Shown here: in pieces, positions 1-64,000 of the stretch
Numbering within the stretch: the first letter of the stretch is position 1
How the letters are laid out: the number at the start of each line of letters is the position of its first letter
DNA from: Stigmatella ashevillena
GTDB taxonomy: Bacteria > Myxococcota > Myxococcia > Myxococcales > Myxococcaceae
DNA: 64,000 nt
Direction of reading: 5' to 3'
NCBI RefSeq assembly: GCF_028368975.1
Contig: NZ_JAQNDM010000002.1
Location: forward strand, 8,240,425-8,304,424
Position numbers and translations under genes: made by a program
Notes under the pieces: model-generated
What the model was told of the DNA's origin: nothing
Seen by the model: only the letters and a program-made list of their open reading frames with translations
Database searches by the model: none

Positions 1-2116
1 AGCCGTCTGGGGAGAAGGCAGCGCTTCGGACAGAGCCTGTATGCCCCTTGAGGGAGGCCAGGGAACGGTCGGAGTGGCTGTTCCAGAGGCGGGCGATGCC
101 GTCCTTGCTCGCGGTGACGATGCGTGAGCCGTCCCGGGAGAAGGCCGCGCCCCAGACAGCGTCCCCATGATCGAAGGTTGCCAGGAGTTGGCCGGAATGC
201 CCGTCCCAGAGGATGGCCGTCGAGTCTTCGCTGGCGGTGACGAGGAGCGAGCCGTCCGGGGAGAAGCTCGCGCTCTGGACACTGTTCTGATGCCCCTGGA
301 GGGTAGCCAGGCGTTCGCCGGAGTGGCTGTTCCAGAGGATGGCGGTCTTGTCGTCACTGGCGGTGACGATGCGTGAGCCGTCCGGCGAGAAGGCCGCGCT
401 CCGGACAGGGTCCTGATGTCCTTGAAGGGTGGCCAGGAGCTGGCCGGAGCGGCCGTCCCAGAGGATGGCGGTCTTGTCGTCACTGGCGGTGACGATGCGT
501 GAGCCGTCCGGCGAGAAGGCCGCACTCCGGACGCGGTTGTCGTGCTTCTTCAGGACACTCGAATACTTGAGGTCCGAGACGCCCATCATGATGCCGAGGA
601 ATGTCTCCGGGGGCGGGGGGACCTGGAGTTGCTCGGCAATGACGAGCGTCGAGAGGAGCGCTTCGATCGATTCTGCCCCGGAGCCTCTCTGCTTGCCGAG
701 GGCCGCGGCGAGCTGCGCGGTTTCGTGCATCAGCGATGTGGAGGCCTGCTGGGCCTCTTGGTTCTTCAGGAGCAGCACCACCACCATCCCCATGAGCACC
801 ACCAGGGCGGAGGCCAGGACCACGAGAATCGCCCGGCGCGTGCGGTCTTGAGCGGCGATGTCCTGAGAGGCGTCGAGGAACTCCCGCTCCTCTTGCGTCA
901 GATCCTCCCGGTGGCGGGCCCATTGCCGCGCCTGTTCCAGCACCTCTCCGCGCAGCAGCAGGTCCTGGGTCCGGTCCTGCTCCAGCCACTGCTCGAGGGG
1001 CTTGGTGAGGAGCCGGTCTGCCTCCCGGGCTCGCACCCACGCTTCGTCGAACACGGTGGCGAAGATCTTGTTGCGGACCCGCAGCCACCGGCCCGAGGCG
1101 TCCCGCCGCTCCGTCACCATGCCCGTGAGCCGGAACTCCTGCTGAATGGGATCGCTGCCCACCGCCGCGATGGACGCGCCCGCCAGCAGCCGCCGGTAGA
1201 GGCTCAGCATCCTCGGAATCTGCTCGTTTTGTTGACCGCGCGAGAAGCGATCCTCGGCGTAGCGCAGGTTGGGTTCCTCCTGTCGGCCGTTCTCCAGGAA
1301 GAGCTTCCGCACCCATCCCCCCACTCGTGCTGGAGGCGAGAGGGCCTGAAGGGGGACCTCGCCCTCGCGGACCAGGGCATGGGCGATCCGGAGGGTCATA
1401 TAAGGATGGCCATCGGTCCACGTCAGGATGGCATCGAGCAACGCCCGGGGGGCGTGCCCCAATCCTTCCAGTCCCGGGAGCAGCCGCTCTGCCTCGGCCG
1501 GGATGAAGTCCTCCAGGGGGATGGAGAGGCCGATGTTGAAGGGCGTTCGCGTCTCGTCCTTCATCAGCTCCCGGGGCGCTGCGACGCCCAGCAGGCAGAA
1601 GCTGAGCCGCTTGAAGTCCGGATCCTCCTCTCGCTTCTCGTGCATGGCCCGGAGCGAGGCGAAGAAATCGTCGGCCACGGTGGGCACGGACAGGATCGTG
1701 TCGATCTCGTCGATGAAGATGACCACGGGCCCCGCCACTTCCTGGAGCACCGTGTTCCGGCAGAAGTGTGTCCAGCGGGCGGGCAGCGACTCCTTCGCAT
1801 GGGCTTCCCAGAAGGACTCGACGTGCTCTTCGAGACCGAGTTCCTCCGCCACGCACGTCACCAAGCTGTAGAACCACGTCTCGGCCGTGACGTTGCCGCC
1901 GATTTCGTTGAGGTCCACGGCGGCATAGCGGATTCCCGCCCGGCGCAGCTTCTCGCGCGTCTTCAAGGCCAGGCTCGTCTTGCCGATCTGCCGGGGCGCG
2001 AGCACGTAACAGAACTCGCCCCGTCGCAGCGCCTCGGGGAGTTCCTGGTCCGCGGGCCGCTCGACGTAGAGCAGCCCCTCCCGGACGGCCCCGCCCGCCT
2101 GGAAGAGGGTGTTCAC
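1..2116 (-). CDS. AAA-like ATPase / transmembrane / WD40-repeat protein (partial, runs off left edge)
   Basis: About 705 residues are visible and the C-terminus lies outside the window. The start is a GTG at 2116 overlapping the upstream gene's stop as GTGA, which implies translational coupling. From the N-terminus: an AAA-like NTPase with a P-loop at residues 41-48 (PRQIGKTS) and a Walker B strand ending FIDEID; a helical linker; one transmembrane helix (around LVVLASALVVLMGMVVVLLL); then WD40 blades of about 42 residues, each with an AFSPDGSRIVTASDD core and a closing LW. The build (ATPase, membrane anchor, beta-propeller sensor) is that of STAND-like signalling or conflict proteins; the family role is known, the function here is inferred. 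The blades are nearly identical to each other at the DNA level. Confidence 0.88.
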   Translation of the reverse strand, partial: MNTLFQAGGAVREGLLYVERPADQELPEALRRGEFCYVLAPRQIGKTSLALKTREKLRRAGIRYAAVDLNEIGGNVTAETWFYSLVTCVAEELGLEEHVESFWEAHAKESLPARWTHFCRNTVLQEVAGPVVIFIDEIDTILSVPTVADDFFASLRAMHEKREEDPDFKRLSFCLLGVAAPRELMKDETRTPFNIGLSIPLEDFIPAEAERLLPGLEGLGHAPRALLDAILTWTDGHPYMTLRIAHALVREGEVPLQALSPPARVGGWVRKLFLENGRQEEPNLRYAEDRFSRGQQNEQIPRMLSLYRRLLAGASIAAVGSDPIQQEFRLTGMVTERRDASGRWLRVRNKIFATVFDEAWVRAREADRLLTKPLEQWLEQDRTQDLLLRGEVLEQARQWARHREDLTQEEREFLDASQDIAAQDRTRRAILVVLASALVVLMGMVVVLLLKNQEAQQASTSLMHETAQLAAALGKQRGSGAESIEALLSTLVIAEQLQVPPPPETFLGIMMGVSDLKYSSVLKKHDNRVRSAAFSPDGSRIVTASDDKTAILWDGRSGQLLATLQGHQDPVRSAAFSPDGSRIVTASDDKTAILWNSHSGERLATLQGHQNSVQSASFSPDGSLLVTASEDSTAILWDGHSGQLLATFDHGDAVWGAAFSRDGSRIVTASKDGIARLWNSHSDRSLASLKGHTGSVRSAAFSPDG

Positions 2117-3786
2117 CGGGGGGCCACCCGGGAGAGCACCCGTGTGAAGTACTCCCGGTGCAGGGTGCAGGTGGGCTCCAGCCTGTTCGCCGCAGTCCGG
2201 CGGACCAGCCAAGCCTTCTTCAGGAGATCTTCCTGGTCGGGGGGCACCGCCGTGGTCGGCTCCCGCAGCACCGCCCAGAGCAGCTCTGCGAGGGATTCCC
2301 GCTCCACGAAGTGCCGCAGGGAGTCGAGGTGGGCCGCAAAGACCTCCGATTCTGGCTCCAGCGCCAGTGCCCGGGTGCCGCCCACCGCCAACGTCGCATC
2401 GAACAGCACCCGTCGGACAAGGTAGGGGTGTCCTCCGGTCAGCGCGTGAAGTCCCTCCAACTCCCGGGGGCTCGCCTGGAGCCCATGCCTCTGCGACAGC
2501 TGGGCGATGTCCTCGGCGGAGAAGGGAGGCAGCGCGACGGGCTCGGCGATGTTGAAGGGGGACTGCTGGGGGTTGTCGATCATCCGTGAGGGGGTGGTCG
2601 AGATGGCCATCAGCAAGCGCAGTTGGTCCCAGGGGGGCGTGGACGCCTTTTGCATCCACGCTCGCAGGCCTCCGAAGAAGTCGCTGGCGTAGGGGCGTCC
2701 CAGGATGGCGTCGGTGGCGTCGATGGCCAGCAGTGTGGGTTGGTCACCGCCGAGGGCGTGGCGTTTCACCATCGCCCCGAGTCGGATCATCGGGCTGGCC
2801 CGGCCCTTGCCGTTTTCGTAGGTGCCGAACCAGGACTCATGGCCCCCCAGTTCGTCCACGAGCGTGTAAGCGATTTGGCGGGTCAGATCCTCCAGGGACG
2901 CCAGCTCGGCGAACTCCAGCAGGTTGATGCGGGCCACGGCGCCCTGGGGCCACTTCTTCTGCCAAGCGTTCTCCAGGTGCTTGAGCAGCCAGCTCTTGCC
3001 GGAGAGCCGGGGGCCGTAGAGGACCGCGGGGGAGCCGGGGCCCTCCAGGTAGGCCAGGGCGCGCCGCTCGCAGTCAGGCCGGGAAACGTACCACCGCGAT
3101 TGGTAGGCCGCGCCGGGAGGTTGGGCGGGGCCGGGGGCGGAAGCGGGTGGCGCATCCGCGAGCAGGAAGCGCAGCACCTCGCGTCCGGGCGTGGCGAACA
3201 CCAGCCCCATCTCCGCCGAGGCGCGATCGGCATCACTGTCGATGAGCACCCGCCTCAGGTGGCCGACCACCGCGCCGTTCACGATGACGGGGCTGCCCGA
3301 ATACCCATGCATCCGGGCGCCGGCCCCGGCTGCCACCATGTCGGAGTACAGGACGATGGCGGAGGCGCCGCGGTTGTCCCGTCCCACGGGATCATGAACG
3401 CGGCCGCTCAGCAGCAAGTGATGGCCCCCCATCTGCTGGGGAAATCCCACCAACTCGAAGGGCTGGTGGCGTTCGACGTCCCCCACCAGCCGCAAGGGGG
3501 CCACGGAAGGCACGTTCGGGCCGAGTTTCAGCAGGGCCACATCCGTGCTGGCATCCACGCGTTCAACGGATGCCGCGTGGATCGAGCCATCGAAGAAGGA
3601 GAGGGAGACGTGGCCGTCTTTCTTCACCCTCCGGACGACGTGCTCACAGGTGACGGCTTTGTCCGGCGCGATGAGGTAGCCCGTCCCCACGGTGCCATCT
3701 TCACAGGTGACCTTCACGCAGGCCGAGCGGAGGGACGCGAGGTCATCTCCCGGCACTGAGGGGACAGCACCCTGCTGGTTCGCCAT
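2113..3786 (-). CDS. Trypsin-like serine protease fused to an AAA-like ATPase
   Basis: 557 residues with no signal peptide, so probably cytoplasmic. The N-terminal ~200 residues are a trypsin/HtrA-type peptidase with an apparently intact triad: His49 (CEHVV), Asp82 (STDVALLKLG) and Ser163 in GYSGSP. After a Pro/Ala linker comes an AAA-like NTPase with a P-loop at about 258-265 (GPRLSGKS) and Walker B LLAIDATDAI, followed by a helical winged-helix-like tail. It is the first gene of a two-gene unit and overlaps the ATPase/WD40 gene by four bases. Trypsin-like domains coupled to NTPases and WD40 partners are known from predicted bacterial immunity and programmed-death systems. Substrate and trigger cannot be told from the sequence. 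Confidence 0.9.
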   Translation of the reverse strand: MANQQGAVPSVPGDDLASLRSACVKVTCEDGTVGTGYLIAPDKAVTCEHVVRRVKKDGHVSLSFFDGSIHAASVERVDASTDVALLKLGPNVPSVAPLRLVGDVERHQPFELVGFPQQMGGHHLLLSGRVHDPVGRDNRGASAIVLYSDMVAAGAGARMHGYSGSPVIVNGAVVGHLRRVLIDSDADRASAEMGLVFATPGREVLRFLLADAPPASAPGPAQPPGAAYQSRWYVSRPDCERRALAYLEGPGSPAVLYGPRLSGKSWLLKHLENAWQKKWPQGAVARINLLEFAELASLEDLTRQIAYTLVDELGGHESWFGTYENGKGRASPMIRLGAMVKRHALGGDQPTLLAIDATDAILGRPYASDFFGGLRAWMQKASTPPWDQLRLLMAISTTPSRMIDNPQQSPFNIAEPVALPPFSAEDIAQLSQRHGLQASPRELEGLHALTGGHPYLVRRVLFDATLAVGGTRALALEPESEVFAAHLDSLRHFVERESLAELLWAVLREPTTAVPPDQEDLLKKAWLVRRTAANRLEPTCTLHREYFTRVLSRVAPR

Positions 3787-3793
3787 GCCCGGA

Positions 3794-5002
3794 TCATGGC
3801 ACGGGAAGCCCCGGCGGGTCAGGCGGGAGACGTGGAAGGGGAGGCGGGCAGGCGGCGGAGATCATCCGGGTGCGCAGCCAGCGCCGGGCAGGCTCCTCCA
3901 GCCAGAGGAAGACCCCCACCGAGGCAAGGACCGAGAGGGCCACGTAGATGGCGAAGAAGAGCCCGGGAGAGGAACCCGCGAGCCTCGGGCCCCACCGGTG
4001 GTCCGCCAGCCGGAGGTAGAAGTAGAGGGGGTTGTGGAGGATGTAGAGCCCGTAGCTGGCCTCGCCCCATCGCACGGCCCAGGAGCGTCCCAGCAGCCAG
4101 GCCAGCGAGCCCCCTCCATAGGCCAGCCCCCAGATGAGCAGCGAGAAGGTGGGCATCAGCGCCAGGTCCCTGAATGCCAGAGCGGCTCCGGACATCGGCG
4201 CGGCGAAGAGCACCAGAGTGGCTCCCGCCGCCACCCAGGTCTGCGCGGGGGCCGCGAGCCCTGCTCCCTGGCCTTGCTTCACGCGCAGGCAGAAGAGTCG
4301 GCCCAGCACGATGCCGAGGAGGAACTGCGGCAGCCGGAGGAGGGGGTTGTACGCCGCCACCTTGAGCCACGTGTCCGGGCCAAAAGGCGGCGCCGGGCTC
4401 GTGGCGCGCCACCCCTCCACCCAGAGCCACAGCAGGACGATGGTCGCCGTGCCACCCAGCGTGGCCGCCGCGGCGCGCCACAGGCCGCGGGGCCTGGCGT
4501 GGACCAGGGGCAGGCAGAGCACGGGGAAGAGCAGGTAGAAGAAGGCTTCAACGGACAGGGACCAGCCCGGGCAATTCCAGACGCAGGCCACCCCAGGCCC
4601 CCAGGCTTGTGTGAGGGTGATGGCAGACAGGCCCACCGTGAAGAGTTCCCAGATCGCCTCGGCTTGCAGACCCCCCATGCTGCGGCGCACGCCGTCGATC
4701 CACGGAGGGGCCATCAACACCAGCCCCAGCGCGTAGACCGGGTACACGCGGGCGAAGCGGGCGGCCCAGAAGGCGCAGCGCTCCACCTTGGGCGCTTCCT
4801 GGGCGCCCAGATGGCTGTACGCCAGGATGAACCCAGACAGGATGAAGAACAGCGTGACGCTGTGCGAGCCCGCGCTCAGCAGGCGATCGAGCCACGCGGG
4901 GAGCCCCTCCCGGGGGGCGTAGTGAAAGGCCACCACGTGCAGGGCCGCGAGGAAGCGGACTCCCGTGAGGGCTCGCAAGGAGGGGCGCTGAGGAGAAGGC
5001 AT
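3794..5002 (-). CDS. Acyltransferase family 3 membrane protein (OafA/YrhL-like)
   Basis: 402 residues from the ATG at 5002; an upstream in-frame start would add a 34-residue extension without family features. The protein is polytopic with about ten hydrophobic segments. The N-terminus has the family signature: LRALTGVRFLAALHVVAFHY, with the conserved Arg and the His believed to act in transfer, followed by SVTLFFILSGFIL. Members transfer acyl groups to sugars of O-antigen, exopolysaccharide or peptidoglycan at the cytoplasmic membrane; which glycan is modified here is unknown. It stands alone, with only 7 bases between its stop and the start of the protease/ATPase gene, and is divergent from the 5158 lipoprotein gene. 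Confidence 0.88.
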   Translation of the reverse strand: MPSPQRPSLRALTGVRFLAALHVVAFHYAPREGLPAWLDRLLSAGSHSVTLFFILSGFILAYSHLGAQEAPKVERCAFWAARFARVYPVYALGLVLMAPPWIDGVRRSMGGLQAEAIWELFTVGLSAITLTQAWGPGVACVWNCPGWSLSVEAFFYLLFPVLCLPLVHARPRGLWRAAAATLGGTATIVLLWLWVEGWRATSPAPPFGPDTWLKVAAYNPLLRLPQFLLGIVLGRLFCLRVKQGQGAGLAAPAQTWVAAGATLVLFAAPMSGAALAFRDLALMPTFSLLIWGLAYGGGSLAWLLGRSWAVRWGEASYGLYILHNPLYFYLRLADHRWGPRLAGSSPGLFFAIYVALSVLASVGVFLWLEEPARRWLRTRMISAACPPPLPRLPPDPPGLPVP

Positions 5003-5157
5003 GCGCTTCCGCGCACTAATCGGACCTGGGGTCAAAGGCCAGCGGCCTCCCGTTCGAGTGTGGGCAGGGTGGAAAAATGGCGGGTGGCTCCAAGGGGAGG
5101 CCACGTTCGAGGCGGCTTGCGTCCCATGCGTGGCCTGGGTTCTACAATGGGCGCTTG

Positions 5158-6759
5158 ATGCGCACCCTTTCGATGTGGGCCCGGCTCCTGGCGCCGCTGC
5201 TGTTGCTCACCTGCTCCGACGCAGGGCTGTACGCCTTGGACGGGCGCGGGCCCAGCGGCAAGGACCGGGCGGACTTCTCCGGGCAGACCTGTATCCCGCT
5301 GGCCAGCGGCGATGCCTTTCCGGTGAAGATTGTCTTCGCTGTCCAGGGCGGGGAGGGCGTTCCCTCGGAGGTGGTGGGCTACATCACCGACGCGCTCAAC
5401 ACGGTCAGCAGCCGCTTCTCCGGCTCCTTCGCCCGGTTCGCCCTGGTGGGCTTCCACACCGTGGCCACCGGCTTCCAGGGAAGCTTCGCGGACGCGGCCA
5501 CCTTCCAGACCGCGCTGCCACGCTACGCCAGCTACCAGGAGACGGGGCCGGTGAGCCTGCGCGCCCCCCTGCGGCTGGCCAAGAGCCTGCTGTCCGGGGA
5601 CATGCAGACCTCCTGCCGCGGCGAGGTGGCTCGCACCCGCTACATCGTCGTCCTGGTGGTGGCCAGCGAGGACCTGAGCTGCCAGAACCCCGCCTTCAAC
5701 GTGGGCATCGACTCGCGCTGCGCGCAGCTGAAGCCCAACAACGAGGCGTGCAATCAGTGCGAGCTGACGGCCGTCACCGGTGAGCTCAAGGCGCTGGCCC
5801 AGCAGTTCGGCGCGGGCGAGGTGGTGGTCCAGCCCATCTACGTGCGCCCTGGGGCTGCGGACCCCGCCACCCGGGACCAGATTGCCGCCATCGCCAACGC
5901 GGGGGGTACCGAGGCCATTGAGACCGAGCCGGTGGCACTGCGCGATGTGATTGGCACCCTCAACTATTCCTCCCTCCAGACATCGCTCGTCCTCAAGCGC
6001 TTCCTGGCCTTCAACCGCAACGTCCAGGTGCGTGCCGGCGAGGTGCTCACCGACAGCGACGGCGACGGCGTGGCGGACCAGGACGAGCTGGCGCTGGGGC
6101 TGGACCCCACGAATCCGGACTCCGATGGGGATGGCCTCATGGATGGAATCGAGCTGCGCATGGGCCTCAATCCCCAGCCGGGCAACGTGGACATCATCCC
6201 CGGCTGCAGCGTCGCGCTGGACGATGATGGCGACCGGCTCAACACCTGCGAGGAGCGTGTGCTGGGCACCGATCCATGCATGGGCGACAGCGATGGGGAT
6301 GGGCTGCCGGACCTGGTGGAGGCGCTCTCGCGCACCAACCCCCTCGTCCCCGAGGACCTGCTGGACACCGACCGGGACGGCATTCCCAACATCCAGGAGG
6401 TGGAGGCCCGGGGAGATCCGCTCAGCGCCGACATCGCCTTCCACACCGAGCGCGGTTACGGCTATTCGCTCGAGCCCTCGGAGCCCACCGTGGATGGCCG
6501 GGCGTGCTACCAGGTGCGCGCCGAGAACATCACCGTGGTGCCCACCCTGCAGCGTCCCCACCCGTTCATCCCCGGGCGCTCCATCGCCGCGGGCACCAAC
6601 GACATCTACCTCTACCTCCAGGTGGGCCGGGACAATGATCCGCGGGGCGCGGGAATCGGTGCCCTCTTCATCCAGTCCGTCGGTTACTCCGAGAAGGAGG
6701 GGAGGACGCCGGTGCTCAATCCTCCCTTCATTCCGGAGGACTTCGTCCTGGGGAACTGA
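5158..6759 (+). CDS. Lipoprotein with degenerate vWA-like domain and TSP3 calcium repeats (paralogue A)
   Basis: 533 residues. The ATG at 5158 is chosen because it begins a lipoprotein signal (MRTLSMWARLLAPLLLLTC, lipid Cys19); an upstream in-frame start would bury it. The order is: a linker ending in a conserved Cys; a vWA-like domain (VKIVFAVQGGEG...); TSP3-type Asp/Gly repeats (DSDGDGVAD, DSDGDGLMD, DTDRDGIPN) that should bind Ca2+; and a C-terminal ~100-residue domain containing GRACYQVRAENI and NDIYLYLQVG. The same order recurs at 8328 and 10295, so these are paralogues. Here the metal-binding MIDAS sequence DxSxS is replaced by AVQGGEG, so this copy has probably lost divalent-metal ligand binding in the vWA domain. 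Likely anchored on the outer membrane. Confidence 0.85.
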   Translation: MRTLSMWARLLAPLLLLTCSDAGLYALDGRGPSGKDRADFSGQTCIPLASGDAFPVKIVFAVQGGEGVPSEVVGYITDALNTVSSRFSGSFARFALVGFHTVATGFQGSFADAATFQTALPRYASYQETGPVSLRAPLRLAKSLLSGDMQTSCRGEVARTRYIVVLVVASEDLSCQNPAFNVGIDSRCAQLKPNNEACNQCELTAVTGELKALAQQFGAGEVVVQPIYVRPGAADPATRDQIAAIANAGGTEAIETEPVALRDVIGTLNYSSLQTSLVLKRFLAFNRNVQVRAGEVLTDSDGDGVADQDELALGLDPTNPDSDGDGLMDGIELRMGLNPQPGNVDIIPGCSVALDDDGDRLNTCEERVLGTDPCMGDSDGDGLPDLVEALSRTNPLVPEDLLDTDRDGIPNIQEVEARGDPLSADIAFHTERGYGYSLEPSEPTVDGRACYQVRAENITVVPTLQRPHPFIPGRSIAAGTNDIYLYLQVGRDNDPRGAGIGALFIQSVGYSEKEGRTPVLNPPFIPEDFVLGN

Positions 6760-6760
6760 A

Positions 6761-6810
6761 CCCCATCAGTGGGGTGTGTACCCCCCACAGGCGCTGGGGG
6801 TTTTCCCCCA
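6761..6810. terminator. Two adjacent GC-rich hairpins, possible terminator
   Basis: Right after the paralogue A stop, CCCCA-TCAG-TGGGG (6761-6774) and TGGGGG-TTTT-CCCCCA (6795-6810) can each form a stem-loop. The block CCCCCACAGGCG occurs twice. There is no U-tract, so termination is plausible but not certain. If it works, it separates paralogue A from the 6927 gene. Confidence 0.4.
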
Positions 6811-6926
6811 CAGGCGTTGAGCGGTGAATGGGCGCTGTTTCCCAAACCCCTGAAATTCCTACTGCCTGGCCAGGGAGAGCGAGCGGATCGGCTCTTGCTA
6901 TGAGCGCTCTTTGAAAAGGAGTCACC

Positions 6927-8288
6927 ATGACATTCAGCCGCATTGCTTCGGTCCTGACCCTCGGGACCTTCTTCTTCCTGGCCCCCAGTGCGCGGGCCCA
7001 GACGAACTCCGTGGACAACCCGGAGTGTCTTGGCAGCCGGTGTGGCAAGCCCCAGGAGGTCGGCGGCGGCGGCGGCTGTGGCGGCGGCTGCTCGGTATGG
7101 GTGGCCTACACGGACGATGGCGTGACGCTGTCCTACACCGACGACGCCGATGGGGACGGCAAGGCGGATGACCGCGACAACTGCCCCTTCGCCTCCAACC
7201 GCGAGCAGACGGACACGGACGGCGATGGCGTGGGCGATGCGTGCGACAACTGCTCGGGGCTCGCCAACTTCCAGCAGCGCGACGCGGACGGCGATGGCCA
7301 GGGCGACGACTGTGACGCCGATGCGGACGGGGACAACGTGGCCAACGCGCAGGACAACTGCCCGCTGGTGCCCAACAAGGACCAGAGCGATCTGGACCAG
7401 GACACGGGCCGCACGGACATTGATGCGGCGAACCGGGGCGGGGATGTGTGCGACCGGGACGATGACAACGACGGCATCGCCGATGGCGAGGACAACTGCC
7501 CCCGCGTCGCCAACCCGGACCAGAAGATGCCCGCGGACGCCACCCAGTGCCGCGTGGACACGGACGGGGACAACATCTCCGACAACGGCGACAACTGCCC
7601 GGGTCTGGCCAACCCGAACCAGAAGGACACGGACCGGGATGGCCAAGGGGACGTGTGCGACGCAGACGTCGACGATGACGGCGTGCTGAACAAGGGCGCG
7701 GACGGCAAGCTCCTGGACAACTGCCCCGAGGTGGCCAACCGCGATCAGGCGGACGACGACGGCGACGGCGTGGGGGATGTGTGCGACACGCGCTACTGCG
7801 TCGTGGTGGACAAGAGCAACCCGGATGACTGCTTGGATCCGCGTGGCCCCTTCACCGTCTCTGGCGGTGGCCGGCTCAGCCTGAAGAAGGGTGAGAACCT
7901 GCGGCTGCCCCTGTTCGCCAACCGCAATGGGGCCTCCATCGAGTACACTTGGACGGTGCAGCAGCGCCCCTCGGGCTCCAAGGCCGTCATTGACAACCCG
8001 ACGGGCGCGGTGACCAACAGCCGCCACTGGCAGTATGCCTACGTCGATGGCCACCTCCCCAGCTTCACCGCGGACGCGGACGGAGAGTATGACATCCAGG
8101 TGCAGGCCCGGCTGGCCTTCGCGGACCGGGCCTACCCGGATCAGCGCACCTCCATCTCCAGCCTCAAGCTGTCGGTGGGCGACGGCAACGGCAGCAGCTG
8201 CGCGGCCCTTCCGGGCTCCGCGGGAGGCGTGGCGCTGGGCGCCACAGTGCTCGGCCTCTTGCTGCGCCGCCGCCGCCGTGAGGAGTAG
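6927..8288 (+). CDS. Secreted TSP3-repeat protein with C-terminal MYXO-CTERM-like anchor
   Basis: 453 residues; AAGGAG lies five bases before the ATG. A Sec signal peptide ends in PSARA-QT. Residues ~70-290 hold about six thrombospondin type 3 repeats of the DNCPxxxNxxQxDxDxDGxGDxCD form, a very acidic, Cys-paired, Ca2+-binding rod. An Ig-like/beta-sandwich segment follows (ENLRLPLFANRNGASIEYTW). The C-terminus is CAALPGSAGG, a hydrophobic stretch, then RRRRREE, the tripartite arrangement of MYXO-CTERM sorting tails (small motif, membrane segment, Arg cluster). It lies between lipoprotein paralogues A and B that also carry TSP3 repeats, so a joint surface structure is likely. The exact function is not known. 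Confidence 0.87.
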   Translation: MTFSRIASVLTLGTFFFLAPSARAQTNSVDNPECLGSRCGKPQEVGGGGGCGGGCSVWVAYTDDGVTLSYTDDADGDGKADDRDNCPFASNREQTDTDGDGVGDACDNCSGLANFQQRDADGDGQGDDCDADADGDNVANAQDNCPLVPNKDQSDLDQDTGRTDIDAANRGGDVCDRDDDNDGIADGEDNCPRVANPDQKMPADATQCRVDTDGDNISDNGDNCPGLANPNQKDTDRDGQGDVCDADVDDDGVLNKGADGKLLDNCPEVANRDQADDDGDGVGDVCDTRYCVVVDKSNPDDCLDPRGPFTVSGGGRLSLKKGENLRLPLFANRNGASIEYTWTVQQRPSGSKAVIDNPTGAVTNSRHWQYAYVDGHLPSFTADADGEYDIQVQARLAFADRAYPDQRTSISSLKLSVGDGNGSSCAALPGSAGGVALGATVLGLLLRRRRREE

Positions 8289-8327
8289 GATTCCACGCTG
8301 AACCTGATTGGCCGGAGACCCGTTTCC

Positions 8328-10295
8328 ATGCACCCCCATCCTCGGATGCTGATGGCCGCGGGCCTTCTGGCCTCTCTCCTGGCGTCCTGCACTGACACCC
8401 TCGTCGAGCCGCTCGTCCAGGAGCAGTCCCTGCTGGACGACCGGCTCACGCTCACGGGCCGCGTCTGCACGGCACCCGCCAACCCCAGCGGGTTTCCGGT
8501 GAAGGTGGTGCTCGTCATCGACCAGTCCGGCAGCATGTGTGTGTCGGATCCGCCGGGCTCTCAGGGCGTGGAGGGCTTCTGTGAGCAGGTGGATGACATC
8601 CTCCTGCCGCCGGGCGTCCTCGAGCCCGCGCGTGTCCGGGCGCTGAAGCGGCTGGTGAACCAGTTCCGCCAGCAGCCCAACGTGCAGATCTCCATCGTGC
8701 CGTTCGAGACCAACGTGAAGAACGTCTGGCCTCCGGCCACCACCGGCAACCGTTTCGCGCGGCCGGATGCCTCGCTGGACACCTACATTCGGGGCCTCCA
8801 GAGCCAGCTCGGCAAGGGCACCGACTACCAGGGCGCTGTCGGCTACGCCTACAGCCTCATCGCCAGCGACATCAACGCCGTGTCGGCGAACAACCCCGAG
8901 GTGCTGCCGCGCACCCGCTACGTGGTGGTGTTCCTCACGGATGGCACGCCGTACCCGCGCTGCTCGGCCAATGACAACCTCTCCGCCTATGCCACGCCGG
9001 ACTCGCCGGACCTGACGTGGGCGGACTCCTCGAGCGCGGGGGACTTCTGCAACCTGCTGGATCCGGACTCTCCCGACAGCATCGAGGAGTTCCAACCCGG
9101 CACGGACCGCAACCAGAACTACCAGCTCTTCAGCTACGTGCGGCGGTTGATGGAGCTGAAGGACCAGTACAACGTGGGCGACATCCGCATGCACACCGTG
9201 CTGCTCTTCAACCAGCAGGCGGTGCAGCTCTGCGGCCCCATCTGCCAGGACATCTACGGCACGTACCCCGGCACACCGCCCGCGCAGTATCCGCAGGCGG
9301 CCAAGAAGGTGGCCGCGTGGCTGCTGGCGCGCTTCGCGGAGATTGGCAACGGCGTGTACCAGGAGTTCAACGACACGGGGGAGATCAACAACATGGGCCT
9401 GGGGGCGCTGGACTATTCATCCTTCGCGTCCCGCAACGTGCTCAAGACGCTGATGGTGAGATCGCTCAGCTCCATCCCCGGTGAGGCGGGGCGAGAGCTG
9501 GACACGGACGGGGATGGGCTGGGGGACCTGGTGGACAACACCTTCACTCTGCAGACCAATGCCTACGTCCCGGACAGCGATGGGGATTGCTTGGACGACG
9601 CCTTCGAAGCGCGCCGGCAGGACCAAGGCTTCAAGCCCGGCAACGATCTGGACGCGCGGGGGTGCGACCCCACCTCTCCCCTGACGCGGGGTTGTGTCTG
9701 CCGCGACACGGACGGCGATGGCCTGTCCCAGTTCGCCGAGGCCTACCTGAAGACACGCGATGGCATCGTGGACAGCGACGGAGACGGCGTGCCCGATGGC
9801 ATCGAGTCGCGCTATGGGTTGGATCCGCTCTCCGCGAACGTGTCCGGCCTCGACACGGATGGAGATGGAATCCCCGACGGGGATGAGCTGCGCTCGGAGT
9901 CGGACCCGACGCGGCGGGACCGGGCCTTCTACGAGCGCTTCGGCTACCAGTACGGGGTGAAGATCGCCGAGAAGCGCGACAACGGCAGCACCTGCTACGA
10001 CTTCACCGTGTCCAACTTGCAGATGGTGACGCCGCCCAACCGCTCCGGGGTGCAGCAGGGCTACAACCTCTTCAAGGTGTGGTTCGCCGAGGCCCCGGAG
10101 AGCGGTGTGGCCACGGACTACGGGGTGTGGCGCACGGCCTGTGCCTGGGCGCAGTATGCGCCGCCGGGCCTGCGCGTGCCGCTGGGGCCTTCGCTGGCGC
10201 TGGAGGACGGGAACTTCCGCAGGCCGCAGGACCTCGACGAGATGAGTGAATACATGCAGCGGTGTGTGGGAGACGGGCCCGGGGCGGCGCCGTGA
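8328..10295 (+). CDS. vWA + TSP3 lipoprotein (paralogue B, intact MIDAS)
   Basis: 655 residues. The signal peptide has a lipobox LLASC (Cys21), then GRVCTAP and a vWA domain starting VKVVLVIDQSGSMCVSD, so the DxSxS metal site is intact. The domain is about 350 residues long with insertions; VVVFLTDGTPYP supplies a further vWA strand and Asp. TSP3-like calcium repeats follow (DTDGDGLGD, DSDGDCLDD, DTDGDGLSQ, DSDGDGVPD, DTDGDGIPD), then the C-terminal domain shared with paralogues A and C (STCYDFTVSNLQMVTP). The stop shares one base with the next ATG (TGATG), so the two genes are probably co-translated. Likely a surface ligand-binding protein; the ligand is unknown. Confidence 0.87.
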   Translation: MHPHPRMLMAAGLLASLLASCTDTLVEPLVQEQSLLDDRLTLTGRVCTAPANPSGFPVKVVLVIDQSGSMCVSDPPGSQGVEGFCEQVDDILLPPGVLEPARVRALKRLVNQFRQQPNVQISIVPFETNVKNVWPPATTGNRFARPDASLDTYIRGLQSQLGKGTDYQGAVGYAYSLIASDINAVSANNPEVLPRTRYVVVFLTDGTPYPRCSANDNLSAYATPDSPDLTWADSSSAGDFCNLLDPDSPDSIEEFQPGTDRNQNYQLFSYVRRLMELKDQYNVGDIRMHTVLLFNQQAVQLCGPICQDIYGTYPGTPPAQYPQAAKKVAAWLLARFAEIGNGVYQEFNDTGEINNMGLGALDYSSFASRNVLKTLMVRSLSSIPGEAGRELDTDGDGLGDLVDNTFTLQTNAYVPDSDGDCLDDAFEARRQDQGFKPGNDLDARGCDPTSPLTRGCVCRDTDGDGLSQFAEAYLKTRDGIVDSDGDGVPDGIESRYGLDPLSANVSGLDTDGDGIPDGDELRSESDPTRRDRAFYERFGYQYGVKIAEKRDNGSTCYDFTVSNLQMVTPPNRSGVQQGYNLFKVWFAEAPESGVATDYGVWRTACAWAQYAPPGLRVPLGPSLALEDGNFRRPQDLDEMSEYMQRCVGDGPGAAP

Positions 10296-12079
10296 TGAGA
10301 AGGGCGGGCTTGGCGGTGGTGTTGGTGGGACTGGGGCTGGCGGTGGTGGCCGCCTGCACCGATGCCTACCTCTATGACGAGCGTCGGGATGAGCAGCTTC
10401 CGGTGGACCGGGCCGTGGCCTTCGAGGGCCGCTTCTGCACGGTCGGCACCAACGAGGTGGTGCGCCCCATCAAGATCATCGTCGCCATGGATGCCAGTCA
10501 GTCCATGAACGTGAGCGATCCGGATGGCGCGCGCGCCACGGCGCTCATCTCTCTGCTGGACAGCCTTCCGGATGATCCCGAGGTCTACGTCGCGGTAGTG
10601 CTCTTCGCGGGCAGCACCACGGCCTACCTCACCCAATCCGGCACGCCTCCGGTGGACGGCTTCGTACAGGTGGCCAGCCTCACCGCCACCCAGAAGCTCA
10701 ACATGCGCAGGACGCTGCTCAACTTCCAGAACCCGGACAACTCTCCGAACCGGGACTCGACGGACTTCGTCAAGCCCCTGGCGGACATCTACTCGCTCAT
10801 CAACACGGACATCGCCCTGAGCCGCACCACCCCGGGAGGCTCTCAGTCCCTGGCCCAGGCGCGCTACTCGCTCATCTTCCTGTCGGATGGCCGACCCAGC
10901 AACGACCAGGACGACGAGCTGCTCCAGGGCGATGCGGTGGTGCGCATCCGCCAGCTGAAGGACCTGGTGGAGGACGTCCGCGTCAACACGGTGCACGTCT
11001 TCAACCCCACGCAACCAGTCAGTTCGGTGTGTGACTTGACGGGGGATGGCGGCTGCCCGCTGCTGCTCATCAACCAGAACGCGGACCGCCTGGAGAAGAT
11101 GGCGGCGCTGGGGGGAGGCAACTTCCGCGACTTCCGCAACAACGAGCCCATCAACTTCCTGAACTTCCAGTTCGGTCAGGCCCGGCGCGCCTTTCAAGTG
11201 AAGGAGCTGATCGCCTCCAACTTCAACGCTCCGCCGGGCAGTCCCCTGGGTCTGGCCGATACGGACGGGGATGGGCTCACCGATGCGGAAGAGGCGGAGG
11301 TGGGCACCAGTCCCACGCGCGTGGACACGGATGGGGATGGCTTCAGCGATGGGGTGGAGGTGCGCTTCGCCCGCCAGGGGGTGGACTTCAATCCCATCCA
11401 GGTGGCGTATCCGGACGGAGGCGGCCTGGATCCCGGCTGCCCACCCCCCCTGCGGGCTTTGGACTCGGACTGTGATGGGCTCCTGGACTGCGACGAGCAG
11501 TTCATCGGCACCAACGCGAACGTGGTGGACAGTGACCGGGATGGCGTTCCGGACGGCATCGAGTGGCGCGGAGGGACCCAGGGCGCCAGCAACGACCTGG
11601 ACGAGGACCCGGACAACGATGGGCTCTCCAGCCGGGCGGAACTGCGGCTGCACACGAGCCCGCTGGAGATGGACACCGCGCACCTGTCCGTGGATGGCTA
11701 CCGCTACGAGATGAAAGCGGAGGGGCCGCCCGATGAGCTGGGGCGCCAGTGCTACACCTTCCGGGTGGACAACGTGCTGCTGGCCCCGACCCTGGCGGAG
11801 TACAGCGACGGCGGGGTGGACGGCGGGGGAGAACTGCTCCCGGATGGGGGCCTGCCGGTGGTGCGCGGCGCGGGCTACAACAGCCTCTACCTCTCCGTGG
11901 CGATGGTTCCCGCGGATGACCCCACCGCGCGCACCCTCACCCGCGCCTTCCGTTATGACTTCGCGCGCTATCCCATCGGGGGCATCAAATCCCCCGTGGA
12001 TGGTGTCATCCGTGTCAACCCAGAAAACTTCGTCGAGGGGTGCCCGGGCCGTCCAGAGTCCACCCCTTCGTCGCCCTGA
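10295..12079 (+). CDS. vWA + TSP3 lipoprotein (paralogue C, MIDAS DASQS)
   Basis: 594 residues from the ATG at 10295, which touches the stop of paralogue B; a GTG three bases upstream is an alternative. The lipobox is VVAAC (Cys21), followed by CTDAYLYDE and then GRFCTVG, which align with the start of the other two copies. The vWA domain begins IKIIVAMDASQSMNVSD (MIDAS intact) and includes YSLIFLSDGRPSNDQ. Calcium-type repeats (DTDGDGLTD, DTDGDGFSD, DSDCDGLLD, DSDRDGVPD) precede the shared C-terminal domain (RQCYTFRVDNVLLAPT, GYNSLYLSVAM). It is the third member of the cluster and ends nine bases before the next lipoprotein gene. Confidence 0.87.
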   Translation: MRRAGLAVVLVGLGLAVVAACTDAYLYDERRDEQLPVDRAVAFEGRFCTVGTNEVVRPIKIIVAMDASQSMNVSDPDGARATALISLLDSLPDDPEVYVAVVLFAGSTTAYLTQSGTPPVDGFVQVASLTATQKLNMRRTLLNFQNPDNSPNRDSTDFVKPLADIYSLINTDIALSRTTPGGSQSLAQARYSLIFLSDGRPSNDQDDELLQGDAVVRIRQLKDLVEDVRVNTVHVFNPTQPVSSVCDLTGDGGCPLLLINQNADRLEKMAALGGGNFRDFRNNEPINFLNFQFGQARRAFQVKELIASNFNAPPGSPLGLADTDGDGLTDAEEAEVGTSPTRVDTDGDGFSDGVEVRFARQGVDFNPIQVAYPDGGGLDPGCPPPLRALDSDCDGLLDCDEQFIGTNANVVDSDRDGVPDGIEWRGGTQGASNDLDEDPDNDGLSSRAELRLHTSPLEMDTAHLSVDGYRYEMKAEGPPDELGRQCYTFRVDNVLLAPTLAEYSDGGVDGGGELLPDGGLPVVRGAGYNSLYLSVAMVPADDPTARTLTRAFRYDFARYPIGGIKSPVDGVIRVNPENFVEGCPGRPESTPSSP

Positions 12080-12088
12080 GCCCCCACC

Positions 12089-14434
12089 ATGACCCGTCTT
12101 CTCTGGCTGCTGCCGCTCGTGCTGCTCTCGCTGACTGCTTGCTCATCGGGGGGAGAAAACACCCCGGATGCGGGAGACCCCGCGCTCGCGGATGAGTGCA
12201 ACAGCCCAGAGGATGCCCTCAACAAGCCGCAGTGCGAGCTGTCCGTGGAAGGAGAGGGTCAGGTGCTGGAGGCCTACCTGTCCACCGCCGGCGATGAGGA
12301 CTGGTACAGCGTGCGCATCCCCGCGACGGCGGGACCTCGCACGCTGGTGCAGGTCACTGCGGGCTACGCGGTGCAGAGCACGGCGGTGAACCTCTCGGTG
12401 AACCTCCTGCGGGAGGATGGCGCGGCTTCCTTGATCAAGGGCGTGGACAAGCATGGCCAGGGAGCCCCTCGGCCGGTGGAGTTCATCGTTCCCTTCGGAG
12501 AGCCCAATGCGCGGCTCCTGATCTTGCTGAAGGATGAGCCCAATGTGGTCAACCGGCCCAACTTCGATGCGCGCTCTCCCTACTTCGTGCGGGTGAAGGT
12601 GCTGGAGAACCCGGACCTCTTCGAGCCCAACGACACGCCGGCGCAGGCCACGCCCCTCACCTTCGTGCCGGAGGCGGGCAAGGAGACCGGCCGGGCCGTG
12701 GGCTACCTGGGCACCAAGGGGGACGTGGACTATTTCTCCTTCACGGCCCCCGCCAAGAAGGTGCTCTACGTGCGGGTGTCCGCACCGGAGCTGACGCCGC
12801 CTCCCGCCTACCGTCTCTCCTATGAACTGGTACGGCCCAACGGCACGGCCGAGGCCCAGGATCAGGTACCCAACACCTCGATCGCCGCGGAGCTGGCGAC
12901 CGCGCGCCGGGTGAAGGACGCGGGCCAGTGGTTGGTGAAGGTGAAGGGCTACCAAGCCGTGACGGATCCGAACACGCCGCCCGGGGATGTGCGCCAGGCG
13001 TACACGGTGGAAGTCCAGTTGATGGACGAGGCGGATGCGCAGGACATCAACGGTGACAATGATCTCCGGGAGCGGGCCACGGTGAAGGCGTTCGGGCCGT
13101 ATTCCGGCTCGGCCCAGACGCTGTCCTTCGCGGGCCGTCTCGGCTCGGTCCCCGACGTGGACTGGTACGCGGTGGACGTGCCCGCTTACGTGAAGAGTGG
13201 CGTCCCCCAGCCTTCCCTGCTGCACTACCGCTTCACGCCGGGCTCTGGCGGAGGCCGCTTCACCCCCCTGCCGGGATTCCTCGACCGGCAGTTGCTCGTT
13301 TTCACCCAGGTGACCAAGGGGACGACCCTCGCGGACCAGCGCGTCGCCTGCGCCACGGACGTGACGGTGTGTCCCAAGGGGTATGCGGAGAAGGCCGAGG
13401 GGCAGGGGCTGGTGGAGGCCTACTGCGGAGCGGGCACCGCGGCGCTGTGCGTCCACTCGTCGCGCCAGGAGGATCCCCAGCGCTTCGCCACCCTGCGCAA
13501 CTTCGAGGGAGCCATTCCGGTGCCGCCCGGCACGCAGACGGTGCGGTACTTCTTCCTCGTCGAGGACGCCTCCAATGACTGGGCGGATGACCGGGACTAC
13601 ACCCTGTCGGTGACCTGGGTGGAGGACGCGGACGAGTCAGACCGTTACGCAGGCGGCAACCAGGAGCAGCCCACCGCCCTGACGCTGGCCAATGATCCCA
13701 CGGGCAATACGTTCCCCGCGCCTCCCGCTTCCGCCACGGTGATGAGCGGGGTGCTCTCGCATGGCTATGGCCGCCTCCAGCCGGGGGACCGGCTCACGGG
13801 CCGGGGGGCGCGCGGCCCTGGGGACTACGATGCGGTCCCCACGGACGTGGACAGCTACATCCTCACCATTCCAGGAGGGCAGGCGCAGCCCCAGGACCGC
13901 ACCTGGGAACTGCAGTGGACGGTGCAGAACCTGGCGGACGGTGGCATTCCGCCGCATGGGCTCGCGCTGGACCTGACCTTTTGCGATGGGGACCGCCTGG
14001 ACGGAGGGGCCTGCACGCCGGTGAGCCGGGGCAGCCGCAACTCCCCGCTGACGCTGGCCTACCGGGGGGACGCGCTGCGCGCCTGGCACTCCCCCAGCGG
14101 GAGCACCAGTGGCTTGCAGCCGCTCTACTCGAAGACGGTGTCGGGCAACGCCACGGTCTTCACCGTGTTGCCGTATGCGTGCTCCTGCCTGGAGCCGCGC
14201 TTCGTCCGGGGGGGCACCCTCCGCGTGGATGTCTCCGCCACCGAGCGGGAGACCTACGATCGGCTGAACTACTCGGTGCGCACCGCTTACACCGATTACC
14301 CGAAGAGCTACGCCGTGGATGGCGGCACGAGCCTCTGCCCGGCGCCGCAGCAGGACGGGGGCACGCCCCTTCCGGATGGCGGCACCACGCCCATCACCTG
14401 GACGCGGGGCTGTCAGTTCACCCTTCAGCCTTGA
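12089..14434 (+). CDS. Large lipoprotein with repeated pre-peptidase-like beta-sandwich domains
   Basis: 781 residues with a lipoprotein signal (LLSLTAC, Cys18). At least three beta-sandwich modules resemble bacterial pre-peptidase C-terminal (PPC) domains, recognised by DEDWYSVRIPA, GDVDYFSFTAPA and VPDVDWYAVDVPA at about residues 70, 210 and 350. A Cys-containing C-terminal half follows, with further DVDSYILTIPG-like strands and a short Asp/Gly/Pro-rich tail. No catalytic domain is recognisable, so it is more likely structural or adhesive than a protease. It starts nine bases after paralogue C and probably ends the operon. The call as a surface protein is firm; its partner role with the vWA/TSP3 proteins is inferred from position. 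Confidence 0.83.
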   Translation: MTRLLWLLPLVLLSLTACSSGGENTPDAGDPALADECNSPEDALNKPQCELSVEGEGQVLEAYLSTAGDEDWYSVRIPATAGPRTLVQVTAGYAVQSTAVNLSVNLLREDGAASLIKGVDKHGQGAPRPVEFIVPFGEPNARLLILLKDEPNVVNRPNFDARSPYFVRVKVLENPDLFEPNDTPAQATPLTFVPEAGKETGRAVGYLGTKGDVDYFSFTAPAKKVLYVRVSAPELTPPPAYRLSYELVRPNGTAEAQDQVPNTSIAAELATARRVKDAGQWLVKVKGYQAVTDPNTPPGDVRQAYTVEVQLMDEADAQDINGDNDLRERATVKAFGPYSGSAQTLSFAGRLGSVPDVDWYAVDVPAYVKSGVPQPSLLHYRFTPGSGGGRFTPLPGFLDRQLLVFTQVTKGTTLADQRVACATDVTVCPKGYAEKAEGQGLVEAYCGAGTAALCVHSSRQEDPQRFATLRNFEGAIPVPPGTQTVRYFFLVEDASNDWADDRDYTLSVTWVEDADESDRYAGGNQEQPTALTLANDPTGNTFPAPPASATVMSGVLSHGYGRLQPGDRLTGRGARGPGDYDAVPTDVDSYILTIPGGQAQPQDRTWELQWTVQNLADGGIPPHGLALDLTFCDGDRLDGGACTPVSRGSRNSPLTLAYRGDALRAWHSPSGSTSGLQPLYSKTVSGNATVFTVLPYACSCLEPRFVRGGTLRVDVSATERETYDRLNYSVRTAYTDYPKSYAVDGGTSLCPAPQQDGGTPLPDGGTTPITWTRGCQFTLQP

Positions 14435-14442
14435 GGCGAGGA

Positions 14443-14467
14443 GGGAGGCCCCGGGGGCGGCCCTCCC
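14443..14467. terminator. GC-rich hairpin between convergent genes
   Basis: GGGAGGCC pairs with GGCCCTCCC around a GC-rich loop in the 45-base gap between two convergent genes. The position fits a bidirectional terminator, but there is no clear T-run. Confidence 0.4.
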
Positions 14468-14479
14468 CGCGGCGCACGG

Positions 14480-14932
14480 CTACGGAGGCGGGGTGACGCC
14501 CACGCCAGCAAGGCCGATCTGCTTCTCGGGGGCGTTGGCGGCGTTGGACTTGAGGACGAAGGAGCCCTCGTAGGTCTTGGCCTGCTTGGGGGTGAACTCC
14601 GCCTCGATGAGGGCTGTCTTCCGGCTTTCGATCGTCAGCGTCCCGCCCTCGGCGAGCGCGTCGGGGAGCCGGAGGACGAACTCCGAGGGGGCGTTCTTGA
14701 CGACGGCGGTGATGACCAGGGGCTGGTCCCCCCGGTTCTCGATGTAGAGCGAGTTGCGGGAGGCCGCACCCACGTACGTGCCCCGGTCGAACTCCGTGTC
14801 AAAGGCAAGCCGCTCACGGTCCACGAGCAGGAAGGGCCCCTTCTCCAGGGTGTAGGACTCTTCGTCCCCCCCGCAGGCGGCCAGGGCCAGGGCAATGAGG
14901 GGGAGCCACGGGAAGGGCAGGCGCATGTTCAT
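14480..14932 (-). CDS. Small lipoprotein with Ig-like (ASH/DUF1573-type) domain
   Basis: 150 residues. The start has GAGGAG three bases upstream, and the signal ends in a lipobox (IALALAAC, Cys20). The mature part is one predicted beta-sandwich with NSLYIENRGDQPLVIT, a strand pattern typical of ASH/abnormal-spindle-like or choice-of-anchor domains that mediate protein contacts. It is divergent from the 14958 lipoprotein gene with only 25-43 bases between starts, so the two promoters must overlap or lie inside the coding regions. Function unknown. Confidence 0.8.
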   Translation of the reverse strand: MNMRLPFPWLPLIALALAACGGDEESYTLEKGPFLLVDRERLAFDTEFDRGTYVGAASRNSLYIENRGDQPLVITAVVKNAPSEFVLRLPDALAEGGTLTIESRKTALIEAEFTPKQAKTYEGSFVLKSNAANAPEKQIGLAGVGVTPPP

Positions 14933-14957
14933 TCACTCCTCGGATATGGTTCAGACA

Positions 14958-15461
14958 ATGGAGAGGTTTGTAACAGTGTTCCGTGGGCGTCCCCAAGCGG
15001 TTGCCTTCATGGTGTTGGTGTGGGGGCTGGGGTGTGGCGGCTCCCGCTCGGACTTCATTGGAGGCCGCGCGAAGGATGTGTGCGACGCCCAGTGGCCGGT
15101 GTGCAGCCGGATGGCGGGCTGCATCCTGGGCGAGGAGAGCTACATGGAGGGGCGCTTCCCGGGACGGGCACAGATCATCGTGCAGATTCCGGAGCCCGCC
15201 ACGGTGCGGCTGCGGTTCTTCCTGGAGGACGTGGTGGCGGCGGGGCAGGAGACGGTGGTGACGTTCCACGAGGAAGGGTGCCGGGAGCGCATCCGCCAGG
15301 TGGTGAGTGGGCGCACCGCCCTGGAGTCGGCAGAACGGCTCGGGGAGTTCAGCCGCGAGGCGGAGCTGACCGGGGTGGGGGACCACATGGTGGAGTTCGA
15401 GTCGGACCTGCAAGCCCGCTATGTGCTGAAGGTGGAAGTGGAGCCGCTGCGCAACCGCTGA
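14958..15461 (+). CDS. Small lipoprotein of unknown function
   Basis: 167 residues from the ATG at 14958. A GTG at 14976 has the better ribosome-binding sequence (GAGAGG, nine bases upstream) and would give a shorter, still complete signal. The hydrophobic stretch AVAFMVLVWGLGC is a lipobox. The mature protein is small with four Cys residues (VCDAQWPVC, GCILGEES), suggesting disulfide bonds, followed by beta-strands (AQIIVQIPEPATVRLRFFLE). I recognise no family. It forms a divergent pair with the Ig-like lipoprotein. Confidence 0.75.
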   Translation: MERFVTVFRGRPQAVAFMVLVWGLGCGGSRSDFIGGRAKDVCDAQWPVCSRMAGCILGEESYMEGRFPGRAQIIVQIPEPATVRLRFFLEDVVAAGQETVVTFHEEGCRERIRQVVSGRTALESAERLGEFSREAELTGVGDHMVEFESDLQARYVLKVEVEPLRNR

Positions 15462-15503
15462 GCCCTTCGCGGTGGCCCCAGGGGAGCGGAAGGAGGAGGA
15501 GAC

Positions 15504-16958
15504 GTGTATCTCGGCATCGATGTGGGGACCTCGTCCGTCAAGGCGGTGCTCGTGGATGGGAACGAGCGCATTGTCGGGAGCGCCCACGTGGCACTGGAGG
15601 TCACCCGGCCCCATCCGGGCTGGTCGGAGCAGGAGCCGGACGCCTGGGTGAGGGCCTGTGAGCGCACCCTGGACGAGCTTGCCGCGAAGCACCCCTCGGA
15701 GATGGCGGCCGTGGAGGGACTGGGCCTGTCCGGACAGATGCACGGGGCGGTGCTGCTGGGGGAGGGGGACACGCCCTTGCGCCCAGCGATTCTCTGGAAT
15801 GATGGGCGCTCGGAAGCCGAATGCCGCGTGCTCGAGGAGCGCTGCCCTCGCTTGAGGCACCTCTCCGGCAACATCGCCATGCCAGGGTTCACCGCGCCCA
15901 AGTTGCTCTGGGTCGCGAAGCACGAGCCGGACGTCTTTGCGAAGCTCCGCAAGGTGCTGCTGCCCAAGGACTACCTCCGGCTGTTCCTGACCGGAGAGCA
16001 CGTGTCGGACATGTCCGACGCCGCCGGGACGCTCTGGCTCGACGTGGCGAAGCGCGACTGGTCGGACGAGCTGCTCGCGGCCACGGGGCTCACGCGAGAG
16101 CACATGCCGCGCCTCGTCGAGGGCTCTCAAGCCTCCGGCAGGCTGCGGCCCGAGTGGGCCCGCCGGTGGGGCATGGCGCGGGCCCCGGTGGTGGCCGGCG
16201 GTGGCGGAGACAACGCGGCCAGTGCCGTGGGGATTGGCGCCGTTCGTCCAGGCTCCGCCTTCGTTTCGCTGGGCACCTCCGGTGTGCTCTTTGTGTCCAA
16301 TGCGCGCTTCTCCCCCAATACAGAGGGGGCGGTGCATGCCTTCTGCCATGCGGTGCCGGGCCTCTGGCATCAGATGGGCGTCATCCTGTCTGCCGCCGCC
16401 AGCCTGGAGTGGCTGGCAACGCTCCTGAACCAGCCCGCGCCCGCCCTGACGGCGGAGTTGGGGGAGCGCGTGGGAGGCCCCTCTCCGGTGAAGTTCCTGC
16501 CCTATCTCTCGGGAGAGCGCACGCCGCACAACGATGCCTCGGCCCGGGGGGCCTTCGTGGGGCTGGCGCACGGGCAGGGGCGGGAAGCGCTGACCCAGGC
16601 CGTATTGGAAGGCGTGGCCTTCGCCTTCGCGGATTGTCTGCGGGTTCTCTCCGATGCTGGGACCGAAGTCGTCCGGGCCTCGGCGGTGGGCGGGGGCTCT
16701 CGCTCGCACCTCTGGCTGAAGATCCTCGCGAGCGTGCTGAACCGGCCGCTCGATGTGCACGCGGAGGGAGACTTCGGAGGGGCATTCGGGGCAGCCCGGC
16801 TGGGTCGGCTGGCCGCGACGGGCGAGGATCCGCTTGCGGTAGCGAGACCTCCTCCCGTGGCCCAGGTGGTGGAGCCCGAGGCCGCGCTGGTTCCCCAATA
16901 CGTAGAGGCATACGCACGCTGGCGAGAGCTCTACCCAGCGCTCAAAGGCCGGTTTTGA
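15504..16958 (+). CDS. xylB: Xylulokinase (FGGY carbohydrate kinase)
   Basis: 484 residues, the normal length for the family. The start is GTG, fixed by GGAGGAGGA just upstream and by the immediate phosphate-binding motif MYLGIDVGTSSVKAVLVD. Other FGGY signatures are GLSGQMHGAVLL, LPKDYLRLFLTGE, GGGGDNAASAVGIG and the C-terminal GGGSRSHLWLKILA. It phosphorylates D-xylulose to xylulose 5-phosphate, feeding the pentose phosphate pathway. There is no xylose isomerase or transporter beside it; the polyol operon at 21-28 kb could supply xylulose if its dehydrogenase accepts arabitol (inference). A related FGGY specificity cannot be ruled out. Confidence 0.88.
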   Translation: MYLGIDVGTSSVKAVLVDGNERIVGSAHVALEVTRPHPGWSEQEPDAWVRACERTLDELAAKHPSEMAAVEGLGLSGQMHGAVLLGEGDTPLRPAILWNDGRSEAECRVLEERCPRLRHLSGNIAMPGFTAPKLLWVAKHEPDVFAKLRKVLLPKDYLRLFLTGEHVSDMSDAAGTLWLDVAKRDWSDELLAATGLTREHMPRLVEGSQASGRLRPEWARRWGMARAPVVAGGGGDNAASAVGIGAVRPGSAFVSLGTSGVLFVSNARFSPNTEGAVHAFCHAVPGLWHQMGVILSAAASLEWLATLLNQPAPALTAELGERVGGPSPVKFLPYLSGERTPHNDASARGAFVGLAHGQGREALTQAVLEGVAFAFADCLRVLSDAGTEVVRASAVGGGSRSHLWLKILASVLNRPLDVHAEGDFGGAFGAARLGRLAATGEDPLAVARPPPVAQVVEPEAALVPQYVEAYARWRELYPALKGRF

Positions 16959-17011
16959 GGGAGCGCGGACAGAGCCAGTTGGCTGACCTTGAGCAGTTCG
17001 TGGAGATTCAT

Positions 17012-17371
17012 GTGACAAACCCCGCATTCGAACAGCAGATCCGCGACCTGTACGCTGCGTTCAACCGCCGCGACAGCTCGTACGTGACCGACCGTATGTC
17101 ACGGGACGTGACGTGGCCGCGGGCCTTCAAGGGCGGTGTGGTGCACGGTCCCGAGGCGGTCCGCTCCTACTGGGAAGCGCAGTGGGCGGAGATCGATCCC
17201 CACGTCGAGCCGGTCGGCATCGAACGAGGCGACGATGGACGCTACGACGTCGAGGTCCATCAGGTGATCAAGGACCTCGCGGGCTCGGTCATCGCCGACT
17301 CGGTCGTCCACCACGTCTACACCTTCGACGGCTCGACCATCGTCAGCATGGAGATCCCTCCCGACGAGTGA
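17012..17371 (+). CDS. SnoaL-like / NTF2-fold small protein
   Basis: 119 residues from a GTG at 17012; a longer start is possible because the frame stays open upstream. The pattern is that of SnoaL-like polyketide-cyclase or ketosteroid-isomerase folds: an N-terminal helix IRDLYAAFNRRD, then GGVVHGPEAVRSYWEAQWAEI, then curved strands ending HHVYTFDGSTIVSMEI. Such proteins range from isomerases to stress proteins of unknown role, and no catalytic pair can be assigned here. It follows xylB by 53 bases. Confidence 0.75.
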   Translation: MTNPAFEQQIRDLYAAFNRRDSSYVTDRMSRDVTWPRAFKGGVVHGPEAVRSYWEAQWAEIDPHVEPVGIERGDDGRYDVEVHQVIKDLAGSVIADSVVHHVYTFDGSTIVSMEIPPDE

Positions 17372-17538
17372 GATCCCGCCGGCGCTTATGCCTTTGCTGC
17401 TGCCTCAATCGCGGGGCTCGCCTCTTGCGGCTTCGGCTCTAACCCTGAGTACCAACAAGCTCTGGCCTCCCTACGAGCCGCACCACCTGTTACGTTGGCA
17501 GCTTAAGTCCACTGTCCACCAAATTGAGGCAAGCCCAC

Positions 17539-18327
17539 GTGGCAACTATCGTCGAGTTCGCGCTATTCCCGGTCTACGCTGCGCAGGCCGTGTATGCGCG
17601 CTGGCGAACGCCCCGTCTTCCCGAGCCCCAAGGGGCACGCTCGGGACACCTGGGAGCTGGTTCACCCCTGCGCCTTCTCGTGGTCGGCGACTCGTCTGCC
17701 GCAGGCGTGGGTGTCACAACGCAAACGGACGCGCTCACGGGCCAGCTCACATGGCTCCTCGCGGAGCGATTCTCTGTGTCCTGGTGCTTGTTGGCGAAGA
17801 CGGGGTTCACGACGACCGACGTCATCAATCTGCTCGGCAAGCATGACAGCGCCCACTTCGACGTCGTGCTGGTTGCCGTGGGAGCCAATGATCTCACGCA
17901 GCGCGTGCCCGCTGCGCGATGGGTGAAGTCGCTCAATCAGCTCGTCGGGGTGCTAACCGAGCGCTTCGGAGCCAGCCGCATCTTTCTCTCGCCGCTTCCT
18001 CCGATGAAGGAGTTCCCTGCGCTGCCACGGCCGTTGAGTGGTTACGTGGGACGTCGAGCAGAGGAGTACAATGTCGCGCTGCGCGCGTTCGCCATGGAGC
18101 GCGAAAACTGTGAGTTCTTAGCTGACGCGTTTCCGTTCGGACCCGAGGTCTTGGCCCGCGACGTCATGTCCTCAGACGGCTTCCATCCAGGACCACCTGT
18201 CTACGCTGCGTGGGCCAAGTGCGCTGCATCCGCCATCGTCGCCTTATCAGGCGACGCAGGATGGAGCCGAGCAGAGACGGACGCCGCGGGGCGGGTTGGC
18301 CTCCCACGTGACGACCCGCGAGCCTGA
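17539..18327 (+). CDS. SGNH/GDSL-family hydrolase (lipase/esterase)
   Basis: 262 residues from a GTG at 17539 with GAGG nine bases upstream; a TTG at 17524 is the alternative. An N-terminal hydrophobic/amphipathic segment may be a membrane anchor. SGNH blocks are clear: LLVVGDSSAAGVGV (nucleophile Ser in GDSS), AKTGFTT (block II Gly), VAVGANDLTQ (block III, GxND) and DGFHPGPPVYAAWA (block V, Asp-x-x-His). Predicted to hydrolyse an ester or acyl group; the substrate is unknown. Confidence 0.85.
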   Translation: MATIVEFALFPVYAAQAVYARWRTPRLPEPQGARSGHLGAGSPLRLLVVGDSSAAGVGVTTQTDALTGQLTWLLAERFSVSWCLLAKTGFTTTDVINLLGKHDSAHFDVVLVAVGANDLTQRVPAARWVKSLNQLVGVLTERFGASRIFLSPLPPMKEFPALPRPLSGYVGRRAEEYNVALRAFAMERENCEFLADAFPFGPEVLARDVMSSDGFHPGPPVYAAWAKCAASAIVALSGDAGWSRAETDAAGRVGLPRDDPRA

Positions 18328-18436
18328 CGCGGCGCCGCCGCAGCGGGACTGCGCATGGGGAAGGGCGAGTGGCTTGCTCGACGGACCGGTGGATTCGCCA
18401 CGGGTGTCTCGTGTAAGCACCCGCTGGAGGTCCGAT

Positions 18437-19237
18437 GTGCTGACCGTCATGTTGCTGAGCCTGTTGGCCGTGCCTCCGATGGAGGTCGAGATCTTCGTCC
18501 CGCTGTGTGACAACGCGTTGATCGAGTGCGGCCGTCCTCCCGCTGGGGCTCCACGCGCGCTGGAGACGAACCTCTACTGGGGGGCGATGTACGGTGCGGA
18601 GCGGTTCCTCTTACGGGCCCCTGGATTCAAGATGGTGAGCCGAGAGCCGGGACCCGATGGGGCCGAGGTGCTGCGCGAACTCGTTCTGGAGCGGACCGCA
18701 GCGAAGGGAGAGCGGCCCGTGCGGCTGCGGCTCCACGCCTATGCGGGCGACGCGATAGACACGGCGCTGGAGGACTTCCTGCGTGCGGCGGCGGGCGCGA
18801 GTCGCGCTGACCTGATAGTGTGGGCCGGACATGACCGGCTCATGGACCGCGAGCCTCCCCGGGTGGATGCCCCGCCGGGAGCCACGCCAAGGCCCGTGGT
18901 CGTCCTGGCCTGCATGAGCGAGCAGTACTTCGGTCCGGTGCTGAAGACGCTGGGCGCGAGCCCCATCGCGCTCACGCGAACGCTGATGGCGCCCGAGGCC
19001 TATCTGCTGGAGGCACTGGCCAGCACCGTGGCGCGCCATGGGCCCACGGAGACCAAGGCCATGCGCACAGCACTCGTGGAGGCCTATGCGCGTTATCAGC
19101 GCCTCTCTCTCCGCGCTGCGGGCTCTGTCTTCTCGAAGCTGCCCCCCGTCGGAGGTCGCGCCGTCGCGCGCGACGGACCCCTCCTTGTGAAGTTCCCCGA
19201 GCCTCCCAAGTCCTCCGCGCCAGCAGTACCGCGCTGA
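18437..19237 (+). CDS. Conserved hypothetical protein, possible caspase-like (His/Cys) fold
   Basis: 266 residues. The GTG at 18437 is chosen because GGAGGT lies five bases upstream; it leaves 109 bases after the SGNH gene. A short hydrophobic N-terminus may be a signal peptide. Two motifs stand out: DLIVWAGHDRLMD and, about 20 residues later, RPVVVLACMSEQYF. A strand-His followed by a strand-Cys at this spacing is the layout of caspase/CHAT/gingipain-type peptidases. Near the N-terminus, VPLCDNALIECG may form a disulfide. Assignment to the caspase-like clan is inference from motif shape only; otherwise this is an unrecognised family. Confidence 0.7.
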   Translation: MLTVMLLSLLAVPPMEVEIFVPLCDNALIECGRPPAGAPRALETNLYWGAMYGAERFLLRAPGFKMVSREPGPDGAEVLRELVLERTAAKGERPVRLRLHAYAGDAIDTALEDFLRAAAGASRADLIVWAGHDRLMDREPPRVDAPPGATPRPVVVLACMSEQYFGPVLKTLGASPIALTRTLMAPEAYLLEALASTVARHGPTETKAMRTALVEAYARYQRLSLRAAGSVFSKLPPVGGRAVARDGPLLVKFPEPPKSSAPAVPR

Positions 19238-19380
19238 CGCGCGCCTTCTCGTGGCGTCTGGTGACTGTCAGATTCCGCTTCTGGTTGACGGACCAAGAGC
19301 TGTGAGGAGAGCTGAGAATCAATGCCGAGCTCGAGCACACTTATGAAAGTTTCGAAAACTCGATTTGACTCAGAGGCTCC

Positions 19381-20358
19381 ATGAATACGCTCCACCTTGT
19401 CGATCCATCCGCGCGCGAACTCGTCACCCAACTTCCTTCCGTGGACCCCGAACGTCAGTCCGTCGCGGAGTTCCGGGCCAATCTTCTCGCCATCTACGCG
19501 CAGGCGGCTCCGCCCATGCCGGAGGCTCGCGAGGAGCGAACGGTCCCCGGCCCGCCGGGCGCGCCGGAGGTGCGAGTCTTGATGTACCGGCCGGCGCCAC
19601 AGCCGCAACCCTTCCCTGCCATCTTGTACATCCATGGGGGCGGAATGATTGGCGGGGCGGCGGAGATGATGGATGCGGCCAGCGTTCAGCTCGCGCAAGG
19701 CCACGGGGCGCTCGTCGTGGCGGTGGACTATCGCTTGGCTCCCGAGACGCCGTTCCCGGGGCCCGTAGAGGATTGCTACGCAGCGCTCGATTGGCTCTTC
19801 CGGAGCGCTGACAACCTGGGCGTCGACCCCTCGCACATCGCCATCATGGGGCACAGCGCCGGTGGAGGCCTGGCGGCGGCGACGGCACTGCTGGCGCGTG
19901 ACCGGGGCGTACACCTGCTCTCCGGGCAGATCCTCATCTACCCCATGCTGGATTCGCGCACGGGGACGCCGGAATCGCTCGCGGACAACCCCCTGGTCGG
20001 CGAGTTCGTCTGGACGCGCGAGTTCAACAGGTTCGGCTGGAAGGCCCTGCGCGGCACGGAGCCCCTCCCGCCTGAGCGCCTCGGTCACTTCTCGCCGGCC
20101 CAGGCCTCGGACGTGAGCCGCCTTCCCCCCGCCTTCATCGCCGTGGGAGCGCTCGACCTCTTTCTGGAGGAGGACGTGGCATATGCGCTCCGGCTGGCGC
20201 GTTCTGGCGTGCCGGTGGACCTGCACGTCTACGAGGGGGGGATCCACGGGTTCGACCTCTTCCCCGGGGCCCTCGCCACCCGCTTCGAGGCCGACTTGCG
20301 CGCCGCGCTCGGTCGCGTGCTGCAAGGCGCTCCGGGGAACGCGGCGCCTCAAGGCTGA
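19381..20358 (+). CDS. Alpha/beta hydrolase fold-3 esterase (hormone-sensitive-lipase type)
   Basis: 325 residues with no signal peptide. It shows the HSL/type IV esterase signatures: oxyanion motif HGGG at residues 85-88, VAVDYRLAPE, nucleophile Ser159 in GHSAGGG, a late Asp (AVGALDLFLEE) and His (EGGIHGFDLFPG). Predicted to hydrolyse short-chain acyl esters in the cytoplasm. Its ATG overlaps the end of a possible 20-codon upstream reading frame (19322-19384). The stop faces the convergent hydrolase gene at 20490. Confidence 0.88.
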   Translation: MNTLHLVDPSARELVTQLPSVDPERQSVAEFRANLLAIYAQAAPPMPEAREERTVPGPPGAPEVRVLMYRPAPQPQPFPAILYIHGGGMIGGAAEMMDAASVQLAQGHGALVVAVDYRLAPETPFPGPVEDCYAALDWLFRSADNLGVDPSHIAIMGHSAGGGLAAATALLARDRGVHLLSGQILIYPMLDSRTGTPESLADNPLVGEFVWTREFNRFGWKALRGTEPLPPERLGHFSPAQASDVSRLPPAFIAVGALDLFLEEDVAYALRLARSGVPVDLHVYEGGIHGFDLFPGALATRFEADLRAALGRVLQGAPGNAAPQG

Positions 20359-20489
20359 GCGCCGGTTCTCGTCCCAAGGGGAGTATCCGTCCGGTCAGCG
20401 ACGTCGTGGGGGGGGGATTGAGGCCAGACCCGTGCTGTCGTGCCTTCACAGGAACCCAAGCCCATTGTGGCACACCTCAAGGGGCGGGT

Positions 20490-21281
20490 TCACGCAACGG
20501 GCGTGAGCAGGAACGGCACCAACGCCTCCAGCATCTGCCCGGGCGCATCGAGCGGGATGATGTGCCCGCAGTTCTCGAGCTGCACCTCGGCCAGATTGTC
20601 GGCGACCGGCCGCAACTGGGCCGCGAGCGCAGGGCCGACGGGATGCGCGCCGATCGCCAGCACTGGCATTGGCAGCCGTCTCCCCTGTTCGACGATGAGC
20701 GACGTGATCTGCGCTGCTGTGACTGGCAGCGCGCGGTAATGCGCGAAGGCGCTGGCCAGTGCTGCGCGTCCGGTGTAGGCGGCGACAAAGGCATCCCGGA
20801 TCTCCGGGGCCACTCCACGGCCGCCGTGGGTGCCCGCGCGGAGGAACCATTCAATGTACTCCCGCTCATGCCCCTCCAGCACGGTCTCGGCCAAGCCGGG
20901 TGCCTGATGGAAGCCGAACCACCACGGCGGGCCGTTGGCGAGGAAGGATTCCGCGCCCGGGAGCCGTCCAAGCAACGACTCCATCAGCACCAGCCGCCTT
21001 ACCCGCTCCGGCTGCGAGAGGGCCAGGACGAAGGCCGGCGGTGCGCCTGCGTCGATGCCGACGACGTCGGCCCGGTCAATCCCCAGTCCGTCGAGGAGGG
21101 CTGCGACCGCGGCCGCGAGGGCATGCCCATCCCCGCCAGCAACGAGGTTGGGCGCGATCACCCGGTGGGTCTGGGCGAGCCGAGGTAGCACTGAGTCCCA
21201 CAGTCGCGGCGTGTGCGGGAAGCCGTGCAGCAACACGACGGCCGGTCCGGTGCCGATATCGACGAGGCCCTCGCGGTTCAT
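20490..21281 (-). CDS. Alpha/beta hydrolase with Asp nucleophile (epoxide hydrolase/dehalogenase type)
   Basis: 263 residues. The core has HGFPHTPRLWDSV (the HGFP oxyanion motif common in epoxide hydrolases) and a nucleophile elbow GIDAGAPP, where the usual Ser is replaced by Asp; the closing His is in ENCGHIIPLDAP. An Asp at the elbow is the mark of the epoxide hydrolase and haloalkane/haloacetate dehalogenase branch, which work through an alkyl-enzyme ester. The cap is short compared with canonical epoxide hydrolases, so the substrate is open. It lies 84 bases downstream of the fructokinase gene on the same strand but is not an obvious part of that pathway. Confidence 0.8.
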   Translation of the reverse strand: MNREGLVDIGTGPAVVLLHGFPHTPRLWDSVLPRLAQTHRVIAPNLVAGGDGHALAAAVAALLDGLGIDRADVVGIDAGAPPAFVLALSQPERVRRLVLMESLLGRLPGAESFLANGPPWWFGFHQAPGLAETVLEGHEREYIEWFLRAGTHGGRGVAPEIRDAFVAAYTGRAALASAFAHYRALPVTAAQITSLIVEQGRRLPMPVLAIGAHPVGPALAAQLRPVADNLAEVQLENCGHIIPLDAPGQMLEALVPFLLTPVA

Positions 21282-21365
21282 GGTTCTTTCCTGAGGGGAT
21301 AGCGCTGGGAGAGCACGCCGACGTTAGTAACCCTCGTGCCCCCCAACAACCACCGAAACAGTCTC

Positions 21366-22298
21366 TTAGCCGAGCTCCGAGCGCCGGGGGGGATTGCAGC
21401 CTTCGTGCTCGCACGTCTTTGCGGCGACTCGGGCAGCGAAGGTGGCGCACTCCCTCAAGGTGGTGTCATCCAGGGCGGTGAGTTCCGCGCCCTGGCGGAT
21501 GCCTCGCTCATAAAGCAGGGTCAGCAGTCCGGCGGTGAAGCTGTCGCCAGCCCCTACGGTATCGCCGAACTTCGCCAGCTTCGCGGCGGGCACGTCGAGC
21601 CGGGCTCCACTCTGGCGGAAGACGGAAGCCCCCTCGGCGCCGCGGGTGATCACCACCACGGATGGGCCGCGCTCCAGCCAGCGCTGGGCGATGTCTTCCA
21701 TCCGGCCGCCGGGAAACAGCACGGCGAGATCCTCGTCACTGGCCTTGATGAGGTGGAAGGATGCCAGGGCCTCGGTGAGGCGCTTCGCATAGGCGGGGAT
21801 GTTGGCGGCACCAATGACGGGCGGCCGGATGTTGGGATCGAAGGAGAGCAGCCGCCGGTCCTTCTCCTGGCGGAACAACGCCTCCAGGGTGGCGGCCACC
21901 GGGGCCCCGTCGAGCACCACGGCCCCCAGCCCCCAGTGGAGGATGGCTCCATCCGGAAGCTTCGGAAGGTCGCTCGGCTGGAGCAGCCGGTCCGCGGTGC
22001 CCTGCGTATAGAAGGCGTAGCTGGCTTGGCCCTCCACCTTCTTGACGAAGGCCAGCGTCGTCAGCTCCGGCCCGCGGACGAGCAGCCGGAGGTTGACGCC
22101 GTTGTCCTCCAGCACCTGGGCGAGCTGATTGCCGAAAGCGTCCCGGGAGATCCGCCCCAGGAAGGCCGTGGGTGCTCCCAGCCGGGCCAGCGCCAGGGCG
22201 GTGTTGAACGGCGAGCCGCCCGGGACGGCCCGGAAGAGGTTCCCGTCGGCCTTGTCCGGGATCAGATCGATGAGTGCTTCACCGCAGCTGATGATCAT
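21366..22298 (-). CDS. Fructokinase (PfkB-family carbohydrate kinase)
   Basis: 310 residues. PfkB signatures are GGSPFNTALALARLG near the N-terminus and the C-terminal GDTVGAGDSFTAGLL, which carries the catalytic Asp and the anion hole. It is the last gene of the polyol operon, 16 bases after the polyol dehydrogenase. It should phosphorylate the ketose (most likely fructose) made by that enzyme to fructose 6-phosphate for glycolysis. Assignment to the family is firm; the fructose specificity is inferred from its neighbours. Confidence 0.87.
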   Translation of the reverse strand: MIISCGEALIDLIPDKADGNLFRAVPGGSPFNTALALARLGAPTAFLGRISRDAFGNQLAQVLEDNGVNLRLLVRGPELTTLAFVKKVEGQASYAFYTQGTADRLLQPSDLPKLPDGAILHWGLGAVVLDGAPVAATLEALFRQEKDRRLLSFDPNIRPPVIGAANIPAYAKRLTEALASFHLIKASDEDLAVLFPGGRMEDIAQRWLERGPSVVVITRGAEGASVFRQSGARLDVPAAKLAKFGDTVGAGDSFTAGLLTLLYERGIRQGAELTALDDTTLRECATFAARVAAKTCEHEGCNPPRRSELG

Positions 22299-22314
22299 GG
22301 TCGGGCTCCGAGCC

Positions 22315-23817
22315 TCACGAGGCCGCGTCCGCGGGAAGCTTGTCCCCCGCGGCGACGATCTCCTTCAGGGTGGCCACCACGCCTTGCGTGTCGATCTTCT
22401 GGCGCAACTGGAGGTACAGGGCGACGAAGCCCGGGTGCGCGGGGAGCTGGGTGCCGACCACCTCGGTCAGCTCGAGCAGCGTCGATGGAGAGGAGCTCTG
22501 GATGACCCTCTCCATCAGGTGGCGCGCATTGGGCTCGACGATGGGATACGCCTCACCGCGCTCGTCCTTGCCCTTGAGGTAGCGCTCGTAGCTCGCCAGG
22601 AAGAACGCGATGCGGTGATAGGGGCGCCCGTGCTTCAGGATTTCGTGCAGGGTGGGCAGCAAGAAGCCTGAAATCTTCGAGCCTCCGTCCATGCACAACC
22701 GGGCCACCTGATCGCCGACGGCGCGGTTGCCAAAGCGCTGAAGCAGCTTGGCCTTGTAAGCGTCGATCTCGAGCCCGGGCAGGGATTTCAGCCAATATCC
22801 CGCGTCGAGGTTGAGGAAGTCCCGCAGGTACTGGGTGAAGAGCTCATCGTGCAGGACGTCATCCACCTTGCGGAACCCCGCGAGGTAGGCGGGGTACGAC
22901 AGCATGGTGTGGGTCGCGTTGAGCAGGCGGATCTTCGCCTCCTCATACGGGGACACATCCGGGGTGATCATCACCCCCACGGCATCCCACTCGGGGCGGC
23001 CATTGCGGAAGTCGTCCTCCAGCACCCACTGGATGAAGTCCTCGCAGATGACCGGGGCCGCGTCGTCCACGCCAGTCAAGTCGCGCAGCTTCTGCCGGGC
23101 AGCGTTGTCCGTCGCGGGGGTGATGCGGTCGACCATGGCGTTGGGAAAGCCCACCTCGCGCTCAATCCAGGCGGCGAGCTCGGGGTCCTTGGCCTTGGCG
23201 AAGGCCACACACGCACGGCGGGCCTGCACGCCGTTGTGGCGCAGGTTGTCGCAGGACATCACGGTGAAGGGCTTGATGCCCGCCTTGCGGCGGCGGTCCA
23301 GCGCCTCGACGATGTAGCCGAACGCCCCGTGGGGCTCGCCCGGGTGTTCCAGGTCATACACGACGGACGGGTGCTTCAGGTTGAACTGGCCGCGCTCGTC
23401 GATGAGGTAGCCGCCCTCCGTGATGGTCAGCGAGACGATGCGGATGTCAGGCTGGCTCAACCGGTCCAGCACCGCCTTCGGGTTGTCCTGGGCATAGAGA
23501 TACTCGACCATGGCCTCGACGACGCGCGAGGTGTGCGTGCCATCCGGCGCCATCTCGCTGACGGTGTAGAGCCCATCCTGGCGCTTCATCGCCGCGGCCA
23601 TGGCGGCGTCCTGGGGCAACAGGTTGATGCCGCACAACCCCCACTGCTCCTGGCCGGGACGTGCCAGCGCGCGGTCGAGGTAGATGGCCAGGTGCGCGCG
23701 GTGGAATCCTCCCACTCCGATGTGCGCGATGCCCGCCTTCACCTTGCTGCGGTCGTAGCCGGGGCGGACGACCGACGCGGGAAGCGTGGAGAGGTGGGCC
23801 TGATCAAGTGGATGCAT
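22315..23817 (-). CDS. Mannitol/polyol 2-dehydrogenase
   Basis: 500 residues, full length for the long-chain polyol dehydrogenases (MtlK/MtlD type). The N-terminus has the NAD-binding GIAHIGVGGFHRAHLAIYLD. The catalytic region contains SCDNLRHNG and VGFPNAMVDRITPATD, and the C-terminal domain has the long helical family signature. It oxidises mannitol, or a related polyol such as sorbitol or arabitol, to the ketose with NAD+. It sits between the ABC ATPase and fructokinase genes with gaps of 8 and 16 bases. The exact polyol is inferred, not shown. Confidence 0.9.
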   Translation of the reverse strand: MHPLDQAHLSTLPASVVRPGYDRSKVKAGIAHIGVGGFHRAHLAIYLDRALARPGQEQWGLCGINLLPQDAAMAAAMKRQDGLYTVSEMAPDGTHTSRVVEAMVEYLYAQDNPKAVLDRLSQPDIRIVSLTITEGGYLIDERGQFNLKHPSVVYDLEHPGEPHGAFGYIVEALDRRRKAGIKPFTVMSCDNLRHNGVQARRACVAFAKAKDPELAAWIEREVGFPNAMVDRITPATDNAARQKLRDLTGVDDAAPVICEDFIQWVLEDDFRNGRPEWDAVGVMITPDVSPYEEAKIRLLNATHTMLSYPAYLAGFRKVDDVLHDELFTQYLRDFLNLDAGYWLKSLPGLEIDAYKAKLLQRFGNRAVGDQVARLCMDGGSKISGFLLPTLHEILKHGRPYHRIAFFLASYERYLKGKDERGEAYPIVEPNARHLMERVIQSSSPSTLLELTEVVGTQLPAHPGFVALYLQLRQKIDTQGVVATLKEIVAAGDKLPADAAS

Positions 23818-23825
23818 GGAGAAGG

Positions 23826-24908
<1,083 letters not shown>

Positions 24909-24924
24909 AGAAAGACCCCCAAAA

Positions 24925-25758
<834 letters not shown>

Positions 25759-25767
25759 GGTGTCCTC

Positions 25768-26646
<879 letters not shown>

Positions 26647-26696
26647 CGCGAGACTCCGGAGCGAGGGAGGGGATCGGGGCGGGAGAAGGGGCGTGC

Positions 26697-28025
<1,329 letters not shown>

Positions 28026-28150
28026 GCGGCGACTCCGGTCGGGGGCCCCAGCACGCGGCATGCGGTGCGAGGGGTGCGCCGTTTTATAAGGTCGCCTCAC
28101 AGAGGCCAACGAAGTTATTCAATGATGCGCGGGTTGTGCGGAATCGAATG
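28026..28150 (-). promoter_or_regulatory. Upstream region of the polyol operon
   Basis: The 273-base gap before the binding-protein gene holds no supported gene. It has a short inverted repeat GCCTC-ACA-GAGGC (28094-28106) next to an AT-rich TTATAA (on the minus strand) that could be a -10. This would suit an operator overlapping a promoter, but the match to promoter consensus is weak. No regulator gene is linked. Confidence 0.3.
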
Positions 28151-28298
28151 AACGAGATCGCACGGAGCCGCGAAAGGGTCCTGGGAGAGAAGGACTCGAT
28201 ACGCAGTGCGCAATAAGCCGGGCCGACTACAGGTCGCGTCCGGTCTGTTGCCCCTTCTGCGCAATGATGGCGGTGAAGCCGGGGGCGCCTTCGGAGGG

Positions 28299-28769
28299 TC
28301 AGACTTCCTCGTCGGGCAGGAGCGTGCGGAGCAACTCGTCATCGGGGCTGAGAGGGCGCCATCCAGGCGGTGGCGGCGTGGCAAGAAGCGCATCGCCAAC
28401 GTGATCAACTCTCTGCTGATGGGTTTCTGGGGTGTAGGTACTCCAGCGGGCGAGCGCATGCGCGACATCGAAGCGGTTGGCGTCGTCCAGCACCGTCGGC
28501 CAGCCGTTCGGAAGATGCTGGGACAATTCGCGCACAAGCTGCCCTCGCACCAAGCGTGTGACTTGATGGTTGCGCTCTGCCTCGGCCACCAGGCCGCTGA
28601 ACACCTGCACTGCAGCAATGTCGTGCGGGCCAAGCGCTTCGGCCAGCGCAACCAAGGAGGCGGTGGGGCGCGCTTCGGCAAAAGCGGTGAGCGAAGCGTA
28701 ACCACGCTCCCGGACCCGTTCATAAAGGCGGCTCTTCCAGTTGCCCTCCCAGGAATGGTCCTCGCTCAT
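28299..28769 (-). CDS. Candidate immunity protein (SitI-like) of a decayed toxin module
   Basis: 156 residues from the ATG at 28769, seven bases after the toxin remnant's stop and in the same orientation, with GAGGTGG as ribosome-binding sequence. The protein is soluble, probably all-helical, with no signal peptide (KSRLYERVRERGYASLTAFAEARPTAS; VTRLVRGQLVRELSQHLPNGWP). I cannot place it in an enzymatic family. Small intact cytoplasmic proteins immediately 3' of lipoprotein toxins are the rule for immunity genes in Myxococcus Sit loci. The role is inferred from position. Confidence 0.62.
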   Translation of the reverse strand: MSEDHSWEGNWKSRLYERVRERGYASLTAFAEARPTASLVALAEALGPHDIAAVQVFSGLVAEAERNHQVTRLVRGQLVRELSQHLPNGWPTVLDDANRFDVAHALARWSTYTPETHQQRVDHVGDALLATPPPPGWRPLSPDDELLRTLLPDEEV

Positions 28770-28777
28770 TTGCCACC

Positions 28778-29203
28778 TCAGGGTGTGAAATGCATCTGAT
28801 TCCATTCGCCGGGCCATGTGGGGCCCAGGCGCCAGTTGCCGCCGCCATGAATGGCCTTGTGGCTTGCCTGTTCCAGTCGGACGCAGAACTGGTCGATGCT
28901 CAGGTCACCGGTGAATCCACGTTTCTCGAACCACTCGCGGTGCTCTCGCGGCAGGACGTGGTGCTGCGGTGGCTCCGCCATACCGGCCCCAGTTCATCCC
29001 GTCACATGCATGCCGTGCACCTCGGGTCCATCGCTCAGTGCGTCGCGCACTCCTTGCAGCTCCACCCACTCTGCAGAGACAACCATTCGCGTGCCCATCA
29101 TTACACCGTTCGAGCCCATCACGAGGCCACCACCGAGCGTGAAGGGAGCGGCAGGTGGCAGGCGTGGCAGTGACATCTTCAGTGCGGACACCAGGGAGAG
29201 CAT
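28778..29203 (-). pseudogene. Remnant of lipoprotein toxin C-terminus (DUF2380/SitA-type), interrupted
   Basis: On the minus strand one frame reads LPRLPPAAPFTLGGGLVMGS, GTRMVVSAEWVEL and HGMHVTG, then an in-frame TGA (28994-28996). It continues TGAGMAEPPQHHVLPREHREW, DQFCVRLEQASHKAIHGGGN and WRLGPTWPGEWNQ before stopping. The HHVLP, His-rich and EWN elements are those of the C-terminal nuclease-like toxin domains on myxobacterial lipoprotein toxins. The lipoprotein N-terminus is missing: the frame is cut at 29203, exactly where a transposase fragment ends. An intact candidate immunity gene follows. Family identity rests on remembered motifs and is moderately certain. Confidence 0.65.
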
Positions 29204-29685
29204 TTAATGGTCCAAGCCCAGTTCGCCTTTGAGGCCTTCATAGACGCGCTCGGTTCTCCAGCGCTGCATGACCAGACGAACGAGCTGCTTTTGGGTTCTG
29301 TGTCCCAGCAGGGAAATGAGAAAAGAGTTGGTAGGCTCAGGCTCTCCATCGCGCCATTCGATGAGCAGCCAGAGCAGCTCCTGCGCCTTCGTTGGTACTC
29401 CTGCGTCATTCACCCGACGCAGGGCAAAGCGAGTGGTTTGAGAGGACACCGCGACCGCTTCGCAGCGAAGTGAAACACCCTCTGGTGCACAGCGTCCACC
29501 CTCCTGGGGTCCGGGCATGCCCGTGCGGCCATGGGTTCCACGCTCTTACGCTCCCCATCCCCCAGCAGCCCCATCGCGTACAAGGCGAACGAGCCTTGTC
29601 GGCTCTCTTCTTCCAGCACATCCCCAATTGTCTGGAAGTACCTCTCCAGTCGCTGCACCGCAGCGCCCTCCATCGAAAGCTCCAT
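29204..29685 (-). pseudogene. Internally deleted transposase (IS701/IS4-like DDE)
   Basis: Two pieces of one transposase lie on the minus strand in different frames. The N-terminal piece starts at 29685 (MELSMEGAAVQRLERYFQTI, then KSVEPMAARACPDPRRVDAV). The C-terminal piece ends at 29204 (KAQELLWLLIEWRDGEPEPT, then LVMQRWRTERVYEGLKGELG). The junction near 29470 removes the catalytic DDE core and shifts the frame, and the C-terminus is also cut off, so it cannot transpose. It was probably an insertion that interrupted the toxin gene at 29203. No terminal inverted repeats could be identified. Confidence 0.75.
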
Positions 29686-29690
29686 ATCTC

Positions 29691-29852
29691 ATGCCCTGGC
29701 AGCGTGAACCCGTCGGGCCCAACGTGATTGACTCCCCGGCCGAGATCGAGGCAGAGGCGACGGAGCAGGAGACCCGGGGCAGCTTCACACTCAAGCTGTG
29801 GAACGAGGATGTAACCCGGAACGTGATCGTCTCTGGGGTGATGTTCCCGTAG
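29691..29852 (+). other. Short unassigned reading frame, probably a gene fragment
   Basis: 53 codons starting ATG at 29691, reading MPWQREPVGPNVIDSPAEIE and ending DVTRNVIVSGVMFP. It begins five bases from the transposase start on the other strand, so it is more likely the 3' part of an interrupted gene than an independent one. No family recognised. Confidence 0.3.
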
Positions 29853-29945
29853 CGTAGGACTTCACTCCCACCTGATGGGAGAGCGGCCGAGGCTTTCTGG
29901 TCTTTCATGGCCATGTGCTCATCACTGTTACCAGGAGCGTTCCGT

Positions 29946-31108
29946 ATGCGGTCACAGTGGTGGATTCCCCTCCTACTGGTGCTCCTCACGGGATGCAGCA
30001 GCACCACGCGAGCGGTGCGCCTGGACACCGGCCGTGGCTCGCCCCTCCTGTTCACCTCGCGCTCCAGTGCCCAGCCGGTAGCACTGGACGAGGACGACTT
30101 CGAGCAGGCCGTGGCAGCCTTGACCCGCGCCGTTCGGCCCTCCACGCGCCCCCAGGAAGCCGCACGACGGCTGTTCGAAACAGAGCCGCGCAGCGGTTCG
30201 TACCTGTACGACCCTCGCAGCCGTCGCGTCACGCCTCTTGGTCCAGGCGAACCTTTAAGCCCGGTGACTGCCTGCGCCTATTGGCCGAAAGCCCCACGGT
30301 CACCGGGGATGGGCGTTACGCCCTGGCCCTGGCCCTGGCCCAAGGCGTCGTGATGGAGGAGATGATGAACGCCTTCAAGGACATGGCCCACCCAGAGGTC
30401 ATGCTTACCACCGTCCTCTGGACCTGGACCGCCTACATGCTCCTGTTCACGGTGCCTGAACCCTTCTCCAAGGGGCTCGCCGCCGTGATGACCGCCACGC
30501 TCATTGCCTACGTGGGCGTCGACACCTTCTGGAACCTCATCGTGGGCTTTAAGCGCTTGGTGGAAGTGGCCGACCGGGCCACCACCTTTGGCGAACTGCG
30601 CGTGGAGGGGGAACGCTACGGCAAGCTCACGGGTCGTAACGCGGCGCGTGCGTTCGCCCTGTTGGCCATGGCGGCCATCGGCAACACGCCAACCGGGCTG
30701 TCGACGAAGGTTCCGAAGTTCCCCGGCGCCGCTCAGGCGGCGGTGCAGGCCGAGTCGCAAATGGGCATCCGGCTCGCATCTGTTGGGTCAGTGGAAACGG
30801 TCGCAGTGAGCGCCGAGACCGTCACCATCGTCCTGGCGCCGGGCGCGGTGGCAATGACGATGAGAGGACAGCAGACCAGCTCCAACCCATCGGAGTCGAT
30901 CAAGTCCTTGAAGGCACGACTGGCGGAGCATCAGCAGAAAGTGGCGGATTACAAGGGCAACCCCGATGCTTTCGACAATCAGGGCATCTTGAGGAACGCC
31001 CCCTCACCGGAGGTCCGGCAGAGGATCATCAGTGGTCGGATCAAGCACTTGGAGGATGAGATCCGGGCGTTCGAGAAGGCCATCAGAGACTTGGGAGGAG
31101 AACCATGA
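29946..31108 (+). pseudogene. SitA-type lipoprotein toxin gene, frameshifted by an internal deletion
   Basis: AGGAG lies eight bases before the ATG at 29946. The first frame encodes a lipoprotein signal (WWIPLLLVLLTGC) and LDTGRGSPLLFTSRSSAQP, then RSGSYLYDPRSRRVTPLGPGE, and breaks near 30255. The rest continues in another frame from KPGDCLRLLAESPTVTGDGR through a hydrophobic middle (MLTTVLWTWTAYMLLFTVPE, GLAAVMTATLIAYVGVDTFW). It ends in a charged ~75-residue tail (SLKARLAEHQQKVADYKGNP, ISGRIKHLEDEIRAFEKAIR). This is the layout of Myxococcus TIGR02269/SitA lipoproteins, toxins passed to kin by outer-membrane exchange: a conserved lipoprotein part and a variable C-terminal toxin. The break and missing linker mean it is probably inactive; a truncated product from ATG 30353 is possible. 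Confidence 0.75.
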
Positions 31109-31398
31109 AGATTCAGCTTTCCGGGCTGCGACGGGCGACAAATGCCCTGTTCGACCATCTGGAGCGAACTGGCCGTACGGAGATCGAAGTCACCGAGGAC
31201 TTCTACTGGAGCGTCCCGGAGAAGCACTTGTACTCGGTGTACACTCCCCCACCCGAGTCCGAGCTAACGATGGGACAGTTGTCTGATGACTGGAACGAGG
31301 TGGCGAGGATCGCATCCGGCCAACGTCCCCCGACCGCCTATGCCCTGGTCTGGCTCTCGTCGCTCCTGCGTTGCATCGGCACGAAGCTCGTCTCCTGA
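31105..31398 (+). CDS. Candidate immunity protein for the SitA-type toxin
   Basis: 97 residues. Its ATG overlaps the toxin stop (ATGA), the usual coupling of toxin and immunity genes. The protein is small, soluble and acidic, without signal (MKIQLSGLRRATNALFDHLE, then EVTEDFYWSVPEKHLYSVYT, then MGQLSDDWNEVARI). The pattern resembles immunity proteins found next to variable polymorphic-toxin tails, but I cannot name a family with certainty. It is intact although the toxin gene is broken. Confidence 0.68.
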   Translation: MKIQLSGLRRATNALFDHLERTGRTEIEVTEDFYWSVPEKHLYSVYTPPPESELTMGQLSDDWNEVARIASGQRPPTAYALVWLSSLLRCIGTKLVS

Positions 31399-31430
31399 AG
31401 GGACCATGGGGCCATCGAAGCAGACGCGAA

Positions 31431-31530
31431 TTCGAACGGCTGTTCGAGGAAGTGCGCCGCAGCGGTTCATACCTGTACGACCCTCGCACTCGTCATGTCA
31501 CCGCGCTCACTCCGTGCGAGCTTCTCCCTT
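31431..31530 (+). pseudogene. Fragment of a second SitA-type lipoprotein gene
   Basis: A stretch encoding RLFEEVRRSGSYLYDPRTRH repeats the segment at 30171-30235 of the neighbouring toxin gene (RLFETEPRSGSYLYDPRSRR) with high nucleotide similarity, including an identical TACCTGTACGACCCTCGCA. There is no start, lipobox or downstream toxin part. It is a relic of a tandem toxin copy. Confidence 0.65.
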
Positions 31531-31557
31531 GGAAATGGGAGGGGCCAGGGCTGCCTG

Positions 31558-33213
31558 TCAGCCCTTCTTGAGCTTGCGCAAGAGGTTGTGGGCCACGCGG
31601 AAGCTGTTGGCCACGATGGTGAGCGTGGAGGGCACGCTGCCGGCGCTGGGCATGAAGCTGCCGTCCACCACATAGAGGTTGGGCACCTCGTGTGTCCGGC
31701 AATCCTTGTCGAGCACGGAGGTGGCCGGGTCGTTGCCGAAGCGGCAGGTGCCGTGCTGGAGGATGGTCGTCTCCCCGGACACGCCCAGGCGTTGCAGGCT
31801 GTCCGGCTCCAGACTCAGGAGGATTTCCTCGCCCCGCTCGACGAGGAAGCGGGTGGCCGCGAAGTCCATGGGGTGCCGGTCCAGCGTGATGGCGGCCACG
31901 GGCAGGCCGTACGTGTCCTTCACGCCCGGCTCGACCGTCACATAGGTGCCCGGCGTGGCGAGGAACTCGCCGTACACCTCGAACTGGAGGATGCGCGAAT
32001 CCCGGTACGCTCGCAGCTTGTCCTTCAGGGCCTTGCCGAAGACCCCTTCCGTGCCCTGGCCCGCGAGCCCCACCGCCGCGAAGATGGGGTTGGGGTGGGC
32101 CCACATGAAGCCCAGCGTCCCTCCCTTGCGGAAGCCGAACCGATCGTCGGGCATCAGGTAGAAGTCCTGGAGGCTCCGGTTGACGAAGGGCCCCGGGGCC
32201 GTCAGCCAGGGCCGGGAGGTCTTGCTCTCGGAGAGGCGGAAGAGGGCTCGGGACTCGCCAAAAGAGCTGAACATCAGGTTGCGGCCCACCTGGCCGCTTC
32301 CATTCGCCAGCCCCTTCGGAAAGCGCGACGAGGTGGAATTGAGCAGCAGCCGCGCGCTCTCCACCGCCGTGCAGGAGACCACGATGAGCTTCGCGGGTTG
32401 CTCCTGCTCCACGCCGTCCGGATCCTGGTACACGACGCTCCGGGCCCGTCCCGCCTTGTCGATCTCCACCGAGCGGGCCATGCACCCCGGGCGCAGCTCC
32501 ACGTTTCCCGTGGCGAGCGCGGCGGGGATGAGGCTGGCATCGGTTCCGCTCTTGGCGCCCACCTCGCAGCCATAGCTTCCGCACAGCGCGCAGTACGCGC
32601 AGCCCGCTCGGCCCCGGTAGGGCTGGCTGATGATGCCGCGAGCGGTGGGCAGCGAATGCCAGTGCATTTCACGGCACACCCGGTCGATCTCTCGCGCGAT
32701 GGGGTGCACGTCCAGGGGCGGAAGCGGGTAGGGCTTGCTCCGGGGCTCGGCGAAGGGATGGGGAACGGACGCTCCCGACACACCCAGCTCCACCTCGGCC
32801 TGATCATAGAAAGGGGCCAGATCCTCGTACGAGATGGGCCAGTCCGCCAGATTGGCCCCGTCGAGCTTGCCCAGCGTGGAGCGGAGCCGGAAGTCCACCG
32901 GCTTGAGCCGGTAGAAGTAGCCGCTCATGTGCACGGTGCCGCCACCCACGCAGTTGGCGGTCCAGGCGGCGTTGGAGCGCTCGTAGCGGCCGTGCGCGCC
33001 CTGGCGGACCAGGTGCGGCTCCTCCCACGGCATGGGCATGAAGAAGTTGCGGCGGCTGTTGAGGATCTCGTCGTGGACGAAGTCCTTGGGCCGGTAATGC
33101 GCGCCCTTTTCCAGCACCACGACCTTGAGCCCCGCGCGGCCCAGTTCCAGAGCCATGGGCGCGCCCCCCGCGCCGCTGCCGATGATGCAGACGTCCACCG
33201 GCGCCTTCGTCAT
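31558..33213 (-). CDS. GMC-family FAD oxidoreductase (gluconate 2-dehydrogenase large-subunit type)
   Basis: 551 residues. An FAD-binding Rossmann motif opens the protein (VCIIGSGAGGAPMALELGRAG), and the GMC N-terminal core shows GGGTVHMSGYFYR. The C-terminus has HGTCRFGNDP with the active-site His and NLYVVDGSFMPSAGSVPSTLTI. Cys residues in RAGCAYCALCGSYGC could bind a metal or cluster and are not general to GMC enzymes. Its start overlaps the stop of the 33210 gene (ATGA). Together they resemble the flavoprotein and small subunits of membrane gluconate/sugar dehydrogenases, which oxidise sugars or alcohols in the periplasm; the cytochrome subunit is not here. Substrate unknown. Confidence 0.87.
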   Translation of the reverse strand: MTKAPVDVCIIGSGAGGAPMALELGRAGLKVVVLEKGAHYRPKDFVHDEILNSRRNFFMPMPWEEPHLVRQGAHGRYERSNAAWTANCVGGGTVHMSGYFYRLKPVDFRLRSTLGKLDGANLADWPISYEDLAPFYDQAEVELGVSGASVPHPFAEPRSKPYPLPPLDVHPIAREIDRVCREMHWHSLPTARGIISQPYRGRAGCAYCALCGSYGCEVGAKSGTDASLIPAALATGNVELRPGCMARSVEIDKAGRARSVVYQDPDGVEQEQPAKLIVVSCTAVESARLLLNSTSSRFPKGLANGSGQVGRNLMFSSFGESRALFRLSESKTSRPWLTAPGPFVNRSLQDFYLMPDDRFGFRKGGTLGFMWAHPNPIFAAVGLAGQGTEGVFGKALKDKLRAYRDSRILQFEVYGEFLATPGTYVTVEPGVKDTYGLPVAAITLDRHPMDFAATRFLVERGEEILLSLEPDSLQRLGVSGETTILQHGTCRFGNDPATSVLDKDCRTHEVPNLYVVDGSFMPSAGSVPSTLTIVANSFRVAHNLLRKLKKG

Positions 33214-33851
33214 CGGTGCTCACCGCACTCGCGCAGGCACTTCGGTCCGTCGTAGCCCTCGGGGGGCGCCATGGCCACGGTGCCCACCGTGTCGAAGCCC
33301 ACCAGCCGCCAGCCCACCCGGTCCTTGTTGCCACCGTAGGAAGGGTCTCCCAGGAAGCCCTCCAGCGTCAGCACCAGGAGCAGCTCATAGAAGTGAGCCT
33401 CCCCGCTGCCGGGCCTGCTGTCCTTGAAGATCGCCAGCAGCTCGTCCTGCTGGGAGGGGGTGGACTCGGTGAAGCCCTTCTGGAACATGCTCCGGGAGCG
33501 GCGCTCCAGCGCGGCGAGCCCCTGGAGAAAGTCGCTCTTCATCTGCTTCAGCTCTGGAGTCTGAAGCATCCGGTCGATATAGGCGGGCACCTGGGCGTCC
33601 TGCGCACCGGGATCCTCGTCCCGCGGGAGGATGCGCTCGCACGCGGCGGCCACGGTGGCGAGCTCCCTGCCGGTGAAGGTGCCGTGGGCAGAGTCCGGGA
33701 GCGGGGTGGGCAAGGCATGCGGGGCCTCTTCCGGAGAGGAGCGCTTGCAGGCCATGGGGCCCAGCAGCACCACCCCTCCGCCAAAGAAGGTCAGCCTCTG
33801 GATGAAGGAGCGCCGGGACAGGCGCTTGGAGGAAGAGCGTTTGCGGGCCAT
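33210..33851 (-). CDS. Gluconate 2-dehydrogenase subunit 3-like protein, Tat-exported
   Basis: 213 residues. The N-terminus is a twin-arginine signal (RLSRRSFIQRLTFFGGGVVL) followed by a Cys (GPMAC) that may also be a lipobox. The mature part, FTGRELATVAAACERILPRD and then YIDRMLQ..., followed by FYELLLVLTLEGFLGDPSYGG, matches gluconate dehydrogenase subunit 3 proteins, which chaperone or escort the flavoprotein to the periplasm. It is co-transcribed with and overlaps the GMC gene, whose own product has no signal and may be exported as a complex with this one. Confidence 0.85.
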   Translation of the reverse strand: MARKRSSSKRLSRRSFIQRLTFFGGGVVLLGPMACKRSSPEEAPHALPTPLPDSAHGTFTGRELATVAAACERILPRDEDPGAQDAQVPAYIDRMLQTPELKQMKSDFLQGLAALERRSRSMFQKGFTESTPSQQDELLAIFKDSRPGSGEAHFYELLLVLTLEGFLGDPSYGGNKDRVGWRLVGFDTVGTVAMAPPEGYDGPKCLRECGEHR

Positions 33852-33940
33852 GCGGAGCTCAAGCCTAAGCCGGTCTTTGGAAACCGCGCCAGTGGCGTAG
33901 GATGGAGGACTTCAACCCGGCCGACACCGGAGGAGACGTG

Positions 33941-35257
33941 ATGAGACGGCATGCATGGGGACTGTGCCTGATGCTCGCGCTGGCAAGCTGCAAGGGCGAC
34001 GAGGGCGGCGGCGGCGGCAACAATGATGCGGGGACTCTGCCCGAGGATCCGAACAAGGACTCGCCCTTCCAACGGTTCACGCTCGACGCGGCGGGCACGG
34101 ACCTGCAACCGCTGTCGCTCGCGGTGGGGCCGGGGGACACGGTGGGCGTGGCGTACTTCTTCCGGGTCAGCGACGCCCGATACGAGATTCGCTACGTCCA
34201 GGCGGGCAGTGACGGCCGGGTCTCCCAGCCCGAGACGATCACCACCGTGAAGATGGTGTACGGCCTGTCCCTCGCGTTCGATTCGAATGGTCGGCCGGCG
34301 GTGGCCTACCTGGGGGGCGAGGAGGACGCGACAGCGGCTTTCTGGTTCCTGAATGACCAGGAAGTGGCCTTCCGGAACGCCTCGGGCCAGTGGGTGAAGA
34401 AGGTGGCCGTGAAGGAGAGTGGCGAGGCGCGCGCGGACAATGAGGTGAGCAATGGGGGCAGTGTCGTGGGCATCAACCCCGCGCTCGTCTTCAACGGGAC
34501 GCAGGCGATCGTGGCCTACCGCGACGTCCACCGAGGCCAGTTCGACAAGCAGGACTACGAAGCGAGCGACCTGGAGGTGGCCATCGGTGGCCCGGACACC
34601 TGGACGCACGCCGTCGTGTCGGCGGGAGGCAATGACAAGCGCGCCTACGGTGGCCACATCGACATGGTGATGGCGGACGGACAGCCGGCGCTGGTGCATG
34701 ACCAGGTGTCCGGAAGCGCGGAAGGGACGGGCTCGAATGTCCTCTTCCAGCGGCGCAACGCGAACGGCACCTGGACGAAAGACTACCAGGTGCAGGCGGT
34801 GTCCAACACACAGCGGGGGGCCTCGCTGGCATGGGATCCGGTGCTGGGCTTCGGCATTGCGGTGGTGGAGCGCTCCGCCAACCGGCTCTCCTTCATCTCG
34901 TGCGCGGGCACGTCGCCCTCGCGGTGCACGGCGGCAGCGGACTGGGTGTCACCGGATCCCGTCTACGCGTCGGGAACGGGGGGCTGGTATCCCTCGCTCG
35001 CCATTGATCCCTCGACGCATGATCCGTCCATCGCCTTCTACATCTGCTCGAACGCCTCGGGGGTCAACGAGGGGGGCTGCAACCCGAACGACGACGAGCT
35101 GCGGGTGACCACGCGAATCGAAGGCAACTGGCGCGAGGCCCTGGTGGATGCCGAGGGCGGCTGGTCACCGAAGATGGCGTACCTCTCCACGGGGCAGCGG
35201 GTCATCGCCTACCGGCTGCCGGGGAGCGGCGTCCTCAAGCTCGCGGTGGAGCGATGA
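33941..35257 (+). CDS. Lipoprotein with repeated propeller-like strands
   Basis: 438 residues from the ATG at 33941, with AGGAGA just upstream; an earlier in-frame ATG would hide the signal. The lipobox is LALASC, followed by a Gly/Asp-rich linker. The rest is mostly beta with recurring patterns such as VGVAYFFRVSDARYEIRYVQ, SLAFDSNGRPAVAYLGG and SLAIDPSTHDPSIAFYI, which suggests a beta-propeller of the sialidase/BNR-like type without clear Asp-boxes. No catalytic residues can be assigned. The next lipoprotein gene overlaps its stop (ATGA). Confidence 0.8.
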   Translation: MRRHAWGLCLMLALASCKGDEGGGGGNNDAGTLPEDPNKDSPFQRFTLDAAGTDLQPLSLAVGPGDTVGVAYFFRVSDARYEIRYVQAGSDGRVSQPETITTVKMVYGLSLAFDSNGRPAVAYLGGEEDATAAFWFLNDQEVAFRNASGQWVKKVAVKESGEARADNEVSNGGSVVGINPALVFNGTQAIVAYRDVHRGQFDKQDYEASDLEVAIGGPDTWTHAVVSAGGNDKRAYGGHIDMVMADGQPALVHDQVSGSAEGTGSNVLFQRRNANGTWTKDYQVQAVSNTQRGASLAWDPVLGFGIAVVERSANRLSFISCAGTSPSRCTAAADWVSPDPVYASGTGGWYPSLAIDPSTHDPSIAFYICSNASGVNEGGCNPNDDELRVTTRIEGNWREALVDAEGGWSPKMAYLSTGQRVIAYRLPGSGVLKLAVER

Positions 35258-35805
35258 GCCGGGCGGGCCCTGAGCTGAAAAAGGGGCTCGTGGGCCTGCT
35301 GGCCGGGGTGGGGCTGCTGGGCTGCGGCGGCCCCAACTCGCTGTCAGGCAGTGTGGAGGAACTCTTCCCGTTGGACGTCTCCCGTGTGGAGGTGCTGCGC
35401 AACGCCGAGGCGTTGCAGGTCAGCTACTACCGGAATGCGGGGCAGGATGTGGACCTGGTGGTTCGCCTCACGCTGGCCACCGAGGGGCTGGACCTGCGGC
35501 CAGGCCAAAAGGTGAACTTGGCGGGCTTCACGGAGTTGGGGACGGCCCGGACGACGGTGGTTCACTTGTCCGCCGGGGAACCTGCCCGCCTCCTGGGACC
35601 CGTGGACAGGGGAGACCTCAAGCTGGATGAGGGCGGCGAGATCGGCCAGCCCACGAGTGGTGACTTCTCCCTCTCCTTCCAGCGGGGAGACAGTTATGGC
35701 GCGGGCCGCAGTCTGGAGGGCCGCTTCTCCGCCGTGGCGCTGGACGCTGGCTTTGGTCCGGAGCCCTTGCCCCCCAGCACGGGGCTACCCAAGGAGGGAG
35801 GCTGA
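35254..35805 (+). CDS. Small lipoprotein of unknown function
   Basis: 183 residues, starting inside the stop of the preceding gene (ATGA). The signal ends in GVGLLGC (Cys24). The mature part is a compact beta-rich domain (ELFPLDVSRVEVLRNAEALQ, then LVVRLTLATEGL). No family recognised. Coupling with the 33941 gene suggests a joint envelope role. Confidence 0.78.
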   Translation: MSRAGPELKKGLVGLLAGVGLLGCGGPNSLSGSVEELFPLDVSRVEVLRNAEALQVSYYRNAGQDVDLVVRLTLATEGLDLRPGQKVNLAGFTELGTARTTVVHLSAGEPARLLGPVDRGDLKLDEGGEIGQPTSGDFSLSFQRGDSYGAGRSLEGRFSAVALDAGFGPEPLPPSTGLPKEGG

Positions 35806-35871
35806 CAGGCGGTGACTCAGGGAGTAGGGTGCGGGAGGTTGGACGTCCCCCGCCGTTCCTGCGAGCCACCC

Positions 35872-37251
35872 ATGGACACCGCCCGCCCCGAACTTCTTCC
35901 CCCTGGCACTCTTCTGGGCCCCTGGCGATTGATGCACCGCGCGGGCAGAGGGGCTTACGGAGCCGTCTACCGGGCCGTGAGGGTGGGACAGGAGGCGGCG
36001 GGACCCGTGGCCCTCAAGCTGTCCCTGTACTCTCGGGAAGGTCGCTTCGAACGCGAAGCGGAAGTGCTGTCTCGGGTTCGGCACCTGGGGGTTCCGCGCC
36101 TGCTCGACGAGGGCGAATGGGTGGGAGGCCCCTGGAGGGTGGCCTATCCCTATCTTGTCATGGACTGGGTGGAGGGCCAATCCCTGTATCGGTGGGCGAG
36201 GGCGAGGTCGCCCAACTCAAGTCAGATACTGCGTCTCTTGGCGCAGCTCAGCCGTGCCCTCCAGGCTGTACATGAGGTGCACTGCCTGCACCGGGACGTC
36301 AAAGGGGAGAATGTTCTCGTGGGGCCAGGAGGAGAGGCTTTCCTGGTGGACTTCGGCTGCGGGACGTACCCGGAGGCTTCTCCGCTCACGGACACCCCTC
36401 TGGCGCCAGGGACGCTGCCGTATCGAAGTCCCCAAGCGCTTCGCCATCAATGGGCTCACCGGAACGACGGGGTGCATTACAAGGCCGGGCCCGAGGACGA
36501 TGTATATGCCCTGGGCGTCACCGCCTACCGTCTGGTCACGGGTATGTATCCTCCTCCGGGAACGGACCTGGAAGCGAGGCACGGAGGGCGCAGAGGGGCC
36601 CGGCCCATGCGTCAGCCGCCTCACGTGCTCGTCCCTCAGGTGAGCCCGGAACTTTCGGCCCTCATCGAGCGGATGCTGGCGGAGGCCCCCGCGGAGCGAG
36701 GCAGCGCACGCGAACTGGCGGATGCGCTCGAAGCTGCGGCGGCCAGTGCAGGCCAGGAGGCAAATCTCTCCCTGGGCTCCACCGAGGTTCTTCGCCCAGA
36801 GCCCGTCATGCGTCCAGCCCCTCCCAACGGGTGGGCTTCGGTTCGGGCGGGCTTGGCGGGAGCGGCCTTGATGGGCCTCCTCATCTGGATCTCGACGTGG
36901 CGCTTGCCCGAGGGTTCCTGGAGTGCTCCAGCAGGGGTAGGGCAAGAGGATGCGGGGACAGTAGGGGTGGCCGATGCGTCTGTATCATCTGAATCGCTTG
37001 CCACAGCAGTTCGCTCTGAGGATGCCGAGCCTCCCAGGGACGTACTGGCATGGGAGATGCCCAAGCGTCCCTTGGCGGGGCAGAAGCGCCCCCCTTGCAA
37101 GCCCCACCGGGAGACAGAGATCCGAGGTGGATGCTGGGGGGCTCTCCTGAATGCGCAGCCGCCTTGTGAGGACGACGGATACGAGTGGTCCGGAAAGTGT
37201 TTCCTTCCAGTGGCGGCCAAGCGTCGTCCCGACACATCGCAGTACCCGTAG
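35872..37251 (+). CDS. Eukaryotic-like Ser/Thr protein kinase with transmembrane helix and Cys-rich tail
   Basis: 459 residues from ATG 35872. The N-terminal kinase domain is complete: Gly-loop GRGAYGAVYRA, Lys49 in VALKLS, catalytic HRDVKGEN, metal-binding DFG (VDFGCG) and the APE-like PGTLPYRSPQA. After a linker there is one transmembrane helix (AGAALMGLLIWISTW). The outside ~110 residues end in four Cys (PPCKPHR, GGCWGAL, PPCEDDG, GKCFLPV). This layout is common among myxobacterial kinases that sense envelope signals. It follows two lipoprotein genes by 66 bases, so one of them may be linked to its signal (inference). It is convergent with the aldehyde dehydrogenase genes. Confidence 0.92.
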   Translation: MDTARPELLPPGTLLGPWRLMHRAGRGAYGAVYRAVRVGQEAAGPVALKLSLYSREGRFEREAEVLSRVRHLGVPRLLDEGEWVGGPWRVAYPYLVMDWVEGQSLYRWARARSPNSSQILRLLAQLSRALQAVHEVHCLHRDVKGENVLVGPGGEAFLVDFGCGTYPEASPLTDTPLAPGTLPYRSPQALRHQWAHRNDGVHYKAGPEDDVYALGVTAYRLVTGMYPPPGTDLEARHGGRRGARPMRQPPHVLVPQVSPELSALIERMLAEAPAERGSARELADALEAAAASAGQEANLSLGSTEVLRPEPVMRPAPPNGWASVRAGLAGAALMGLLIWISTWRLPEGSWSAPAGVGQEDAGTVGVADASVSSESLATAVRSEDAEPPRDVLAWEMPKRPLAGQKRPPCKPHRETEIRGGCWGALLNAQPPCEDDGYEWSGKCFLPVAAKRRPDTSQYP

Positions 37252-37284
37252 CATCACCACGCGCGCCAATTCTTGGATTATCTT

Positions 37285-39483
37285 CTATGTTGTCAGGAGC
37301 TTGTCCAGGGTGAGAGGCAGCGACCGGATGCGTTTGCCTGTGGCGTGGTAGACGGCGTTGGCAATAGCGGCAGCGGCGCCCGTGATGCCGATCTCGCCGA
37401 TGCCCTTGACACCGATGGGATTCACATACGGATCGTCTTCGGGAATGAACGCGATGTCGATGTCCGGCACGTCTGGGTTCACCGGTACGTGGTAGTCCGC
37501 AAGGTCATGCGTGATGAAGCGTCCGGTCCGTGTATCCACCACGGACTCCTCCATCAGCGCCATGCCGATGCCCATGATGATGCCGCCCATCATCTGGCTC
37601 CGGGCGGTCTTCTCGTTCAGGATCCTTCCGCCCCCGAACGCACCGGTCCAGCGGCTCACGCGAATCTCTCCCAGGTCGGGATCCACCCTCACCTCGGCGA
37701 ACTGCGCGCCGAATGAGTGCATCGAGTACTTGCCACTCTCCGGGCCGGGCCCCGAACTCGCCTGTGCCTCGAGAGACGGCAGCTTTTGGCGTTTCAGCAG
37801 GGCAGTGTAGCTGTCCCGCTTGCCACCCGCGACGAGTGCGCCGCCGTCCACCTGAACCTGCTTCGCATCCAGGCCGTGAAGCGGCGAGGCCGCATCGCCT
37901 ACTGCGAGCGCAATGGCTTTGTCACGCAACGCCAGCGAGACGGCCTTCACGGCGGAGCCGACGCTGGACGCTGTCCAGGAGCCTCCCGAGACAGGTGTCT
38001 CGGGCATCTGGGTGTCGCCGAGATCGAAGCGCACTTTCTCCGGTGCCAGTCCCAGCGCGTCCGCGGCGATCTGTGTCATCACCGTGTACGTGCCGGTGCC
38101 GAGGTCTTGCGAGCCGGAATCGACCTGCACAGTGCCATCGGGCAGAAGCGAGGCTTTCGCGGAGGCCTTCATCTGACGGGCCGGGTAGGTGGCGCTCGCC
38201 ATTCCCCAGCCAATCAGGGTGCGCCCGTCCTTCATCGAGCCTGGCGTGGGGTTGCGCTTCGCCCAGCCAAACTTCTCAGCGCCTACGCGATAGCACTCCT
38301 TGAGCGACTTGCTGCTCCAGGGGCGGCCCGACTCGGGATCCTGGTCCGCGTGGTTCTGGAGCCGCAGCGCCACCGGATCCAGGTTGAGCTTGTAGGCCAA
38401 CTCGTCCATCGCGGACTCGAGCGCGAAGGTGCCAGTGGATTCGCCTGGGGCCCGCGTGAACGTCGGTGTGCCCATCGTCAGGCGCACCAGCCGGTGGGAC
38501 GTGATGATCTGCTCGCTCGCATACAGCATGCGCGTCTGCATGCTGGAGGGCTCGGCGAACTCGTCGAATGTGGAAGTCGAACTTGTCGTCTCGTGGCGGA
38601 TGAGCAGCAGCTTGCCGTCCTTGCGGGCTCTGAGCTGCACGTGCTGCTCGGTCTCTGGCCGGTAACCCACCGGCCCGAACATCTGGTCACGCCGCAGCAC
38701 CAGCTTCACGGGCCGGGAGACAGCCTTCGCCGCCATGGCCGCGAGCGCTGTGTGGGCCCACACGGAGCCTTTGCCGCCGAAGCCACCGCCCACGAACTTG
38801 GTGATGACGCGCACGTTCTCCACGGGAATCCCGAGCAGCGCCGCGAGCCTTGAGCGTGTGCCGAAGACGCCCTGGGTGGCGTCGTACACCGTGAGGAGAT
38901 CGCCCTCCCAGAAGGCCGTCGTCGCGTGCGGCTCCATCGGGTTGTGGTGCTCGTACGGCGTCACATACGTGGCGTCGACCTCCGCCCCGGGTTTCTCGTC
39001 CGAGGCCTTGCCCTGCGCATGGTCTGCGGGCCTGCCCAGGATGGCTGTCGGCTTGTACGCTTGAGCCTTCTCGGCCTTGAAGTTGGCCTTGGGCTTGCTC
39101 GCCTTGTATTGCACCTTGACCAGGGCGGCGGCATGGGTGGCTCGCTCGAGCGTGTCGGCGACCACCACCGCCACGGGCTGGTGCTGGTAGTCCACCCGCT
39201 TCGTTTGCAGGACGTGCACCACACGGTCCACTGGGCTCTGCTTCTGGGTCGGGTCGCCGCCCAGCTTTGGAGGCTTCTCGGGCGAGAGCACCGCGAGCAC
39301 CCCCGGCGCCTTCTCTGCGGCCGCTGTGTCCATGCGAGAGATGGTGCCGTTGGCGATGGTGCTGGTGACGAGCACCGCGTGCGCCAGTTGCTCCTGGGGA
39401 AACTCGGCGGCGTACTTCGCCGCACCCGTTACCTTGAGCCGCCCATCCACCCGGTCCAGCGGTTTTCCCACTGACTTGTCCAT
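37285..39483 (-). CDS. paoC: Aldehyde dehydrogenase molybdopterin-binding subunit (PaoC/YagR type)
   Basis: 732 residues, the family's usual length. It is the Moco subunit of a xanthine-oxidase-family enzyme: VGKPLDRVDGRLKVTGAAKY at the start, GGGFGGKGSVWAHTALAAMA for cofactor binding, and the C-terminal KGIGEIGITGAAAAIANAV with the catalytic Glu of the GxGE motif. It works with the 39501 and 40500 subunits to oxidise aldehydes to acids. It lies 17 bases downstream of the FAD subunit gene. The physiological substrate is unknown; E. coli PaoABC detoxifies aromatic aldehydes in the periplasm. Confidence 0.9.
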   Translation of the reverse strand: MDKSVGKPLDRVDGRLKVTGAAKYAAEFPQEQLAHAVLVTSTIANGTISRMDTAAAEKAPGVLAVLSPEKPPKLGGDPTQKQSPVDRVVHVLQTKRVDYQHQPVAVVVADTLERATHAAALVKVQYKASKPKANFKAEKAQAYKPTAILGRPADHAQGKASDEKPGAEVDATYVTPYEHHNPMEPHATTAFWEGDLLTVYDATQGVFGTRSRLAALLGIPVENVRVITKFVGGGFGGKGSVWAHTALAAMAAKAVSRPVKLVLRRDQMFGPVGYRPETEQHVQLRARKDGKLLLIRHETTSSTSTFDEFAEPSSMQTRMLYASEQIITSHRLVRLTMGTPTFTRAPGESTGTFALESAMDELAYKLNLDPVALRLQNHADQDPESGRPWSSKSLKECYRVGAEKFGWAKRNPTPGSMKDGRTLIGWGMASATYPARQMKASAKASLLPDGTVQVDSGSQDLGTGTYTVMTQIAADALGLAPEKVRFDLGDTQMPETPVSGGSWTASSVGSAVKAVSLALRDKAIALAVGDAASPLHGLDAKQVQVDGGALVAGGKRDSYTALLKRQKLPSLEAQASSGPGPESGKYSMHSFGAQFAEVRVDPDLGEIRVSRWTGAFGGGRILNEKTARSQMMGGIIMGIGMALMEESVVDTRTGRFITHDLADYHVPVNPDVPDIDIAFIPEDDPYVNPIGVKGIGEIGITGAAAAIANAVYHATGKRIRSLPLTLDKLLTT

Positions 39484-39500
39484 GACGAGCTCCGCTCCGT

Positions 39501-40487
39501 TCAGGCGAGTCCAGCCGCCAGCGCCAGCACACGAACGAGCGTGCGCCGCGCGAGTTCAACCTTGAATGCGTTATGGGCTCGGGGCTTCGCGCCCTTCAGC
39601 GCCGCGGCTGCGGCGGCCTTGAAGTGCACCTCGTCCGCTGGCTGGCCGATGAGTGCTTTCTCGGCCTCGGCCGATCGCCAAGGCTTGGTGCCCACGCCGC
39701 CCAGCGCCACGCGCGCGTCCTTGATGGTCTTCCCATCCAACTCGATGGCGACCGCCGCCGAGGCCAGTGCGAAAGCGTATGAAGCCCTGTCCCGCACCTT
39801 CAGGTAGCGAGAGCGCGCCGCGAAGCGCGAGGCGGGCAGCGACACATGGGTGATGAGTTCGCCCGGCCTGAGCACCGTTTCCCGCTCAGGGGTTGAGCCA
39901 GGAAGCAGGTGGAAATCACCAAACGCCACCGTGCGCTCGCCCTGCGGACCCGACACGTGCACGGTCGCGTCCAAGGCGGCCAGGGCGACGCTCATGTCCG
40001 AGGGGTTCGCGGCGATGCACTGGGCACTGGTCCCCAGCACGGCATGCATGCGGTTGAAGCCTTCCATGGCCCCGCAGCCGGAGCCGGGCTCGCGCTTATT
40101 GCAGGGCTGCGAGATGTCCCGGAAGTATGCGCAGCGCGTGCGCTGGAGGATGTTGCCACCGACGGTGGCCATGTTGCGCAGCTGGGGAGACGCCCCCGCA
40201 AGCAAGGCCTCGGAGAGCACCGGGTAGCGCTCACGCACGAGCGGATGGTTGGCCAGATCGCTGTTGCGCACCAGCGCGCCAATGCGCAGCCCGCCCTCCA
40301 CCTCCTGGATCTCGGCGAGCGGCAGCCCGTTGATGTCCACGAGCAGGGCGGGGTTCTGGACATGGATCTTCATCAGATCCACGAGATTGGTGCCCCCTCC
40401 GATGGGGGCGGAGTCCAAGGGCCGCGCAGCCAGCGTCTGGAGCGCCCCCTTCACATCGTGTGCAGCGGTGTAGTCGATGGGCCGCAT
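39501..40487 (-). CDS. paoB: Aldehyde dehydrogenase FAD-binding subunit (PaoB/YagS type)
   Basis: 328 residues. The FAD-binding motif is APIGGGTNLVDLMK, followed by ATVGGNILQRTRC. A Cys-rich insert CAYFRDISQPCNKREPGSGC matches the extra [4Fe-4S]-binding loop that distinguishes PaoB/YagS-like subunits. It transfers electrons from the Fe-S subunit to its acceptor via FAD. Gaps of 12 and 17 bases to the flanking subunits indicate an operon. Confidence 0.9.
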   Translation of the reverse strand: MRPIDYTAAHDVKGALQTLAARPLDSAPIGGGTNLVDLMKIHVQNPALLVDINGLPLAEIQEVEGGLRIGALVRNSDLANHPLVRERYPVLSEALLAGASPQLRNMATVGGNILQRTRCAYFRDISQPCNKREPGSGCGAMEGFNRMHAVLGTSAQCIAANPSDMSVALAALDATVHVSGPQGERTVAFGDFHLLPGSTPERETVLRPGELITHVSLPASRFAARSRYLKVRDRASYAFALASAAVAIELDGKTIKDARVALGGVGTKPWRSAEAEKALIGQPADEVHFKAAAAAALKGAKPRAHNAFKVELARRTLVRVLALAAGLA

Positions 40488-40499
40488 GGATGTGCCTCC

Positions 40500-41168
40500 T
40501 CAGGCTTTCTTCCCGCGCCCGTCGCGAACGGCGGCCACGATGTGAGGGTAAGCGCCGCAGCGGCAGATGTTTCCGCACATGCCTTCGCGGATGTCCGCGT
40601 CGGTCTGCCCCCACGGCTCGCGGGAGAAGCCCACCGCGCTCATGATCTGGCCCGGCGTGCAGTAGCCGCACTGGAAGCCATCATGCGCGAGGAAGGATTG
40701 CTGCATGGGGTGGAGCGCATCGCCCTGGGCGAGCCCTTCGATGGTGGTGATCTGCTTGCCCTGCTGCATCACGGCGAGCGTGAGGCAGGAGTTCACACGG
40801 CGTCCTTCCACGAGCACGGTGCACGCGCCGCACTGGCCCAGGTCGCACCCCTTCTTGGAGCCGGTCAGCCCCAGGTTTTCGCGGAGCGCATCGAGCAGCG
40901 TGACGCGCGGCTCGACCTCCAGCGCATGCTCCTTGCCATTGATCTGGAGTCGGAGGGGTACCGGGGCCACGGGAGGCCCTTCGAGGCCTGGGGCCTTCGC
41001 ACTTCCCTTCGCGTTGGCAGGAAGGGAGAGGAGGCCCGTGGCGAGCAGTGCGCCGCCCACCACCGCGGTGCCGACGAACTCGCGCCGGGTTGTCTTTCCG
41101 TCGTCGAGAGCGCTGAGGGCCTCTCGCTCCGCGCCGTCGCCGTGGGGAGGCTGCTTCGGGTCAGACAT
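40500..41168 (-). CDS. paoA: Aldehyde dehydrogenase [2Fe-2S] subunit, Tat-exported (PaoA/YagT type)
   Basis: 222 residues from the ATG at 41168. The N-terminus has a twin-arginine signal (KTTRREFVGTAVVGGALLAT), so the complex should be periplasmic as PaoABC is. The plant-type cluster is CDLGQCGACTVLVEG with a later Cys. The second cluster, typical of xanthine-oxidase-family subunits, is CGYCTPGQIMSAVG...CGNICRCGAY. First gene of the operon. Confidence 0.9.
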   Translation of the reverse strand: MSDPKQPPHGDGAEREALSALDDGKTTRREFVGTAVVGGALLATGLLSLPANAKGSAKAPGLEGPPVAPVPLRLQINGKEHALEVEPRVTLLDALRENLGLTGSKKGCDLGQCGACTVLVEGRRVNSCLTLAVMQQGKQITTIEGLAQGDALHPMQQSFLAHDGFQCGYCTPGQIMSAVGFSREPWGQTDADIREGMCGNICRCGAYPHIVAAVRDGRGKKA

Positions 41169-41331
41169 GCAGGCAAACCCTCCAGGGCGGCTGTCCTCCA
41201 CGCCCTTGAGGGGGGAACGTGCCATGGCCAGGCATCCGCCGTGGCGGGTTTACGCCCTCAGCATCATGAGCGTGTCAGGTTCGGCACAGTCGGCGATGAG
41301 GACGAGGCTCCACCTGGGTTTGGGAAGTGCC

Positions 41332-42342
41332 TTATGCGGCAATGGCTTCGGTAATGCTGAGCGCTGCCGGGGTGGGGATGATTCGCGACAGCCGAAGTCC
41401 CGCCTGGGCGAAGAGCTTCCGAAACTCCTCTTCTGTACGCTCGCGGCCTGGCAGCGCGACCAGCATCATGACATCCAGCACCTTCCCCCCATGCGGCGCA
41501 TTGCCCGGGGGGATGACGGTGTCGATGACAAGGACTCGCCCTCCCTCGCTCATGGCGTTCCGGCAGTTTCGCAGGATGTTGACGCAGACCTCGTCGCTCC
41601 AGTCGTGGAGGATGCGCTTCAAGACATACACGTCCGCGCCCACCGGGACGGTCTGGAAGAAGTCTCCCACGGCGTGCTCGCAGCGGTCCGCGAGCCCGGC
41701 GCTGGCGATTCGGGAACCCTCCAGGACATGGGCATGGTCGAACAGCACGCCTCGGAGTGTGGGGGAGGCTCGAAGCACCTCGATGAGGAAACCCCCATAC
41801 CCACCGCCGACATCCACCACGCGCTGGAAGGGGCTGAAGTCGTAGCTGCGCGCGATGGGACCGTTCTCCAAATCGGAGAGGCTGGACATCCCTCGGTGGA
41901 AGGTGGTCCCCGCCGCAGTGTGGCTCGCGAGATAGTCGAAGAACGGCTTGCCGAAGATGCGGTCGAAGGGAGTTTGTCCTGTGCGCACCGTCTCTGCCAT
42001 TTCCCCGGTAGGGGCCCAGAAGATCTTCTGGGTGAGCATCAGCACCGCATCGCGCAGCGAGCCCTGGACCTGCGAGCGCAGGAGGTCCGCGGCCGGAGTG
42101 AGACCGAAGCGCCCTTCGGTGTCTTCGGTGAACACACCGACGCTCGCCAGCAGGCGCAGCACCCGGAAGAGGGAAGAGGCGTCGGCACCCAGCGCCTTGG
42201 CGAGATCAGCGGGACTCTTGGGCCCCTGCGCCAGGTGATCCGCGACGCCGAGCTCGGTTGCCGCGGCGAGTGCGCCGGAGAGGATGTACCCAAAGCCAAG
42301 ATCGACAATGAGTTGAGCCGGATGGGGGGGAGACGGATTCAT
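41332..42342 (-). CDS. SAM-dependent O-methyltransferase (small-molecule, family 2)
   Basis: 336 residues from the ATG at 42342, chosen for GAGGA seven bases upstream; ATG 42372 would add ten residues. An N-terminal winged-helix dimerisation domain (LADLAKALGADASSLFRVLR-like) precedes the methyltransferase core: SAM motif VVDVGGGYGGFLIEVL, VGDFFQTVPVGADVYVLKRI and the catalytic-His motif RILHDWSDEV. These are the features of plant-type/polyketide O-methyltransferases acting on phenolic hydroxyls. No biosynthetic cluster surrounds it, so the substrate is open. Confidence 0.88.
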   Translation of the reverse strand: MNPSPPHPAQLIVDLGFGYILSGALAAATELGVADHLAQGPKSPADLAKALGADASSLFRVLRLLASVGVFTEDTEGRFGLTPAADLLRSQVQGSLRDAVLMLTQKIFWAPTGEMAETVRTGQTPFDRIFGKPFFDYLASHTAAGTTFHRGMSSLSDLENGPIARSYDFSPFQRVVDVGGGYGGFLIEVLRASPTLRGVLFDHAHVLEGSRIASAGLADRCEHAVGDFFQTVPVGADVYVLKRILHDWSDEVCVNILRNCRNAMSEGGRVLVIDTVIPPGNAPHGGKVLDVMMLVALPGRERTEEEFRKLFAQAGLRLSRIIPTPAALSITEAIAA

Positions 42343-42503
42343 GCGCACGTCCTCGGAGAACGGGATGGACATCCATAACCCTCTGAAACGAGGGGGTAAT
42401 CTATTGAAACACCTCAGATGGGAAGATTCATAGGTCTTCAGCCGATGACTCCCGTGAGCCCTGTTGGGGGGCTTACCTTTGTGGTCATCACCAGGAGCCT
42501 CAC

Positions 42504-42885
42504 ATGTCTTCCCGCATCTCCTCGAAGCCCGCCTCTTTCTCTCAGGCACCGTCGTCCTCGAGCACCGCGCGGTCCATGGCCAGTAGAAGAGTCCTCGTTG
42601 CCGAGTGAGCTGTTCGAGAAGCTCGCTGCAGGTGACACCACCGCGGCCAAGGAGTCCCTGGCCAAAGTGCTTGAGGCGCTGGGTCTCGATGGCACTGCCG
42701 CTGCCAACGACAATGCCAGCGGCGTGGAAGAGGGCGTCTCCGAGGAGGGCCTCGACGCGCTCATCAAACTCCTTTCGGAACTGGTGACCCAGAACCCGGA
42801 GCTGACGAAGCAACTCGTGCAGGACTCTGAACTCATGAAGCAGTTCGCGCAGAGTCCTTCGGAAGTGGTGAACGCCCTTCTCTGA
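42504..42885 (+). pseudogene. Small acidic helical protein gene, apparently frameshifted
   Basis: AGGAG six bases before the ATG at 42504 opens a frame with a Ser/Pro-rich start (MSSRISSKPASFSQAPSSSS) that stops after 34 codons. In the +1 frame, overlapping this stop, a coherent acidic helical sequence runs to 42885 (SLPSELFEKLAAGDTTAAKE, ALIKLLSELVTQNPELTKQL, EVVNALL). One extra or missing base near 42560-42600 would join them, so this is either a recent frameshift, a sequencing error, or a protein restarted at TTG 42599. Function unknown. Confidence 0.5.
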
Positions 42886-42995
42886 CGCATGTTGCAGAAT
42901 CACGTTCCCTGGGAGGGCACCCCGCCAGGGCGCTGCCGGGACATGGCACTCTTACACGTGGTAGGGTCGGATCTTCCACGGCCTCTTCGTCCTCC

Positions 42996-44846
42996 ATGCG
43001 CCCTGACCTGACACTCCCAAGCTTCTTCCGCATCTACGCGCTGCCTGCCCTCTGGTTGTTCGCGCTCCCGCTCTTCGGCCTGTGGTTTACCGGCCACGCC
43101 ACGGCCCGCTTTGACCGGGACATCCTCGACTCCATCGAGCGCCAGATTGCTCAGGATGCCGACTTGGAAGAAGGGCGGCGGCAAGAGCTGCTGGAGTTCT
43201 TCCGCGCGACCCCCGCGTCGGTGGCGTGTCTCACCCCGGGGGAGGCGCTGTCGGAGTTCCGCGCCAACCTGGGCGAGGCGTGCTCGGACGTGCAGCAGTA
43301 CCAGTGGATGCGCCGCCTGGCACTCGCCTCGGTGGTGCTGGGGCTCGTCTCCGCGGTGGCCGCCTTGCTGTGTGCCCTGATGGCGTTTGTCTCGCGGCCC
43401 TTCCAGTACGGCAGCTTCGCCGTGGGCTGGAACATGCTGCGGATCACCGGAGCGTTGCAAACGCTCGCACAGGGAGGCCTGGCCGTCTGGTTGTCGTACT
43501 GGATCACTGCGGTGTGGTTCGAGCGCTACTACCCGAAGCTCATCGGGATGGTCGGCATCCTGGCGGCCATCGCCCTCTTCCATGTGGTGACCGCCATCTT
43601 CCGCCGCCCCTCCATGGACTTCGAGGTGGAGGCGGAGAGATTGGAGGAGGCGCATGCTCCGGAACTCTGGGCCCACGTCCGGCGGCTGTGCACGTCGCTC
43701 CAGGCCCCGCCACCGGACCACATCCTCGTCGGAATCGACGCCAACTTCTTCGTCACCGAAAGCGACGTGCACGTTGGAGGGCAGAAGCTCACGGGGCGGA
43801 CGCTCTATGTCAGCCTGCCCCTGCTGCGCTTGCTCAAGCGGTCCGAGGCGGAGGCCGTGCTCGCGCACGAAATGGGACACCTGCTCGGAGGGGATACGGG
43901 CCATGGCAAGCGGCTGGCGCCCATGCTCGCGCAATTTGGCCAGTACCTTCACGCGCTCCGCGAGGGCGGACTCACGCTGCCCATCTTCCACTTCATGAAG
44001 GCCTACCGGGGGCTGTTCGAGCTGTCTCTGGGGCGCAGCCGACGGGCAAGCGAGCTCGCCGCGGACCGGCTGGCCGCGAGCGTCACGTCCGGGCAGGACA
44101 TCGCCCACTCGCTCGTGAAGGTGGGGGCGTACTCGAGCTTCCGGGACCATACGGAGGCCGGTCTGTTCGCCCGCAGCGAGCAGCATCAGACCGTGGCCAT
44201 CGCGCAGCGGGTTGCGCTCGGCTTTACCGAGTACGCGCTGTCCGAAGCGGTGCACAACGACTTGCACGGCGTGGTGACGCCGCACCCGTTCGACTCTCAC
44301 CCGCCGCTCTCGGCGCGCCTGGAGAACGTGGGACAGACCCTCTCGCCTGCCGATGTCGCGAAGGTGCTGCTGGAGCCCACGTCCTCCTCCTGGGCGAGCG
44401 CCATCTTGGAGGCGGATACCACCGAGGCACGCCTGTGGGCGGTGTACGAAGCACGTTTCTCGGAGGCGCATGACCTGTCACTTGCCTACCGCTACGAGCC
44501 ATCCACCGATTCGGAGCGGCAGCATGTGGAGAAGCACTTCCCGCCCCTGACGTTTGACGGCAAGGCGGCGGGGCTGGAGGTCCGCCTGGATTTCGCGCAG
44601 GTGAGCTGCACGGAGTGGGACGCGCCTGTTCGCCTCGATCAGGTGAAGACCGCCAGCACCGCGGGGAGGATGTTCAAGAAGTACCTGGACCTGCAGCTCA
44701 AGGGGAGCGGCTTGTTCTCGGGCAAGCGCTCCATCTGCCTGAGCAAGCTCCAGGATGGGGAGGGGCTTCTCAGGGCCTTTGGGCACTACCTCGGACGCCA
44801 CAGGGCCATGGAGGAGCACCGCACGCGCTCGCAACAGGCGGCCTGA
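42996..44846 (+). CDS. Membrane M48-family zinc metallopeptidase
   Basis: 616 residues. The N-terminal part has three to four transmembrane helices (LPALWLFALPLFGLWF, LALASVVLGLVSAVAALLCA and others). The zinc motif HEMGH is at residues 291-295, with the third ligand expected in SELAADRLAAS some 60 residues later. M48 enzymes (HtpX/Ste24 type) clip membrane or misfolded proteins. The C-terminal ~180 residues extend beyond the protease domain and have no family I recognise. It is convergent with the SPFH gene, 30 bases apart; SPFH proteins commonly scaffold membrane proteases, which makes a link conceivable. Confidence 0.87.
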   Translation: MRPDLTLPSFFRIYALPALWLFALPLFGLWFTGHATARFDRDILDSIERQIAQDADLEEGRRQELLEFFRATPASVACLTPGEALSEFRANLGEACSDVQQYQWMRRLALASVVLGLVSAVAALLCALMAFVSRPFQYGSFAVGWNMLRITGALQTLAQGGLAVWLSYWITAVWFERYYPKLIGMVGILAAIALFHVVTAIFRRPSMDFEVEAERLEEAHAPELWAHVRRLCTSLQAPPPDHILVGIDANFFVTESDVHVGGQKLTGRTLYVSLPLLRLLKRSEAEAVLAHEMGHLLGGDTGHGKRLAPMLAQFGQYLHALREGGLTLPIFHFMKAYRGLFELSLGRSRRASELAADRLAASVTSGQDIAHSLVKVGAYSSFRDHTEAGLFARSEQHQTVAIAQRVALGFTEYALSEAVHNDLHGVVTPHPFDSHPPLSARLENVGQTLSPADVAKVLLEPTSSSWASAILEADTTEARLWAVYEARFSEAHDLSLAYRYEPSTDSERQHVEKHFPPLTFDGKAAGLEVRLDFAQVSCTEWDAPVRLDQVKTASTAGRMFKKYLDLQLKGSGLFSGKRSICLSKLQDGEGLLRAFGHYLGRHRAMEEHRTRSQQAA

Positions 44847-44876
44847 GGCGCTGGAGGGAGGCTCGCTGCTGGGGGC

Positions 44877-46298
44877 TCAGGGAGCGGGAGGGCCCTGAAC
44901 GAGTTCCGTCTTCTTTGGAGGAACCCCTGACTCGGGGTTCAGCGCCTTCACGAGTGTCATCATCTGTGCCACCAAGGTGGCCAGCGCCTGGCCCTCTTGC
45001 GGACCGGCCCCCATGCCGATGGAGACCGAGCGCAACTCTTGGGGCTGGGGCAGCTTCTCCGCAATGGTGGGCAGTAGCTCCACCAGCTTGGCCTGGAGGT
45101 TGGCGGGGCTGAGCCCATTGAGGACACGTTGGCGGGCCTCGAGCAGCTCCAACTCGACGCGGGCCTGCCGGTTGGAGGCATCGTGCTCGACATCCAGCAC
45201 GGCGATGCCCGCGAGGGCCTCGCGCTGGCGCTGGGCCGCCTCGAGCTCGTGCTTGCGCCGTGCCAGTTCCGTTTCCACCTCCAGCCGGGCCTTCTCCAAT
45301 TCGACATACTGAAGGGTGGACTGTTGCCGCACCGCGGCCAGATTGAGCGCATCCTCCTCCTCGCGCTGCTGACGGCGCAGCCGCTCGGCCTGCTCGCGGT
45401 CATAGGCCTCGGCCTCTTTGCGCGAGCGAAGCAGGGCCAGCGCCCCCTCGGTCTCCAGGCGGGACCGTTCTCGCTCCTGGCTCACTTCCAGCTCGCGGCG
45501 GGAGAGTGCCTCCTCGGTCTCCAGCCCGGCCAGGCGCGCCACGCGCTCGCGTTCGGCCCGGAAGGGCTTTTGCAGGCTCTCCCAGAGCCGCGCCGAGCTG
45601 ACCACTGCCTCTTTGATCTGCACGGTGACGATGCGCAAGCCCAGGCCCTTGTCACTGTCCCCGGCGCCCTCGGCCAACTGGCGCAAGCGGGCGGTGAGTT
45701 CCTCCATGATGGGTTGCTTGTCCGAGAGCACCGCATCGATGCTCATGGTGGCCACCTTGTCCTTGATGGCGGCCTCGGCCTGCTCGCGCAACTGCAAGTT
45801 CACCACGCGCATGGGATCCTCGGCGTCGGTGAAGTCCAGCTTTTTGTAGGCGGTGGAGAAGTCCTCGATGATCCACTGCACGTAGCCCTGGACGAGCAGG
45901 CCCTGCAGCTCGCGGCAGATGCAGTGCGCGTTGATGAGGATGGTCTGCATCGCACCGGGGACGACGAGAAACGAGTCCGTCGCAGGGTTGAAGGGGAAGG
46001 AGACGCCAAGGCCCATGTGCAGCGGCTTGTCATGGCCGCGGCGGGTGTGGACCACGTAGGCGTTGGGCGGGACGACGACGGTGCGCCAGCGCCAGAAGCC
46101 GGTGATGCGCACGTCCACGGCGTTGCTTCCGGGCATGTCAGGAGGCCTCTGACCGCCGCCCCGGGCCCCGCGCCGCACCGCCACTTGCTGGGGCATGGCA
46201 GCCATGTTCGACGCCATCTTCCGTGCCTTGAGGTCCACCTCGACGCGCTGTTGCTGCTCCTGGACTTGATCCAGGTACTCATTTCGCATGGAGTTCAT
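44877..46298 (-). CDS. SPFH/band-7 domain protein with long coiled coil
   Basis: 473 residues from the ATG at 46298 (ATG 46289 is an alternative). There is no N-terminal membrane helix. An SPFH-type core starts near VVVPPNAYVVHTRRGHDKPL and contains SIDAVLSDKQPIMEEL. It is followed by about 150 residues of charged coiled coil rich in Glu, Arg and Ala (RKEAEAYDREQAERLRRQQR). Proteins of this family (flotillin/prohibitin-like) assemble into rings on membranes. The partner or cargo is unknown. A second SPFH gene begins at 63247. Confidence 0.78.
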   Translation of the reverse strand: MNSMRNEYLDQVQEQQQRVEVDLKARKMASNMAAMPQQVAVRRGARGGGQRPPDMPGSNAVDVRITGFWRWRTVVVPPNAYVVHTRRGHDKPLHMGLGVSFPFNPATDSFLVVPGAMQTILINAHCICRELQGLLVQGYVQWIIEDFSTAYKKLDFTDAEDPMRVVNLQLREQAEAAIKDKVATMSIDAVLSDKQPIMEELTARLRQLAEGAGDSDKGLGLRIVTVQIKEAVVSSARLWESLQKPFRAERERVARLAGLETEEALSRRELEVSQERERSRLETEGALALLRSRKEAEAYDREQAERLRRQQREEEDALNLAAVRQQSTLQYVELEKARLEVETELARRKHELEAAQRQREALAGIAVLDVEHDASNRQARVELELLEARQRVLNGLSPANLQAKLVELLPTIAEKLPQPQELRSVSIGMGAGPQEGQALATLVAQMMTLVKALNPESGVPPKKTELVQGPPAP

Positions 46299-46387
46299 CT
46301 TAACCAGAAGGGCGACAGAGGTGGAGCGACTGCCCGACGGTACCACACGCAGGAGGGCGCGTGTGGCCCGTCGCCCCGTCCTGCAGG

Positions 46388-47248
46388 TCAGCCGTTCTTG
46401 ATGAAGCTGGTGATCAAGTCGGCGCAGATCTGCGGCGCTTCGTGCTGCGGGCCGTGGCCCATCTGAGGCAACACCAGCAGGTGCACCGACTTCGTCTCTG
46501 GCACCACGTCGAACCAGTTCTCGACCGGGAAGACGATCTCGTGGTCTCCGGAAATGACCAGGGCAGGGATGTGGGTCGTCTTGAGGAAGTCGCGATAACC
46601 GTTGTCATCGACAAAGATATCCTCGCCCTTGGACTCATCCAGCAGCTTCAAGACGGTATCGATCGGAATCGCCGGACTGACATCGGTGGTGCGCGCCGCG
46701 ATCCGGTTGTGAGAAGCCACTGCGGCGGCGCGGGATTTCTGCGACTCCGGATGAAAGAACAGCACGGTCTCATCGTCCAGATCGTTCACGGGTTTCAGGG
46801 CGCGCTCGTAGAACACGGGCTTGGGTCCCACGCGCACTTTGCCTGGAGGGGTCGTGCCGATCAGGATGTTCTTGAGAATGCGCTCGGGATGCAGGCGCGC
46901 CACCACCTGGGCCGCGATACCGCCCAGCGACCAGCCTCCGATGATGAATTGCTCAAGGCCGAGCGCGTCGGCCAGATCGACGGCGTCCTGCGCCATGTTC
47001 ACGCGCAAGTAGCTGGGCTTGCCGGTCGACTGGCCAAGGCCGGAATAGTCGAAGGTGATGACGCGGTGGTTGACTGCCAGCGCATCAAGGAAGGCGGGAT
47101 CCCATGAGTCGAGAACACCGCGGAACCGCAGGCAGAGAATGATCGGCAGCCCCTGGCCGATGTCGCGATAGGCAATGCGGCGGCCTTTCACCTCTGCAAA
47201 ACGGGTATGCGTATTGACGGCGGTATGACGGGTGGCAGGCGTGTCCAT
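46388..47248 (-). CDS. Alpha/beta hydrolase (FixJ-cluster hydrolase 1)
   Basis: 286 residues from the ATG at 47248. The nucleophile elbow is GGWSLGG, the acid SGDHEIVF and the closing His in PQMGHGPQHE. HGFRG-type oxyanion residues appear as CLRFRGVLDSW, an unusual version lacking His-Gly. It is divergent from the haloperoxidase-like gene at 47433, and the 185-base gap contains the palindromic operator. Substrate unknown. Confidence 0.85.
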   Translation of the reverse strand: MDTPATRHTAVNTHTRFAEVKGRRIAYRDIGQGLPIILCLRFRGVLDSWDPAFLDALAVNHRVITFDYSGLGQSTGKPSYLRVNMAQDAVDLADALGLEQFIIGGWSLGGIAAQVVARLHPERILKNILIGTTPPGKVRVGPKPVFYERALKPVNDLDDETVLFFHPESQKSRAAAVASHNRIAARTTDVSPAIPIDTVLKLLDESKGEDIFVDDNGYRDFLKTTHIPALVISGDHEIVFPVENWFDVVPETKSVHLLVLPQMGHGPQHEAPQICADLITSFIKNG

Positions 47249-47326
47249 GGTCAGCTTCCTTTGCAAGTTCAAAAGCGATGATGCTGGCTGGACCTGGCGC
47301 TGTCTTTTGTACGGTTGGCCAGTCGA

Positions 47327-47344
47327 CCTAAACCTTGGTATGGG
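47327..47344. promoter_or_regulatory. Palindromic operator (site 1) with -10 box
   Basis: CCTAAACC-TT-GGTATGGG is an imperfect inverted repeat (arms CCTAAACC and CCCATACC). A good -10 (TACAAT, 47361-47366) follows after 16 bases, so the palindrome occupies the -35 position. It matches site 2 at 52488-52505 in 17 of 18 bases. It lies 88 bases before the haloperoxidase-like gene. Best candidate for binding by the FixJ-like regulator encoded at 50815. Confidence 0.62.
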
Positions 47345-47432
47345 GCCGCCCACCCCCCGGTACAATGGCGGGTTGACATGTGGGGCCGCATGCTCGCGGC
47401 TGTTCGATTGACCCCTGCGCAAGGAACATCCC

Positions 47433-48308
47433 ATGGATACCCCCGCCGCTCCCATCACCGCTCACGCTGGAAAGATCACCGGCAGCTATCTCACCACCCA
47501 GGATGGCACCCAGATCTATTTCAAGGACTGGGGCCCCAAGGACGGCACGCCCATCGTCTTCTCGCACGGCTGGCCGCTCAGCTCCGACGCGTGGGAAGAC
47601 CAGATGCTGTTCCTGTCGGAGCAAGGCTACCGCACCATCGCCCATGATCGCCGGGGCCACGGCCGCTCGTCGCAGCCTTGGGATGGCCACAACATGGACA
47701 CTTATGCCGATGATCTTGCCCAGCTGACGGCCGCCCTGGACCTCCAGAAGGCTGTCCATGTCGGCCATTCGACCGGGGGCGGCGAAGTCACACGCTATAT
47801 CGGCCGCTACGGCACTTCTCGCGTCGCCAAGGCTGTGCTCATCGGTGCCGTGCCGCCGATCATGCTCAAGACCGGATGGCACCCGAACGGCCTGCCCGTC
47901 GAAGTCTTCGATGGCATTCGTGCGGGAGTGCTCGGTGACCGTTCGGCCTTCTTCAAGGAATTGAGCATGGCGTTTTACAGTTTCAACCGTCCCAATGCGA
48001 GAGTCTCAGAGGGCCTGCGCGAGAGCTTCTGGTTGCAGGGCATGATGGGCGGATTGAAGGCCGAGTACGACTGCGTCAAGGCTTTCTCTGAAACCGACTT
48101 CCGCGCCGATTTCGCCAGGTTTGATGTGCCGACCCTGGTGATGCATGGCGAAGACGACCAGATTGTCCCCATCGACGGATCGGCGAGAATCACCGCCACC
48201 TTGGTCAAGGGCGCGAAACTGAAGACCTATCCAGGCCTCGGCCACGGCATGTGCTCGGTCAACAAGGGCATCATCAACGGAGACCTGTTGGCCTTTATCA
48301 AGGGGTAG
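47433..48308 (+). CDS. Cofactor-free haloperoxidase/esterase-type alpha/beta hydrolase
   Basis: 291 residues. The motifs are those of non-haem chloroperoxidases: [16 protein letters not shown] (oxyanion), [13 protein letters not shown], nucleophile in [12 protein letters not shown], acid in [10 protein letters not shown] and His in [13 protein letters not shown]. These enzymes are esterases that can make peracids, and reported halogenation is a side reaction. Controlled probably from site 1. It is convergent with the sensor kinase gene, 12 bases apart. Confidence 0.88.
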
Positions 48309-48320
48309 TGTGCCCTCTGG

Positions 48321-50396
48321 TCACCGCACGAATGGCAGGGTGAAGACAAAGCGCGCCCCGCCCGCCGGGGCGTTTTCTGCCCAGATGCGGCCGCCATGCG
48401 CCTCGATGATGTTGCGGCAGATCGACAACCCCATGCCGAGGCCGGCCGCCTTGGTGGTGAAGAAGCTCTGGAAAAGCCGGTCTTGATATTCCGGTGAGAT
48501 GCCGGGGCCCGAATCCTCGATTTCGAAGCGCATTTCACCGTCGCGCGCCAGGGTCATCAGGGTGAGCCGCGGCTTCGGGCAACGGGCACGCTTCATCTCC
48601 TGCATGGCGTTGATGGCCAGGTTGACGATGATCTGCTGAATCTGCACGCGGTCGGCTTCAATGTCGGGCAGGCCGCCTGCGAGCTCGAGACGGAGGTCGA
48701 TCTCATGTGTCATCAGTTCGTGATGGAGGAACTGCACCGCCTCCTCGATGACCCGGTTGAGCGGCAACCGCTGGCGTTCGGAGGCTTTGTTCGCGGCCAT
48801 GGCGCGAAGGCGCGCGATGATGTCGGCGGCACGCTTCGCATCGCTGACCATGTTGGCGTTGATGGCGCGCACCTCGTCGAGATCAGGCATGGGCCGTGAC
48901 AGCCAGCGTGCTCCTGCCGCGCCATTGGCGGCGATGGCGGCCAATGGCTGATTCACCTCGTGAGCGATCGACGCTGTCAGTTCTCCGAGCATGGACAGGC
49001 GCGAAGCATGGGCGAACTCGCTCTGCAATTGCCGCAGCGCCTTCCTCGCGGCCTCTCGCTCGGTGATGTCGGTCAAGCCGACCAGCACCATGTTGCGCGC
49101 CCTCAGCTCGGGGGGGGCGTTGAGGGTGAACAGCGTGTGGATCTCACGGCCATCCAGCCGGTATTGGACCGTTTCCTCCTCGAAGGTGGGCTTTTGCTGG
49201 AAGCTGGAGGCGATCGCACGCCGGATGACCGGGTAGGAGGACGGGGGCCAGAAGCGCGTCAAAGGCTGACCGATCAGCTCGGACCGCTCTTGGGCACCCA
49301 TGATGCGCATCGCCGCGTCGTTGACGTCGGCAATGGACATGGCGTCGAGGTAGGTGGTCAGGAAACCCGGTTCATTGTCGGAATGGGCGGCAATGTCTTC
49401 GATGCCGCGCGCCGCCAGGTCGGCAACGAGTTCACGCTGGCGCGTGGTGTCAATCTGGAACAGCGCCATCGACATCGCCTGGAAGAGGTTGCGATAGCGC
49501 AGTTCGCTCGCGCGCACTTCCTGCTCCGCCGCCACCCGGTCGGAAATATCAATCAGGCCGACGAGGATCGTGCCGCGCCCATCGTGGCCGGAGGGCCAGC
49601 AAACCGTGAACAGGGCATCGATCGTTCGCCCGCCGAGCGTTGTGAAGCGCGTTTCCCGAGACAGGTTGGGCTGGCGGTTGATCGAGGCCAGCAGGCTCTC
49701 GGCATAGACGGGGCGGCTCTCCGGAGGCCAGAAAGGAGCGGCTGTTCCGCCGATGATGTCTTCGCGTTTTCCGGCGCCGAACAGCATCACCGTCTTGTCA
49801 TTGACATCCACCACACGCGTGACGGCGATGGCGGCATCAATGAATTCGGGGTGTGCCTCGAAGTAGCCGCGGAAGTCCTTGACGCCATTGCGGACGAGCT
49901 GGGCCAGCATCTTGCGTACTTCTGAGAAGTCGAGTTCCCAGAAGGATGCCGCCATGGCTTGGAACAGGTTGCGGTAGCGGTGCGCCTGCAGCCGGGATTC
50001 GAGTTCGATCTCGCTGAGGCGGGTGATGTCGCGGCCGTATTCGACGATCGCGACCGGCTGGGCGTCCGGGCCCCGCAGCACCGTCCACTTGACTTCGACG
50101 CGCCTGTCCTCGCCGGAGGCCGTGGTGCGTTTCAGCTCGCCTTCCCAGTGGCCCTGTTCGAGCAGGTGCCGCTCGAGGGCCGCGGTGGTGGAGGCGTGGT
50201 GGGCGTTGAGGTGGTCATTGAGGTTGCGGCCCACCATGGTGCCGCGTGCAAAACCGTAGAGGGCCTCGGACGCCTTGTTCCACAGGAGAATGCGGCCATT
50301 CAGGTCGCGCACGATGACGCTTTCGGCCACTCCGTCGATGACTGGGCCGAGGAGGTCCGGAAGGTTCAGCAAGGTCTCGATCGGCATCGGCAGCAT
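48321..50396 (-). CDS. PAS-domain sensor histidine kinase (FixL-like, soluble)
   Basis: 691 residues from ATG 50396 (ATG 50387 also possible). There is no transmembrane helix. The first PAS domain (VIDGVAESVIVRDLNGRILL) is followed by two tandem related modules, each with YRNLFQAM and a FWPP motif (TAAPFWPPESRPVYAE; LTRFWPPSSYPVIRRA), probably sensory. The HisKA box is LSMLGELTASIAHEVNQPLA, and the ATPase domain has IEDSGPGIS and GLGMGLSICRNIIEAHGG. No haem pocket can be assigned. It is downstream of two response regulator genes on the same strand (gaps 13 and 36 bases) and is probably their kinase. Confidence 0.9.
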   Translation of the reverse strand: MLPMPIETLLNLPDLLGPVIDGVAESVIVRDLNGRILLWNKASEALYGFARGTMVGRNLNDHLNAHHASTTAALERHLLEQGHWEGELKRTTASGEDRRVEVKWTVLRGPDAQPVAIVEYGRDITRLSEIELESRLQAHRYRNLFQAMAASFWELDFSEVRKMLAQLVRNGVKDFRGYFEAHPEFIDAAIAVTRVVDVNDKTVMLFGAGKREDIIGGTAAPFWPPESRPVYAESLLASINRQPNLSRETRFTTLGGRTIDALFTVCWPSGHDGRGTILVGLIDISDRVAAEQEVRASELRYRNLFQAMSMALFQIDTTRQRELVADLAARGIEDIAAHSDNEPGFLTTYLDAMSIADVNDAAMRIMGAQERSELIGQPLTRFWPPSSYPVIRRAIASSFQQKPTFEEETVQYRLDGREIHTLFTLNAPPELRARNMVLVGLTDITEREAARKALRQLQSEFAHASRLSMLGELTASIAHEVNQPLAAIAANGAAGARWLSRPMPDLDEVRAINANMVSDAKRAADIIARLRAMAANKASERQRLPLNRVIEEAVQFLHHELMTHEIDLRLELAGGLPDIEADRVQIQQIIVNLAINAMQEMKRARCPKPRLTLMTLARDGEMRFEIEDSGPGISPEYQDRLFQSFFTTKAAGLGMGLSICRNIIEAHGGRIWAENAPAGGARFVFTLPFVR

Positions 50397-50409
50397 GCGC
50401 CGCGTGACC

Positions 50410-50778
50410 TTACAATGAAAGGGCACGCTCGACACAGGCGATGAACTCCTCGCTGTCGAAAGGCTTCTTCAAGAGGCAGGAGGGGTTGCACGCTTGCGCC
50501 CGCTCCATCACGGCCGCCTCGGTCTTGGCGGTGATCATGATCATGGGCACCGTGGAACCCTGAGCATCGAGCTTCCGCTTGAGGTCGATGCCGCTCATGC
50601 CCGGCATGTGGATGTCGGTGATGACCAGGTTCGTGCTCGCGAGCTTGCCCGATTCCAGGAACGCCTCGGCGCTGTCGAACGCCAAGCCCTTCAGCCCGAA
50701 CGACCGCAGCAGGCTGATGACCGCTCCGCGGACCGACGCGTCGTCGTCGATAACGGAGATGAGGGGTTCGGGTGACAT
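50410..50778 (-). CDS. Single-domain response regulator (receiver only)
   Basis: 122 residues from ATG 50778. A CheY-like receiver with acidic pocket VIDDDASVRG, phospho-Asp in LVITDIHMPGMSG, Thr in MIMITAK and Lys in LLKKPFDSEEF. It has no output domain, so it may act as a phosphate sink or compete with the 50815 regulator for the kinase. It lies between the kinase and that regulator. Confidence 0.9.
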   Translation of the reverse strand: MSPEPLISVIDDDASVRGAVISLLRSFGLKGLAFDSAEAFLESGKLASTNLVITDIHMPGMSGIDLKRKLDAQGSTVPMIMITAKTEAAVMERAQACNPSCLLKKPFDSEEFIACVERALSL

Positions 50779-50814
50779 GGCGTTCTGGGCCTTTCCCGGA
50801 GGCACCTTCCGGGA

Positions 50815-51471
50815 CTAGGGCTTTCGTGTTTGGGAGGGGGGAAGGGCCGTGGCCAGGGTCTTGGGGATCTTCAGCGCCTCGGCCATGCGCACCAGGTCAG
50901 CCAGGGTTTTCGCCCCCATCTTGCGCATCGCCGAGCCACGATGGATTTTGACTGTGATCTCGCTCAAGTGGAGGTCGTCGGCCGCCTCCTTGTTGAGCCT
51001 TCCAATGGTGACCAGTGTCATCACCTGTTGCTCGCGCTTCGACAGACTGTCAAAGCGCTTGCGCAGATCGGCCAGGTCTTCGCGTTCGGAGCGCTGGCCG
51101 CGATGGCGCTCCACCGCCAGGGCCACGGCGTCGAGCAGGTCTTGTTCGCGGAAGGGCTTGGGCAGGAAATCGACCGCGCCTGCCTTCATCGCCCGTACCG
51201 ACATGGGGATATCGCCGTGGCCGGTCATCATGATCACCGGCAGATCGATGCCGAGTGAGTCGAGCTGGCTCTGGAAGTCGAGGCCGCTGGTCCCGGGCAT
51301 GCGCACGTCGAGCAGGAGGCAGCCGGGGGCGTCCCCCCGTTCTGCATTGAGGAAGGTGCGCACCGAATCATAGGCCTTGGCCGTCATGCCGACGGAACGG
51401 AACAGCGTCTGCAAAGCCGTCCGCAGCGACGCGTCATCGTCGACGATGTGGATGACGGCTTCCTCACTCAT
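50815..51471 (-). CDS. FixJ-family response regulator with LuxR-type DNA-binding domain
   Basis: 218 residues from ATG 51471. The receiver has HIVDDDASLRT, phospho-Asp in LLLDVRMPGTSG, Thr in IMMTGHGDIPMSVRA and Lys in LPKPF. The LuxR/FixJ helix-turn-helix runs from SLSKREQQVMTLVTIGRLNK to LHLSEITVKIHRGSAMRKMG. It should bind palindromic sites when phosphorylated by the 48321 kinase. Sites resembling the operators of two hydrolase genes lie near this start codon, which suggests autoregulation. Confidence 0.9.
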   Translation of the reverse strand: MSEEAVIHIVDDDASLRTALQTLFRSVGMTAKAYDSVRTFLNAERGDAPGCLLLDVRMPGTSGLDFQSQLDSLGIDLPVIMMTGHGDIPMSVRAMKAGAVDFLPKPFREQDLLDAVALAVERHRGQRSEREDLADLRKRFDSLSKREQQVMTLVTIGRLNKEAADDLHLSEITVKIHRGSAMRKMGAKTLADLVRMAEALKIPKTLATALPPSQTRKP

Positions 51472-51472
51472 G

Positions 51473-51489
51473 CCGGTACCTTGGCATGG
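51473..51489. promoter_or_regulatory. Weak copy of the palindromic operator (site 3) at the regulator start
   Basis: CCGGTACCTTGGCATGG matches site 1 in 13 of 17 positions, centred on the invariant ACCTTGG core. It overlaps the ribosome-binding region of the FixJ-like gene. A second palindrome, CATAC-CAGA-GTATG (51508-51521), is just upstream. Both would suit autogenous control. Confidence 0.4.
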
Positions 51490-51545
51490 CAAAGCAGTGC
51501 CCGCAATCATACCAGAGTATGGCTTGAGCCGGGCACCGTGCACGG

Positions 51546-52406
51546 TCAGTACGCCTCAGCCAATTGGGGGGACGTGCGGAGTTCGTCCGCCGCCGTGGCC
51601 TGGGTAGAGGCAGAAGGCTTGGCCGCTTCAATGGCCCAGTCGAGAATGGAATCGGCGACTTCTTCCCAGCCTGTCTCAAGGCACAGGACGTGCGAGCGCT
51701 GCGGAAAGATCTTGAGCTCGGTTTTCGACGGAGACTTCGCCTGCTTTTTCGCGTTCGCCCGAACCATGGGCAGAGGGACGGTCCGGTCGAATTCAGCGGC
51801 GGTGAGCAGGAGGGGCGGACGGATCGGATTGGGGAACGTGAGCTTCGAGCCCACGCCCAGCAGGGCCTGGAAGAAGATGCGGCCCGGTGTCGGCACGATG
51901 TATTGGTCGTAGGCCGCTCGCATTTCCGATTCCGGAAGGGTGTTGGCAAAGCCGGTGCGGAAATTGTCGAAGCTCATCGTCAGCGCTCGGTTCCATGCGT
52001 TCCACGCCGTGAAGACGGACAGAGACGTCCAGACTGCGCGGGGATGCGCTGGAACACCGAAGGGCGGCGCGGGATCAATGGCGACGCCCGCCGCGCCCAG
52101 GCCGCGATCGAGCAGCATCTGCACGATCAGGCCGCCGAATGAATGGCCCATCAGGATGGGCTTTTCCGGGAGTGCGCGGATCTGCGCCTCATAGTGATCG
52201 GCGATGTCCTTGAGGTTCAGCCGGGCGAGACGTGGATCCGGGTTGGCACGAAGCTCGGTGATGGGCCGGTCGAGATAGGGCCAGGCTGGGGCGATGACGG
52301 TAAAGCCCCTGGCTTCATAATGGGCTCGGAAGGGCTCCCACGAGGCGGGCGTCAGCCAGGCGCCGTGGATGAGCATGATGGTTTTCGGAGAAGGAAGGAC
52401 AGGCAT
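51546..52406 (-). CDS. Alpha/beta hydrolase (FixJ-cluster hydrolase 3)
   Basis: 286 residues. Signatures: MLIHGAWLTPASWEPFRAHY (oxyanion HGAW), nucleophile in LMGHSFGGLIVQM, and a C-terminal His in FPQRSHVLCL. A short Ala/Ser-rich tail follows. It is the third hydrolase in the block and has site 2 upstream, positioned like site 1. It is transcribed toward the regulator gene, 74 bases before its ATG. Substrate unknown. Confidence 0.86.
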   Translation of the reverse strand: MPVLPSPKTIMLIHGAWLTPASWEPFRAHYEARGFTVIAPAWPYLDRPITELRANPDPRLARLNLKDIADHYEAQIRALPEKPILMGHSFGGLIVQMLLDRGLGAAGVAIDPAPPFGVPAHPRAVWTSLSVFTAWNAWNRALTMSFDNFRTGFANTLPESEMRAAYDQYIVPTPGRIFFQALLGVGSKLTFPNPIRPPLLLTAAEFDRTVPLPMVRANAKKQAKSPSKTELKIFPQRSHVLCLETGWEEVADSILDWAIEAAKPSASTQATAADELRTSPQLAEAY

Positions 52407-52487
52407 GGCGCACCCACTCAGGAAGGGTTGATGGCGGAAGGATGCAGCGGGTGCGCGCCAAAACCCATTCTACAGAGGGGTCAACAG

Positions 52488-52505
52488 CCTAAACCTTGGT
52501 ATAGG
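52488..52505. promoter_or_regulatory. Palindromic operator (site 2) with -10 box
   Basis: CCTAAACC-TT-GGTATAGG, an inverted repeat with 7 of 8 arm positions complementary. On the minus strand a TAGAAT (52472-52467) follows after 15 bases, the same geometry as site 1. It lies 81 bases before the 52406 hydrolase start and overlaps the last codons of the fatty acid hydroxylase gene. Confidence 0.62.
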
Positions 52506-53253
52506 GCTGAGTCGGCGACCGCGCGAAGGAGGCTTCATAATCCGGTGCCAGCGTCCCGAAGAGCCGGTCCCACACCAGGGTGTAAAAGCCGTAGTGGTGC
52601 GCGAGATCCAAGTGGTGCCGGGCGTGAAAGGTCGTGGTGGCCACGGCGCGGGTGACAGGCCAACGCACCCAGCCATCTGGGAAGGGCTCCACGCCGAGGT
52701 GTCCCAGCACTCCCCAGAGGGTATTGAAAACGAGGTAGAGCATCATGGCGATCCATGAGGCTTCGTAGGCCACGCAGACGGTGAGCCACAGCATCCCGAA
52801 GCCCAGGACTTCCAGCGGGTTGAGCACGAAGAGGGTGAGGGGCCGGGCGAACTCATAGCGGTGGTGGGCGGCGTGGAGCCAGCCGTAGAGCCATCGCGAG
52901 TGCGCAACGCGATGCAACGCGTACATGCCCAGGTCCATGATCCCCACGAGGACCGCCAAGTCCACGAGGACGCGCGGCCCTCCGTCGAGCCGGAAGCGGA
53001 TCCACCCTTCCCGCCACAGCAGGAGCCCGGCAAAGGTGACCGCGCTGTTAAGGAGGACGCACACTGCGGCGAGCACGAGCTCATGCTGCTGGAGGGCGAG
53101 GGCCGGGGGCGCCACGCGGCGGTGGGCGAAGCGCCGCATCAGCCACTCGCCCAATGCCACGGCCAGGAGGAACACCAGAATGTTCTGGAGGAGGAAGAGT
53201 CCAGCGGCTTCCCACAAGGGCACGGTGTGCAACCAGTGGATGGCCCATTGCAT
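52489..53253 (-). CDS. Sterol desaturase/fatty acid hydroxylase family membrane protein
   Basis: 254 residues with four to five hydrophobic segments. The three di-iron histidine boxes are present: HRVAHSRWLYG, HAAHHRYEF and HARHHLDLAHHYG. Family members hydroxylate or desaturate lipids in the membrane using O2. The stop codon lies in operator site 2. The specific lipid is not evident. Confidence 0.9.
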   Translation of the reverse strand: MQWAIHWLHTVPLWEAAGLFLLQNILVFLLAVALGEWLMRRFAHRRVAPPALALQQHELVLAAVCVLLNSAVTFAGLLLWREGWIRFRLDGGPRVLVDLAVLVGIMDLGMYALHRVAHSRWLYGWLHAAHHRYEFARPLTLFVLNPLEVLGFGMLWLTVCVAYEASWIAMMLYLVFNTLWGVLGHLGVEPFPDGWVRWPVTRAVATTTFHARHHLDLAHHYGFYTLVWDRLFGTLAPDYEASFARSPTQPYTKV

Positions 53254-53322
53254 GCGCGAGACTCCCGTTTTCTGTTGGGGACGGCAGAGGCTGTGGCCTC
53301 CGCCGCGGGCCCACGGTGCGAT

Positions 53323-55491
53323 CTACTTGGGGACGGGAAAGCCGCGCTTGCGCATCAGGGCATTGATGCCGGCATCCTTGCCTCGGAAGGCACGGTACGC
53401 CTCGGCGGGATCCACCGTGTTGCCGGTCGAGAAGACGTTCTTCCTCAGCCGCTCTGCCACGTTCTGGTCGTACGGCCCCTTGCCCTCCGTGAAGGCCTCG
53501 TATGCATCGGCCGTGAGGGTGTCGGACCAGAGGTAGCTGTAGTAACCGGCGGAGTATCCATCGCCCGAGAAGATGTGGCCGAACTGGGGCGTGCGGTGGC
53601 GCATGACGATCTCCTCCGGCATGCCGAGCTTCTTCAACGTGTCACGCTCGAAGGCGTCGGGATCGATCTTTTGATCACCTGCCGTGTGCAGCTTCATGTC
53701 CACCAGGGCACTTCCCAGATACTCCACCGTGGCGAAGCCTTGGTTGAAGGTGGAGGCCTTGTCGATCTTCGCCACCAGCTCGGGCGGGATGGGCTTGCCC
53801 GTCTGGTAGTGCAGGGCATACCGGTTGAGCACCTCGGGGGTAGACAGCCAGTGCTCCAGGAGCTGAGAGGGAAACTCGACGTAGTCACGCGAGACGGACG
53901 TGCCGGAGAGGGAGGGGTAGATGACCTGCGAGCTCAGCCCGTGCAGCGCATGCCCAAACTCGTGGAACAGCGTGGAGGCATCTTCCCAGCTGATGAGGAC
54001 GGGCTCGCCGGGGTTGCCCTTCAAGAAGTTGGCGTTGTTCGAGACGATGGTGGTGATTTCGCCCTTGAAGCGCTCCTGATTGCGGTAGGCATTCATCCAC
54101 GCCCCCGAGCGCTTTCCGATGCGGGCATAGGGATCGAAATACCAGAGCCCCACATGCTTGCCGCTGGCCTTGTCCTTCACCTCCCAGACACGCACGTCCG
54201 GGTGATAGACGGGCACGCCGCTCACAGGCTCGAAGGTGAAGCCAAACAGCTCACCCGCGACCCAGAACATGCCCTCCCGAAGCTTCTCGAGCTGGAGGTA
54301 GGGCTTCACCTCGTTCTCGTCGAGGTCGTACTTCGCCTTGCGGACCTTCTCGGCGTAGTACCGGTAGTCCCAGGGGGCGATCTTCAGCTTCGGGCCTTCC
54401 TTGTTGGCGATCGCCTGCATGTCGGCGACTTCCTCCCGGACGCGGGCGACAGCGGGCGTCCAGACGGCCTCCATCAGGGCCGTGGCACGCTCCGGCGTCT
54501 TGGCCATGGCGTTCTCGAGCCGCCAATGCGCGTGGGTGGGGTAGCCCAGCAGTTTGGCGCGCTCGGCGCGCAACTGGAGGATCTCCGAGATGAGGGCGTT
54601 GTTGTCGTGGGCGTCCCCGTTGTCGCCACGGTTGACGTAGTTGCGCCAGACCTTCTCGCGGAGGTCTCTCCGGGTCGAGTAGGTGAGGAACGGCTCCATG
54701 GCGGAGCGCGTGTTGGTGATGGCCCACTTGCCCTTCATCCCTCTCGCCTCGGCGGCGGCGGCCGCAGCGGCCCGGATGGAGTCGGACAGGCCCGCGAGGT
54801 CGGCCTCCGTCTCGAGAATGACGGCGTGGCCCTCCTCGTCGGCCAGGACGTTCTGGCTGAACGTGGTGTAGAGCGAGGCGAGGCGCTGGTTGATGTCTAC
54901 CAGGCGCTTCTTGGCGGCGGCATCCAGCCTGGCGCCCGAGCGGGCGAAGTTCGTGTAGTAGAGCCATGCCAGGCGCTGCTGTTCGGGGCTCAGCTTCGCC
55001 TTGTCAGGCGAGTTGTAGACGGCCTCGATGCGCTTGAAGAGCTTCTCGTTCTGGTAGATTTCATCGGAGAAGGCGGCGAGCTTGGGCGCCATCTCCCGCT
55101 CGATGGCCTGGAACTCCGGCCCATTCAACGTCGAAGCCCAGATGCTGAAGATGGTTCCCACGTCGTTGAGGGTCCGGCCCGTGTCCTCCATCGCTGCGAG
55201 GGTGTTCTCGAAAGAGGGGGCCGCCTCATTGGCCGTGAGGGCGGCGATCTCCCGGCGGTTGGCCTCCATCGCCTCCTCGAGGGCGGGTTTGAACTGTGCG
55301 AGGGCGAAGCGGTCAAAGGCAGGAACACCGCCGTAAGGGCCTGTCCAGGAGGCCAGCAGGGGGTTGTTCGGCTGGGCTTTCGATTCGGACGGGCTGCTCA
55401 TGGGGCTGCGGCCCTCCTGGGCCGTGGTCGCGCATGCGGCGGACATGAGGGCGGCGACGCCCGCGCTGGCGAAGAGGAACTGGCGGATCAA
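53323..55491 (-). CDS. dcp: M3-family metallopeptidase lipoprotein (peptidyl-dipeptidase Dcp-like)
   Basis: 722 residues. A TTG start at 55491 is chosen: GGAGGT lies six bases upstream, and it places a lipoprotein signal (LIRQFLFASAGVAALMSAAC) at the N-terminus, whereas upstream ATGs would add a 73-residue run without family features. The zinc motif HEFGHALHG is at about residue 510. Other M3 features are VYHPDVRVWEV, WYFDPYARIGKRSGAW and SGDGYSAGYYSYLWSDTLTA. Such enzymes cut dipeptides from peptide C-termini; lipid anchoring puts it in the periplasm or at the surface. Confidence 0.9.
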   Translation of the reverse strand: MIRQFLFASAGVAALMSAACATTAQEGRSPMSSPSESKAQPNNPLLASWTGPYGGVPAFDRFALAQFKPALEEAMEANRREIAALTANEAAPSFENTLAAMEDTGRTLNDVGTIFSIWASTLNGPEFQAIEREMAPKLAAFSDEIYQNEKLFKRIEAVYNSPDKAKLSPEQQRLAWLYYTNFARSGARLDAAAKKRLVDINQRLASLYTTFSQNVLADEEGHAVILETEADLAGLSDSIRAAAAAAAEARGMKGKWAITNTRSAMEPFLTYSTRRDLREKVWRNYVNRGDNGDAHDNNALISEILQLRAERAKLLGYPTHAHWRLENAMAKTPERATALMEAVWTPAVARVREEVADMQAIANKEGPKLKIAPWDYRYYAEKVRKAKYDLDENEVKPYLQLEKLREGMFWVAGELFGFTFEPVSGVPVYHPDVRVWEVKDKASGKHVGLWYFDPYARIGKRSGAWMNAYRNQERFKGEITTIVSNNANFLKGNPGEPVLISWEDASTLFHEFGHALHGLSSQVIYPSLSGTSVSRDYVEFPSQLLEHWLSTPEVLNRYALHYQTGKPIPPELVAKIDKASTFNQGFATVEYLGSALVDMKLHTAGDQKIDPDAFERDTLKKLGMPEEIVMRHRTPQFGHIFSGDGYSAGYYSYLWSDTLTADAYEAFTEGKGPYDQNVAERLRKNVFSTGNTVDPAEAYRAFRGKDAGINALMRKRGFPVPK

Positions 55492-55745
55492 AGAGGCACC
55501 TCCGGATGGACTGCTGGGTGAGATGTCCCGCCCAAGGGGCGCCGCTCCACATACACGGCAGAGGCGTGCCCTGGTGACGGACGTCATCAGGGGTCTTTTC
55601 TCACAGGGCCCGAATCGCCGCCTCAACTTCGGACGAGGCGATGGAAAGCCGCGAAAAGACGTGAGCGCAGGCAGCCGCCCCCAAGGGCCGAAGCCTGGGG
55701 ATCCCCGCACTCCTGGTGACTGACACCACCAGGGGCAGGCAAGAC

Positions 55746-56933
55746 TCAGACGTAGAGCTGCTCGACGGCCTGGAGCTTCAGGAGTTGGCGGGCCATGTGC
55801 TGCACCTGCTCCACTTCGAAGTTGCCCAGGTTCTTGCGGCCCATGGTCTTCAGGTCCGTGGAGGCATTCAGGAGGATCTGCCGCACCTGCTTGTTGGTCA
55901 GGCGGGGATTGAGGCGGCGCATGTGGGCCACGAGCGTTCCGAGCTGGGCCACGGTCAGCCCGGCGATCATGACCTGGGTGTCCGAGCCCTCATCGGGGTT
56001 GAGCCCCACGGCCAGCAGCAGCGGGTCCACCAGCAGCGAGCGAGAGAAGCTCTCCTCGTGGCCCATCTTCAGCTGGGCCAGCTCGGTCATCATGGGGCCT
56101 GTGTCGTGGCCCGGCACGATGGGCAGCACGCCCACCTTGTCGTAGGCCTGGAGCACTTGCTCGTACTGGGCCCGGGTCTCGCGGCCCGGCCGGCTGGCCT
56201 GATAGTCCACGAAGGACTGGTGGACGATGCCCATCAGCTCCTTGAGCAGGGTGGCGTCGTCCGCCGCCGGGGAGACACCCAACGTTTGAGCCATGCGCTC
56301 CCGGCGTGCGGGGACGGAGCTTGGCTCCTTCCAGAGTTCGTAGGTGATGGCGCTCTCGCTGAGCACCAAGGTCAGGTTGACGACGCCCAGGCGGCCCGGG
56401 CTCTTCAGGAACTTGGTCAGTCGGCCCAGGACGTCCAGCATGCCTGCCTGGATGCGCTGAGCCAGGGCTGCCTGGAGCTTCGCGCGGCCTTCCAGGGCTT
56501 GGCGCGCGGTGTTGGAGCGCTCGCGATCCTCGGCTTTCTTCTCCCGGGGCAGCTCGGGCGCGACCGCGGAAGCGCTCTCTCGGGCTGGAGTCCCCTGGGG
56601 GTGGGCCTTGGAGTGGGTGGACTCGCCCTGGAGGAGATCAAACCGGCCCCGGCCCTGGGGCTCGCGCTTGTCGGGCAGGCCTGCGGAGCCTCCTGCTTGT
56701 GCCCCCACCGCGCCCCCAGACTCCATTCCATCCTGATTCTGGAGGCCCTTGGCGCCCGCGCCCTTGCTGCCGCCTGCGGACTTCGAGGAGGCAGCCCCAG
56801 GAGAAGAGGAGGACTTCCCCGTTCCGGGTTTCGCGGGCTCCTTGCGAACCTCCTCCTTGGCGGGCCCCCGCGCGGGCGTCCCCGTCGTCCTCGCGATGAT
56901 TGCCGCCTGTGCCTGTGCTGACCGGACGCTCAT
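55746..56933 (-). CDS. Hypothetical protein with disordered N-terminus and helical C-terminal domain
   Basis: 395 residues, not recognised. Residues 1-130 are low complexity (Ala, Gly, Ser, Lys, Pro) and probably disordered, with no signal peptide. Residues ~140-395 form a helical domain (RQALEGRAKLQAALAQRIQA, LTVAQLGTLVAHMRRLNPRL, NKQVRQILLNASTDLKTMGR). The layout, a flexible basic N-terminus and a helical body, is seen in secreted effectors and scaffold proteins, but nothing here decides between these. It is flanked by gaps of 254 and 189 bases, so it is probably its own unit. Confidence 0.7.
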   Translation of the reverse strand: MSVRSAQAQAAIIARTTGTPARGPAKEEVRKEPAKPGTGKSSSSPGAASSKSAGGSKGAGAKGLQNQDGMESGGAVGAQAGGSAGLPDKREPQGRGRFDLLQGESTHSKAHPQGTPARESASAVAPELPREKKAEDRERSNTARQALEGRAKLQAALAQRIQAGMLDVLGRLTKFLKSPGRLGVVNLTLVLSESAITYELWKEPSSVPARRERMAQTLGVSPAADDATLLKELMGIVHQSFVDYQASRPGRETRAQYEQVLQAYDKVGVLPIVPGHDTGPMMTELAQLKMGHEESFSRSLLVDPLLLAVGLNPDEGSDTQVMIAGLTVAQLGTLVAHMRRLNPRLTNKQVRQILLNASTDLKTMGRKNLGNFEVEQVQHMARQLLKLQAVEQLYV

Positions 56934-57122
56934 GATCGATGGCCTCGGGGGGAGGTGCTGTGCCCAAAAGCGTACTGCAATAGGTATTCCAGAGCGAACA
57001 GCGGGAGCCGATGCCGCTCAGACTGAAAGAATCCGGAATGAGCGGTACTGTATTGCGTTAGCGGAAGTGCCACAAGGCTTGCTGTCGCCGACGGCCTCCG
57101 GGGCCCAGGGGTCCCCTTCCGT

Positions 57123-58382
57123 TTACGAACGCTCGGTGACGTCGAACGTCACCCCCGCCTTGCGCAGGCGCTCGACGAGCTTGAGCCCCATGCTGGAGGC
57201 GGGGGTCAGGACTCCGCCCTCGCCCGCAGGTTCGTCGAAGGCCAGGCACAGGGCTGCTTGGGAGAGCATCCGGGACGTCGCCGCATAGCCCGGGTCTCCC
57301 TTCGCGGCCACCTTGCCCTCCAGGCGGATGGGACGGCCGTCCTTCGGCGACGTGCCTTCTCCGAGGAGCCGCACCTCGAAGAGGCCTTTTTCACGCGTTT
57401 CGGCCGAGGGGCCCTCGCCGGGGCCCGGCAGGACGCGCTGCTCGAGCAGGCGCCGCACGGGGGGAACACTTGCCGCCGCCATGAAGGCGCCCATCCCCGC
57501 GGTCAGGCTCGCGGCGGTCAGCAGTCCCTTCACGCCCGGGGCGAAGCTCGAGGCCTCCGAGTAGAGAAAGTCTCGTCCCCAGGGATGGCCGAGCAGGGCA
57601 TTGGAGCGGCGCACCACGCGCGTGTTCACAGGAGCCATGAAGAAGGGGGCGGTCCACTTCTTGAGTTCCGGGCTGTAGCGCACCCCCATCTGGTCCCGTT
57701 CCTCGCGGTTGCCGCGCCGGGGCTCGGGGTCGAGCGCGTGGGGATTGCCCAGCACCCGGCGGATGGAGGGATCCGCCGACATCTCGTCCATGGCCTGCAC
57801 CATGCTGGCCAGCGTCCCGCCGCTGATGCCGCCCCGCATGCGCGTCACGTAGAAGTTCACGCGGTGGCAGTGCGTGCCGTGGTGCTCCTTCATGTACTCC
57901 TGAAGCACGAGCACGCCCAGGTCCGAAGGGATGGAGTCGAAGCCGCACGTGTGGACGATGCGCGCGCCGCTCTTCCGGGCCTGCTCGTGGTGGGTGTCAA
58001 TCGTCCGGCGCATCCACTGCACCTCGCCGGTCAGGTCGCAATAGTCCGTTCCATTGCGCACGCACGCCGCCACCAGCTCGTCCCCGTACCGGGCATAGGG
58101 GCCCACCGTGGAGATGACCACGCGCGTGCGGGCCACCATCGCGTCCAGCGAGGCTGCGTTCCGGGCGTCCGCGAGGACGATGGGGAGGTTGGCGCTGGAG
58201 GCGTTGAGGGCCGCCAAGCTCGAGCGGACCTGCTCGAGCCGGTTGCGGTCCCGCCCGGCGAGCGCCCAGGTGGCTCCGTGGGTGTCCTGGGTCTTGGAGA
58301 GGTATTCGGCGACGAGGCGGCCGGTGAACCCGGTGGCGCCCCAGAGGACGATGTCGAACTCGGTTTTCGAGGATTTGGGCAT
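57123..58382 (-). CDS. Saccharopine dehydrogenase-like / trans-acting enoyl reductase family protein
   Basis: 419 residues. The N-terminal Rossmann fold shows DIVLWGATGFTGRLVAEYLS, then LAGRDRNRLEQVR and VISTVGPYARYGDELVAACV. The family signature DYCDLTGEVQWMRRTID and GFDSIPSDLGVLVLQEYM follow, as in mycobacterial Rv2449c/Rv2953-like reductases. A hydrophobic region around GLLTAASLTAGMGAFMAA may contact membrane or lipid. Probably reduces a lipid or polyketide intermediate; the substrate is unknown. It is divergent from the NUDIX gene. Confidence 0.87.
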   Translation of the reverse strand: MPKSSKTEFDIVLWGATGFTGRLVAEYLSKTQDTHGATWALAGRDRNRLEQVRSSLAALNASSANLPIVLADARNAASLDAMVARTRVVISTVGPYARYGDELVAACVRNGTDYCDLTGEVQWMRRTIDTHHEQARKSGARIVHTCGFDSIPSDLGVLVLQEYMKEHHGTHCHRVNFYVTRMRGGISGGTLASMVQAMDEMSADPSIRRVLGNPHALDPEPRRGNREERDQMGVRYSPELKKWTAPFFMAPVNTRVVRRSNALLGHPWGRDFLYSEASSFAPGVKGLLTAASLTAGMGAFMAAASVPPVRRLLEQRVLPGPGEGPSAETREKGLFEVRLLGEGTSPKDGRPIRLEGKVAAKGDPGYAATSRMLSQAALCLAFDEPAGEGGVLTPASSMGLKLVERLRKAGVTFDVTERS

Positions 58383-58514
58383 GGGCAGGCAGCGGTTTGC
58401 CCGGATGTGATTCTGGGGTCAATCATCATCGAATAGCTGCTATTCATTCCTGACCATATGCAGCGCAGGGCAGAGGGCCGATCCTTGCCAGACGCTTGCT
58501 GATGGAGACCCCAC

Positions 58515-59105
58515 ATGGCTGAAGCCGAGATTCGCATCCAATCCGTTCAGGTTCTCTCGGACGATTGGGCCATTCTGAAGAAGACCGTGCTCGATTACCG
58601 GCGCCGCGATGGGACATGGCAGACGTTGGTGCGGCAGACCTATGACCGGGGCAATGGCGCGGCCGTTCTTCCCTACGACGCGCAGCGGGGCACGGTGCTG
58701 CTCATCCGTCAGTTTCGCTATCCGGCCTATGTGAATGGCCACCGGGAGCCGCTCATCGAGGTCTGCGCGGGCCTGCTCGACAAGGACGACCCGGAGACAT
58801 GCATCTGCCGCGAGGCGGAGGAGGAGACGGGTTATCGCATCCGCAATGCGCGGCGCGTCTTCGATGTCTTCATGAGCCCCGGCAGCGTGACGGAGCGCCT
58901 GGCGTTCTTCCTGGCGGATTACGCTCCAGGGGATCGGATCAACGCAGGGGGTGGCGACCAGACCGAAGGTGAGGACATCGAGGTGCTCGAGGTCCCTCTC
59001 GAGGAGGCCCTCGCGATGATCGAGGCGGGTGCCATCATCGATGGAAAGACCATCATGCTCATCCAGCATCTGGCACTGGCGAGGTTCAGGTCGCGTTCCC
59101 GATGA
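58515..59105 (+). CDS. nudK: NUDIX hydrolase (GDP-mannose pyrophosphatase NudK-like)
   Basis: 196 residues. A complete Nudix box spans about residues 86-108 (GLLDKDDPETCICREAEEET). The upstream FRYPAYVNG and LIEVCAG and the downstream MSPGSVTERLAFFLADY match the NudK/ADP-ribose pyrophosphatase subgroup, which cleaves nucleoside diphosphate sugars. It overlaps the LysR gene by four bases (ATGA). Confidence 0.87.
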   Translation: MAEAEIRIQSVQVLSDDWAILKKTVLDYRRRDGTWQTLVRQTYDRGNGAAVLPYDAQRGTVLLIRQFRYPAYVNGHREPLIEVCAGLLDKDDPETCICREAEEETGYRIRNARRVFDVFMSPGSVTERLAFFLADYAPGDRINAGGGDQTEGEDIEVLEVPLEEALAMIEAGAIIDGKTIMLIQHLALARFRSRSR

Positions 59106-60034
59106 GCTGGCACATCTCCCATTGGGACGATCTGCGCATCTTCATGGCGGTGGCGGAGACGGGCTCGCTCAGTGCGGCGGCCCGGCACCTCCGGTTGAGC
59201 CAGCCCACGGTGGGGCGCAGGCTCCGTGCATTGGAGAAGGGCGCGGGTTTGCGTCTTTTCGACCGGGTGTCGAACCGGCTCGAGCTGACCGAGGCTGGAC
59301 GGGAAGTGGAGCGGGTGGCGGCGCCCATGCGGTCGGCCGCCGATGCGGTCGAGCGGCGCCTCGGGGGACTCAAGGCGGGGGAGCGCGAGCCTGTCCGGAT
59401 CACCGCCACGGGCTCGGTGGCCTTCTTTCTGACCCGGTTCTTGCCGGAGTTGATGGAGGAGACGGAAGGCATTCCGATCGCACTCTCGTCCTCGAAGGAA
59501 CCGCTCAACCTTGCCCGCCGCGAGGCGGATGTGGCCCTGCGGATGAGCCGGTTGCCGGTGGACGGTGATCTGGTCTCACGCAAGCTCGCGAAGCTGCGCT
59601 TCTCCATTTATGGACCTGCGAAAACGCCTGCTCGCATGTCCATCATCGGCTTGCCGAAGACGGAGCGGAGACCCTCCCAGTCCGGATTTCTCGACGACTG
59701 GGCTGCCGGGCGTCCGATTCTCCTGAGGCTCTCGGATGTCTTCCTACGCTACCAGGCGGTGCGCTTCGGGAGAGGCGTCTCGCTGCTGCCTTGCTGGCTG
59801 GGCGATGGCGATCCGGAACTTGTCCGCTTGATACCTCCTCCGCCAGAGCTGGCGGAGGAGGTGTATTGCCTCTATCACGGCGACAACCGCGGCTTCGCTC
59901 CCGTGGTGAGCGTCTGCCAGGCGCTGGGGGAGATCTTCAAGCGGCACGCGAGTCTCCTGGCGGGGGAAGGCCATGAGGCAAGACGCCGCCCCAAGACAAG
60001 CCCTGATGCTGGTCGTCCGAAAACGCGGACTTGA
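59102..60034 (+). CDS. LysR-family transcriptional regulator
   Basis: 310 residues. The N-terminal winged helix-turn-helix is typical (DDLRIFMAVAETGSLSAAAR, LSQPTVGRRLRALEK, FDRVSNRLELTEAG), followed by the effector domain. It is translationally coupled to the NUDIX gene, an unusual arrangement for LysR, which are more often divergent from their targets. The effector is unknown. Confidence 0.9.
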   Translation: MSWHISHWDDLRIFMAVAETGSLSAAARHLRLSQPTVGRRLRALEKGAGLRLFDRVSNRLELTEAGREVERVAAPMRSAADAVERRLGGLKAGEREPVRITATGSVAFFLTRFLPELMEETEGIPIALSSSKEPLNLARREADVALRMSRLPVDGDLVSRKLAKLRFSIYGPAKTPARMSIIGLPKTERRPSQSGFLDDWAAGRPILLRLSDVFLRYQAVRFGRGVSLLPCWLGDGDPELVRLIPPPPELAEEVYCLYHGDNRGFAPVVSVCQALGEIFKRHASLLAGEGHEARRRPKTSPDAGRPKTRT

Positions 60035-60178
60035 GGAGGCAAGGTAGGTAGGAGAACAGCCAACCTGATGGGTTGTCAGCTTTTGTCCTCTGGGGTAGGT
60101 GCCATGGCCCTTCACAGGGCACATGGTTGAAGTGCCGGGCGGTACTCCGCTGGCGTAAACCCAATGAGGAGAACGAAC

Positions 60179-60445
60179 ATGGCTCAGAATCAGGATGGTT
60201 CGAATCGTGGTTTTGCCGCGATGGACGAAGAGAAGCAGCGTGAAATCGCGAGCAAGGGTGGGGAGAGCGTGCCTGCCGAGAAGCGGAGCTTCTCGCAGGA
60301 CCCAGAGCTCGCCCGTGAGGCGGGCCGCAAGGGCGGGGAGAGCGTGCCTGCCGAGAAGCGGAGCTTCTCGCAGGACCCAGAGCTCGCCCGTGAGGCGGGC
60401 CGCAAGGGCGGGGAGAACAGTGGTGGAGGTCAATCGCAGGAATAA
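60179..60445 (+). CDS. KGG-repeat stress-induced small protein
   Basis: 88 residues from the ATG at 60179 (GAGGAGAA upstream). Hydrophilic and rich in Gly, Glu, Lys and Ser, it carries KGG motifs (EIASKGGESVPAEKRSFSQD and repeats). Such small KGG/con-10-like proteins are linked to stress, sporulation or conidiation and are thought to be disordered. The middle consists of two exact 25-residue copies. It probably has its own promoter in the 144-base gap upstream. Confidence 0.85.
   Translation: MAQNQDGSNRGFAAMDEEKQREIASKGGESVPAEKRSFSQDPELAREAGRKGGESVPAEKRSFSQDPELAREAGRKGGENSGGGQSQE
60260..60409 (+). repeat. Exact 75-bp tandem duplication inside the KGG gene
   Basis: 60260-60334 and 60335-60409 are identical at every base and encode 25 residues each. 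Each unit contains GAGAAGC-GGA-GCTTCTC, a perfect 7-bp stem. Identity at synonymous positions points to a recent event. Confidence 0.9.
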
Positions 60446-60552
60446 TCCATGCCTGCGATTTTGAACTGGAGTGAACCGGACGGGAGGACTGCTCCTCCTC
60501 TCCGGGCTCCCAGAAGAGAGCAGGTGCACCGAGGCCTCTGCTGCCAAGCGAC

Positions 60553-60600
60553 TTGACTTCGTGGACTGCGAAAAACATATTATATTCGTAATCCAAGGAG
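60553..60600 (+). promoter_or_regulatory. Probable promoter and ribosome-binding site of the thiolase gene
   Basis: TTGACT (60553) and CATATT (60576) are spaced by 17 bases in a strikingly AT-rich stretch (ACATATTATATTCGTAAT). AAGGAG ends five bases before the ATG. The palindromic ATTA-N6-TAAT in this stretch could be an operator for the TetR regulator at the end of the operon. Confidence 0.45.
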
Positions 60601-60605
60601 CCCCC

Positions 60606-61841
<1,236 letters not shown>

Positions 61842-61873
61842 GTCGGGCGTCTCCCGGCGTCACGAGGTTCGCC

Positions 61874-62623
61874 ATGAAGGAAGATTCCGTCATCGTCCTG
61901 CTGCACGGGTCGGCCAACGGCTCGTACTCCTGGGGCCGTGTTCGCAACGCCCTCACCTCCGCGGGCAAGACCGTCTTCGCCCCTGACATGCTGGGCTATG
62001 GCCCGTCACGGCCGCCCGGGCCTGCCTATGGCATCGAGGAGGAAGTCGCTCACCTGAAGCAGGTCCTCGAGGGGCAGGGCATCGGACGCTTTCACCTCGT
62101 CACCCATTCCCTCGGCTCGATGTTCGGTCTTCACCTGCGGCGGGCGTTGGGCGAGCGGGTGACGCGGTTGACGCTGATCGACCCGGTGGTGGTGAGTGTG
62201 CTGCGTGAGCAGGGGGAGGAGGCCGGCTACGCGGAGATGGAATCGCAGTACCAAGCCTTCATGGGCGAGGCCGAGCCTGCCTCGGCGGCGCGGTTTTTCG
62301 TCGAGCACTGGAGCGGCCGCGGCACCTGGAATGCCATGGGGGACCGGGCGCGGGCGGTGATTGTGTCCCTGGTGCCGAAGCTGCGGCTCGAGATGCAGGT
62401 CACCCGGGCGGACCCCACGGGCCTCGCCTTCTTCGCGGAGGCGCCGCCTCCGGCGGAGATTCTCATTGGGGAGAAGACGCTGGTGGCGCCGCAGGCCACC
62501 GCCCGGCAGCTTGCCCGGGTCTTTCACGCAGCGCCCGTCGTCGTTCCCGGGGCCGCCCATATGATTCCGTTGACGCACCCGGAGGCGGTGGTTGGCGCGG
62601 TGCTGAGCAAGGGTACGCCATGA
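61874..62623 (+). CDS. Alpha/beta hydrolase
   Basis: 249 residues from the ATG at 61874. The start LLHGSANGSYSWGRVRNALT gives the oxyanion region, the nucleophile is in VTHSLGSMFGLHL, and the closing His is in PGAAHMIPLTHPE. It lies 32 bases after the thiolase and overlaps the TetR gene (ATGA), so all three are one unit. Substrate unknown; the context suggests a CoA- or ester-linked lipid. Confidence 0.87.
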   Translation: MKEDSVIVLLHGSANGSYSWGRVRNALTSAGKTVFAPDMLGYGPSRPPGPAYGIEEEVAHLKQVLEGQGIGRFHLVTHSLGSMFGLHLRRALGERVTRLTLIDPVVVSVLREQGEEAGYAEMESQYQAFMGEAEPASAARFFVEHWSGRGTWNAMGDRARAVIVSLVPKLRLEMQVTRADPTGLAFFAEAPPPAEILIGEKTLVAPQATARQLARVFHAAPVVVPGAAHMIPLTHPEAVVGAVLSKGTP

Positions 62624-63198
62624 ACCAGAAGACGGAGCAGAAGCAGAAGTCTCGAGAAGCCATTCTCGCCTCGGCCGCCACGCTCCTGAGGGAGCGCGGC
62701 ATCACGGCCAGTTCGGTCAGTGATGTCATGAAAGGCGCTGGCCTCACCGTCGGGGGCTTCTACAACCATTTCGATTCGAAAGAGGCGCTCTTCGCCGAGA
62801 CCATCCGCAGTTCGGCGAGCACCTTGTGGAACAAGCTGCTGGCGAGCGCGAAGGGGGATTCTCCCCGGGAGCGCGTGGGGAGCGTGCTGAGCCGCTACCT
62901 CTCTCGCGTGCATCGCGACCAGGCGGATCCGGGGTGTCTGCTGCCCAACACGGTCCCTGAAGCATCCCGGGAAGGTGAGCCATACCTCAGTGCGCTGGAA
63001 GCGGAGCTGACCGGCTTCGTGGACTCGTTGGGCGCGATGTTGGGAGAGGATGTCGGCCGTCGGGAGAAGGCGCTCGGGCTGATTGCGTTGATGTACGGCG
63101 CGCTCTCGTTGGCCCGCGCCGTCCGGGGCACTTCGCTCAGCGATGATGTTTTGCAGGCGGCGAAGAAGCTGGGGGAGCGGGCGCTCGCTGCGGATTGA
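62620..63198 (+). CDS. TetR-family transcriptional regulator
   Basis: 192 residues. The N-terminal HTH is clear: SREAILASAATLLRERGITA, SVSDVMKGAGLTVGGFYNHF, DSKEALFAETI. The C-terminal domain has two Cys-containing helices near RDQADPGCLLPNTVPEAS, as in AcrR/NemR-like repressors. It is coupled to the hydrolase gene; the likely target is the operon promoter near 60553. Confidence 0.9.
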   Translation: MNQKTEQKQKSREAILASAATLLRERGITASSVSDVMKGAGLTVGGFYNHFDSKEALFAETIRSSASTLWNKLLASAKGDSPRERVGSVLSRYLSRVHRDQADPGCLLPNTVPEASREGEPYLSALEAELTGFVDSLGAMLGEDVGRREKALGLIALMYGALSLARAVRGTSLSDDVLQAAKKLGERALAAD

Positions 63199-63246
63199 AA
63201 GAACGTCTAAGGTCGCCCACTCCCGGCAACTTTCAAGGAGTGGGTG

Positions 63247-64000
63247 ATGGGAATCCTTCAAGCAATGGGGCTGGAAATCGCGGGCCTGGGCGTCGGCCTC
63301 TTCGCCGGAGCGGTGGGCTGGTTCGTGGTGCGGTGTGTCCTCACGGGTTTCTTCAGCGTGGACCAGAGCGAACGGGCGGTGAAGGTCCGGTTCGGGCGCG
63401 CCGTGAGGCTGGCGGGGGAGCCCACGACGAAGGCCGGTCCGGTCAGCGAGGGGCTCGTGCGCGCGGACGAGGACCGCTACGTCTATCCGCAAGTGGAGGT
63501 CATTCCCCCGGGGGGGCCGTACTTCAAATGGCCCTGGGAGCGGGTGGTCAAGGTCTCGGTGGCCACCCAGACGCTCAACATGGCCTATGACCCCGAGTCG
63601 CACGATGCCAACGAGGGCGGCACGGTGCTGGAGGCGGTCACGAAGGACCAGCTCAATACCGGGCTCACCGGGCAGCTGCGTTACCGCGTCTCGGAGCAAA
63701 ACCTCTACGCCTACTTGTTCGCCGTGAAGAACCCCATCGCGCATGTGATGGGCTATTTCATCTCCATCCTGCGCGAGCGCATCGCCAGCTTCGAAGCGCC
63801 CCCGCCGCCCGTGGTCGAGGGCACGGTGCAGGCGGTCGAGGCGACGGCCGTTTCCGGCGTCTCCATCAATGATCTGCGCAAGAACATGCGCGACCTCAAC
63901 GAGCACATGGACCGTGAGAGCCGGGGCAGCCTGTCGCGCTATGGCATTGTCCTGGATGCCTCGCTCATCACCGGAATCGATCCGCCTCCGGAGGTGGACT
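63247..64000 (+). CDS. SPFH/band-7 (prohibitin-like) membrane protein, partial
   Basis: About 251 residues are visible before the window ends. An N-terminal membrane helix (GLEIAGLGVGLFAGAVGWFV) is followed by the band-7 start VLTGFFSVDQSERAVKVRFG and SVATQTLNMAYDPES. It differs from the 44877 SPFH protein, which has no such helix. Such proteins form membrane rings that guard proteases or organise domains. Confidence 0.83.
   Translation, partial: MGILQAMGLEIAGLGVGLFAGAVGWFVVRCVLTGFFSVDQSERAVKVRFGRAVRLAGEPTTKAGPVSEGLVRADEDRYVYPQVEVIPPGGPYFKWPWERVVKVSVATQTLNMAYDPESHDANEGGTVLEAVTKDQLNTGLTGQLRYRVSEQNLYAYLFAVKNPIAHVMGYFISILRERIASFEAPPPPVVEGTVQAVEATAVSGVSINDLRKNMRDLNEHMDRESRGSLSRYGIVLDASLITGIDPPPEVD

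Follow-up and report, generated by a model that had tools for sequence, protein, structure and literature searches.

The 2007 work on the myxobacterial thrombospondin-like cluster, mts, reportedly concerned Myxococcus fulvus / M. xanthus. Since then the locus has been tied to cohesion, S motility and development, all of which are reportedly lost in a Myxococcus mts mutant (Zhang et al. 2007, J Bacteriol 189:7937, as cited in an excerpt of PMC11980579), and a contribution of the cluster to building the cell-surface matrix has been suggested (excerpt of PMC6593220). In work on M. xanthus, the cohesion buffer contains 1 mM CaCl2 and 1 mM MgCl2 (excerpt of PMC3222651). The NCBIfam models for MtsC and MtsD describe both as "cell-cell cohesion" proteins; no further characterisation of Mts proteins was recognised among the matches listed in open-licence PMC literature. 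A second described system, TraA/TraB, is similar in having a MYXO-CTERM surface protein and, in TraB, TSP3 repeats that are predicted to bind Ca2+ (excerpt of PMC12045341); it differs in that no OmpA or beta-barrel family is found among the five proteins considered below.

The DNA analysed in this study is a window of 64,000 nucleotides from Stigmatella ashevillena. Five consecutive open reading frames on the + strand at positions 5158-14434, with a third-position GC of 0.87-0.90 across all five, had been proposed to form a calcium-dependent surface cluster, possibly an undescribed complex; the coordinates and the five-gene composition were borne out by the reading frames, Pfam searches and paralogue alignments. 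The features of the locus are given here, where MtsB and MtsE (assigned by position) and F are labels of this analysis and not published gene letters.

3794-5104, - strand: upstream membrane acyltransferase gene (Acyl_transf_3)
5158..6759, + strand: gene 1 ("MtsB"), lipoprotein with a degenerate vWA-like region, three TSP3_bac stretches and a C-terminal region that genes 3 and 4 have as well
6884..6900, + strand: 17-bp element upstream of mtsC, candidate promoter for genes 2-5
6927..8288, + strand: gene 2, mtsC, with signal peptide, six TSP3 stretches and a MYXO-CTERM-type end (NF047638)
8328..10295, + strand: gene 3, mtsD, lipoprotein with vWA, TSP3_bac repeats and a C-terminal beta region (NF047639)
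10295..12079, + strand: gene 4 ("MtsE"), lipoprotein, mtsD paralogue with DxSxS intact
12089..14434, + strand: gene 5 ("F"), lipoprotein with tandem beta sandwiches in the model, at least one of PPC/collagen-binding-domain type
14480..14932, - strand: small flanking lipoprotein with an Ig-like domain; 13 of 17 loci have a related ORF
14895..15461, + strand: small flanking lipoprotein with no Pfam family; 14 of 17 loci have a related ORF

Judged by its sequence, the five-gene block is the known mts locus and not a new system. Gene 2 matches the NCBIfam MtsC model at 591.4 bits against a cut-off of 350 (1e-177, model positions 7-428 of 428), and gene 3 matches the MtsD model at 1351.5 bits against a cut-off of 800 (E 0, positions 2-651 of 651). 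Because both genes lie far above the cut-offs of these equivalog models, and a description of the locus dates from 2007, the suggestion that the block is undescribed was wrong, and the locus is tied to a named cohesion system. The adhesion or motility role put forward for it agrees with the cohesion and S motility role in print, as cited. The genes are orthologous to those of Myxococcus and stand in the same order as in the record Myxococcus xanthus AM003; no difference in kind was found, although the gene upstream is an acyltransferase gene here and a haem-protein-like gene in the Myxococcus loci. Gene content, orthology, order, domain make-up and the conserved metal-site residues of the block are matters of observation, and to the known mts system they add a core outside the class, a gene 1 without MIDAS, a separable gene 5 and a 17-bp element.

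Genes 1, 3 and 4 had been read as three paralogous vWA/TSP3 lipoproteins. The paralogy holds: gene 3 aligns with gene 4 at E 6.8e-36 (residues 8-566 against 19-507), gene 1 with gene 3 at E 1.8e-24 over most of gene 1, and gene 1 with gene 4 at E 8e-27 in the second half only. Pfam places VWA_2 (3.7e-8) and TSP3_bac in gene 3, TSP3_bac (1e-13) with vWA at only 0.25 in gene 4, and TSP3_bac in three stretches of gene 1; the vWA region of gene 1 has no Pfam match and is read from the alignment with genes 3 and 4. The DxSxS MIDAS motif of MtsD is intact within a region modelled as a vWA fold (Z about 16). It is kept in 16/16 MtsD and 16/16 gene-4 sequences and is absent from gene 1 in 15/15 aligned sequences; gene 1 matches the MtsD model partly, at 108.8 of 800 bits. 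Model confidence is low for the TSP3 and C-terminal regions of MtsD (mean pLDDT 56), and structure comparison gave no fold for the C-terminal region, for which pLDDT is low in part and the match rows were filled by the vWA domain. Two start codons were revised: the listed ORF of gene 1 starts at 5077 and its signal-peptide Met lies at 5158, and the gene 4 ORF (10262-12079) has a better start at ATG 10295, overlapping the mtsD stop by one base.

CglB and CglD are likewise lipoproteins with vWA and/or TSP3-like repeats, and CglB, a vWA lipoprotein, acts at gliding focal adhesions. A gliding (A-motility) adhesion module of this type is nevertheless a very unlikely reading of the mts block. In genes 1, 3 and 4 the TSP3 regions do match the CglD model (NF033765), weakly, at 29.7-39 bits or less than 10% of the cut-off of 400, and CglD membership was rejected; a CglD above the cut-off is encoded by a separate gene elsewhere in this genome (853 bits with neighbours against 400, G000:C2:3722253-3725039). 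The role in print, as cited in the excerpt of PMC11980579, is cohesion and S motility.

Gene 2 encodes a protein with six TSP_3 stretches (Pfam, 1.4e-38) and a tail made up of a Cys, a hydrophobic stretch and RRRR, as in MYXO-CTERM proteins. The tail scores below the cut-off of the MYXO-CTERM model TIGR03382 in the window (12.6 against 15.85), which is matched by 12 of 16 aligned MtsC sequences at E <= 10; TIGR03901 is matched by 13 of the 16 at the same threshold (best 1.6e-5), and the Cys, hydrophobic stretch and Arg cluster are visible in all 16 tails compared. Together with an invariant Cys in genes 1, 3, 4 and 5, this provides the anchor signals that had been predicted for all five proteins. 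Also as predicted, TSP3-type repeats, putatively Ca2+-binding, are present in genes 1-4 by Pfam, and no enzyme family was found among the five proteins in Pfam and NCBIfam searches. MtsC exceeds its cut-off in 104 of 195 genomes of the phylum, often in multiple copies; it is so common that the MtsC model alone is no proof of an mts locus.

Upstream of mtsC, 26 bp before the start codon, lies the 17-bp element CGGATCGNYYCTTGCTA, with the GG-N10-GC spacing of a -24/-12 (sigma-54-type) promoter. Its fixed positions are invariant in 12/12 aligned sequences, the window included; it is present in further loci also, and a genome-wide scan at <=1 mismatch locates it once. The element is a candidate promoter of genes 2-5. 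The sigma-54 consensus, with three mismatches allowed, gives 90 matches in the window, where 103.6 would be expected by chance; since this is no more than chance, the consensus match does not establish the sigma factor.

For gene 5, no family cut-off was passed by sequence (Pfam PPC, E 0.089), and a PPC fold is predicted by the structure model (pLDDT 72). Residues 176-311 of the model match the collagen-binding domain 3b of ColG with Z 13.5 over 108 aligned residues at 2.3 A; Foldseek TM-scores are low because the model is multi-domain. D176, E179, N181, D182, D212 and D214 are invariant in 14/14 sequences, and may correspond to the Ca2+ site of the collagen-binding domains. The likeness to clostridial ColG/ColH lies in this fold, whereas the domains of gene 5 are in tandem on a lipid anchor, with no peptidase family found and 18% identity.

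Combined, these features point to mts as a cohesion apparatus of the outer membrane whose adhesive parts are stiffened by Ca2+, a reading to which we assign a probability of roughly three in four; the cohesion role comes from the literature, and we infer the Ca2+ dependence and the physical complex. Four lipoproteins and one MYXO-CTERM protein would, after export, be anchored to the outer membrane, presumably facing outwards. MtsC would form a TSP3 rod stiffened by Ca2+, MtsD and gene 4 would each consist of a TSP3 stalk topped by a vWA head whose metal site is intact, and gene 1 would act as a structural partner without MIDAS. Gene 5 would be a string of PPC-like beta sandwiches, probably touching the matrix or a neighbouring cell. 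Jointly, the five proteins would keep neighbouring cells attached to one another with Ca2+ present, and S motility and fruiting-body development would need such cohesion.

The same proteins could, tentatively and with lesser likelihood, be structural parts of the exopolysaccharide or slime matrix that act as Ca2+ crosslinkers and not as cell-cell receptors, the loss of cohesion being secondary. The published suggestion of a role in building the matrix and the match of the gene 5 domain to matrix(collagen)-binding domains of PPC type are in line with this, as is the acyltransferase gene directly upstream, since membrane acyltransferases of the Acyl_transf_3 kind can act on surface polysaccharide. 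The anchor signals on all five proteins, however, fit cell-anchored proteins better than free matrix proteins, and there is no polysaccharide enzyme among the five.

Turning from the favoured adhesion apparatus to the evolution of its parts, gene 5 is the fastest evolving, being less conserved in identity than genes 1, 3 and 4 in 91/91 pairs (14 loci). Such divergence would suit kin recognition of the TraA type in which gene 5 supplies the variable part, but this is a most improbable explanation: between species the differences extend along the full length of the protein (40-residue blocks have mean identities of 0.50-0.75), a hypervariable domain was looked for and not found, and gene 5 is 97% identical between the close relatives L016 (M. 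xanthus AM003) and L021. Gene 5 is also separable, being kept without genes 1-4 in three genomes, and one locus carries genes 1-4 without gene 5. The reading frames of the copies without genes 1-4 are intact. Among them (G061, G062, G064) NG86 dN/dS is 0.47-0.56, and each against the full-block copy of G063 gives 0.67-0.74, values that may hint at selection on these copies, with the caveat that NG86 dS is unreliable at such GC. Relatives of gene 5 in G092 and G060 were considered as decaying copies and rejected as such; they are distant (~37% identity), about 185 residues are missing from their N-terminus, and the sole stop reported in G092 coincides with the extreme end of the match, since the ORF extends to model position 791 of 793.

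The original prediction had named conservation as a block as a check and unlinked genes elsewhere as contrary evidence; the genes proved to be linked. Where a locus encodes a close MtsD relative (16 loci), order and strand of the five genes agree with the window in 13, including the AM003 record. In the 80 genomes with MtsD over cut-off, all four partners stand together with it, in the same order, in 57 (gene 1 in 59, mtsC in 71, gene 4 in 79, gene 5 in 75), and no row used shows any other arrangement on the same contig. Here "together" means that the partner lies on the same strand and the expected side and begins no more than 6 kb from where MtsD begins. One row was used per genome and gene, and genomes without MtsD over cut-off were left out, as were the split pieces of G086 and second copies on other contigs, for example of MtsC (G067-G069, G071, G105-G107, G149-G151, G154), of gene 5 (G067, G069, G102, G105, G106) and the row G141:C390; a gene was counted absent where such a second copy was the sole copy. 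Intergenic gaps have medians of 197, 56, 23 and 26 bp, with a maximum of 2437 bp (mtsC-mtsD, G109). In many of the "absent" or "other contig" cases, MtsD or MtsC was seen to lie near a contig end.

The C-D-E core is present also outside the class of the window. With a vWA/TSP3 core found far outside the order of the window, some of the cohesion machinery may predate the multicellular life cycle. Within the same family, genes 1-4 had no match at the thresholds applied, among the best first-look candidates scored, in 4/4 genomes of genus g7 and 4/6 of g3 (98-100% complete), which makes the block look dispensable in some relatives; the apparent losses throughout g7 suggest that some do without mts. 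A speculative and rather doubtful extension is that mts is an ancestral apparatus of the phylum and no speciality of Myxococcus, whose C-D-E core predates fruiting bodies, to which the MIDAS-dead gene 1 was added in the window's order, and in which gene 5 has a separate function that persists where the other genes are gone. If so, the core would serve a general Ca2+-dependent surface task such as aggregation or prey contact, reused by social species for multicellularity. Downstream of the block, no Pfam family was found at E <= 0.01 in the protein of 14895..15461, and that of 14480..14932 has Cep192_D4 and HYDIN Ig-like matches, both just under cut-off.

The five plus-strand genes that fill positions 5158-14434 of the window, which lies at C2:8240425-8304424 of a two-contig, 10.95-Mb genome, are the mts (myxobacterial thrombospondin-like) cell-cohesion locus, with letters B, E and F assigned by gene order only.

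5158-14434, plus strand: five-gene block, third-position GC 0.87-0.90, coding-like composition
5158-6759, plus strand: gene 1 (B)
6927-8288, plus strand: gene 2 (mtsC)
8328-10295, plus strand: gene 3 (mtsD)
10295-12079, plus strand: gene 4 (E)
12089-14434, plus strand: gene 5 (F)

By NCBIfam, gene 2 is MtsC (1e-177, 591 bits vs. a cut-off of 350) and gene 3 is MtsD (1351 bits vs. 800), both described there as cell-cell cohesion proteins. The original prediction of a five-gene set directed at adhesion or motility was sound, and its suggestion of an undescribed complex was wrong, the locus having already been described. Also as predicted, the Pfam/NCBIfam family search turned up no enzyme family in the block; in this search gene 5 exceeded no family cut-off and gene 2 showed six TSP3 stretches. 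Sequence comparison showed genes 1, 3 and 4 to be paralogous to one another, and junctions are short or overlapping from gene 2 onward. What this analysis adds is modest and largely inferential: a core of wider distribution, a separable gene 5, a gene 1 without the vWA metal site and a conserved element ahead of mtsC.

Scanning of GTDB contigs with gene 3 yielded 17 loci, with Hyalangium versicolor as the closest named relative (82% identity in gene 3), which suggests that the host probably belongs in or near Hyalangium. Without L030, a weak match, 13/16 loci have the complete five-gene set with unchanged order and strand. The L023 locus has genes 1-4 and lacks gene 5 though its sequence continues for ~2.9 kb, L024 has genes 2-4 and a partial gene 5 at the contig end and lacks gene 1 in its ~2.3 kb of upstream sequence, and L025 is a contig of only 3.7 kb. 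Across the phylum, MtsD was above cut-off in 80 of 195 genomes, and in 57 of these 80 all four partners were together with it, i.e., on the expected side of it, sharing its strand and no more than 6 kb away. By gene, the partners numbered 59 (gene 1), 71 (MtsC), 79 (gene 4) and 75 (gene 5); the remainder were on other contigs or missing from the rows used (one per genome and gene, second copies on other contigs left out), among which no same-contig partner in a different arrangement was found. Therefore, the genes are not unlinked elsewhere, and conservation as a block held. Additionally, contigs of seven drafts (G068-G071, G149, G152 and G153) start <500 bp upstream of mtsD, and several of these genomes carry MtsC matches elsewhere; because of this, it may be guessed that TSP3 repeats break assemblies near mtsD.

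Outside the window's family, weaker MtsD-type genes (E <= 1e-10) were found in 34 genomes, one of them over the cut-off, and loci with short flanks were obtained for 30. At least 15 of these 30 loci have a same-strand MtsC-type ORF immediately upstream, 12 of the 15 being from genomes outside the class and sharing only the phylum, and a second vWA/TSP3-type ORF stands in same-strand tandem in at least 27 (exceptions L071-L073); these counts were made by eye and are lower bounds, since flanks stop at ~1.5 kb or at contig ends. MtsC was above cut-off in 104/195 genomes of the phylum, frequently in multiple copies. Gene 1 was detected at E <= 1e-60 in 79/195 genomes, all of the window's family or order, with weaker gene-1-like best matches farther out (L071, L072), and a few distant genomes (G002, G016, G018 and G161; E 1.7e-11 to 5.7e-16) have a gene-5-like match close to the core. 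Judged by the presence and order of the core genes outside the family, the C-D-E core seems to predate the five-gene form.

Within the family, an MtsD-type match (E <= 1e-10) occurs in 81/96 genomes. Among the best first-look candidates, which were the ones scored, genes 1-4 had no match at the thresholds used in 4/4 genomes of genus g7 and 4/6 of genus g3, an apparent loss. Gene 5 is open in G061, G062 and G064 (E 5e-261 to 2e-276) and fragmented in G065; in G092 and G060 the only relative is distant (~37% identity) and shorter at its N terminus, and the other three g7 genomes gave no gene 5 match at E <= 1e-10. Since gene 5 is kept without genes 1-4 in some genomes, and L023 is the reverse, with no gene 5 at that place, the two can be separated in either direction. 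The full block is present in G063, where an AAA_21-type ATPase borders gene 1; gene 5 or its remains in G062 and G065 adjoin a gene of the same cluster as this ATPase, a layout that fits in-place loss of genes 1-4 and later decay of gene 5 in one lineage. In the G065 locus (L081, G065:C1:610218-626805), whose genome gave no matches for genes 1-4, the gene 5 fragments at ~8001-9014 are a decaying relic; they adjoin a gene related to the ATPase bordering the intact block in L084.

The DxSxS metal site of the vWA domain (MIDAS) is present in 16/16 MtsD and 16/16 gene 4 sequences and absent from 15/15 gene 1 sequences. A vWA fold is clear in the MtsD model (Z about 16 over about 170-200 residues), whose mean pLDDT is only 56. 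DxDxDG motifs number 4, 8, 4, 5 and 0 in genes 1-5. The gene 5 model (pLDDT 72) consists of successive beta sandwiches, of which residues 176-311 resemble the fold of collagen-binding domain 3b of clostridial ColG (Z 13.5, 108 residues, 2.3 A); D176, E179, N181, D182, D212 and D214 are invariant in 14/14 sequences and may correspond to the Ca2+ ligands of the clostridial domains. The cohesion buffer of PMC3222651 contains CaCl2 and MgCl2 at 1 mM each, a composition compatible with Ca2+ dependence and no proof of it. Alignments show an invariant lipobox cysteine in gene 1 (C19), gene 3 (C21), gene 4 (C21) and gene 5 (C18), which a simple pattern search missed or misplaced in some rows, and gene 2 ends in a tail of Cys, hydrophobic stretch and Arg.

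Between genes 1 and 2 lies CGGATCGNYYCTTGCTA, 26 bp before the mtsC start. Its fixed positions are identical in 12/12 aligned sequences, and it is present in further loci; at <=1 mismatch it occurs once in the whole genome. In the distant L022-L024 loci, GG-N10-GC is kept and the surroundings are changed, as judged by eye. This spacing is as in a -24/-12 promoter, but matches to the -24/-12 consensus in the window were no more numerous than expected by chance.

Several neighbouring genes were also noted:

2113-3786, minus strand: Trypsin_2 + AAA_35 protein, 557 aa, near the block
L016:4229-6667 (Myxococcus xanthus AM003) and L027:18-2228: gene encoding two CxxCH motifs, immediately upstream of gene 1 in Myxococcus loci
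14480-15461, opposite orientations: two small lipoprotein-like genes, downstream of the block

The first weakly matches the Avs1b defence protease (36.8 bits of 1500) and has no relatives among the loci compared. The two-CxxCH gene has cytochrome c and beta-propeller matches, all below cut-off, and lies ~4.5 kb away in Hyalangium versicolor; no relative of it was found across the window's first 24 kb. L014 (BNCN01000002.1, 414199-436142), on a contig of 969 kb labelled 'Comamonas sp. KCTC 72670', also holds a full mts block; its genes 1, 3 and 4 are 92-95% identical to those of M. xanthus AM003, and the record probably represents a myxobacterial assembly that was mislabelled or contaminated. 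Relatives of the two lipoprotein-like genes lie downstream of the block in 13/17 and 14/17 loci, and these genes could be part of the mts system.
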